From Solirubrobacterales bacterium (GTDB taxonomy: Bacteria; Actinomycetota; Thermoleophilia; Solirubrobacterales; 70-9), in the NCBI GenBank assembly GCA_019456285.1, contig VRUE01000017.1, positions 1 through 34,158 on the forward strand: 34,158 nt of DNA, in the 5' to 3' direction. Made by a program: the position numbers and the translations under genes. Shown in pieces: positions 1 through 34,158 of this stretch (position 1 is its first letter; every line of letters begins with the position of its first letter). The notes under the pieces are model-generated. The model made no database searches, was not told the origin of the DNA, and saw only the letters and a list, made by a program, of their open reading frames with translations.

Positions 1-801
1 AGATCCGCGGTAGACAGGGCATTCCTGCCCACCAAGTCGCTGTTCGAGCAGGCGGGGGACATGATGATCCTCACCGCCCGGACGCTCGTCTCCGCGGTCA
101 AGCCTCCCTATCCGTACGGCGAGGAGTTCATCGGCCAGTTCCTCTTCGCCCTGCGGCTCTCCTGGTTCCCGCTGCTGGTCTCCACGGTCGCCTTCGGCTT
201 CGGCGCTCCCGGCCTGCAGGCCGCCAACTTCCTCTCCCTGTTCGGGGCGCTGGACCGGCTCGGCGGCTTCTTCGTGCTGGCCTCGATCCGCGAGTTCGCC
301 CCCTTCGTCACCGCGGTAGTGGTCGCCGGCGTCGCCGGCACCGCGATCACCGCCGACCTCGGCGCCCGCAAGATCCGCGAGGAGCTCGACGCTTTGCAGG
401 TGCTCGGCGTCGACCCGATCAAGAACCTGGTCGTGCCGCGCTTCCTGGCCCTGATGCTGATCACCGGCCTGCTCGACGTCTACGCGCTGATCTTCGGGAT
501 CAGCGGCGGCGTCTTCGCCGAGCTGCTCTACAGCCAGCCGCTGGGCGGCTTCTTCGCGACGCTCTTCTCCAACGCCTCGGTGACCGATCTCTGGGGCTCG
601 GTGATCAAGTGCATCCTGTTCGGGGCGATCATCGCCGTCGTCTGCTGCTACAAGGGGATGACCGCGTCCGGGGGCGCGGCGGGGGTCGGCCGCGCCGTCA
701 ACCAGGCGGTGGTGATCTCCTTCATGGGGATCTTCTCCTTCAACTACGTCTTCACCCAGACCCTGCTGGCCACCAACCCCGAGCTGCAGACGATCCGATG
801 A
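1..801 (+). CDS. YrbE4A/MlaE-like ABC transporter permease, 5' end outside window
   Basis: This is a membrane permease of the MlaE/YrbE family, which moves phospholipids or other lipids across the envelope as part of an Mla/Mce-type ABC system. The frame is open from the first base and the residues before the first ATG (61) look like coding sequence, so the true start lies upstream and the gene is partial. Several hydrophobic segments are visible. The family core is recognisable as a G-x-R-K-I-R-E-E-L-D-A-L-Q-V-L-G-V stretch, the EQxxAL-like cytoplasmic helix of YrbE proteins, and the C-terminal half carries a G-M-T-A-S-G-G-A segment. The stop overlaps the start of the next permease (ATGA), so the two are translationally coupled. 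The family assignment is firm; the substrate is unknown. Confidence 0.9.
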   Translation, partial: RSAVDRAFLPTKSLFEQAGDMMILTARTLVSAVKPPYPYGEEFIGQFLFALRLSWFPLLVSTVAFGFGAPGLQAANFLSLFGALDRLGGFFVLASIREFAPFVTAVVVAGVAGTAITADLGARKIREELDALQVLGVDPIKNLVVPRFLALMLITGLLDVYALIFGISGGVFAELLYSQPLGGFFATLFSNASVTDLWGSVIKCILFGAIIAVVCCYKGMTASGGAAGVGRAVNQAVVISFMGIFSFNYVFTQTLLATNPELQTIR

Positions 802-1595
802 ACGCCTGGCTGGAGGTCCCGCGCGGCTGGCTCGACTCCTTCGGGGAGATCGCCCGCTTCGGCTCCCGCGTCGCCGGCCTCGTCTACTCGGGCCGCGTCC
901 TGCGCTTCTTCGGCGAGAGCCTGCGCCAGGCCGGGATCCTGATCCTCGGCTCGGCGATAATCATCTGGGGCTTCGTCTTCATCCTCGGCCTGCAGTGCGG
1001 GATCGAGGGCGCCTACCTGCTGCGCGCCCAGGGCGCCCCGGCCTACGCCGGCCTCTTCTCGGCCTGGTGCGACCTGCGCGAGCTCATGCCCTACGCCTTC
1101 GGCTACATGCTGGCGGCCAAGGTGGGGACCGGGATCGTCGCCGAGCTGGGGGCGATGCGGATCTCCGACGAGATCGACGCCCTCGAAGTGATGGGAGTGC
1201 CGCCGGTCACCTTCCTCTGCGCGACCCGCCTGCTCGCCGCCTGGATCGCCTTCCCGTTCATGTACCTGGTCGGGATCGGGATCATGTACCTGGCCAGCTA
1301 CATCGCCGTCGTCGAACAGATCGGCGACGTCTCCTCGGGCGGCTACCTGCTGATCTTCTGGCTGTTCCAGAACCCCCCAGACCTGATCTTCAGCTTGATC
1401 AAGGGGATGTTCATGGCCACCGCGATAGTCCTGGTCGGCTGCTACTACGGCTACACCGCCTCGGGCGGGCCGGTCGGGGTCGGCACCGCGACCGCCAAAT
1501 CGATGGTGCTTAACATCGTCTTAGTCCACATCATCGGGATGCTTGGCACCCTGATCTTCTGGGGGGCCAACCCGAGAGCGCCGATAGGAGGCTGA
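798..1595 (+). CDS. YrbE4B/MlaE-like ABC transporter permease
   Basis: This is the second MlaE/YrbE permease, 265 residues and normal for the family. It most likely forms a heterodimer with the preceding permease. The ATG at 798 overlaps the previous stop and begins M-N-A-W-L-E-V-P; longer in-frame readings upstream run over the first permease and are shadows. The conserved helix reads A-M-R-I-S-D-E-I-D-A-L-E-V-M-G-V and the C-terminal half has Y-T-A-S-G-G-P-V-G-V-G, both matching the upstream paralogue. It is followed after 2 bp by the ATPase. In actinobacteria such YrbE4A/4B pairs usually precede MCE proteins, but none follows here. Confidence 0.92.
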   Translation: MNAWLEVPRGWLDSFGEIARFGSRVAGLVYSGRVLRFFGESLRQAGILILGSAIIIWGFVFILGLQCGIEGAYLLRAQGAPAYAGLFSAWCDLRELMPYAFGYMLAAKVGTGIVAELGAMRISDEIDALEVMGVPPVTFLCATRLLAAWIAFPFMYLVGIGIMYLASYIAVVEQIGDVSSGGYLLIFWLFQNPPDLIFSLIKGMFMATAIVLVGCYYGYTASGGPVGVGTATAKSMVLNIVLVHIIGMLGTLIFWGANPRAPIGG

Positions 1596-1597
1596 CT

Positions 1598-2551
1598 TTG
1601 TCGATCGACAACCCGAACGAGATAGGCGGGGCCGAGCCGGGGGAGGGGGCTCTCGCGCCCACCGCCGCCGGCGACGGCGGGCCCTACGTGGGCAGGGACG
1701 GGGCCGTGATGGGCCGCGACTTCGTGATCCCCGGCGTCGACCCGGCCGAGTCCGACCCCTACCGCTTCCACACCGGCCGCAAGCGCGACCACGGCGGCGA
1801 GGAGGCGATCGAGATCATCGACCTGGTCAAGCAGTTCGGCCGGGCGCGCATCCTCAACGGGCTCAACCTCGGCCTCCCCGAAGACCAGGTCTCGATGGTG
1901 CTGGGCCCGTCGGGCACCGGCAAGAGCGTTCTGGTCAAGCACATCGTCGGGCTGCTCTACCCGGACTCCGGCGACGTGCTGGTGCACGGCGAGTCGATCC
2001 CCAGCATGACCGACGACGAACTGTTCGAGGTGCGCAAAAAGTTTGGCCTGCTGTTCCAGGACGGGGCGCTGTTCGGCTCGATGGACATCTACGACAACAC
2101 CGCCTTCCCGCTGCGCCAGCACACCGACAAGAGCGAGGAGGAGATCGGCGAGATCGTCAACCGCCGCCTCAAGGAGGTGGGGCTGAGCGAGGCGATCTAC
2201 AAGATGCCGAACGAGCTCTCGGGCGGGATGCGCAAGCGGGCCGGGTTCGCGCGGGCGCTGGTGATGGACCCGGCGATCGTCATGTTCGACGAGCCGGACT
2301 CGGGGCTCGATCCGGTGCGCACGGCGCTGCTCTGCGAGCTGATCCGCGAGGTGCACGCAGAGAATGGCGGCTGCTACCTGGTGATCAGCCACGACCTCAA
2401 CACGGCGCGTCGGATCGCCGACTTCCTGGCCGTGCTGTGGAACGGCAGGATCGTCGAATCGGGGCCGAAAGAGGAATTGTTCGACTCGGAAAACGAGTTC
2501 GTCTCCCAGTTCCTCAAGGCGGACGTCACGGGCCCTCTTTCCATGGACTGA
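1598..2551 (+). CDS. MlaF/MceG-like ABC transporter ATPase
   Basis: This is the ATP-hydrolysing subunit that energises the two YrbE-like permeases. It starts at a TTG, supported by AGGAGG at 1586-1591 with a 6-nt gap. All motifs are intact: Walker A GPSGTGKS from residue 103, a Q-loop L-F-Q-D-G-A-L-F, signature LSGGMRKRAG, Walker B VMFDEPDSGLD and an H-loop V-I-S-H-D. The signature and the DEPDSGLDP form are typical of MlaF/Mkl (MceG). The first 70 or so residues are a Gly/Ala/Pro/Asp-rich extension before the ABC fold and look disordered; plain MlaF lacks this. It ends 54 bp before the MMPL gene, with a strong palindrome in between. Confidence 0.92.
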   Translation: MSIDNPNEIGGAEPGEGALAPTAAGDGGPYVGRDGAVMGRDFVIPGVDPAESDPYRFHTGRKRDHGGEEAIEIIDLVKQFGRARILNGLNLGLPEDQVSMVLGPSGTGKSVLVKHIVGLLYPDSGDVLVHGESIPSMTDDELFEVRKKFGLLFQDGALFGSMDIYDNTAFPLRQHTDKSEEEIGEIVNRRLKEVGLSEAIYKMPNELSGGMRKRAGFARALVMDPAIVMFDEPDSGLDPVRTALLCELIREVHAENGGCYLVISHDLNTARRIADFLAVLWNGRIVESGPKEELFDSENEFVSQFLKADVTGPLSMD

Positions 2552-2553
2552 GC

Positions 2554-2587
2554 GGAGAGGCGATCGGGTACCCGATCGCCCTTCTCC
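2554..2587 (+). promoter_or_regulatory. 22-bp perfect palindrome / hairpin between ATPase and MMPL gene
   Basis: Positions 2559-2580 are a perfect 22-bp palindrome (half-site GGCGATCGGGT). Five more pairs are added by GGAGA (2554-2558) and TCTCC (2583-2587) across a 2-nt bulge. It begins 3 nt after the ATPase stop and ends 18 nt before the MMPL start. As RNA it would form a long GC-rich stem with no U-tract, suiting an attenuator or processing site. As DNA it could be an operator. Which applies cannot be told from sequence. Confidence 0.45.
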
Positions 2588-2605
2588 GATCGTGGGTAGG
2601 GCACC

Positions 2606-5161
2606 ATGAGCGCAGGGAAGCGGTTCGGTCGTGTGGCGGCATGGGCCGTCCGCCATGCACTGCCGATCCTGGCGGTTGCGGTTCTCCTCGCTGCTGGAGC
2701 TGGGGCTGCCGCGACGCGGCTGCCGACCGATGCCGGGACCGACACGCTGGTCGACACCGACACCGCCGGCTACCGGGCGACGCAGCAGGTGCGACAGGTG
2801 TTCGGCGACGACCCGGTCGTGGTGCTGGCCGAGGGGGACCTCCAGCGGCTGGTGCTGACCGCGAACCTGGGGCGGCTGCTGCGGCTGGAGGGATGCCTGT
2901 CGGGCAGGGTTCCGGAGGGGGCGAAGCCGATCCCGGGCCCCTGCGCCGAGCTGGCCCGGACGAGGCCGGTCAAATTCGTCCTCGGCCCGGCCACCTTCCT
3001 CAACGAGGCGGTGATCCAGATCGACCGCCAGCTGCGCCGGCTGGCGACCCGGGTGCCGCCCGACCGGTTCCGCGAGCTCCTGCTGGAGATCGCGGCGCGG
3101 TACGGGATCACCAGCTTCCCCAGCCTCGGCAACCCGGACTTTCTGGCGGCGGTGGTCTTCGACCTGCGCCGCTCGCGGGGCACGCCGAAGGCGCGGCTCT
3201 CCTACCTCTTCCCGAACAGCCGCTCGGCCCAGATCGTCGTGCGGCTCCGTCCCGACCTGAGCGAGGTGGAGCGCCACCGCGCTCTGGGCCTGATCCGCGC
3301 CGCGGTCTACGATCCGACGCCGCGCCAGGCCTGCAAGTTCAGAGGCAAGCCGGAGCCCTGTTTCGCGCTGCGCGGCGGCCGCTACGTGGTCTCCGGCGTG
3401 CCGGTCGTCGTCGACGGCCTGACGGGGGCGCTGAAGGATGCGCTGCTGGTCCTCTTCGCGGTCGCCGTCGCGGTGATGGCGCTGACCCTGGTCGCGGTCT
3501 TCCGCTCCCGCCTCCGGCTGCTGCCGCTCGGCATCGCCCTCGTCGCGGCTGCGCTGACCTTCGGCCTGCTGGGGCTGGCGGGAGGCTCGCTGACGATGGC
3601 CTCGATCGCCGTGATGCCGATCCTGATCGGCCTCGCCGTCGACTACGCGATCCAGCTCCAGGCCCGCTACGACGAGGCGGTCGCGATCGGGGCGAGCCCC
3701 GGCATCGAGGCCGCCCGCCTCGCCGCGACCGGCGGCGGCCCGGCGATCGCCACTGCCTGCTTAGCGACCGTAGCCGGCTTCCTGGCGCTGCAGCTCTCGC
3801 CGACCCCGATGGTCCGCGACTTCGGCCTCCTGCTGGTCGTGGGAATAGCCATTGCCTTCGTCCTCGCCTTCGTCGCGGGCTTCGCCGCTCTCAGCCTGCG
3901 GATGGAGGCGGGATCGCCGGGTGCCCCTCCGCGCGCTGGGTTTTTCGCCTTGAAGCTCGCGTCTCTCGCCAAGCGGGAGGTGCGAAAAACAGGACGCCGC
4001 GCGCATCCGGGGCACCCGGCACTCCCGCCCCTGCCGCAGCGGGTGCTTGCCGTGGCGCAAACGCACCCGCGGCGAGTCCTGGGAGTCGGGCTGGCCCTGG
4101 CCGTCGTCGGCTGGGGTCTCGGCACCCAGATCGCGACCCAGACCGACATCCGCGAGCTGGCCCCGCAGAGCCTGCCAGAGGTGCGCGACCTGAACGAGCT
4201 CCAGGACGCCACCGGCGTCTCCGGCGAGCTGGACGTGATCGTCCAGGCTCCCGACCTGACCGATCCCGCCACAATCCGCTGGATGGCTGCCTTCAAGCGG
4301 CGGGTCCTGCGCTCGAACGGGTTCTCCGGCCCCAACCCGAGCTGCCTCGACGCCGAGGTCTGTCCCGGCCCGGCGCTCTCGGACTTCGTCGCCAGCGGGG
4401 GCGGAACCCTGACGAGGCGTGCGATCCGCGCCATCCTCTCCGAACTTCCCGCCTACGACTTGGCGCAGATCGCCCCCGTCGACCCGAAGACCGGCCTGCC
4501 CGGGAACACTGCGCTGCTCAGCTTCGGCATCCGGGCCCAGTCGCTGGAGGACCAGCAGGCGCTGATCGACCGGGTGCGCGGGGAGGTCGGCGAGCCCGGC
4601 GCCCGGGGCGGCCCGCCGCCCGGGGTCGAGGTGGAGCTGGCCGGGCTGCCGGTGATCGCCGCCGCTGCGGCGACCGACCTCTCCAGCAGCCGCTACCGGC
4701 TGACCCTCGCCGGCCTGCTCGCCGTGGCGCTGGTGCTGCTCGCCGTCTACCGCTCCCTCTCCCGCGCCCTGGTGCCGCTTGCCCCGATCGTGCTGGCGAG
4801 CGGCTGGTCGGCTCTGGTCCTCTGGTTGAGCGGCATCCCGCTCAACCCGATGTCGGCGGCGCTCGGCGCGCTGACGATCGCGATCGCCACCGAGTTCAGC
4901 GTCATCCTCTCGGCGCGCTTCCACGAGGAGCGGGGCGGCGGGCTCTCGGTCCCCGAGGCGCTGCGCAGCGCCTACGCCCGCACCGGCGCCGCGGTGCTGG
5001 CCTCCGGCGTCACCGCGACGGCCGGCTTCGCGGTGCTGATCGCCAGCGACGTGAGGATGCTGCGGGACTTCGGCTTCGTCACCGTGATCGACCTCGCGGT
5101 GGCGTTGCTGGGCGTGATGCTGGTGCTGCCGGCGGCGCTGGTCCGGGCGGAGGAGCGGTGA
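2606..5161 (+). CDS. MMPL/RND-superfamily transporter
   Basis: An 851-residue, two-halved RND exporter of the MMPL type, a family that moves lipids or hydrophobic molecules with the proton gradient. An N-terminal transmembrane helix (about 14-36) is followed by a large extracytoplasmic loop. A five-helix bundle then carries the proton-relay motif G-L-A-V-D-Y-A (Asp346). The second half repeats this plan, but the matching site reads I-A-T-E-F-S (Glu763 in place of Asp). The extracytoplasmic loops contain spaced cysteines (for example G-C-L-S, Q-A-C-K, E-P-C-F, P-S-C-L, E-V-C-P), suggesting disulfides. The stop overlaps the next gene, a thioredoxin-fold protein that might act on them. Its place behind the YrbE/MlaF genes suggests a shared lipid-transport role; that is inference. 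Confidence 0.85.
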   Translation: MSAGKRFGRVAAWAVRHALPILAVAVLLAAGAGAAATRLPTDAGTDTLVDTDTAGYRATQQVRQVFGDDPVVVLAEGDLQRLVLTANLGRLLRLEGCLSGRVPEGAKPIPGPCAELARTRPVKFVLGPATFLNEAVIQIDRQLRRLATRVPPDRFRELLLEIAARYGITSFPSLGNPDFLAAVVFDLRRSRGTPKARLSYLFPNSRSAQIVVRLRPDLSEVERHRALGLIRAAVYDPTPRQACKFRGKPEPCFALRGGRYVVSGVPVVVDGLTGALKDALLVLFAVAVAVMALTLVAVFRSRLRLLPLGIALVAAALTFGLLGLAGGSLTMASIAVMPILIGLAVDYAIQLQARYDEAVAIGASPGIEAARLAATGGGPAIATACLATVAGFLALQLSPTPMVRDFGLLLVVGIAIAFVLAFVAGFAALSLRMEAGSPGAPPRAGFFALKLASLAKREVRKTGRRAHPGHPALPPLPQRVLAVAQTHPRRVLGVGLALAVVGWGLGTQIATQTDIRELAPQSLPEVRDLNELQDATGVSGELDVIVQAPDLTDPATIRWMAAFKRRVLRSNGFSGPNPSCLDAEVCPGPALSDFVASGGGTLTRRAIRAILSELPAYDLAQIAPVDPKTGLPGNTALLSFGIRAQSLEDQQALIDRVRGEVGEPGARGGPPPGVEVELAGLPVIAAAAATDLSSSRYRLTLAGLLAVALVLLAVYRSLSRALVPLAPIVLASGWSALVLWLSGIPLNPMSAALGALTIAIATEFSVILSARFHEERGGGLSVPEALRSAYARTGAAVLASGVTATAGFAVLIASDVRMLRDFGFVTVIDLAVALLGVMLVLPAALVRAEER

Positions 5162-5823
5162 GGGACCGCTACTTCATCGCCGTCGGCCTGCTCTTCACGG
5201 CGCTGGTCGCGATCGCCTTCCTCAACACGGTGGGGAGCGAGGACGGTGGGACGCTGGGGCTCGACGAGGCGCCGCCCCGTTGGCCGCTGCCCGAGTTCGC
5301 CGTCCCGTTGGCGGCCAGCGAGCTGGAAGGCGATGCCAACGTCGCCCAGGACGACTGCGTGACCTCGCGGCTGCCCTGCCCGGCCGATGCCAGGCGCACC
5401 CCCGCCTGCCGCATCCGCGACGCCGGCACGATCCGCGTCTGCGACCTCTTCGACCGCCCGCTGGTGCTCTCGTTCTGGTTCGACAAAGGGGGCGACTGCG
5501 CCGACCAGCAGGACGCGGTCGACCGTGCTTATGCGCGCTACCGTGGACGGGTGAGCTTCCTCTCGCTGGACGTGCGCGACGATCGCGACACGGTTCGCGA
5601 CCTGATCCGCCAGCGCGGCTGGAGGATGCCGGTCGGCTACGACCGCGACGGCGCGGTCGCCAACCTCTACCGGGTCGGTGGCTGCCCGACCTTCGCCTAC
5701 GCTTACCCGGGCGGGGTGTTGCAGAGCGCCAGCATCGGGGAGCTGACCGCCCGCCAGCTCGGGGCGCGGATCCGCGCCCTGCTGCGAGCCACCCGCGCGG
5801 CGCAGAGCGGCAGACGGTCCTGA
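5158..5823 (+). CDS. Membrane-anchored thioredoxin-fold protein
   Basis: A 221-residue protein starting at GTG 5158, which overlaps the MMPL stop (GTGA). An N-terminal hydrophobic helix (about residues 5-23) anchors or exports it. The thioredoxin-like fold is suggested by V-L-S-F-W-F-D-K-G-G-D-C, by the V-S-F-L-S-L-D-V strand and by a cis-proline-like loop G-G-C-P-T-F-A-Y. The usual CxxC is absent: one Cys remains at the active-site helix and another sits just before the cis-Pro. The N-terminal half has a further cluster of cysteines (D-D-C, L-P-C-P, P-A-C-R, V-C-D). It may be a TlpA/peroxiredoxin-like redox partner of the MMPL transporter or a structural domain. The fold call is moderate and the function unknown. 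Confidence 0.68.
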   Translation: MRDRYFIAVGLLFTALVAIAFLNTVGSEDGGTLGLDEAPPRWPLPEFAVPLAASELEGDANVAQDDCVTSRLPCPADARRTPACRIRDAGTIRVCDLFDRPLVLSFWFDKGGDCADQQDAVDRAYARYRGRVSFLSLDVRDDRDTVRDLIRQRGWRMPVGYDRDGAVANLYRVGGCPTFAYAYPGGVLQSASIGELTARQLGARIRALLRATRAAQSGRRS

Positions 5824-5824
5824 G

Positions 5825-6499
5825 ATGGCCGGCGTCGAGGCGGCCGGCTCGGGGGTCGGGTGGGAGCCACCCCCCGAGCAGGGTTGGGTGGCGCCGCACC
5901 TCGCCGCCGAGCTCCCCGGCCTTGGGATCGCCTGGGTCGAGGTCGACGGCCGCCCCGGGAGGAGCCCCGAGCCGGTGCGCCGGCGCCTCCGCGGGCTCTC
6001 CGACCGCTTCTTCGGCGCCGCTGCGATCCAGATGCGCGAGCGGCCGGTCCCCTGGGCCTACCGCGTCTTCTTCCGCCAGATCGGCCTCGACCCCGACCAC
6101 ACCCGCACCCCGATCGAGCAGCTGGCGCTGGATCGGCTCCACGACGGCGCCTTCAAGAGCCGCGGCCTGCCCGCCGACGCGCTGACGATCGCCACGGTCG
6201 AGACCGGGATCGCGCTGCGCGCCTTCGACGCCGAGCAGCTCGAGGGGCGGCTCTGCATTCGTGACTCCGCCCCGGGCGAGTCGCTGGCCGGCAGGCCGGG
6301 CGAGCTGCCGCATGGGACGCTGACGATCGCCGACGAGCGCACCCCGGTCGGGCTGCTGTTCGGCGCCACGGCCGAAGGCCGCGGGATGGAGCGCGGCACC
6401 CGCCGCGCCGCGATCGTCGCCGTGCAGGTCAACGGGGTGTCTCAGATGGCGGTCGACGAGGCGCTCCGGACGGCCGCCGTGTCGATCGAGCGTTCTTAA
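5825..6499 (+). CDS. B3/B4 tRNA-editing-domain protein
   Basis: A 224-residue protein resembling the free-standing B3/B4 domain of the phenylalanyl-tRNA synthetase beta subunit, a family expected to hydrolyse or bind misacylated tRNA. Supporting stretches are a P-W-A-Y-R-V-F-F-R-Q-I-G-L-D-P-D segment followed by T-P-I-E-Q-L-A-L-D-R-L, and a later V-E-T-G-I-A-L-R-A-F-D, the usual order in this family. It starts 1 nt after the thioredoxin-like gene and is the last gene of this plus-strand run. Its link to the transporter genes upstream is unclear. No transmembrane segment is seen, so it is cytoplasmic. Confidence 0.75.
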   Translation: MAGVEAAGSGVGWEPPPEQGWVAPHLAAELPGLGIAWVEVDGRPGRSPEPVRRRLRGLSDRFFGAAAIQMRERPVPWAYRVFFRQIGLDPDHTRTPIEQLALDRLHDGAFKSRGLPADALTIATVETGIALRAFDAEQLEGRLCIRDSAPGESLAGRPGELPHGTLTIADERTPVGLLFGATAEGRGMERGTRRAAIVAVQVNGVSQMAVDEALRTAAVSIERS

Positions 6500-6528
6500 C
6501 CCCGCTCTTAACCTCGTCCTTGCTTTCG
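6493..6528 (+). promoter_or_regulatory. Three 12-nt direct repeats, likely regulator binding site
   Basis: Three head-to-tail 12-nt units lie at 6493-6504 (TTCTTAACCCCG), 6505-6516 (CTCTTAACCTCG) and 6517-6528 (TCCTTGCTTTCG). The first two are nearly identical and share CTTAACC. Tandem 11-12-nt units just upstream of a -10 box are typical of OmpR/PhoB-family sites. The first unit contains the stop codon of the preceding gene. Confidence 0.4.
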
Positions 6529-6545
6529 GGACGGGCGGCGTGATC

Positions 6546-6551
6546 TACACT
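6546..6551 (+). promoter_or_regulatory. Putative -10 box TACACT
   Basis: TACACT lies 12 nt before the ATG at 6564. A weak TTGCTT at 6520-6525 is 20 nt upstream, too far for a good -35, which fits an activated promoter with the 12-nt repeats just upstream. Confidence 0.35.
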
Positions 6552-6563
6552 CGGAATCGGGTT

Positions 6564-7031
6564 ATGCCGCAGCTACTCGACCGGGACACCCTTGCCGGGA
6601 TTTGCGCCGGCGGCGACGAGCGCCTCGCTCGCGCCGAGCTGCGGCGTCAGATCGGCCGCCTTGAGCGCCATCTGGGCGGGCTCGTCGCGGAGGCGTTCCC
6701 CCGGATTCGGATCGACGCCGGGGTCGCGGCCGCGAGCCGCGAGCCGCGGGCGATCGGCCTCGGCGAGCTGGAGCGGGTGCGAGACGCCCTCGCGACGCGC
6801 ATCGCCGCGGGGCGCCGCGCCCTCGGCGAGCAGGCAGAGCTCGAGACCCGCAACCGCGAGCTGCTGGAGCGGATGCTGGTCGAGCCGGCCGCGTACAAGT
6901 GGGTGCGGATCACCCGCGACGACCTCGGCGAGCCGGGCTGCGGGCACTGGCACTCCCGGCCTCGCTTCGGCCTGCTCGGGATGCTGATGGGCTGGTGGCG
7001 GGTGAAGGTCTCCTCCGGCTGCCCGTTATGA
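6564..7031 (+). CDS. Conserved hypothetical protein with C-terminal GCGHWHSRPRFG motif
   Basis: A 155-residue protein of unknown function. The N-terminal two thirds are helical and rich in charged residues (Arg, Glu). The C-terminus is distinctive: G-C-G-H-W-H-S-R-P-R-F-G followed by L-M-G-W-W-R-V-K and a terminal S-S-G-C-P-L. The two cysteines and two histidines could bind a metal. An upstream in-frame GTG (6540) exists, but the ATG at 6564 sits at the expected distance from a TACACT box. The stop overlaps the next start (ATGA), so it is coupled to the small membrane protein downstream. Confidence 0.7.
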   Translation: MPQLLDRDTLAGICAGGDERLARAELRRQIGRLERHLGGLVAEAFPRIRIDAGVAAASREPRAIGLGELERVRDALATRIAAGRRALGEQAELETRNRELLERMLVEPAAYKWVRITRDDLGEPGCGHWHSRPRFGLLGMLMGWWRVKVSSGCPL

Positions 7032-7423
7032 AGGCGACACCCGGCGACGATCGGCCCCCGGCGCCGTGGGGCTCGTTCCCGCTCGCCGAGCTAACCGTCC
7101 TCGCGGGCATCGCGACGCTGGCGATCGGCATCGCCGGCGGCAGCCTGACCGCGATCGGGGTCGGCGTCGTGCTCGGCGCGCTCGGCGGCCTCGAGGTCTC
7201 GGTCCGCGAGCACTTCGCCGGCTACCGTTCCCACACGATCCTGCTCGCCGGCACTGTATTCGTGATCGTCGTCGGCGGCCTCTTCTACCTCGCCGGGCTG
7301 ATCCTGGCGATCTGCCTCGCGGTCGGCGCGGTCGTCTTCGCCGCCGCCTCCCTGGCGCTGCGCGGCGCCTTCCGGCGGGCCTCCGGCGGCCTCTCGTTCA
7401 GAGTCGGCGGCCTGCGCGGCTGA
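7028..7423 (+). CDS. Small integral membrane protein
   Basis: A 131-residue protein with about four hydrophobic segments: around residues 19-34, 38-54, 71-90 and 92-112. It starts at the ATG overlapping the previous stop. After a short Pro-rich cytosolic head the protein is almost all membrane, ending in a basic tail (R-G-A-F-R-R-A-S). I do not recognise a family. Coupling to the preceding gene suggests the two products act together, perhaps at the membrane. Confidence 0.65.
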   Translation: MKATPGDDRPPAPWGSFPLAELTVLAGIATLAIGIAGGSLTAIGVGVVLGALGGLEVSVREHFAGYRSHTILLAGTVFVIVVGGLFYLAGLILAICLAVGAVVFAAASLALRGAFRRASGGLSFRVGGLRG

Positions 7424-7470
7424 CGGCCCCAGGCGCCGCCATGCTGCGTCCTCGGTCGGCCGTCTGCGGG

Positions 7471-7908
7471 TCACGCACCAACTGTGCGCTCCCCTCGCCG
7501 GCCTCCCTGCGTCCTTGCCTGGCGACGCCTGGGTCGCGTCGGCTGACCAGGACTGTCTTGGCTGACTTCGGCGGCAGGCAGAGAGGTCGCGATCAGGGTG
7601 CGCTGGCGCGGAGTCAGCGTGCCGAGGCGCTTGTTCTCGTTGAGGGCGAGCCCGAGCAGGAACTTGCGGGCGCGGGTGCGGCCCCAGCGGCGCTGGCTGG
7701 TCAGCAGCTCGGCCAGGGTCATGCTCTCGGTCTCCCAGGGGCAGCCACGGATCACCTCCGACGCTTCGATGTCGCCTCGCGCGATCGAGCGCTTCAGCTC
7801 GGCTCGTGCGAGTCGCACCCGGTTGGCGCGGGCGAGCGCCTGCATGTGCTGCGGGGCCTGGATGGCGGAAGCGGTCGTCGGAGCGGGGGCGATCGAAGTA
7901 GCGTCCAC
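7471..7908 (-). CDS. Integration host factor, actinobacterial type (MihF)
   Basis: A 145-residue DNA-binding protein of the actinobacterial IHF (MihF) family, which bends and compacts the nucleoid. Family features are A-R-A-E-L-K-R-S-I-A-R-G near residue 35, then S-Q-R-R-W-G-R-T-R-A-R-K-F-L and E-N-K-R-L-G-T-L-T-P-R-Q-R, the helix-two-turn-helix core (about residues 24-112). The start is a GTG with GGGAGGAG at 7922-7915 (minus), a strong ribosome site, unlike most genes nearby. The tail after residue 115 is Arg/Pro-rich and may add non-specific DNA contacts. An N-terminal Ala/Pro/Thr segment precedes the core. It converges with the membrane-protein gene across a 47-bp gap in which I saw nothing. 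Confidence 0.85.
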   Translation of the reverse strand: MDATSIAPAPTTASAIQAPQHMQALARANRVRLARAELKRSIARGDIEASEVIRGCPWETESMTLAELLTSQRRWGRTRARKFLLGLALNENKRLGTLTPRQRTLIATSLPAAEVSQDSPGQPTRPRRRQARTQGGRRGERTVGA

Positions 7909-8118
7909 TGGGACTCCTCCCTTCGGGGTTGTTTAACTGGGTGTCTCTAGTCGCGCCGGGCCGGCGGCGCCGTGCCGAAACCCGGGTGAGTCGAGTTCTT
8001 CGCCTTCGTTTCCCTGCCCCGGGATTCGATCGGCCGGGCGCAAGCTATGCGGTCGGGGTGGTGAGCGTCAACCCGTGGTCACGCGAGCGGTGCCGGGTCG
8101 TTCGCTAAGAGCACCAAT

Positions 8119-8178
8119 TTCGCGGCGGCGAAGCCTTGTCCAGATTTGGACAAGGCCGAAACTACCCCGACCGGGGTA
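8119..8178 (-). terminator. Three adjacent hairpins downstream of the SPT-like gene
   Basis: Three inverted repeats with 4-nt loops lie in the 281-bp gap between the SPT-like stop (8190) and the MihF start. They are 8163-8178 (arms TACCCC/GGGGTA), 8133-8156 (10-bp perfect arms GCCTTGTCCA/TGGACAAGGC) and 8119-8132 (TTCGC/GCGAA). The middle one is strong enough to be a terminator for the minus-strand gene, though no T-run follows. The rest of the gap (7925-8118) shows no gene; it should hold the MihF promoter, but no convincing box was found. Confidence 0.5.
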
Positions 8179-8189
8179 TGAAGCAAGCA

Positions 8190-9446
8190 CTAAATCCGTG
8201 GCAGCTCCGGGAAGTCTTGGATGACGCGGGCGATCGTGCCGAGGGCCCCGTCGAGGTGCTCGCGCTCGTGGGTTGCCATCAGGCTGGTGCGGAGCAGCGC
8301 CCCGCCGGGCGGGACTGCGGGGTGGATCGCGACGTTCGTGTAGACGCCGGCGTCGAACAGGGCCTTCCAGAGCAGCACCGCCTGCCAGTCGTCACCGACC
8401 ATCACCGGCACGACGGGGGTGGTCGCGACGCCGCCGCCGGGGAGCGTCCCCGGCTCGATCACCCTCAGCCCCAGCTGCCGCAGTCCCTCGTGCAGGTACT
8501 CGGCGTTGCCGAGCAGCGCCTCGAACAGCCGCGGCCCGTCGGAGCGGATCACCCGCAGCGCCGCCAGCGCCGCGCCGACCGCGGCCGGCACCGCCGAGGC
8601 GCTGAAGATGAAGGAGCGCGAGGCGATCCGCAGGTACTCGATCACGTCGGCCGGCCCGGCGATGAAGCCGCCGCAGGAGGCGAGGCTCTTGGAGAAGGTG
8701 CCCATTCGCAGGTCGACCTCGTCCTCCAGCCCGAACAGCTCGCAGGCCCCGGCTCCGCGCGCCCCCAGCACCCCCGCCCCGTGCGCCTCGTCGACCATCA
8801 GCCGCGCCCCGTGCGCCTTGCACAGCTCGACGATCCGCGGCAGGTCGCAGACGTCGCCCTCCATCGAGAAGACCCCGTCGACGACGACCAGCACCCCGCC
8901 GCCGTCCCCCCCCGCCCGCTGCAGCATCTTCTCCAGCTTGTCCATGCGGTTGTGGCGGAAGGGGCGCAGCTTGGCGCCCGAGAGGCGGCAGCCGTCGAGG
9001 ATCGAGGCGTGGTCGCCGGAGTCGCAGATCACCGTGTCGCCCGGCTCGAGGATCGTCCCGATGCAGCCCAGGTTGGACTGGTAGCCGGTCGTGTAGACGA
9101 TCGCGTCCTCGGTCCGCATCCACTCGGCCAGCTCGCGCTCCAGATCGACGTGCAGCGGCGTCGTCCCGTTCAGCAGCCGCGACCCGGTGACGCCGGTCCC
9201 GTAGGTCTCCAGCGCCTCGCGCGCCGCGCCCTTCACCCGCTCGTCGCCGGTCAGCCCGAGGTAGTTGTTGGAGCCGAGCATGATTGTCTCGCGGCCCTCC
9301 ATCTCGACCACCGGGCCGGCCCGGGAGGTGAGCAGCCGGAAGTAGGGGAGGAGGTCGTGCTCGCGGGCGGCTTCGAGCTGATCGAGGCGGTCGTGGCTGC
9401 GGGCCTTCTCGAAGAGGTCAACCGGGGCCTTCACCGTCTCACCCAT
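8190..9446 (-). CDS. Serine-palmitoyltransferase-like alpha-oxoamine synthase (PLP enzyme)
   Basis: A 418-residue fold-type I PLP enzyme of the alpha-oxoamine synthase family, which condenses an amino acid with an acyl-CoA with loss of CO2. The PLP lysine is about residue 253 in G-T-F-S-K-S-L-A-S. Several stretches favour serine palmitoyltransferase over the AONS or KBL branches: G-S-R-L-L-N-G-T, T-T-G-Y-Q-S-N-L-G, D-H-A-S-I-L-D-G-C and R-P-F-R-H-N. These are from memory of Sphingomonas SPT. V-D-E-A-H-G-A-G is the Asp that holds the pyridine ring. A TTG start at 9473 is possible, but ATG 9446 lies exactly 7 nt after a TACACT box. It is divergent from a GNAT-like acyltransferase gene. The family is certain; SPT activity is likely but unproven. 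Confidence 0.85.
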   Translation of the reverse strand: MGETVKAPVDLFEKARSHDRLDQLEAAREHDLLPYFRLLTSRAGPVVEMEGRETIMLGSNNYLGLTGDERVKGAAREALETYGTGVTGSRLLNGTTPLHVDLERELAEWMRTEDAIVYTTGYQSNLGCIGTILEPGDTVICDSGDHASILDGCRLSGAKLRPFRHNRMDKLEKMLQRAGGDGGGVLVVVDGVFSMEGDVCDLPRIVELCKAHGARLMVDEAHGAGVLGARGAGACELFGLEDEVDLRMGTFSKSLASCGGFIAGPADVIEYLRIASRSFIFSASAVPAAVGAALAALRVIRSDGPRLFEALLGNAEYLHEGLRQLGLRVIEPGTLPGGGVATTPVVPVMVGDDWQAVLLWKALFDAGVYTNVAIHPAVPPGGALLRTSLMATHEREHLDGALGTIARVIQDFPELPRI

Positions 9447-9453
9447 GGCGCAG

Positions 9454-9463
9454 AGTGTAGGTT
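9454..9463. promoter_or_regulatory. Bidirectional promoter with overlapping -10 boxes (SPT-like / GNAT)
   Basis: The start codons of the two divergent genes are only 26 bp apart. Minus-strand TACACT (9459-9454) is 7 nt from ATG 9446. Plus-strand TAGGTT (9458-9463) is 9 nt from ATG 9473. The boxes share two base pairs (9458-9459), so both mRNAs would be leaderless or nearly so, and the two RNA polymerases should exclude each other. Confidence 0.55.
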
Positions 9464-9472
9464 CCGCTTTCA

Positions 9473-10609
9473 ATGGCTGCTGAGGTGTCGATCCGGCCCA
9501 TCCGCACGCGGCGCGAGCTGAAGCGCTTCGTCAAGGTCCCCTTCCGGCTCCACCGCGACCACCCTCAGTGGGTTGCGCCGCTGGTCTTCGAGCGGATGGA
9601 GTTCCTCAACCGTAAGAAGAACCCCTGGTTCGAGCACGGCGAGGCGGAGTTCTTCATCGCCGAGCGTGACGGCGAGCCGGTCGGTCGGATCACCGCCCAG
9701 GTGGACGAGCGCTGGGACGAGTTCCAGGGTGGGCGCGACGGGATGTTCGGCTTCTTCGAGACCGTCGACGACCGCGAGGTGGCGGAGGCGCTGCTCGGCG
9801 CCGCCGAGGGTTGGTTGCGGGACCGCGGGCGGCAGCGCGTCCTGGGGCCGATGGACTTCACGACCAACGACGAGGTCGGGATGTTGATCGAGGGGTTCGA
9901 GCTGCGGCCGATGATCCTTCAGCCCTGGCACCCCCCCTTCTACCGCGAGCTGGTCGAGGGCCTCGGCTACGCGAAGGCGATCGATCTGCTGATGTGGCAC
10001 CTCGAGTTGGGCGAGCTGGAGGAAGGCGGTAGCTTCCACGACTTCATCCACCAGGCGGCTGAGCAGGCCGAAACCGAGCACGGGGTGGTGGTTCGCGGCA
10101 TCAGCAAGCGAGACCTCGACGCCGAGCTCGCCCGGCAGATGGATGTCTACAACGAGGCGTGGGGCGACAACTGGGGCTTCATTCCCATCACCGACGCCGA
10201 ACGCCGCTCCCATATCCGCAGCATGAAGCCGATCCTCGACGAGCGGTGGATGATGGCGGCGGAAAAGGATGGCGAGGTGATCGGGGGCGCGGTCACGCTG
10301 CCTGACATCAACCAAGTGCTTGTCAGGATGGACGGGCGGATGCTGCCGTTCGGCTGGCTCAGGTTCCTGCTGGGTCGGCGGAAGATCGACCGGGTCCGCG
10401 TCTTCGCCCTCGGCGTCAAGCCGGACTACCAGCATCTCGGCGTCGCCGCAGCGCTGTACGTGCGTCATCTCGAGAACGCTTCGCCCGACGGCGTCCCCGC
10501 CGGCGAGATGGGCTGGATCCTGGAGACCAACGAGCCGATGAACAGGGCGATGGAGGGGATGGGCGGCAGCGTCGTGAAGCGCTACCGGATCTACGAGCGT
10601 TCGCTTTAA
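9473..10609 (+). CDS. Large GNAT-fold acyltransferase, candidate ceramide synthase
   Basis: A 378-residue protein of a family usually annotated as N-acetyltransferase. The N-terminus has F-V-K-V-P-F-R-L-H-R-D-H-P-Q-W-V, then N-P-W-F-E-H-G-E-A-E-F-F, then a GNAT-like stretch D-G-E-P-V-G-R-I-T-A-Q-V. A G-P-M-D-F-T-T-N-D-E segment follows. The second half has another acetyltransferase-like region, A-L-G-V-K-P-D-Y-Q-H-L-G-V-A-A-A-L, which resembles an acyl-CoA-binding loop. Bacterial ceramide synthase (bCerS) of Caulobacter is a GNAT-fold enzyme, and pairing with an SPT-like gene makes N-acylation of a sphingoid base a reasonable guess. It is cytoplasmic or membrane-peripheral; no transmembrane segment is evident. 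The exact substrate is inference. Confidence 0.75.
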   Translation: MAAEVSIRPIRTRRELKRFVKVPFRLHRDHPQWVAPLVFERMEFLNRKKNPWFEHGEAEFFIAERDGEPVGRITAQVDERWDEFQGGRDGMFGFFETVDDREVAEALLGAAEGWLRDRGRQRVLGPMDFTTNDEVGMLIEGFELRPMILQPWHPPFYRELVEGLGYAKAIDLLMWHLELGELEEGGSFHDFIHQAAEQAETEHGVVVRGISKRDLDAELARQMDVYNEAWGDNWGFIPITDAERRSHIRSMKPILDERWMMAAEKDGEVIGGAVTLPDINQVLVRMDGRMLPFGWLRFLLGRRKIDRVRVFALGVKPDYQHLGVAAALYVRHLENASPDGVPAGEMGWILETNEPMNRAMEGMGGSVVKRYRIYERSL

Positions 10610-10612
10610 CGG

Positions 10613-10635
10613 CCCGGAAACCCGCAAGTTCCGGG
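10613..10635 (+). terminator. Hairpin after the GNAT gene
   Basis: CCCGGAA (10613-10619) pairs with TTCCGGG (10629-10635) around a 9-nt loop, 3 nt after the GNAT stop. No T-run follows, as is common for terminators in GC-rich actinobacteria. Confidence 0.4.
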
Positions 10636-10675
10636 GTTCACGCGGCCCCCGTCCGGCACCGGCCCAAGCCCTCGC

Positions 10676-10681
10676 TAGAGT
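10676..10681 (+). promoter_or_regulatory. -10 box TAGAGT of a leaderless gene
   Basis: TAGAGT is followed by exactly 7 nt and then GTG 10689, with no ribosome-binding site. This is the spacing expected if transcription starts on the start codon. Confidence 0.5.
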
Positions 10682-10688
10682 CGCGAGG

Positions 10689-11003
10689 GTGAGCAAGTTC
10701 GAGGTGGAGGGCGAGGTTCTCGCGGAGGAGGACGCCGAGCCCGGCGCCGAGCAGCCGGTCCGGGTGCTGCAGCGCTACGAGGAGCCCTCCTCGCCGGTGC
10801 TGCGCGGCGAGGTCCGCACGGCGGCGATCGCGGCCGCCGGAGGGGTGCTGGCCGGCGCCGCCACCGTGGCCGCGGTACGGGCGGTCGGCGCGGTGAGCTC
10901 CCGCAAGAGCACCGGACGGCGGCTTTCCCGCCGCCGCGAGCGCCCCGCGAACGTCGTCGCCAGCCGCTCCTTCCTGATCGACGTTCACCTGCTCGGGCGC
11001 TGA
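10689..11003 (+). CDS. Small hypothetical membrane protein
   Basis: A 104-residue protein of unknown function. An acidic head (residues 4-22, many Glu) is followed by one Ala/Gly/Val-rich helix (about 44-68: A-A-I-A-A-A-G-G-V-L-A-G-A) that could span the membrane. Then comes a very basic stretch (S-R-K-S-T-G-R-R-L-S-R-R-R-E-R) and a short hydrophobic end (S-F-L-I-D-V-H-L-L-G-R). The GTG start is chosen because it lies 7 nt after a TAGAGT box. The pattern fits a single-pass protein whose basic loop stays in the cytosol. It stands alone between the GNAT gene and the c-di-GMP gene. Confidence 0.55.
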   Translation: MSKFEVEGEVLAEEDAEPGAEQPVRVLQRYEEPSSPVLRGEVRTAAIAAAGGVLAGAATVAAVRAVGAVSSRKSTGRRLSRRRERPANVVASRSFLIDVHLLGR

Positions 11004-11030
11004 CGAAGGGGGCTTGTCGATCGTGTGGGC

Positions 11031-11043
11031 CCTATCGAATAGG
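11031..11043. promoter_or_regulatory. Short inverted repeat upstream of the GGDEF-EAL gene
   Basis: CCTAT-CGA-ATAGG lies 39 bp before the c-di-GMP gene in a locally AT-richer patch. A GATAAG hexamer (11070-11075), 7 nt from the ATG, is a weak -10 candidate. Operator function is only a possibility. Confidence 0.2.
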
Positions 11044-11082
11044 TTCTAAAGAGGACTCGTCGATCCGTCGATAAGCGGGGCG

Positions 11083-13380
11083 ATGAAGCGGTCGTCGCAG
11101 GGCAGGAGCTGGCCCGACAAGCAGGTTTCGGAGTTCCTCGACCAGATCATCTCCGGTGGCGAGTACTACCGGCGCCTGGTCGAGCGCCTTCCGGCGATCG
11201 TCTACGCCTCCGAGCTGGGGAAGCACGGGCGCTGGCGCTACGTCAGCCCGCAGGTTGAGGAGATCCTCGGCTACAGCCCCGAGGAGTGGCTGGCGGATCC
11301 CGGCCTGTGGGCGAAGCTGATCCACCCCGACGACCGCAAGCGGGTGCTGGAGCTGGAGACCCGCAAGACGCTCGGCGACCGCAACCCGCCGCCGGCGGAC
11401 TACCGGGTGATCACCCGCGACGGTGACGTCGTCTGGATCCTCGACGAGGCCGTCCTGGAGCTCGACGAGACCGGCACGCCGGTCTGGCACGGGGTGCTCT
11501 ACGACATCACCGAGCGCAAGACCGCCGAGCAGGAGCTGCAGCGCGTGGCCGCCCAGCAGGCCGCGGTGGCGCGGCTGGGCGAGCAGGCGCTTCAGGACGG
11601 GGACCCCGACGCCCTGATGCGGGAAGCGGTCTCGCTGATGACGGAGATCGACGGCGTCCAGGGCGCCTGCGTCTGGGAGGTCGGCCGCGACGGCCGCCGC
11701 CTGCAGCTGCGCGCCGGGCTCGAGGGGGAGGCGGCCGGCGACGGCCGCCGCGTATCGGCGGCGCGCGACTCCCACGTCGGCGCGGCGCTCGACTCGGGGC
11801 TGCACGTGATCGTCGACGACTGGCTCTCCGAGCACCGCTTCTCGATGCCGCCGGCGCTGCGGGTGCAGGGGGTGCGCAGCAGCCTCGCCGTCGGGATCGA
11901 CGGCAAGGACCACCCGTTCGGCGTGCTCGACGTCCACTCCGCCGAGCCCGGTCGCTTCACCCCGCAGGACGCCCACTTCGTGCAGGCCTCGGCCAACGTC
12001 CTCGCCGACGCGATCAAGCGCCACGCCGCCGACCAGGCGCTGCGCCACCGTGTCCTGCACGACTCGCTCACCGGGCTTCCGAACCGGCTCAGCTTCGTCG
12101 ACGCGCTGAACGACGCTCTGGAGCGCGGCACGGTCTCCGGCTCGCCGGTCGGGATCCTCTTCCTCGACCTCGACCACTTCAAGCTGATCAACGACAGCAT
12201 GGGCCACCACGTCGGCGACGAGCTGCTGCAGGCGGTCGCGCCTCGCCTCCGCGCCCACCTGCGCCCCGGCGACCTCGTCGCCCGCTTCGGCGGGGACGAG
12301 TTCGGCGTCCTCGTCGCCCGCCTCGCCGACGAGGACGAGGCCGTCGCGATCGCCGACCGGGTGGCCGCCGCATTTGCCGAGCCATACTCGATGGGCGGCG
12401 TCGAGCACTTCGTCACCGCCAGCCTCGGGATCGCCGTCGCCCGGCCCTCGAGCCGCGAGCCGGTCGACGCGGAGCTGCTGATCCGCGACGCCGACGCCGC
12501 GATGTACAGGGCGAAGGAGCGGGGGCGGGCGCGCTGCGAGCTGTTCGACGCCGCGATGCGGGCACGGGCGGTGCACCGGGTCGAGGTAGAGCGTGAGCTG
12601 CGCCACGCGCTGGAGCGCGAGGAGCTGGTGCTCCATTACCAGCCGGTGGTCGCGCTGGGCAGCGGCGAGATCACCGGGCTGGAGGCGCTGGTGCGCTGGC
12701 GGCACCCCGACCGCGGCCTGCTCAATCCGGGCGAGTTCATTCCGATCGCCGAGGACAGCGGCCTGATCGAGCCGATCGGCCGCTGGGTCCAGGAGACCGC
12801 CTGCCGCCAGATCCTCGAGTGGCACGAGCAGCGGCCCGACGCGCGGCCGGTCGACATCTCGGTCAACCTCTCCGCCCGCCAGGTCGCCCACCGCGACCTC
12901 GCCGGCTCCGTGGCCGAGGTCCTCGCCCGCACCGGCCTCGATCCCGTCCACCTGCGGCTGGAGATCACCGAGGGCGTCCTGGTCGAGGAGTCGGCCACCG
13001 CGACCGCGACCCTCGAGGCGTTGAGCGAGATCGGCGTGCGCCTCGTCCTCGACGACTTCGGCACCGGTTACTCGTCGCTCGCCTACCTCAGCCGCTTCCC
13101 GTTCGACGCGCTGAAGATCGACCACTCCTTCGTCGACGCGCTCGGGGTCGAGCAGGAGCGCACCGCGATCATCGAGGCGATCATCAGCATGGCTCGCGCC
13201 CTCTCGCTCGACGTGATCGCCGAGGGGGTCGAGAACGAGGCGCAGCTCTCGGAGCTGTGCCGGCTGGGCTGCGACTACGGGCAGGGCTATCTCTTCTCGC
13301 GGGCGCTGCCGCCCGAGAAGATCTCGGCGCTGCTGGGCGACGGCGCCCGGCGCTACTCGGGGATGCTGCCGGGCAGGTAG
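11083..13380 (+). CDS. PAS-GAF-GGDEF-EAL cyclic-di-GMP turnover protein
   Basis: A 765-residue cytosolic signalling protein with no transmembrane segment. Order: PAS with PAC (about 25-145; P-Q-V-E-E-I-L-G-Y-S-P-E-E-W and Y-D-I-T-E-R-K), GAF (about 160-305), diguanylate cyclase GGDEF (about 320-480) and EAL phosphodiesterase (about 500-755). The cyclase signature GGDEF (403-407) is intact, and RPGD five residues before it forms an inhibitory I-site. The EAL domain is also complete: E-A-L-V-R (534-538), N-L-S-A-R, E-I-T-E-G, D-D-F-G-T-G-Y-S-S-L, L-K-I-D and A-E-G-V-E-N. Both activities may therefore be live, with PAS/GAF ligands choosing the direction. Its 3' end overlaps the convergent binding-protein gene by 28 bp. 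Confidence 0.95.
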   Translation: MKRSSQGRSWPDKQVSEFLDQIISGGEYYRRLVERLPAIVYASELGKHGRWRYVSPQVEEILGYSPEEWLADPGLWAKLIHPDDRKRVLELETRKTLGDRNPPPADYRVITRDGDVVWILDEAVLELDETGTPVWHGVLYDITERKTAEQELQRVAAQQAAVARLGEQALQDGDPDALMREAVSLMTEIDGVQGACVWEVGRDGRRLQLRAGLEGEAAGDGRRVSAARDSHVGAALDSGLHVIVDDWLSEHRFSMPPALRVQGVRSSLAVGIDGKDHPFGVLDVHSAEPGRFTPQDAHFVQASANVLADAIKRHAADQALRHRVLHDSLTGLPNRLSFVDALNDALERGTVSGSPVGILFLDLDHFKLINDSMGHHVGDELLQAVAPRLRAHLRPGDLVARFGGDEFGVLVARLADEDEAVAIADRVAAAFAEPYSMGGVEHFVTASLGIAVARPSSREPVDAELLIRDADAAMYRAKERGRARCELFDAAMRARAVHRVEVERELRHALEREELVLHYQPVVALGSGEITGLEALVRWRHPDRGLLNPGEFIPIAEDSGLIEPIGRWVQETACRQILEWHEQRPDARPVDISVNLSARQVAHRDLAGSVAEVLARTGLDPVHLRLEITEGVLVEESATATATLEALSEIGVRLVLDDFGTGYSSLAYLSRFPFDALKIDHSFVDALGVEQERTAIIEAIISMARALSLDVIAEGVENEAQLSELCRLGCDYGQGYLFSRALPPEKISALLGDGARRYSGMLPGR

Positions 13381-14393
13381 GCGTTGGTGAGCAGCCGCGA
13401 CGGCGGCGGCTGCGAGGAGATCAGCTCGTCGTCGCGCATCCAGGCGATGAACTCGCGCCACTGGGCGGGGTCCATGTAGCCGTAGGGGCTGTCCCCCCGC
13501 TGCGGCGCGAGCAGCGGCAACGTCGCCTTCACCTCGGCCCGGGTCAGCTTCGGCTCGAGATTGGGGTTGACGTCCAGCAGCACCTCGGTGGTGGCGTTCG
13601 GGCTCTCGGCCGCGGCGGCGGTGCCGCGGGCCAGCGCCGCGAGGAAGAGCCGGATCGCCTCCGGATCCTGCTCGAGGCGCTCGCGCTGGGCGACCAGCAC
13701 CAGCTCGTTGTAGGTGGGCACGCCAAGCTCGTGGACCGGCGTGACGACCGGGTCCTTGCCGCGCAGGCGCAGGTTGACGCCCTCGACGTTGCGGAAGCCG
13801 CCGAGCATCGCCTCGGCGCGGCCGCCGATGATCGCCGGCAGCAGGCTGAAGCCGACGTTGACCGTCTTCACGTCGGAGGGGGAGAGGTTGACGCGGGCGA
13901 GGATCGTCTCCAGGTAGGCGCTCTGGTAGGGGATGCCGGCGGTGGCGATCGTCTTGCCGCGCAGGTCGCCGATGCCGCCGATGCCGGACTTCTCGAGCCA
14001 GATCATCGAGGTGAGGGGGCGGTCGACGAGGGCGCCGACGGCGACCACGTCGAGACCCTGCTCGTCGGCCAGCAGCACCTCCGGCTCGTAGGAGATCGCC
14101 AGGTCGGTGCGGCCGGCGGCGACGTGCTTGATCGGCGCGGCTGGATCGGAGGGCGTGCGGATGCTGAGGTCGAGGCCGGCGTCGTGGAAGTAGCCGAGCT
14201 TCTGCGCCGTGTAGATGCCGGCGTGGTCGGGATTGGGGAAGAAGTCGAGCGTCAGGCTGAACTGCTGCGCCTCGGTGGCGGCGTCCTCGCTCTTCTCCCC
14301 GCAGGCGGCCAGGCCGAGCAGGGCGGCGGCGATCGCGATCGCGACGCCCAGTGGCCGGCGGAACCCCCTGGCTGCTGCGTGGTTCTCTCTCAT
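13353..14393 (-). CDS. NMT1/THI5-like substrate-binding lipoprotein of an ABC importer
   Basis: A 346-residue lipoprotein that captures substrate outside the membrane. The signal peptide ends in the lipobox L-A-A-C (Cys31). The mature N-terminus L-D-F-F-P-N-P-D-H-A-G-I-Y-T-A-Q and the later L-A-I-S-Y-E-P-E-V-L-L-A match the NMT1/THI5-like (ThiY) group, which binds thiamine pyrimidine precursors. The related SsuA sulfonate binders are the main alternative. It is the last gene of the minus-strand operon, 34 bp after the permease. The start is ATG 14393 with a GGGAG immediately before it. The 3' end overlaps the GGDEF-EAL gene by 28 bp. Confidence 0.88.
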   Translation of the reverse strand: MRENHAAARGFRRPLGVAIAIAAALLGLAACGEKSEDAATEAQQFSLTLDFFPNPDHAGIYTAQKLGYFHDAGLDLSIRTPSDPAAPIKHVAAGRTDLAISYEPEVLLADEQGLDVVAVGALVDRPLTSMIWLEKSGIGGIGDLRGKTIATAGIPYQSAYLETILARVNLSPSDVKTVNVGFSLLPAIIGGRAEAMLGGFRNVEGVNLRLRGKDPVVTPVHELGVPTYNELVLVAQRERLEQDPEAIRLFLAALARGTAAAAESPNATTEVLLDVNPNLEPKLTRAEVKATLPLLAPQRGDSPYGYMDPAQWREFIAWMRDDELISSQPPPSRLLTNAYLPGSIPE

Positions 14394-14427
14394 CTCCCGC
14401 TTTCCGGTCGCGTTTGCATGCGGGTTT

Positions 14428-15183
14428 CTATCGCCAAGTGACGATGCGGCGCTCTGCGAGGGCCAGCAGGCCGAAGAGGGCGATCGCGATCGCCGAGAGC
14501 ACGACCACCGAGGCGAACAGCCGCGCGGTCTCCAGCTGGGCGTTGTCCAGGAGCATCAGGTGGCCGAGCCCCGAGTCCGAGCCGGCCCACTCGCCGAAGA
14601 CCGCGCCGATCACCGCCACCGCGACGGCGATCTTGGCGCCGCTGAAGGCGTAGGGCAGCGCGGTCGGCGCCTCCACCCGGCGGAAGGTCTGCCAGCGCGA
14701 GGCGTCGAGGGTGCGCATCATCTTGGTCGCGTCGGGATCGACCGAGCGTAGCCCGTCGAGCGTGTTGACGACGATCGGGAAGAAGCAGATCAGCGCCACG
14801 ATCGCCAGCTTCGGGCCGATGCCGTAGCCGAACCAGACGACCAGGATCGGGGCGATGACGATGATCGGGACCGTCTGCGAGGCGACGATCAGCGGGTAGG
14901 TGGCGCGGCGCAGCGTCTCCGAGAGGTGCAGGACGACGGCGGCTCCGAGGCCGACGACGAGCGCGAAGCCGAAGCCGAGCAGGACCTCCTGCAGCGTCAC
15001 CCAGGCGTTGTCGGCGAGCAGCGAGCGGTTCTCCCACAGCGAGGCGGCGATCTCCGACGGCGCCGGCACCAGGAAGTCCTCGAGGCGCAGGGTGGCGGCG
15101 ATCGCGCCGCTGCTCGCGGCCACCTGCCAGGCGCCGACCATCGTCGCGAGGACGAGGGCGGGGAGGAGCCACCTCCTGCTCAT
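14428..15183 (-). CDS. ABC importer permease (ThiX/SsuC-like)
   Basis: A 251-residue binding-protein-dependent permease with about six hydrophobic segments. The cytoplasmic EAA loop that contacts the ATPase is seen as V-E-A-P-T-A-L-P-Y-A-F-S-G-A-K-I. An earlier S-Q-T-V-P-I-I-V-I-A-P-I-L-V-V-W-F-G-Y-G segment is typical of the nitrate/sulfonate/pyrimidine permease group. The start overlaps the ATPase stop by 4 bp, so the genes are coupled. The substrate is set by the neighbouring ThiY-like lipoprotein. Confidence 0.9.
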   Translation of the reverse strand: MSRRWLLPALVLATMVGAWQVAASSGAIAATLRLEDFLVPAPSEIAASLWENRSLLADNAWVTLQEVLLGFGFALVVGLGAAVVLHLSETLRRATYPLIVASQTVPIIVIAPILVVWFGYGIGPKLAIVALICFFPIVVNTLDGLRSVDPDATKMMRTLDASRWQTFRRVEAPTALPYAFSGAKIAVAVAVIGAVFGEWAGSDSGLGHLMLLDNAQLETARLFASVVVLSAIAIALFGLLALAERRIVTWR

Positions 15184-15998
15184 CCGGCGCCCCCCCGAAG
15201 GGCCAGCATGGCCCGCTCGCGGACGGCGACGAACCCGGGGTCGGTGACGGCGGCGTCGCGGTCAGGTGCGCGCGGAGATGGGGCCTGCAGCTCCTCGACC
15301 ACCCGGGCCGGCCGCGCCGAGAGCACCGCCACCCGGTCGGAGAGGTAGAGCGCCTCCTCGACATCGTGGGTGACGAGGACGACGGTGCGCGGATCCGCCC
15401 GCAGCGCTGCAGCCAGCCACTCCTGCATCTCGGCCCGGGTGATCGCGTCGAGCGAGGCGAACGGCTCGTCGAGCGCCAGCACCGGCTTGCCGGCGACCAG
15501 CGTGCGCAGGAAGGCGACCCGCTGGCGCATCCCGCCGGAGAGCTCGGCGGGCGCGGCGCCCTCGAAGCCGGCCAGGCCGAACCGCTCGAAGAGGCGCCCC
15601 GCCTCGCGCCGCGCCGCCCTCCTGCGGGCGCCGCGGTTGCGGAGTGCCAGCGCCGCGTTGTCGATCGCCGACAGCCAGGGCAGCAGCAGGTCGCGCTGCG
15701 GCATGTAGGCGCAGCGGGTGAGCCGGCCGCGAGGATCGCCGGCGCCGCCGACCTCGACCTCGCCTGCCACGGGCTCCTGCAGGCCGGAGATCAGCTCCAG
15801 CAGGGTCGACTTGCCGCAGCCGGACGGCCCGACCAGGCCCACCACCCCGTGGGCGGGTGCTTCGAGGTCGAGCCGCTCGATCGTCCGCAGCTCGCCGTAG
15901 GAGTGCCCCAGGCCTCGGATCGAGACGGCGACGCCGGGCGGGCCTTCGGTGGCAGGCGAGGCGCCCTCGGCGACGAATTCCCTGGCTTCCGCGGGCAT
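15180..15998 (-). CDS. ABC importer ATPase (ThiZ/SsuB-like)
   Basis: A 272-residue ATPase. With ATG 15998 as start, Walker A GPSGCGKST is at residues 57-65. The signature LSGGMRQRVAF, Walker B L-A-L-D-E-P-F-A-S-L-D and the H-loop V-T-H-D-V-E-E-A-L are all intact. A-Y-M-P-Q-R-D-L-L-L-P-W is the Q-loop. The pattern is that of nitrate/sulfonate/taurine or pyrimidine importers. ATG 15998 is preferred because AGGA lies 7 nt before it. A GTG at 16016 would add six residues. It is the first gene of the three-gene operon and divergent from the TSUP permease. No TPP riboswitch fits in the short gap upstream, despite the thiamine-like binding protein. Confidence 0.9.
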   Translation of the reverse strand: MPAEAREFVAEGASPATEGPPGVAVSIRGLGHSYGELRTIERLDLEAPAHGVVGLVGPSGCGKSTLLELISGLQEPVAGEVEVGGAGDPRGRLTRCAYMPQRDLLLPWLSAIDNAALALRNRGARRRAARREAGRLFERFGLAGFEGAAPAELSGGMRQRVAFLRTLVAGKPVLALDEPFASLDAITRAEMQEWLAAALRADPRTVVLVTHDVEEALYLSDRVAVLSARPARVVEELQAPSPRAPDRDAAVTDPGFVAVRERAMLALRGGAG

Positions 15999-16024
15999 CT
16001 TGGTATCCTGGCGCACTCCGCGCT

Positions 16025-16055
16025 CTTGACCAAGGCGGTCAAGAAAGTCGATAAC
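16025..16055. promoter_or_regulatory. Inverted repeat overlapping a sigma70-like promoter
   Basis: CTTGACC (16025-16031) and GGTCAAG (16037-16043) form a perfect 7-5-7 inverted repeat in the gap between the ABC operon and the TSUP permease. TTGACC (16026-16031) also serves as a plausible plus-strand -35, with GATAAC (16050-16055) 18 bp downstream as -10. A repressor here could cover both divergent promoters. The Rrf2 protein encoded downstream is a candidate. Confidence 0.45.
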
Positions 16056-16075
16056 CAGCCGGCGCGGAAATCCGG

Positions 16076-17029
16076 ATGGACCCAGCGATCATCATCTTCG
16101 GCTTCGGCATCGGCGCCATGGTCGGCATGACCGGGATGGGCGGCGGCACCCTGATGACGCCGCTGCTGATCCTCATCTTCGGGGTGAAGCCGGTGACCGC
16201 GATCGGCACCGACATCTTCTACGCGGCGGTGACCAAGACGGTCGGCGGCTGGCGCCACCTGCGGATGGGCACGGTCAACATGGGGCTCGCCCTCTGGCTC
16301 GCCGCCGGCAGCGTGCCGGCTTCGGTGGCGGGCGTCTGGGCGATCGCGATCCTGCAGCGCAGGATCGGCGAAGCGCGGCTCGACTCGCTGGTCTACGCGC
16401 TGCTCGGCGGCACCCTGCTGATGGTCGGGATCGTCACCCTGGCCCGGGCGCTGATCCTCAGCAACCTGATCGAAGAGCGCGACGACTTCGAGCTGAAGCG
16501 CCGCCACAAGGTCGCCGCGGTGGCGATCGGCGCCACCACGGGGTTCGTGATCGGGATCACCTCGGCCGGCTCGGGCACGGTGATCGCGATCCTCCTGATC
16601 GCCGTCTACCGCCTCTCCCCCCGCAGGGTCGTCGGCACCGACGTCTTCCACGCCGCGATCCTGCTCTGGGCGGCCGGCATCGCCCACTGGGTGAGCGGCA
16701 ACGTCGACTTCATGCTGGCCGGCAACATCCTGCTCGGCTCGGTGCCCGGCGTGGTGGTCGGCTCGCACTTCGCCGCCCGGGCGCCGCTCGGCTTCCTGCG
16801 CACCGCGCTCGGGGTCGTCCTCGTCGCCTCCGGCATCATCACCGTGCAGAGGGGCGACCCGGTGCTCTGGCCGATCGCCGCCGCGGTCGCCGGCGTCGGC
16901 CTCGCCCTGCTGATCTGGTTCCCCCGCCGGTACCGCTCGCGCCGCGCCGAGCGCGAGGCGGCGGACGACGGGCAGCCCCACGACCGCTCCGACGAGTTGG
17001 CGCCGGAGACGATCGGCTCGGCTGATTAA
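16076..17029 (+). CDS. TSUP (TauE/SafE-type) membrane permease
   Basis: A 317-residue permease of the TSUP family, whose members export sulfite, sulfoacetate or related anions. Two repeated halves are visible. The first opens with G-M-T-G-M-G-G-G-T-L-M-T-P-L-L and the second with G-I-T-S-A-G-S-G-T-V, the family's paired Gly-rich motifs. Each is followed by G-T-D-I-F or G-T-D-V-F and a hydrophobic run; about eight transmembrane segments are expected. The C-terminus is a charged cytosolic tail. An Rrf2 regulator follows after 8 bp. With the divergent ABC importer, this suggests a sulfur- or thiamine-related locus; that is inference. Confidence 0.88.
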   Translation: MDPAIIIFGFGIGAMVGMTGMGGGTLMTPLLILIFGVKPVTAIGTDIFYAAVTKTVGGWRHLRMGTVNMGLALWLAAGSVPASVAGVWAIAILQRRIGEARLDSLVYALLGGTLLMVGIVTLARALILSNLIEERDDFELKRRHKVAAVAIGATTGFVIGITSAGSGTVIAILLIAVYRLSPRRVVGTDVFHAAILLWAAGIAHWVSGNVDFMLAGNILLGSVPGVVVGSHFAARAPLGFLRTALGVVLVASGIITVQRGDPVLWPIAAAVAGVGLALLIWFPRRYRSRRAEREAADDGQPHDRSDELAPETIGSAD

Positions 17030-17037
17030 CTAGCTCC

Positions 17038-17493
17038 ATGCGCGTATCAGCGAAGGCCGACTACGCTGTCCGGGCCGCCGCCGAGCTGGCCGCCGCCGAG
17101 CAGGGTCCCGTGAAGGGCGAGCGGCTGGCCGAGGCGCAGGACATCCCGCTGCAGTTCCTGGAGCACATCCTGCTGGAGCTGAAGCACGCCGGCATCGTCC
17201 GCGCCCGCCGCGGCGCCAAGGGCGGCTACTGGCTCGCCCGCCCCGCCGACGACGTGACGATCGCCGACGTCGTCCGCGCCGTGGAGGGCCCGATCGCCCA
17301 CGTCCAGTCGGCCCCGCCCGAGTCGATCGAGTACCGCGGCAACGCCCAGCACCTGCAGGAGGTCTGGATAGCCGTCCGCGCCAGCCTCCGCGCCGTCGTC
17401 GAGCACGTCACCCTCGCTGACCTGGTCAGCGGCCGGCTCCCCCCCGCGGTGGAGGAGCTGGCCGGCTCCCCGGACGCCTGGGCCGCGAGGTAG
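17038..17493 (+). CDS. Rrf2-family transcriptional regulator
   Basis: A 151-residue winged-helix regulator. It begins M-R-V-S-A-K-A-D-Y-A-V-R-A, the usual Rrf2 opening, and has the recognition helix and wing P-L-Q-F-L-E-H-I-L-L-E-L-K then R-R-G-A-K-G-G-Y-W-L-A-R. It has no cysteine at all, so it cannot bind an Fe-S cluster as IscR or NsrR do. This is like CymR, which senses cysteine supply through a partner protein. Placement 8 bp after a TSUP permease supports a role in sulfur control, perhaps acting at the 16025-16043 repeat. No ribosome site is seen. TTAACT (17026-17031) ends 6 nt before the ATG and could give it its own leaderless promoter. Confidence 0.88.
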   Translation: MRVSAKADYAVRAAAELAAAEQGPVKGERLAEAQDIPLQFLEHILLELKHAGIVRARRGAKGGYWLARPADDVTIADVVRAVEGPIAHVQSAPPESIEYRGNAQHLQEVWIAVRASLRAVVEHVTLADLVSGRLPPAVEELAGSPDAWAAR

Positions 17494-17504
17494 CCCTCAG
17501 GACC

Positions 17505-18920
17505 TCAGTCGCCCGCCGGGACGCCGCCGGCGACGACGTTGACGAAGTTCTCGAGGTGGCGGGTGGTCCAGCACTCGAAGGCGCCGTCGCAGTGGCGCTC
17601 GTAGGCGGCCATCACCGAGTCGCCGTAGTTCCAGTAGAGCTTCGGCTCGGGGTTGAGCCAGAAGAGGCGCCCGGCCCGCTCGGCGACCCGGGCGAAGACC
17701 TCGGCGTGGGGCTCGCGGCCGTTGGTGCGGGCGTCGCCGAGGACGATCACCGTGGAGCGGGGATCGAGGTCGTCGGAGATCTCGCTCAGGAACTCCAGCC
17801 AGACCCGGCCGTAGTCGGTGTAGCCGGAGACGTCGGCGACGCCGCCCTCGCTGGAGATTCGCTGGGCGATCGTGCGGAAGTCGCGCTCGTGCTCGAAGAC
17901 CTCGGTCACCTCGGAGATCCGCTCGATGAAGACGAAGCTGCGCAGCTTGCGGAACGAGTCGTGCAGGGCGTGCAGGACCGAGAGGAAGAAGACGCTGGCC
18001 GAGGTGACCGAGGTGGAGACGTCGCAAAGGACGTAGATCTCGGGGCGTCGCGGGCGCTTCGGCCGGTAACGCAGGCGCAGCGGCACGCCGCCGGTCTCCA
18101 GCGAGGCGCGCATCGTCCGCCGCACGTCGACCGTCTGCCCCTTGCGGCGGCCGCGCTGCTCGTGGCCGAGCGTCGCCAGCCGCCGCTTCATCTGCGAGAC
18201 GGCGCGGTGCACCGCGGCGAGGTCCTGGGTCGGGCTGGTCGGCAGGGCGCGGTCGAGCTCGGCGAGCGGGCGGGAGGGGGGCAGGGTGGCGGTGCGCTCG
18301 ATCAGGTCGCGCTCCAGCTCGCGGCGCAGGTGGCGCTCGAAGCGGTTGAGCTGCTCGCGGTCGATCGGCGGCAGCTCGGCGGCGCCGTCCTCCGCGGACG
18401 GCTGGGCGCCGGCCGAGAGCCCCAGCGTCCGCCGGATCCGCTGCACGTCGACCCCAACCACGCCCGAGCCCTCGCCCTGGCGGCCGAAGGCGGCGATCGC
18501 CAGCCGTGCCAGGTCGCTCATCTCGCCGTCGCGCCCGGCGACGATCGCCTCGCGGACCCGCTTGCGCAGCGCGTCGATGTCGAGCCGCTCGGCGCCCTCG
18601 TGGCGCTGTCCCCCCTCGTCGGCGCCCCGCTCGACCGCCTCCGCCTCGGTGGCGCGGAAGAACCAGCGCTCGAACAGCAGCTCGAAGAGGCGCCGGTCAT
18701 CCTGCGACTTGGCGATCGTCGCCGCCAGCGCCTCGCGGAAGTCGTCCCGGGAGGTCCACGGCACCTGCTCCAGCGCGGCGAAGGCGTCGAGGATCTCCGA
18801 GGTCCCGACCGCGACGCCCTCGCCGCGCAGCTCCTCGCAGAAGCCGAGCAGCTTCGCCGCCAGCCCCGGCGGCCCGGCCTCGGCCTTCGGCCCGTAGGGG
18901 GAGGCGGGCGTCGGGCTCAC
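17505..18920 (-). CDS. VWA-domain protein, CoxE-like
   Basis: A 471-residue cytosolic protein with a C-terminal von Willebrand factor A domain. The metal-binding (MIDAS) motif is D-V-S-T-S (Asp300), with the further Thr in Y-T-D-Y-G and Asp in V-L-G-D-A-R. The N-terminal half is helical and charged, as in CoxE-like proteins. The GTG start at 18920 overlaps the MoxR stop, so the two are coupled. MoxR/VWA pairs act as chaperones that insert cofactors or remodel complexes; CoxD/CoxE for CO dehydrogenase is the best-known case. No client enzyme is encoded nearby. The open frame continues far upstream to 21485, but that part is antisense to other genes. Confidence 0.88.
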   Translation of the reverse strand: MSPTPASPYGPKAEAGPPGLAAKLLGFCEELRGEGVAVGTSEILDAFAALEQVPWTSRDDFREALAATIAKSQDDRRLFELLFERWFFRATEAEAVERGADEGGQRHEGAERLDIDALRKRVREAIVAGRDGEMSDLARLAIAAFGRQGEGSGVVGVDVQRIRRTLGLSAGAQPSAEDGAAELPPIDREQLNRFERHLRRELERDLIERTATLPPSRPLAELDRALPTSPTQDLAAVHRAVSQMKRRLATLGHEQRGRRKGQTVDVRRTMRASLETGGVPLRLRYRPKRPRRPEIYVLCDVSTSVTSASVFFLSVLHALHDSFRKLRSFVFIERISEVTEVFEHERDFRTIAQRISSEGGVADVSGYTDYGRVWLEFLSEISDDLDPRSTVIVLGDARTNGREPHAEVFARVAERAGRLFWLNPEPKLYWNYGDSVMAAYERHCDGAFECWTTRHLENFVNVVAGGVPAGD

Positions 18921-19813
18921 CCCGGGGTCTGGGTGGGCGCGCCGGCGAGCTTCACCCCGACCCGCTCGGCGACCAGGTCGATGTCGGTGCGGTGCTTGAC
19001 GATGACCGACATCGACTGCTCGAAGGTCTCGCGGTCGATGTCCTCGGCCCCCATCAGCAGCAGCGTCCGCGCCCAGTCGATCGACTCGGCGATCGAGGGC
19101 GGCTTCTTCAGGTCGAGCGCCCGGACCATCTGCACCACCTCGACCAACCGCCGCGCCAAAGTCTCGGGTAGCTCCGGCGCGTGCAGGCGGACGATCTCCA
19201 TCTCCCGCTCCAGCTCGGGGTAGTCGAGCCAGAGGTAGAGGCAGCGCCGCTTCAGCGCCTCGGTCAGCTCGCGCGAGTTGTTGGAGGTGAGGACGACGAT
19301 CGGCATCGTTGTCGCCGCGACCCGGCCCAGCTCGGGGATCGTGATCTGGAAGTCGGAGAGCAGCTCGAGCAGCATCGCCTCGAACTCCTGGTCGGTCTTG
19401 TCGATCTCGTCGACCAGCAGCACCACCGGGTCGGGGCTGGCGATCGCCTGCATCAGCGGCCGCTCCAGCAGGAACTCCTTGTCGAAGATGTCGTCGTGGA
19501 CCTCCTCCCAGCCGGCCTCGCCGTCGGCCTGGATCTTCAGCAGCTGCTTGCGGTAGTTCCACTCGTACAGCGCTTTCGCCTCGTCGAGGCCCTCGTAGCA
19601 CTGGAGGCGGATCAGCTCGCGGCCGCTGGCTCGGTGCAGAGCCTTGGCCAGCTCGGTCTTGCCGACCCCCGCCGGTCCCTCGACCAGGACCGGCTTGCCG
19701 AGCCGCTGCGCGAGGAAGGAGACCAGCGCCGCCGACTCGTCGGCGAGGTAGCCGGCGCGGGCGAGCGCGTCCTTGGTCTCGGCGACAGAGCCTGGTGTGA
19801 GCGCCTCGTCCAT
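18917..19813 (-). CDS. MoxR-family AAA+ ATPase
   Basis: A 298-residue AAA+ ATPase of the MoxR group, the motor partner of VWA proteins. Walker A is GPAGVGKT (46-53), Walker B V-V-L-L-V-D-E-I-D-K, and sensor 1 V-L-T-S-N-N-S-R-E. Typical MoxR features are R-L-Q-C-Y-E-G-L-D after Walker A and R-C-L-Y-L-W-L-D-Y-P. It is first in the two-gene operon with the VWA protein. Its ATG lies 7 nt after TATCAT with no ribosome site, so the mRNA is probably leaderless. It is divergent from a small membrane protein across only 22 bp. Confidence 0.93.
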   Translation of the reverse strand: MDEALTPGSVAETKDALARAGYLADESAALVSFLAQRLGKPVLVEGPAGVGKTELAKALHRASGRELIRLQCYEGLDEAKALYEWNYRKQLLKIQADGEAGWEEVHDDIFDKEFLLERPLMQAIASPDPVVLLVDEIDKTDQEFEAMLLELLSDFQITIPELGRVAATTMPIVVLTSNNSRELTEALKRRCLYLWLDYPELEREMEIVRLHAPELPETLARRLVEVVQMVRALDLKKPPSIAESIDWARTLLLMGAEDIDRETFEQSMSVIVKHRTDIDLVAERVGVKLAGAPTQTPG

Positions 19814-19820
19814 CCGGCCG

Positions 19821-19828
19821 ATGATAAT
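19821..19828. promoter_or_regulatory. Bidirectional promoter with overlapping -10 boxes (MoxR / small protein)
   Basis: The 8-bp ATGATAAT contains both -10 boxes. TATCAT on minus (19826-19821) is 7 nt from ATG 19813, and GATAAT on plus (19823-19828) is 7 nt from GTG 19836. They share four base pairs, so both genes look leaderless and mutually exclusive in initiation. This is the same architecture as at 9454-9463. Confidence 0.55.
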
Positions 19829-19835
19829 CAGCCCG

Positions 19836-20063
19836 GTGCCCGACCTCGCCCTGCCGCTCGCCGCTCTCCTGCCCGAAGACGCCGGCCCCTACATCGCGCT
19901 GATGTTCACCGGCTTCGCCGTCGGCATCCTCGGCCACCTGACCCGCGCCCGCTGGCTGGTCGCCGCCGGGGTGATCCTGATCTTCCTCGGCGCCTTCCTC
20001 TTCCCGCTGGCGGTGAACCTGACCACCGAGGACAGGCCGCCGCCGATCGAGACCTTGCCCTAG
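19836..20063 (+). CDS. Small two-helix membrane protein
   Basis: A 75-residue protein of unknown function. Two hydrophobic segments are seen: Y-I-A-L-M-F-T-G-F-A-V-G-I-L-G-H (about 19-34) and V-A-A-G-V-I-L-I-F-L-G-A-F-L-F-P-L-A-V (about 42-60), joined by a short basic turn (T-R-A-R). GTG 19836 is chosen because it lies exactly 7 nt after GATAAT. An ATG at 19821 would add five residues but would place the start inside the -10 box. It is divergent from MoxR. The 120 bp to the next gene hold only that gene's leader. Confidence 0.55.
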   Translation: MPDLALPLAALLPEDAGPYIALMFTGFAVGILGHLTRARWLVAAGVILIFLGAFLFPLAVNLTTEDRPPPIETLP

Positions 20064-20183
20064 ATCGCTGATTCCAAATCCCCGCCCGCCCGGCAGGTGG
20101 ACGATCGCCCCGCTCGGGCCCGGCCCGGCGTTAGCCTTACCATCCCCGTTCGTATCCCGACTCCCCCCAGGAGGCCTACCACT

Positions 20184-21353
20184 TTGAGCCGACCTCGTTT
20201 CCTCTTCGCATTTGCTGTCCTGATCGCGCTGGCGACCGCGTTCGCCGCCTGCGGCAGCGGCGGAAACAGCAATGAGAACCCGCAGAAGGTCATCGACGAC
20301 GCCACCCTGCAGGGGATCGAGAGCGGCAGCATCGATCTCTCGCTCGACGTCAAGGCCAAGGGCGACAAGGGGGGGGGCATCGACGTCAGCCTCTCGGGCC
20401 CGTTCCAGAGCGGCGGTGAGGGCCAGCTTCCCCAGCTCGACCTGACCGCGAGGGTGAGCGGATCGATCAACGGCGACGACATCGACTTCGACGGCGGTCT
20501 TGTGCTGCTCCCCAACCGGGCTTACGTCAACTACCAGGGCACCGACTACGAAGTCGACTCGGCCACCTTCAGCTTCGTCGAATCGGCGATCAAGCAGGCG
20601 CAGCAGGGCGACGCCGAAAGTCAGCCGGCCGACGCCACGGCCTGCCAGGAAGCGTTCGGCAAGCTGAACGTCGGCGACTTCGCCGACAACCTCAGCAACG
20701 AAGGCAGCGCCGAGGTTGGCGGCACGAGCACGACGAAAGTCAGCGGCGACCTCAACGTGTCCGGGGCGATCGACGAGCTGCTCAAGCTCGTCGACGACCC
20801 GGCGTGCAGCGCGCAGCTCGGTGCGGTCGGCCCGCTCCCTTCGACCGCCGAGCTCGACCAGGCGAAGGGCGCGGTGCAGAGCGCGATCAAGACCGCGCAC
20901 GTCGACCTCTACATCGGCGACGACGACATCGTGCGGCGGGTCTCGGCCAAGCTGGCGATCGAACCGCCGAAGGGCTTGGGCGACGGCGTCAGGCGGGTCG
21001 ACCTCGACTTCGACCTGAAGCTCACCGGAGTCAACGAGGAGCAGGAGATCGAGGCGCCGCAGAAAGCGAAGCCGCTCAATGACCTCTTCCTGAAGCTGGG
21101 GATCAACCCGATCGAGCTGCTCGACGTCTTCAACGGCGAAGGGGGCCTCGGCGGTGCGGCCGGCCTCGGCGACCTCCTCGACGAATTCGGCGGCTCCAGC
21201 TCGGGCGGCTCCGGTGGCGGCTCCGGTGGCGGCTCGTCGTCGGGCGGCGGCTCGGGCTCCGGCGGGGGAGGCCAGCAGGCCTACCTGAACTGCCTCCAGG
21301 GGGCGACCACCCCGGTCGACCTGCAGAAGTGCGCCGCGCTGCTCGACAACTAG
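20184..21353 (+). CDS. Lipoprotein with Gly/Ser-rich linker and C-terminal Cys pair
   Basis: A 389-residue secreted lipoprotein. It starts at TTG 20184, with AGGAGG at 20169-20174 (9-nt gap). The signal peptide ends in A-F-A-A-C (Cys23), a slightly unusual lipobox with Phe at -3. The body has alternating beta-like stretches, such as I-D-L-S-L-D-V-K and Y-V-N-Y-Q-G-T-D-Y-E-V-D, recalling the LppX/LprG-type lipid-binding fold of mycobacteria; this resemblance is weak. A 28-residue Gly/Ser linker separates it from a small C-terminal unit, Y-L-N-C-L-Q-G and L-Q-K-C-A-A-L-L, whose two Cys could pair. A role at the outer face of the membrane is likely. Confidence 0.75.
   Translation: MSRPRFLFAFAVLIALATAFAACGSGGNSNENPQKVIDDATLQGIESGSIDLSLDVKAKGDKGGGIDVSLSGPFQSGGEGQLPQLDLTARVSGSINGDDIDFDGGLVLLPNRAYVNYQGTDYEVDSATFSFVESAIKQAQQGDAESQPADATACQEAFGKLNVGDFADNLSNEGSAEVGGTSTTKVSGDLNVSGAIDELLKLVDDPACSAQLGAVGPLPSTAELDQAKGAVQSAIKTAHVDLYIGDDDIVRRVSAKLAIEPPKGLGDGVRRVDLDFDLKLTGVNEEQEIEAPQKAKPLNDLFLKLGINPIELLDVFNGEGGLGGAAGLGDLLDEFGGSSSGGSGGGSGGGSSSGGGSGSGGGGQQAYLNCLQGATTPVDLQKCAALLDN
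21189..21272 (+). repeat. Gly/Ser codon repeat in lipoprotein gene
   Basis: Short in-frame repeats of GGCTCCGGTGGC type encode a 28-residue Gly/Ser linker. Such a tract may vary in length by slippage. Confidence 0.7.
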
Positions 21354-21383
21354 AGGACGGGCCACTAGTGCGGGCACTTCGTG

Positions 21384-21412
21384 GACGACCCGCCGCGAGC
21401 CGACGGGTCGTC
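21384..21412 (+). terminator. 9-bp hairpin between lipoprotein and antiporter genes
   Basis: GACGACCCG (21384-21392) pairs with CGGGTCGTC (21404-21412) around an 11-nt loop. It ends 8 nt before the antiporter ATG, where no ribosome site is visible. It may terminate the lipoprotein transcript or mask the antiporter start in read-through mRNA. Confidence 0.4.
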
Positions 21413-21420
21413 GCCAGCCG

Positions 21421-22416
21421 ATGAGCGTCCTGCTGCTGGCGCTCAGCTTCGCCGTGATCCTCGCCGGGGCGCTGCTCTTCACCAACGCGGTGGAGTGGCT
21501 CGGCCACCGGCTGCAGCTCGGCGAGGGCGCGGTCGGCAGCCTGCTGGCCGCCGTCGGGACGGCGATGCCGGAGACGCTGATCGCGATCGTCGCCCTGGTC
21601 GGCGCCGCGGAGGGGGCCGACCAGGTGGCGATCGGGGCGATCGTCGGCGCCCCCTTCCTGCTCGGGACGCTGGCGATGGGCCTGGTCGGCCTCTTCGTCT
21701 ACCTCTACCGCGACCGCCGTGTCCAGGAGCTGGAGCTGAACGTCCACGCCCCGACCCTGGAGCGCGACCTCCTCTTCTTCCTCGCCTTCTTCGCGCTGGC
21801 GCTGGCGCTCGCCTGGGGGGCGCCGGCGGGGCTGCGGATCCCGGCCGGGATCGCCGCCATCCTCTCCTACCCGCTTTACGTCCGCCGCACCCTGCTCGGC
21901 GCCGGAGCGGTCCAGGACCACGCGACGCTCAACCCGCTGATCTTCGAGCGCCGCCCCGAGCGCCGCGCCGACCCGGGCACCCCGCTCTGCCTGATCCAGC
22001 TCCTGGTCGGCCTCGGCGCGATGATCGGCGGCGCCCACCTCTTCGTCGAGGAGCTGCTGCAGATCGCCGAGGACCTCGGGGTCGAGGCAATCGTCCTGGC
22101 GTTGATCCTCGCTCCCCTGGCGACCGAGCTGCCCGAGAAGGTCAACAGCTTCTTCTGGGTCCGCGAGGGCAAGGACTCCCTGGCCCTCGGCAACATCACC
22201 GGGGCGATGGTCTTCCAGTCGACGATCCCGGTCGGGATCGGCCTGATCTTCACCGACTGGGCGCTGAGCGCCAACGCCGCGATCGCGGTCGGCCTGGGGC
22301 TGGCCGGCGGCCTCCTCGCCTACGGGAGCCTGCGCCGCCGCGGCCGCTTCACCCTGCCCGCCGTGGTCGCCTGGTTCGCCCTCTACGCGGCGTTCATCGT
22401 GGTCGTCGTTGTCTGA
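21421..22416 (+). CDS. CaCA-superfamily cation antiporter (Na+/Ca2+ exchanger-like)
   Basis: A 331-residue membrane antiporter of the CaCA superfamily, which exchanges Ca2+ or a similar cation for Na+ or H+. Ten or so hydrophobic segments are arranged as two inverted halves. The alpha-1 repeat has G-T-A-M-P-E-T (46-52) and the alpha-2 repeat A-P-L-A-T-E-L-P-E-K (from 231; Glu236 and Glu239). The acidic residues that bind the cation are thus kept, although the canonical GTS reads GTA or LAT. The central loop (about 165-190) is charged and cytosolic. It converges with the small acidic gene across 10 bp. Confidence 0.88.
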   Translation: MSVLLLALSFAVILAGALLFTNAVEWLGHRLQLGEGAVGSLLAAVGTAMPETLIAIVALVGAAEGADQVAIGAIVGAPFLLGTLAMGLVGLFVYLYRDRRVQELELNVHAPTLERDLLFFLAFFALALALAWGAPAGLRIPAGIAAILSYPLYVRRTLLGAGAVQDHATLNPLIFERRPERRADPGTPLCLIQLLVGLGAMIGGAHLFVEELLQIAEDLGVEAIVLALILAPLATELPEKVNSFFWVREGKDSLALGNITGAMVFQSTIPVGIGLIFTDWALSANAAIAVGLGLAGGLLAYGSLRRRGRFTLPAVVAWFALYAAFIVVVVV

Positions 22417-22426
22417 GGGGCGGGGC

Positions 22427-22762
22427 TCAGCGACTATCGAGCTCTTGGCCCTGCTCGCCCTCGTCGACCTCCTCGTCGCCCTGTTCGAGGGCGGTCTCCG
22501 ACACCGATCCGGCCGAACCCGGGTGGTAATGGGCCTGGAAGCGCTCCAGCACCTGATCGCGCCGGTCCTCGTCGACCGGCACGTCGTCGGAGACCCGCAC
22601 CCACTCGGCTCCCTCGTAGGCCTCCATGTCGAAGACCTCCTGGTCGAGCGAGGTCGAGTCGTCGACGATCACGACCACCTCAGTCTGGGGGTTGAAGTAC
22701 GTCCCCGGCTGCATCAGCAGCTCCTCGACCTCGTAGACGTTCTCCTTGGCGGCGTCGGCCAT
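22427..22762 (-). CDS. Small acidic hypothetical protein
   Basis: A 111-residue soluble protein of unknown function. The middle reads E-V-V-V-I-V-D-D-S-T-S-L-D-Q-E-V-F and A-E-W-V-R-V-S-D-D-V-P-V-D-E, and the tail is strongly acidic (E-Q-G-D-E-E-V-D-E-G-E). Strands alternate with acidic turns. No signal peptide, transmembrane helix or Cys is seen. The start is well supported, since ATG 22762 lies 7 nt after TAGGAT. It is divergent from the acyl-CoA dehydrogenase gene. Confidence 0.7.
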   Translation of the reverse strand: MADAAKENVYEVEELLMQPGTYFNPQTEVVVIVDDSTSLDQEVFDMEAYEGAEWVRVSDDVPVDEDRRDQVLERFQAHYHPGSAGSVSETALEQGDEEVDEGEQGQELDSR

Positions 22763-22769
22763 CGACGCG

Positions 22770-22775
22770 ATCCTA
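22770..22775 (-). promoter_or_regulatory. -10 box TAGGAT of a leaderless gene
   Basis: TAGGAT on the minus strand is followed by exactly 7 nt and then ATG 22762, with no ribosome-binding site. Confidence 0.5.
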
Positions 22776-22810
22776 CAAAGATCAGCCCATCCGCTAGTCT
22801 TGATCCCTGG

Positions 22811-22836
22811 TTGACTGACCAGTCAATCGGTAATCT
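22811..22836 (+). promoter_or_regulatory. Palindromic operator and -10 box upstream of acyl-CoA dehydrogenase
   Basis: TTGACTG and CAGTCAA (22811-22817, 22820-22826) form a perfect 7-2-7 palindrome, the size of a TetR-family operator. TAATCT (22831-22836) follows 4 nt later as a likely -10 box, so a bound protein would cover the -35 region. The downstream gene has a ribosome site AAAGGAG at 22846-22852. A TetR-type fatty-acid regulator would be the natural partner; none is encoded in the window. Confidence 0.5.
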
Positions 22837-22863
22837 CTCACCCGAGAAAAGGAGCGCCGAGCA

Positions 22864-24093
<1,230 letters not shown>

Positions 24094-24097
24094 CTCC

Positions 24098-25480
24098 ATG
24101 GACCTCTCCGGGCGCGCTGCCGCCGGAAAGGCGGCGCGCTCGCAGGCGCCCCGCTCCTCCCACGCGGCCTGGGAGCCGGCCGCCGACCGGCCCGACCCGG
24201 TCGACCTGCTCGAGGCGCAGGCCCGCTCCCGCGTCCCGGAGCTGGTCCCGATCCGCTACCGACGGATGGTCGCCTCGCCGTTCGCCTTCTTCCGCGGCGC
24301 CGCCGCGGTGATGGCCTCCGACCTGGCTCGCACGCCGGCCTCGGGGCTGCGGGCGCAGCTATGCGGTGATGCTCACCTCTCCAACTTCGGCGTCTTCGCG
24401 GCGCCCGACCGCACCCTCGTCTTCGACCTCGACGACTTCGACGAGACGCTGCCGGGGCCGTGGGAGTGGGATGTGAAGCGACTTGCCGCCAGCTTCGCGA
24501 TCGCCGGGCGGGCGAACGGCTTGAAGCGCAAGGAGCGGCGCGCGGTGACACGGGCGGCGGCACGCGAGTACCGCGAGGCGATGCGCGGGTTCGCCGCGAT
24601 GCGGAACCTGGAGGTCTGGTACGCGCGGCTCGACGCCGAGGCGGTGCTGCGGCAGCTGCGGACGGGGGGCGGCAAGGCGCTGAAGCGGGCCGAGAAGGCG
24701 GTCGCCAAGGCGCGGGCCAAGGACCACCTGCGCGCCCTTGACCGGCTCACGGAGCGGGTCGGCGGCGAGCTGCGGATCGTCAGCGACCCGCCGCTCGTGG
24801 TCCCGGTAGAGGAGCTGCTGCCGGAGGGCGAGAGCCGTGATGTCGAGCAGTCGCTGCTGGAGATCCTCGCCGCCTACCGCTCCAGCCTGCGGGGGGACCG
24901 CCGTCACCTGCTCGACGGCTACCGCTCCCGCCACCTGGCGCGCAAGGTGGTTGGGGTGGGGAGCGTCGGCACCCGCGCCTGGATCGTCCTGCTGACCGGC
25001 GAGGACGACCGCGACCCGCTCTTCCTGCAGGCCAAGGAGGCCGAGGCCTCGGTGCTCGAGCCCTACGCCGGCAAGAGCCGCTTCGCAAACCACGGGCGGC
25101 GGGTGGTCGAAGGCCAGCAGCTGATGCAGGCGGCGAGCGACATCTTCCTCGGCTGGTGCCCGGCGCTCGGCTTCGACGGCAAGGAGCGCCACTTCTACCT
25201 ACGCCAGCTGTGGGACTGGAAGCGCTCCGCCGAGATCGAGAAGATGGCGCCGAAGACGATGGCGATCTACGCGCGCATATGCGGATGGACGCTGGCCCGC
25301 GCGCACGCCCGCTCGGGTGACCGGGTGGCGATCGCCGCCTACCTCGGGGCCGGCAAGTCATTCGACCGGGCGATCGCCGAGTTCTCAGAGCTCTACGCCG
25401 ACCAGAGCGAATGCGACCACGCCGCCCTCGCCGCGGCGATCGAGTCGGGGCGGGTCGAGGCGGAGGACGCCCAGCGGTGA
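24098..25480 (+). CDS. DUF2252 family protein, kinase-like fold
   Basis: A 460-residue cytosolic protein of the DUF2252 family. The stretch C-G-D-A-H-L-S-N-F-G-V-F followed by V-F-D-L-D-D-F-D-E-T is the family hallmark and resembles the catalytic loop (H-x-D/N) and metal-binding Asp of aminoglycoside-phosphotransferase-like kinases. F-R-G-A-A-A-V-M precedes it and a charged helical domain follows. The biochemical activity is not known. The ATG is chosen 4 nt after the previous stop. It shares an 11-nt CTAGCTCCATG start context with the Rrf2 gene. The stop overlaps the start of the MFS relic (GTGA). Confidence 0.85.
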   Translation: MDLSGRAAAGKAARSQAPRSSHAAWEPAADRPDPVDLLEAQARSRVPELVPIRYRRMVASPFAFFRGAAAVMASDLARTPASGLRAQLCGDAHLSNFGVFAAPDRTLVFDLDDFDETLPGPWEWDVKRLAASFAIAGRANGLKRKERRAVTRAAAREYREAMRGFAAMRNLEVWYARLDAEAVLRQLRTGGGKALKRAEKAVAKARAKDHLRALDRLTERVGGELRIVSDPPLVVPVEELLPEGESRDVEQSLLEILAAYRSSLRGDRRHLLDGYRSRHLARKVVGVGSVGTRAWIVLLTGEDDRDPLFLQAKEAEASVLEPYAGKSRFANHGRRVVEGQQLMQAASDIFLGWCPALGFDGKERHFYLRQLWDWKRSAEIEKMAPKTMAIYARICGWTLARAHARSGDRVAIAAYLGAGKSFDRAIAEFSELYADQSECDHAALAAAIESGRVEAEDAQR

Positions 25481-26623
25481 AGACCTGGCGGGTCATCCTG
25501 GTCCTCGCGGCGGCCCAGTTCATCCTGGTCCTGGACACGACGGTGATGAACGTCGCGATCTCCGACGTCGTCGCCGATCTCCACACGACGGTCGGCAGTG
25601 TGCAGCTGGCGATCACGGCCTACATGCTGGTGATGGCCTCGACGATGCTGATCGGCGGCAAGCTCGGCGACATCTGGGGCCGCCGCCGCGCCGCTGATCG
25701 GCGGCGCGGTGACAACGGCGCTGAGCTGGCGCGTCGTCTTTGCCGGCGAGGTTGCGATCGCCTTCTTCGTCCTCGTCGCCTCCGGGTTGATCCAGGACGC
25801 GCGGCGCGAGGAGGGTGGCCGGCTCGACTGGGTCGGCGGCGCGCTCTCGGTCACCGGGCTGATGCTGATCGTGCTCGGCGTCCAGCAGAGCAGCTCCTGG
25901 GGTTGGATCGTCCCCCGCAACCCACCCGAGATCGGCGGTACGGAGATCACCCCGCTCGGCCTCTCCCCGGCGCCATTCGTGATCTTGCTCGGTGTCGGAG
26001 TGCTGCTCGCCTTCGCCCGCTGGGTGGAGCGGCGCGAGCGACGCGGCGAGGAGCCGCTGCTGCGGCTGGCGCTGCTCGTCGCCTCGCTGGGCCTGGTCGG
26101 CGCCGTCGATCACACCCTCGACTCTGTGCCGTTCGCCATCTCCCTCGGCGTGATGGGCTTTGGAGGCGGGCTTCTGGTCTCCCAGATCGGCAACGTGATC
26201 ATGTCCTCGGTCGAGCAGTCCGAGACCAGCGAGGCAGGGGGCATCCAGGGCACCTTCCAGTACCTGGGCGGGGCGCTCGGCACGGCGCTGGTCGGGGCCG
26301 TCCTGCTCAGCGGCCTGACCGGGGCGTTCACCAACTCGGTGGTCGACAACCCGCAGATCTCCCCGCCGACCCGCGAGCGGCTGGCGATGGCGACCGAGGA
26401 GGGGATCGAGCTCGTCCCCAGCGCGACCGTCGAGGCCGAGCTGGAGAAGGCCGGAGTGCCGCCGCGGGAGGCGAAGGCGATCGTCGACAGCTACGACGAC
26501 TCCCAGATCGTCGCCCTCAAGGTCGCCCTCCTCTCGGTAGCGGCCTTCGTGGTCGCCTCCTTCTGGTTCACCCGCGCCCTGCCGGACCGCCCGATGGTCG
26601 CGCCAACCCCAACCTCCACCTAA
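25477..26623 (+). pseudogene. DHA2-type MFS drug transporter, broken by two internal deletions
   Basis: The N-terminal piece starts at GTG 25477 (M-K-T-W-R-V-I-L, then V-L-D-T-T-V-M-N-V-A, then L-G-D-I-W-G-R-R-R-A). These are the first helices and the loop motif of a 14-helix DHA2 (EmrB/QacA-like) exporter. At about 25681-25692 the frame breaks. The other frame resumes at P-L-I-G-G-A-V-T-T-A-L-S-W-R, which in intact relatives lies some 75 residues further on. A second, in-frame loss is apparent near 26071-26085, where E-P-L-L-R-L-A-L joins V-A-S-L-G-L-V-G-A directly; roughly 130 residues are missing. The rest, to P-T-P-T-S-T, is well preserved. The product cannot be a working transporter. Assembly collapse is an alternative to true decay. 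Confidence 0.75.
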
Positions 26624-26644
26624 CCCTCCCGCCGGTGGGCCGCG

Positions 26645-28483
26645 TTAGGCGAGGCGCGGGGCCGCGGCGCCCTGACGGGCCGCCTTCTGGCGCTTGATCT
26701 TGTCCAGCTCGACCTTGCGCAGGCGGGCCGACTCGGGGGTGACTTCGACGCACTCGTCCTCGCGCAGGAACTCCAGGGCGGCCTCGAGGGAGAGCCGCTT
26801 GGGGGGCGCGAGGCGGACCAGCAGGTCGGCGCTGGCGGCGCGCACGTTGGTCTGGTGCTTCTCCTTGGTCGCGTTCACGTCGAGGTCCTCGGCGCGGGCG
26901 TTCTCGCCGACGATCATCCCTTCGTAGACCTCCTCGCCGGGCCCGACGAGGAGCGTGCCGCGGTCCTGGAGGCCGAACAGGGCGAAGCTGGCGGTGGCGC
27001 CGCGGCGGTCGGCGACCAGTGACCCGGTCGAGCGGGTGCGCAGGTCCCCCGCCCACGGCTCCCAGCGGTCGAAGACGTGGTGCAGGATGCCGGTGCCGCG
27101 GGTCTCGGTGAGGAACTCGGTGCGCAGGCCGATCAGCCCCCGGGCCGGGATCAGGTACTCCATCCGCACCCAGCCCACCAGGTGGTTGACCATCTGCTCG
27201 AGCCGGCCCTTGCGCTGCGCCAGCAGCTGGGTGACGGCGCCGACGTGGTCCTCGGGGATGTCGATCACCAGCCGCTCGACCGGCTCGTGCACCTTGCCGT
27301 CGATCTCCCGGGTCAGCACCCGCGGCTGCTCCGCGGTCAGCTCGAAGCCCTCGCGGCGCATCATCTCCAGCAGGACGACGAGCTGCAGCTCGCCGCGGCC
27401 CTGCACCTCCCAGGCGTCGTGGCGCTCGGTGTCCTCGACCCGGATCGAGACGTTGCCGACCAGCTCGGCGTCGAGCCGGGCGCGGATCTGGCGCGCGGTC
27501 AGCTTGTCGCCCTCGGTGCCGGCCAGCGGCGAGGTGTTGATTCCGACCACGATCGAGAGCGAGGGCTCGTCGACCGTGATCACCGGCAGCGGCCGCGGGT
27601 CGGCGGGGTCGGCCAGGGTCTCGCCGATCGTCACCTCGGGCAGCCCGGCGACCGCGATGATCTCGCCCGGCCCGGCTTCCTCGGCGGAGGCGCGCTCCAG
27701 CGCTTCGGTCACGTAGAGCTCGGAGACGGTCGCCCGCTCGACGCTGCCGTCGGCCCGGCACCAGGCGATCGGCTGGCCGGCGCGGATCGTCCCGTGGCGG
27801 ACCCGACAGAGCGCCAGCCGGCCGACGTAGGGGGAGGCGTCGAGGTTGGTGACATGCGCCTGGAAGGGGTGCTCGGGGTTGTGCTCGGGGGCGGGGATCC
27901 GCTCCAGCATCAGGTCGAGCAGCGGGGAGAGGTCGGTCCCCTCGACCCCCTCCTCCAGCGAGGCCCAGCCCGCCCTGGCGTTGGTGTAGACGATCGGGAA
28001 CTCGATCTGCTCGGAGTCGGCGTCGAGATCGAGGAAGAGCTCGTAGACCTCGTCGACCACCGCGGCGATGCGGGCGTCGGGGCGGTCGACCTTGTTGACG
28101 ACGAGGATCACCGGCAGCCTCGCCTCCAGCGCCTTGCGCAGCACGAAGCGGGTCTGGGGCAGCGGCCCCTCGGATGCGTCGACCAGCAGCAACACCCCGT
28201 CGACCATGGTCAGGCCGCGCTCCACCTCGCCGCCGAAATCCGCGTGGCCGGGGGTGTCGACGATGTTGAGCTTCACGCCCTTGTGCTGGACCGCGGCGTT
28301 CTTGGCGAGGATCGTGATCCCCTTCTCGCGCTCCAGGTCCATCGAGTCCATCACCCGCTCGGCTACGTCCTGGCCCTTGCGGAAGGCGCCGGACTGCCAC
28401 AGCATCGCGTCGACCAGCGTGGTCTTGCCGTGGTCAACGTGGGCGACGATGGCGATGTTGCGAAGGTCGTCTCGAGTGATCAT
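26645..28483 (-). CDS. typA: Translational GTPase TypA/BipA
   Basis: A 612-residue ribosome-binding GTPase of the TypA/BipA family, involved in ribosome assembly and stress or cold adaptation. G1 is A-H-V-D-H-G-K-T-T (14-22), G3 D-T-P-G-H-A-D-F and G4 N-K-V-D. Switch I has E-R-E-K-G-I-T-I, and the TypA-specific [10 protein letters not shown] and G-R-G-E-L-Q-L are present. Length and domain order are normal. ATG 28483 lies 9 nt after TACGAT, pointing to a nearly leaderless mRNA. The next gene upstream is a cold-shock protein on the same strand, separated by a terminator. It converges with the MFS relic across 21 bp. Confidence 0.97.
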
Positions 28484-28492
28484 CGACCGGAG

Positions 28493-28498
28493 ATCGTA
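28493..28498 (-). promoter_or_regulatory. -10 box TACGAT of typA
   Basis: TACGAT on the minus strand is 9 nt from the typA ATG, with no ribosome-binding site. Confidence 0.4.
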
Positions 28499-28539
28499 GG
28501 AGGTGGCGGCCAGCGGCGTTCGCGAGGCCGCCCAAAACG

Positions 28540-28569
28540 ACGGTGCCCGCCACGGAGGGCGGGCACCGT
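28540..28569 (-). terminator. Strong terminator of the cold-shock gene
   Basis: A perfect 12-bp stem (ACGGTGCCCGCC with GGCGGGCACCGT) closes a 6-nt loop, 23 nt after the csp stop. On the minus strand it is followed by CGTTTT, a short U-run. It separates the csp transcript from typA. Confidence 0.8.
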
Positions 28570-28592
28570 AACTGCTTAAGAGCGGTGCGCGA

Positions 28593-28799
28593 CTACGAGG
28601 TCTGCTGGACGCTCGCCGCGGCCGGGCCTTTGGGCCCTTCCTCGGACTCGTAGCTCACCTTGGCGCCCTCCGCCAGGGATTTGAAGCCCTCGCCGAGGAT
28701 CGCGCTGTGATGTACGAAGACGTCCTTAGAGCCGTCGTCGGGTGTGATGAACCCGTAACCCTTGTCGTCGCTGAACCACTTGACAGTTCCAGTAGGCAT
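28593..28799 (-). CDS. Cold-shock domain protein
   Basis: A 68-residue single-stranded nucleic-acid-binding protein acting as an RNA chaperone. RNP-1 K-G-Y-G-F-I (13-18) and RNP-2 V-F-V-H-H (27-31) are intact, and it begins [12 protein letters not shown] 28799 is chosen over an upstream ATG (28817) because GGAGG lies 6 nt before it and the family starts here. The ribosome site is unusually good for this window. The leader contains an AT-rich patch near 28860-28900, so the mRNA may have a long 5' end. Confidence 0.96.
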
Positions 28800-28859
28800 G
28801 CATTGCCTCCACTTCATGTGCTGCGAACGCGGAGGATGCGATCAAGCAACGACGCGAGC

Positions 28860-28900
28860 GCTAGACACAACTTTTGCCGAATATGAATTCGACCTAACGC
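28860..28900 (-). promoter_or_regulatory. AT-rich patch upstream of csp, probable promoter region
   Basis: This patch stands out as AT-rich against its surroundings. It contains the inverted repeat CGAAT-ATGA-ATTCG (28878-28891) and a minus-strand TTCATA (28887-28882) 16 nt before TCTAGC. No box is convincing enough to fix the start site. Confidence 0.25.
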
Positions 28901-28987
28901 CGGGGACCGTAGCAGGGTTGGCGCCGCTCGGGCGGCTGCGGTCGGAAGCCCGTCTAGCGGTGTTGCGCTGCCTGTGGGGGTTGCCGA

Positions 28988-28993
28988 TACCTT
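28988..28993 (+). promoter_or_regulatory. -10 box TACCTT of the protease gene
   Basis: TACCTT is followed by exactly 7 nt and ATG 29001, with no ribosome site. TTGCGC (28963-28968) is 19 nt upstream and could act as a weak -35. Confidence 0.45.
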
Positions 28994-29000
28994 GGATGAG

Positions 29001-31475
29001 ATGCCGCCAGCGAAAGAGCTCCGCCGCCGGGTGGGGCGGTTGTCGATCGCCGTGCTGGCCGCCGCCTGCGCGCTGGCGCCGGGTTCGGCTGGGGCGATCG
29101 CGAGCAGGCCGAGCGACGGCGACCTCTCACCGCGCCTGGCCGAGCTGGCGAAGCCGTCGCTGCGCTCGGCGCCGCGGGCCGAGCAGGCGGAGGCGCTGAG
29201 CCTCGCCCCCGACGGGCCCGGCAGCCTGCTGCGCAAGGGCAACCGCGTGCTGGTCGACGTCCGCTTCGACCACGGCGCCGCGGCGGGCCTCGATGGCCTG
29301 CGCGCGGCGGGGGCGAGGATCGTCCACCTCAGCCGCCGCTACCAGACGGTGACCGTGGCGGCCAAGCCCGTCGAGCTGCCCGGTGTCGCCGACGTCGCCC
29401 GTGTGCAGGGCGTCACCGAGGTGCTCGCCCCGATCGTCTCGGCCACCCCCGGCCCGGTGACCGCGGTCAGCTCCTGCGCGGGCGTAACCACCTCGGAGGG
29501 CGACTTCCAGCTGGGCGCGGCAAGCGCGCGCTCAGGCTTCAACGTCGACGGCTCCGGCGGCACCGTCGGGATCCTCTCCGATTCCTTCGACGCGGATGGC
29601 ACCGCACCGACCGACGCCGCCGCCGACATCGCCAGCGGCGACCTGCCCGGGCCGGGCAACCCCTGCGGGCGCAGCGGCCCGGTCAGCGTCCTCGACGACT
29701 ACGCGCCAAGTGAACCGGGCGACCCTGACCCAGTGGACGAGGGGCGCGGCATGGCCCAGATCGTCCACGATCTAGCACCCGGCGCCTCGCTCAGCTTCGC
29801 AACCGCGTTTCATGGCGAGCTCAGCTTCGCTGACAACATCAGGGCGCTTGCGAATGCCGGCGCGAAGGTGATTGTCGACGACGTTCTCTACTTCGATGAG
29901 CCGTTCTTTCAGGACGGCCCGGTCGCGGTCGCGGTCAACGACGTCACCGCGAAAGGCGTCGCCTACTTCTCCTCAGCCGGTAACAGCAACCTGATCAGCG
30001 GCGGCAACGACATCGCCTCCTGGGAGGCTCCGTCCTTTCGAGAGGCGATTGGCTGCCCACCCGGGCTCACGGCGACGTTCGGCTACGTGAACCAGTGCCT
30101 GGACTTCGATCCGGACCCGGCGACCAGCGATCCGACCTTCGGGATCACGGTTGCCGACGGTGCGACTCTCCGCTTCGACCTCCAGTGGGCGGAGCCGTGG
30201 GACGGGGTGCGGACCGACATCGACGTTTACCTCTTGGACGCAAGCGGGAACCCGGTGCTTGTCGAAGGGGAAGAGGTGCGCAGCGAGGGCTTGAACGTCG
30301 AGGTGAGCCAAGAGCCCTTCGAGTTCCTGTTCTGGGAGAACACAACCGGTTCCGCGCAGGAAGTCCAGGTGGCGATAAATCGCTATACGGAGGAGGAAGG
30401 AGGAGGCGTGGGTGTTCCGCGCGTCAAATCCGTCCTGCTCCAGAACGGCGGCGGGGTGACCGCGACCGAGTATCCGACCTCCACCGGCGGCGACACGGTC
30501 GGCCCGACGATCTTCGGCCACAACGGCGCCGGCAACGCGGTCAGCACCGGGGCGGTCCGCTACAACAACAGCTCGACGCTCGAGGCCTTCTCCTCCCGCG
30601 GCCCAGTCACTCATTACTTCGGGCCGGTGGTGGGCACGAGCCCGGCGCCGCCGCTGGGGTCGGCGCAGGTTCTCGCCAAGCCCGATCTGGTCGCGACCAA
30701 CGGCGGAGCCAACACCTTCTTCGGCTCGTCCGGATCTGGCGTGTGGCGCTTCTTCGGCACCTCCGCCTCCGCTCCGCACGCCGCCGCCGTCGCCGCCCTG
30801 ATGCGCGAGGCGAATCCATCTCTTTCGCCCGCCCAGATCCGCGCCGCGCTGGCCGGCGCCGCCCATCCGGTCGGGGCGTTTGGAGCCGATGCGGTCGGCG
30901 CCGGGCTGGTCGACGCGGTGGGGGCTGTGAGCAGCGTCGCCCGGCCGCCGACGGTCTCGATCACCCGGGCGCCGGCGCCGCTCAGCAGGAACCGCATGCC
31001 GAGCATCGGCTTCACCGCCAACCGGCCGGTGAGCTTCTCCTGCTCGATCGATGCTGGAGCGCCGCAGTCCTGCGGCTCCCCGTTCACCCCGGTGGCCCCG
31101 CTCTCCGATGGTCAACACGGCTTCGCGGCGATCGGCACCGACATCGGGGGCCGGGTCGGCACGAGCGGGACGGTGCTCTTCACCGTCGACACGAGGCGCC
31201 CCCGCACCTTCTTCCGCAAGCGCCCCCGCAAGCTGATTCGCATCCGGCGCCGGAAGGCCAGGGTCGTCTTCCGCTTTCGCTCCAATGAGAAGGGCGTCGT
31301 CTTCATCTGCAAAGTGGACCGGGGGCTGTTGCGCTTCTGCAAGAACCGGATCGTCCGGCGATTCGGGGTCGGTAAGCGCGTCGTCCGGGTCAAAGCCCTC
31401 GACGCCGCCGGCAACGTCGACCGGACGCCGGCCGTCTACCGCTTCCGGGTGAAGCGGCGACGCGGTCACCGCTGA
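29001..31475 (+). CDS. Secreted subtilisin-like protease with Glu in place of the catalytic His
   Basis: An 824-residue exported protein. A basic N-terminus and a hydrophobic helix (about 12-31) ending in G-S-A-G-A form the signal peptide. The S8-like domain has the Asp in G-I-L-S-D-S-F-D (Asp194), an oxyanion Asn in S-S-A-G-N-S-N and the nucleophile in G-T-S-A-S-A-P-H (Ser588). Where subtilisins have H-G-T, this protein has D-E-G-R-G-M-A (Glu247), giving a D-E-S set that recalls sedolisins (S53), although the order is that of S8. The C-terminus (from about 655) holds two Cys-pair repeats of the kind often seen in Thermoleophilia secreted proteins, and ends in an Arg/Lys-rich tail. ATG 29001 is preferred over 28974 by the TACCTT spacing. 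Confidence 0.85.
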   Translation: MPPAKELRRRVGRLSIAVLAAACALAPGSAGAIASRPSDGDLSPRLAELAKPSLRSAPRAEQAEALSLAPDGPGSLLRKGNRVLVDVRFDHGAAAGLDGLRAAGARIVHLSRRYQTVTVAAKPVELPGVADVARVQGVTEVLAPIVSATPGPVTAVSSCAGVTTSEGDFQLGAASARSGFNVDGSGGTVGILSDSFDADGTAPTDAAADIASGDLPGPGNPCGRSGPVSVLDDYAPSEPGDPDPVDEGRGMAQIVHDLAPGASLSFATAFHGELSFADNIRALANAGAKVIVDDVLYFDEPFFQDGPVAVAVNDVTAKGVAYFSSAGNSNLISGGNDIASWEAPSFREAIGCPPGLTATFGYVNQCLDFDPDPATSDPTFGITVADGATLRFDLQWAEPWDGVRTDIDVYLLDASGNPVLVEGEEVRSEGLNVEVSQEPFEFLFWENTTGSAQEVQVAINRYTEEEGGGVGVPRVKSVLLQNGGGVTATEYPTSTGGDTVGPTIFGHNGAGNAVSTGAVRYNNSSTLEAFSSRGPVTHYFGPVVGTSPAPPLGSAQVLAKPDLVATNGGANTFFGSSGSGVWRFFGTSASAPHAAAVAALMREANPSLSPAQIRAALAGAAHPVGAFGADAVGAGLVDAVGAVSSVARPPTVSITRAPAPLSRNRMPSIGFTANRPVSFSCSIDAGAPQSCGSPFTPVAPLSDGQHGFAAIGTDIGGRVGTSGTVLFTVDTRRPRTFFRKRPRKLIRIRRRKARVVFRFRSNEKGVVFICKVDRGLLRFCKNRIVRRFGVGKRVVRVKALDAAGNVDRTPAVYRFRVKRRRGHR

Positions 31476-31479
31476 CAGG

Positions 31480-31517
31480 AAAATAGGCGCCAGCCTGTCG
31501 CAAACTGCGTATTTTCA
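31480..31517. terminator. AT-flanked inverted repeat between convergent genes
   Basis: GAAAATA (31480-31486) and TATTTTC (31511-31517) are perfect 7-bp arms around 24 nt, which contain a small inner CGC/GCG stem. Either strand would end in a U-rich arm, so it suits a two-way terminator between the protease and recD2 genes. Confidence 0.45.
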
Positions 31518-31560
31518 TCAGCCCGCGAGGGTCCGCGGCGCGGGCACGGGGACTAAGTGA

Positions 31561-33684
31561 CTATCCGCGCAGGCGCTCGGCCAGCGCCGAGTGCCGCCCG
31601 CCGCCGTCGTCGCGGCGCACCCCCATCGCCAGCGCGGCGGGGTCGCCGACCACGACGCAGGTGCGGCGGGCGCGGGTGATCGCGGTGTAGAGGAGGGGGC
31701 GGGTCAGCATCCGGGCGTGGGAGCGGTGGCAGACGGCGACCACCACCGGCACCTCGCAACCCTGCGCCTTGTGGACGGAGATCGCGTAGGCGAGGCGCAG
31801 GGTCGCGGTCTCGCCGTAGGGGATGACCAGCGAGCCGCCCTCGTCGGTGTCGACGACGATCGCCTCCTCCTCGGGGTCGTCGGTGCGCAGGAGGACGATC
31901 GAGCCGTTCATCAGGCCCAGCTCGTGTGAGTTGCGGGTCTGGATCAGGCGGTCGCCGACCCGGAAGCGCCCGTTCAGCGCCGGCTTGCCGCGCGGGTTGA
32001 GCCGCGCCTGGAGCCGCTCGTTCAGCACGTCGATCCCCACCGCCCCCCGGTACATCGGCGCCAGCACCTGCACGTCGCGGATCGGGTCGAGGTCGAAGCG
32101 CTTCGGCACCCGCTCGGCGACCACCTCGACCACAGTCTCCAGCGCCCGCTCCGGGCTGGGCCGGTCGATGAAGAAGAAGTCGTGGTTCTGGTCCTCCGCC
32201 GGCTGCAGGTGCGGCGGCCGGCCCCGGTTGATCTCGTGGGCGGCGGTGGTGATCATCGAGCGCGCCGCCTGGCGGAAGATGTGGCTGAGCCGGACGACCG
32301 GCGCGATCTCCGAGGCGATCAGGTCCTCGAACGGCTTGCCGGCCCCGATCGGCGGCAGCTGGTCGGCGTCGCCGACGAAGACGACGTGAGTCGACTCGGC
32401 GAGCCCGCCCAGCAGCACCTCGGCGAGGCGCAGGTTCAGCATCGAGGACTCGTCGACGATGACCAGGTCGGCGGGGAGGGGATGCCCCGGCTTGAAGCCC
32501 GGCTCGCGCCCCGGCATCCACTCCAGCATCCGGTGGATCGTCTGCGCCCCGTGGCCGGTCGCCTCCTCGAGCCGGCGGGCGGCGCGGCCGGTCGGTGCGC
32601 AGAGGGCGATCTTCGCGCCGGCGGCCTCGGCCTCGGTGACGACCGCCCGCGTGCAGACGGTCTTGCCGACGCCCGGCCCGCCGGTGAGGACCGAGATCCG
32701 CGTGGCGAAGGCGGCGCGCACGGCCGCCCACTGCTCGTCGGTCAAGCCGTCGGAGGCGGTTTCGCCGGGCTCGTGGTCGAGGTGGGGAGGGGCCGCGGCG
32801 CGGGCGCGCAGCGTCGCGGCCACGGCGATCTCGCTGGCGTGGGTCAGCTCCCTGTAGGCCCGGCCCTCGTCAACCAGCAGGCCGCGGGCGGCGACCAGGA
32901 CCTCCGGGTCCGGGTCGAGGCCGATCAGCCTGGCGGTGCGCTGGGTCAGCTCGGCGAGCGGCAGGTTGGTGTGCCCCTGCTGCTCGGCCTCGGTGAGGGC
33001 GTAGACGGCGGCGGCCTGGGCGCGGCGGCTGGACTCGGGCGGCACGTCGGCGGCGAGCGCGATCTTGTCGGCGCGGGCAAAGCCCACCCCGTCCACCTCG
33101 GTTAGCCGGTAGGGGTCCTCGTGCAGGATCGCCATCGAGCGCTCGCCGTAGCGGGCGTGGATTGGCGCCGCCAGGTGGGCCAGCCCGTGGGGGGCGAGCT
33201 GGACGTGGAGGTCGCGGACGGCGCGGGATGCGTGCCAGGACTCGGCCGCGGCCGCGGCCTGCTTGGCGCTGACCCCCCGCAGGGCGCCGAAGACCCCGGC
33301 CGGGTTCGCCGCGATCGCCCCCAGCACGCCCTCGCCGTGCTCGTCGACGAGCCGCTCGGCACGGGTTGGGCCGATGTGGCGCAGTGAGATCAGGTAGGCG
33401 ATCCGTCCCTCGCGGTCGGCCGGGTCGAGCGGCAGCGCGCCCCGGGCGCGGAGCTGGCGCCCGTAGCGCGAGTGGGTCTGCCACTCACCGCTCACCTCGG
33501 CTCGGTCGCCGGCGCAAAGGTGGGCGACCGGGCCGACCAGCGCGAACCCCTCGCCGGAGTCGGCGTCCTGCACCTCCAGCACCGCGTAGCCGTCGTCCTC
33601 GGCGCTGAAGATCACGCCCAGCACCTCGACCGTCCCCGAGAAGGTCGCCTCATCGGTCTCGAACAGGGTCGCGGCATCGCTCAC
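31561..33684 (-). CDS. RecD2-type ATP-dependent DNA helicase
   Basis: A 707-residue SF1B 5'-3' helicase of the RecD2 type, found in bacteria as a free enzyme for DNA repair. The N-terminal region (about 1-110) is OB-like (E-V-L-G-V-I-F-S-A-E-D-D-G-Y-A-V-L-E-V). Helix-hairpin-helix-type segments follow (H-I-G-P-T-R-A-E-R-L and V-D-G-V-G-F-A-R-A-D). The motor has Walker A GGPGVGKT (335-342), A-P-T-G-R-A-A-R-R-L, V-I-V-D-E-S-S-M-L, G-D-A-D-Q-L-P-P-I-G and the C-terminal S-V-H-K-A-Q-G-C-E and Y-T-A-I-T-R-A-R. The GTG start lies 6 nt after TAGCTT, suggesting a leaderless mRNA. No recB or recC is nearby. Confidence 0.95.
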   Translation of the reverse strand: MSDAATLFETDEATFSGTVEVLGVIFSAEDDGYAVLEVQDADSGEGFALVGPVAHLCAGDRAEVSGEWQTHSRYGRQLRARGALPLDPADREGRIAYLISLRHIGPTRAERLVDEHGEGVLGAIAANPAGVFGALRGVSAKQAAAAAESWHASRAVRDLHVQLAPHGLAHLAAPIHARYGERSMAILHEDPYRLTEVDGVGFARADKIALAADVPPESSRRAQAAAVYALTEAEQQGHTNLPLAELTQRTARLIGLDPDPEVLVAARGLLVDEGRAYRELTHASEIAVAATLRARAAAPPHLDHEPGETASDGLTDEQWAAVRAAFATRISVLTGGPGVGKTVCTRAVVTEAEAAGAKIALCAPTGRAARRLEEATGHGAQTIHRMLEWMPGREPGFKPGHPLPADLVIVDESSMLNLRLAEVLLGGLAESTHVVFVGDADQLPPIGAGKPFEDLIASEIAPVVRLSHIFRQAARSMITTAAHEINRGRPPHLQPAEDQNHDFFFIDRPSPERALETVVEVVAERVPKRFDLDPIRDVQVLAPMYRGAVGIDVLNERLQARLNPRGKPALNGRFRVGDRLIQTRNSHELGLMNGSIVLLRTDDPEEEAIVVDTDEGGSLVIPYGETATLRLAYAISVHKAQGCEVPVVVAVCHRSHARMLTRPLLYTAITRARRTCVVVGDPAALAMGVRRDDGGGRHSALAERLRG

Positions 33685-33690
33685 ACCTCA

Positions 33691-33696
33691 AAGCTA
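33691..33696 (-). promoter_or_regulatory. -10 box TAGCTT of recD2
   Basis: TAGCTT on the minus strand is 6 nt from GTG 33684. No ribosome site is present. Confidence 0.4.
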
Positions 33697-33782
33697 GCCG
33701 CCGCCGAGGCGGCACCCGCCGCCCCGGGCACGCAAATTCCGCGATACCGCTGGCGCCGGTTGCCCGGCCCGCTTGGCATGTC

Positions 33783-33788
33783 TACCCT
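33783..33788 (+). promoter_or_regulatory. -10 box TACCCT upstream of the CFA-synthase relic
   Basis: TACCCT lies 10 nt before ATG 33799, giving at most a 3-nt leader. Confidence 0.3.
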
Positions 33789-33798
33789 GGACGGGCGG

Positions 33799-34158
33799 AT
33801 GGAGAGTCCCGGCAGCATCGCCGATCGCTTCGCGCCGCTCGCGTCGCGGCTCGAGCGCCGCCTCCCCGGCGGCCTGCCGTTCGCGGTGCGCTTCTGGGAC
33901 GGCAGCGAGCTGCGGCCGAGCGGGGGGAGGGCAGCGGCGACACGCTGCTGGTCCGCGACTCCCGTGCCCTCGCCTACATCGCCACCGCCCCGAACTAGCT
34001 CGGGCTGGGACGGGCCTGGGTGGCCGGGGACCTCGACCTCGACGGCGACCTGGAGCGGGCGCTGCGGGCCGGGGAGCGGTTAAAGCAGATCAAGTAGAGC
34101 GCCAGCGCCCGCAGCGCCGGCCCGTACTGGGCCGGGGCGCTGAGGCCTTGGGGGAAGG
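33799..34158 (+). pseudogene. Cyclopropane-fatty-acid-synthase-like gene, 5' part, frameshifted and with in-frame stops
   Basis: The first frame gives L-E-R-R-L-P-G-G-L-P-F-A-V-R-F-W-D-G-S-E-L, the usual start of a CFA/mycolic-acid-type methyltransferase. After the G6 run at 33922-33927 the family sequence moves to another frame: D-T-L-L-V-R-D-S-R-A-L-A-Y, then A-P-N-stop-L-G-L-G-R-A-W-V-A-G-D-L-D. This fits loss of one G and a GAG-to-TAG change at 33996-33998, because relatives have N-E-L-G there. A further TAG is at 34095-34097. The SAM-binding domain lies beyond the window. A sequencing error in the G-run could explain the shift but not the stops. ATG 33799 is the likely original start; ATG 33778 is also in frame. 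Confidence 0.65.
34058..34118. repeat. 12-bp inverted repeat at the window end
   Basis: GGCGCTGCGGGC (34058-34069) and GCCCGCAGCGCC (34107-34118) are perfect inverted copies, 37 nt apart, inside the CFA-like relic. This may be chance in Ala/Arg codons, a decay product, or an artefact near a contig end. Confidence 0.4.

What the first reader, a model, noticed from the sequence alone, without database searches (positions are those of the whole stretch)
9447..9472. Overlapping -10 boxes drive two divergent leaderless genes (SPT-like / GNAT)
Only 26 bp separate the start codons. TACACT on minus is 7 nt from its ATG, and TAGGTT on plus is 9 nt from its ATG; the two share 2 bp. There is no room for leaders, ribosome sites or separate promoters. 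Such a layout forces competition between the polymerases and could keep two pathway enzymes in balance.
Basis: seen in the sequence. Interest (0 to 1): 0.5.

Follow-up and report, generated by a model that had tools for sequence, protein, structure and literature searches.

The report
Shared two-way promoter, sphingolipid gene pair
Two neighbouring bacterial genes that probably make the first two steps of a ceramide-type lipid are read in opposite directions from one tiny on-switch whose central two letters serve both genes; the layout is conserved in related bacteria and is a clean natural example of a kind of promoter already described elsewhere.

Summary
Start codons (minus ATG 9446, plus ATG 9473) are 26 bp apart. 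The minus box TACACT (9459-9454) and plus box TAGGTT (9458-9463) share TA 9458-9459. The nearest named relatives are Solirubrobacterales (Actinomycetota). In this family 17-26% of called genes carry TANNNT 6-10 nt before a start, so leaderless starts are routine. Of 23 family loci with the two genes adjacent, 11 (window included, four genera) have boxes sharing TA, all with the same ten letters, AGTGTAGGTT, while four-fold codon sites agree only 43-69%. Best reading: a leaderless bidirectional promoter with predicted starts 23 bp apart, a class known from E. coli. The "GNAT" is a full-length homolog of YghO, the E. coli ceramide synthase homolog, so the pair is probably Spt plus bCerS, consecutive ceramide steps. 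Added find: in the 12 adjacent loci where the TA is not shared, SPT has an extended -10 (TGN, first T lost) in 11. Over 45 SPT loci the box is TA (21) or TGN (23), never both; one has neither. Competition or balance is unproven: five of five tested E. coli bidirectional promoters showed no basal competition, and many relatives keep both genes without sharing. No transcription start has been mapped.

The parts
8190..9446 (-). SPT-like gene (alpha-oxoamine synthase family, 418 aa), ATG start at 9446
   Evidence: NCBIfam best serine palmitoyltransferase CFB 417 bits, below its cut-off of 640; PDB best hits are serine palmitoyltransferases, E 7e-96; 41% identity over 359 aa to E. coli BL21 Spt
9473..10609 (+). 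GNAT-type acyltransferase, homolog of YghO / bacterial ceramide synthase (378 aa), ATG start at 9473
   Evidence: 35% identity over 381 aa to YghO, E 5e-77; YghO finds only this gene in the own genome; Pfam GNAT matches
9454..9459 (-). -10 box TACACT of the SPT-like gene, 7 nt from its ATG
   Evidence: same letters in the 11 TA-sharing family gaps
9458..9463 (+). -10 box TAGGTT of the bCerS-like gene, 9 nt from its ATG
   Evidence: same letters in the 11 TA-sharing family gaps
9458..9459 (.). TA dinucleotide shared by both boxes: each strand's second-position A pairs with the other strand's first T
9447..9453 (-). spacer/initiation stretch of the SPT-like gene; predicted TSS 9446-9447
   Evidence: inferred from box position and the 7-bp rule (PMC12825309); not mapped
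9464..9472 (+). spacer/initiation stretch of the bCerS-like gene; predicted TSS 9470-9473
   Evidence: inferred as above; not mapped

Best explanation
The gap is a minimal bidirectional promoter. RNA polymerase binds in one of two orientations at ANNNTANNNT, whose central TA gives each strand its first T and second A. With the usual 7-bp spacing the two starts fall at about 9447 (minus) and 9470 (plus), 23 bp apart, so both mRNAs would begin 0-3 nt before their start codons and be translated leaderless. The genes probably encode Spt and bacterial ceramide synthase (consecutive steps), so the promoter would co-express one pathway. Shown here: sequence, conservation, the leaderless signature of the family, homologies. 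Inferred: start sites, use of both directions, enzyme activities. Mutual exclusion is expected to matter only if one direction is strongly activated.
For: All 11 family gaps whose boxes share TA have the same ten letters, with variable spacers of 6-8 and 7-9 nt, while four-fold sites are 43-69% identical to the window in ten comparisons. TANNNT 6-10 nt before candidate 5' starts is about 34 times more frequent than before internal ATG/GTG codons (258 of 2824 vs 31 of 11717), and 17-26% of called genes in five sets carry it. First-T distances of 13 and 15 nt fall in the peak. When the genes do not share, each mostly keeps a leaderless box: SPT 11 of 12 adjacent and 22 of 22 non-adjacent; GNAT TANNNT in 53 of 56 adjacent and 25 of 36 non-adjacent loci. 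A box offset of 4 gives a 23-bp start distance, one of the three common distances reported for E. coli (PMC12825309, passages). The pair is YghO-like and Spt-like.
Against: No TSS data. Outside this locus the offset-4 layout is only weakly above shuffle (6 vs 2.9). The core's conservation could be each gene's own box kept separately. Many order relatives (outside the family) put the SPT ATG against the GNAT box with no visible SPT box, so SPT there must be expressed another way. SPT identity is below every NCBIfam cut-off.
Confidence: 0.82

Rival explanations
1. Two leaderless promoters that merely abut; the conserved core is the sum of two separately conserved boxes and the overlap has no regulatory role of its own. 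This is compatible with the best explanation as anatomy and differs only in regulatory meaning.
For: Both boxes mostly persist when the genes are separated; the fused core equals a common SPT half (CACT) plus a common GNAT box (TAGGTT); offset 4 is only weakly above shuffle elsewhere.
Against: Where TA is shared the SPT box has T first in 11 of 11; in adjacent loci without sharing in 0 of 12, where TGN stands in 11. So the shared TA seems to work for both genes.
Confidence: 0.5
2. The overlap forces polymerase competition that keeps Spt and bCerS in balance.
For: Probable consecutive pathway enzymes; polymerase footprints must overlap at this distance (recalled); core kept in 11 loci.
Against: Five of five E. 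coli bidirectional promoters show no basal competition (PMC12825309, passages); 12 of 23 adjacent family loci do not share the TA and in 10 of 12 g10 genomes the genes are 2.7-3.8 kb apart.
Confidence: 0.15
3. The conserved 10 bp is an operator for a regulator of lipid synthesis rather than a promoter core.
For: The six N positions of the two boxes are also the same in all 11 TA-sharing gaps.
Against: The core lies at leaderless -10 distance from both starts; 7 of its 18 family sites are elsewhere, beside what look by eye like a tRNA gene, a sugar-nucleotide dehydrogenase gene and others; family loci that do not share keep the boxes but not the whole core.
Confidence: 0.07
4. The SPT start is TTG 9473, so there is no intergenic gap.
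For: The frame is open up to TTG 9473.
Against: Gaps of 24-27 bp in the 11 loci do not keep the frame; alignments mostly start at the ATG; the TTG would overlap the plus ATG.
Confidence: 0.02

Closest known systems
Bidirectional promoters with shared -10 elements (Warman, Grainger and colleagues; PMC12825309 and PMC10268837, passages seen; the 2021 founding paper was not held)
   Same: Divergent starts 7-25 bp apart around a shared -10; by my arithmetic the 23-bp class corresponds to boxes sharing TA; in E. coli 24% lie between divergent genes, often functionally linked
   Different: Here both predicted mRNAs are leaderless, no -35 is seen, the host is a Solirubrobacterales-like actinobacterium, and the site is kept across four genera
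Leaderless genes with TANNNT about 12 bp upstream (PMC3160421, 2011, passages seen)
   Same: TANNNT with first T 13 and 15 nt before the starts, high-GC actinobacterium
   Different: Two such genes share one TA; that paper's main text holds none of 'divergent', 'bidirectional' or 'overlap' (term search)
E. coli bioA/bioB, acrA/acrR and similar divergent pairs (PMC12825309, passages)
   Same: Linked products from one bidirectional promoter
   Different: No regulator is known here; those genes were not said to be leaderless in the passages seen
E. coli BL21 / Caulobacter ceramide genes (PMC9386255, PMC11087976, PMC11324152, passages)
   Same: Spt and bCerS/YghO; in BL21 yghO is also divergent from the operon that holds spt
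   Different: In BL21 409 bp separate yghO from that operon, and acyl-AMP ligase, epimerase (CerR homolog) and ACP genes stand before spt; here the Spt-like and bCerS-like genes are directly back to back

Membership tests
Bidirectional promoter (shared -10) | -10 elements on opposite strands share bases | tested here: met
   TA 9458-9459 shared; kept in 11 of 23 adjacent family loci
Bidirectional promoter (shared -10) | Divergent TSS pair 7-25 bp apart | not testable with these tools
   Predicted 23 bp from the 7-bp rule; no TSS data
Leaderless gene | TANNNT about 12 bp upstream of the start, no Shine-Dalgarno | tested here: met
   First T at 13 and 15 nt; spacers CTGCGCC and CCGCTTTCA
Leaderless gene | mRNA 5' end at or within a few nt of the start codon | not testable with these tools
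   Needs TSS mapping
Serine palmitoyltransferase | Curated equivalog score (NCBIfam) | tested here: not met
   417 vs 640 (CFB), 385 vs 500 (BetaP), 317 vs 670 (AlphaP); CFB and BetaP are still the best-matching families. It is therefore called SPT-like
Serine palmitoyltransferase | Closest solved relatives are Spt rather than AONS or KBL | tested here: met
   Spt best E 7e-96; chains named AONS/KBL 4e-71, KBL 5e-70, AONS alone 3e-54
Bacterial ceramide synthase (bCerS / YghO / CC_1154) | Full-length homology | tested here: met
   35% over 381 aa to YghO, E 5e-77; only hit of YghO in the own genome. YghO itself is a predicted homolog of CC_1154 (PMC9386255)
Bacterial ceramide synthase (bCerS / YghO / CC_1154) | N-acylation of the Spt product | not testable with these tools
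   No assay
Bacterial ceramide pathway | CerR reductase also encoded | tested here: inconclusive
   Best own match to the E. coli CerR homolog 30% identity, E 4e-17, first of 5 matches to SDR-type genes

The most novel reading that the evidence does not exclude
The Spt promoter in this family toggles between two forms: an extended -10 of its own (TGN-VANNNT) and a box that borrows the TA of the divergent bCerS promoter. The fused core AGTGTAGGTT may have arisen about three times, each time predictably from the same two ancestral half-boxes. This would be a natural evolutionary series showing how a bidirectional promoter is built and taken apart, here for a ceramide pathway that seems hardly described in Actinomycetota.
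Probability: 0.4. Interest if true: 0.55.

Novelty: new member of a known kind. Interest (0 to 1): 0.4.

Why it matters
It gives a compact, conserved bidirectional promoter in an actinobacterial lineage known mostly from metagenomes, with relatives that act as natural mutants (shared TA, extended -10, split, partner lost). That lets the rules of -10 sharing be tested by comparison. It also points to a likely Spt/bCerS ceramide module widespread in this family (GNAT in 48 of 50 genomes). In the held library, searches for Solirubrobacterales with serine palmitoyltransferase (no paper), Conexibacter with ceramide (one title, on forest soil food webs) and Thermoleophilia with sphingolipid (four titles, none on this by title) turned up no paper on it; [quoted passage not shown]

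Tried and rejected
Rejected: a TTG start for SPT; classical -35/-10 promoters (none found); strong genome-wide enrichment of the TA-sharing layout (6 outside this locus vs 2.9 expected); a clear CerR (only distant SDR hits). Led nowhere: where the SPT promoter lies in relatives outside the family; the direction of evolution between shared and separate boxes (searches suggest about 3 gains, or 1 gain with about 4 losses, counted by eye on FastTree trees printed without support values). My first pair test included AT-rich contigs that look foreign to the bin; one search repeated it without 12 of 41 own stretches (5 of 31-43% G+C, 7 with no G or C; the two looked at, L083 and L089, are all N). 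The profile was made before that exclusion.

Dropped or partial rows: one search was given 22 family genomes lacking an adjacent SPT; G045, G051 and G053, with partial GNAT matches, were left out. The 45-locus SPT count covers 23 adjacent plus 22 non-adjacent family loci and no locus outside the family. Searches used 18 of the 20 stretches; L220 and L221, outside the family, were left out, and several of those 18 were chosen because they hold this locus. In 'compact' was defined by the ten letters themselves, so '11 of 11' there is by construction; one search repeated the search with the letters left open. In one search, 36 of the 77 named loci were not already held by an 80-bp key; none had the exact core, and several of the 36 begin inside the gene.

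Full report
What is there. The window reads CAT-GGCGCAGAGTGTAGGTTCCGCTTTCA-ATG at 9444-9475. The minus gene starts at ATG 9446, the plus gene at ATG 9473. TACACT (minus, 9459-9454) is 7 nt from its start and TAGGTT (plus, 9458-9463) is 9 nt from its start; they share TA 9458-9459. No -35-like hexamer is seen.

Whose genome. The nearest named relatives are Solirubrobacterales, Thermoleophilia and Actinobacteria MAGs; the window's own record is not named. The own assembly is 2.11 Mb in 146 contigs.

Leaderless habit. In 384 kb of the own genome and 400 kb of a family member, TANNNT is concentrated with its first T 12-16 nt before ATG. After removing own stretches of low G+C or without G and C, five sets (1.48 Mb in all) show TANNNT 6-10 nt before a 5' ATG/GTG in 64 of 266, 55 of 323, 32 of 149, 42 of 160 and 62 of 261 called genes. 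That is 258 of 2824 candidate starts against 31 of 11717 internal control codons. With first base A, C or G the ratio to control is only 2.4, 0.9 and 1.1. Gene calls are a simple frame-composition method, so these are estimates.

Conservation. The GNAT gene is found in 40 of 41 relatives, 48 of 50 family genomes and 62 of 199 class genomes. SPT lies next to it, divergent, in 56 of 92 loci examined. Among the 23 adjacent loci of the family, ANNNTANNNT at leaderless distance from both starts occurs in 11 (window included), from genera g1, g5, g8 and g11, always with the letters AGTGTAGGTT; the other 12 have no such overlap. In the 11, starts are 24-27 bp apart, spacers vary in sequence and length, and four-fold sites of the two genes agree only 43-69% with the window. 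The pattern core-N5-11-RTG has 18 sites in 14 of 50 family genomes, 11 at this locus; the backwards control has 4.

What happens when the boxes part. In the 12 adjacent loci without sharing, the SPT box is TGN-VANNNT in 11 and absent in one (L012); none has T first. In 22 further genomes without SPT adjacent, 12 have TGN and 10 have TA. In total the 45 SPT boxes are 23 TGN, 21 TA and 1 neither, and none shows both (lists). Genome-wide, TGN-VANNNT at leaderless distance is about fivefold enriched (30 of 2824 vs 25 of 11717). In TA-sharing gaps the GNAT box occupies the place where TGN would stand (ACC in 11 of 11). So the shared TA seems to do for SPT what TGN does elsewhere; this is inference from pattern, and related loci are not independent. 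The GNAT gene has TANNNT at leaderless distance in 53 of 56 adjacent and 25 of 36 non-adjacent loci. Six loci of a sister group have ACCTAGACT before SPT and no GNAT found beside it, which looks like a remnant of the fused box. In one of them (L225) the next gene resembles the window's 10689-11003 ORF, as read by eye.

Mechanism. Hexamers offset by 4 predict starts 23 bp apart (offset + 19 with a 7-bp -10 to start distance; my arithmetic). Warman and colleagues report 18 bp as commonest and 10 and 23 bp as common in E. coli, and bidirectional promoters have been defined by divergent starts 7-25 bp apart (PMC12825309 and PMC10268837, passages). The window fits the 23-bp class. The same work found no basal competition at five of five promoters tested, and repression of the other side when one was substantially activated. 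Balance by competition is therefore possible but unsupported here.

The enzymes. The plus protein matches E. coli BL21 YghO over its full length (35% over 381 aa, E 5e-77). YghO is listed with CC_1154 as the acyl-CoA N-acyltransferase of dihydroceramide synthesis (PMC9386255, passages). The minus protein is SPT-like: its best NCBIfam and PDB relatives are serine palmitoyltransferases, but it stays below curated cut-offs, and a 42% paralog is in the genome. CerR is not settled. In BL21, yghO is also divergent from the operon holding spt, at 409 bp.

Limits. No start site has been measured, no activity tested, and trees were read without support values. Outside the family, of 33 adjacent loci, 12 have the SPT CAT one base from the GNAT TANNNT, with 14-16 bp between starts, and two Conexibacter records have 13 bp; no SPT box was found in loci of this form. 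Elsewhere in the family the TA-sharing layout is only weakly above shuffle (6 vs 2.9), while divergent leaderless pairs at other offsets are well above it (23 vs 3.45); so the locus, rather than the layout in general, carries the evidence.

Noticed in passing
L113-L140 (12 of 33 adjacent loci outside the family) and L280, L283 (Conexibacter): The SPT start codon stands one base from the GNAT -10 box (CAT-R-TANNNT), leaving 13-16 bp between start codons; no SPT box is visible in these loci, so SPT may be promoted from inside the GNAT gene or otherwise.
   Followed up: partly
L171, L178, L179: The same AGTGTAGGTT core stands between what looks like a minus-strand tRNA gene and a leaderless-type gene starting MAEVLPF (DUF1015-like, by eye): a possible tRNA/mRNA bidirectional promoter.
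   Followed up: no
L180 (own genome C82:9381-9399) and L181 (same-genus G002): A second place with the same core, CAT 6 nt on one side and GTG on the other, alike in the own genome and a relative of the genus; genes not identified.
   Followed up: no
L164, L165: The same core stands 8 nt from the CAT of a minus gene that looks like a sugar-nucleotide dehydrogenase (by eye).
   Followed up: no
window 10676-10691: The small ORF after the GNAT gene (GTG 10689) also has a leaderless-type box, TAGAGT 7 nt before its start.
   Followed up: no
L031, L038, L042, L050, L080 (own assembly contigs C1, C8, C12, C20, C26): Contigs of 31-43% G+C in a genome of about 71%: probably foreign contigs in the bin. 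Seven further short contigs (L083-L089) have no G or C; the two looked at are all N.
   Followed up: partly
L222-L228 with L105-L111: A sister group has SPT 86-89% identical to the window's but a GNAT only 47-50% identical and placed elsewhere, as if the original partner was lost and another copy serves.
   Followed up: partly
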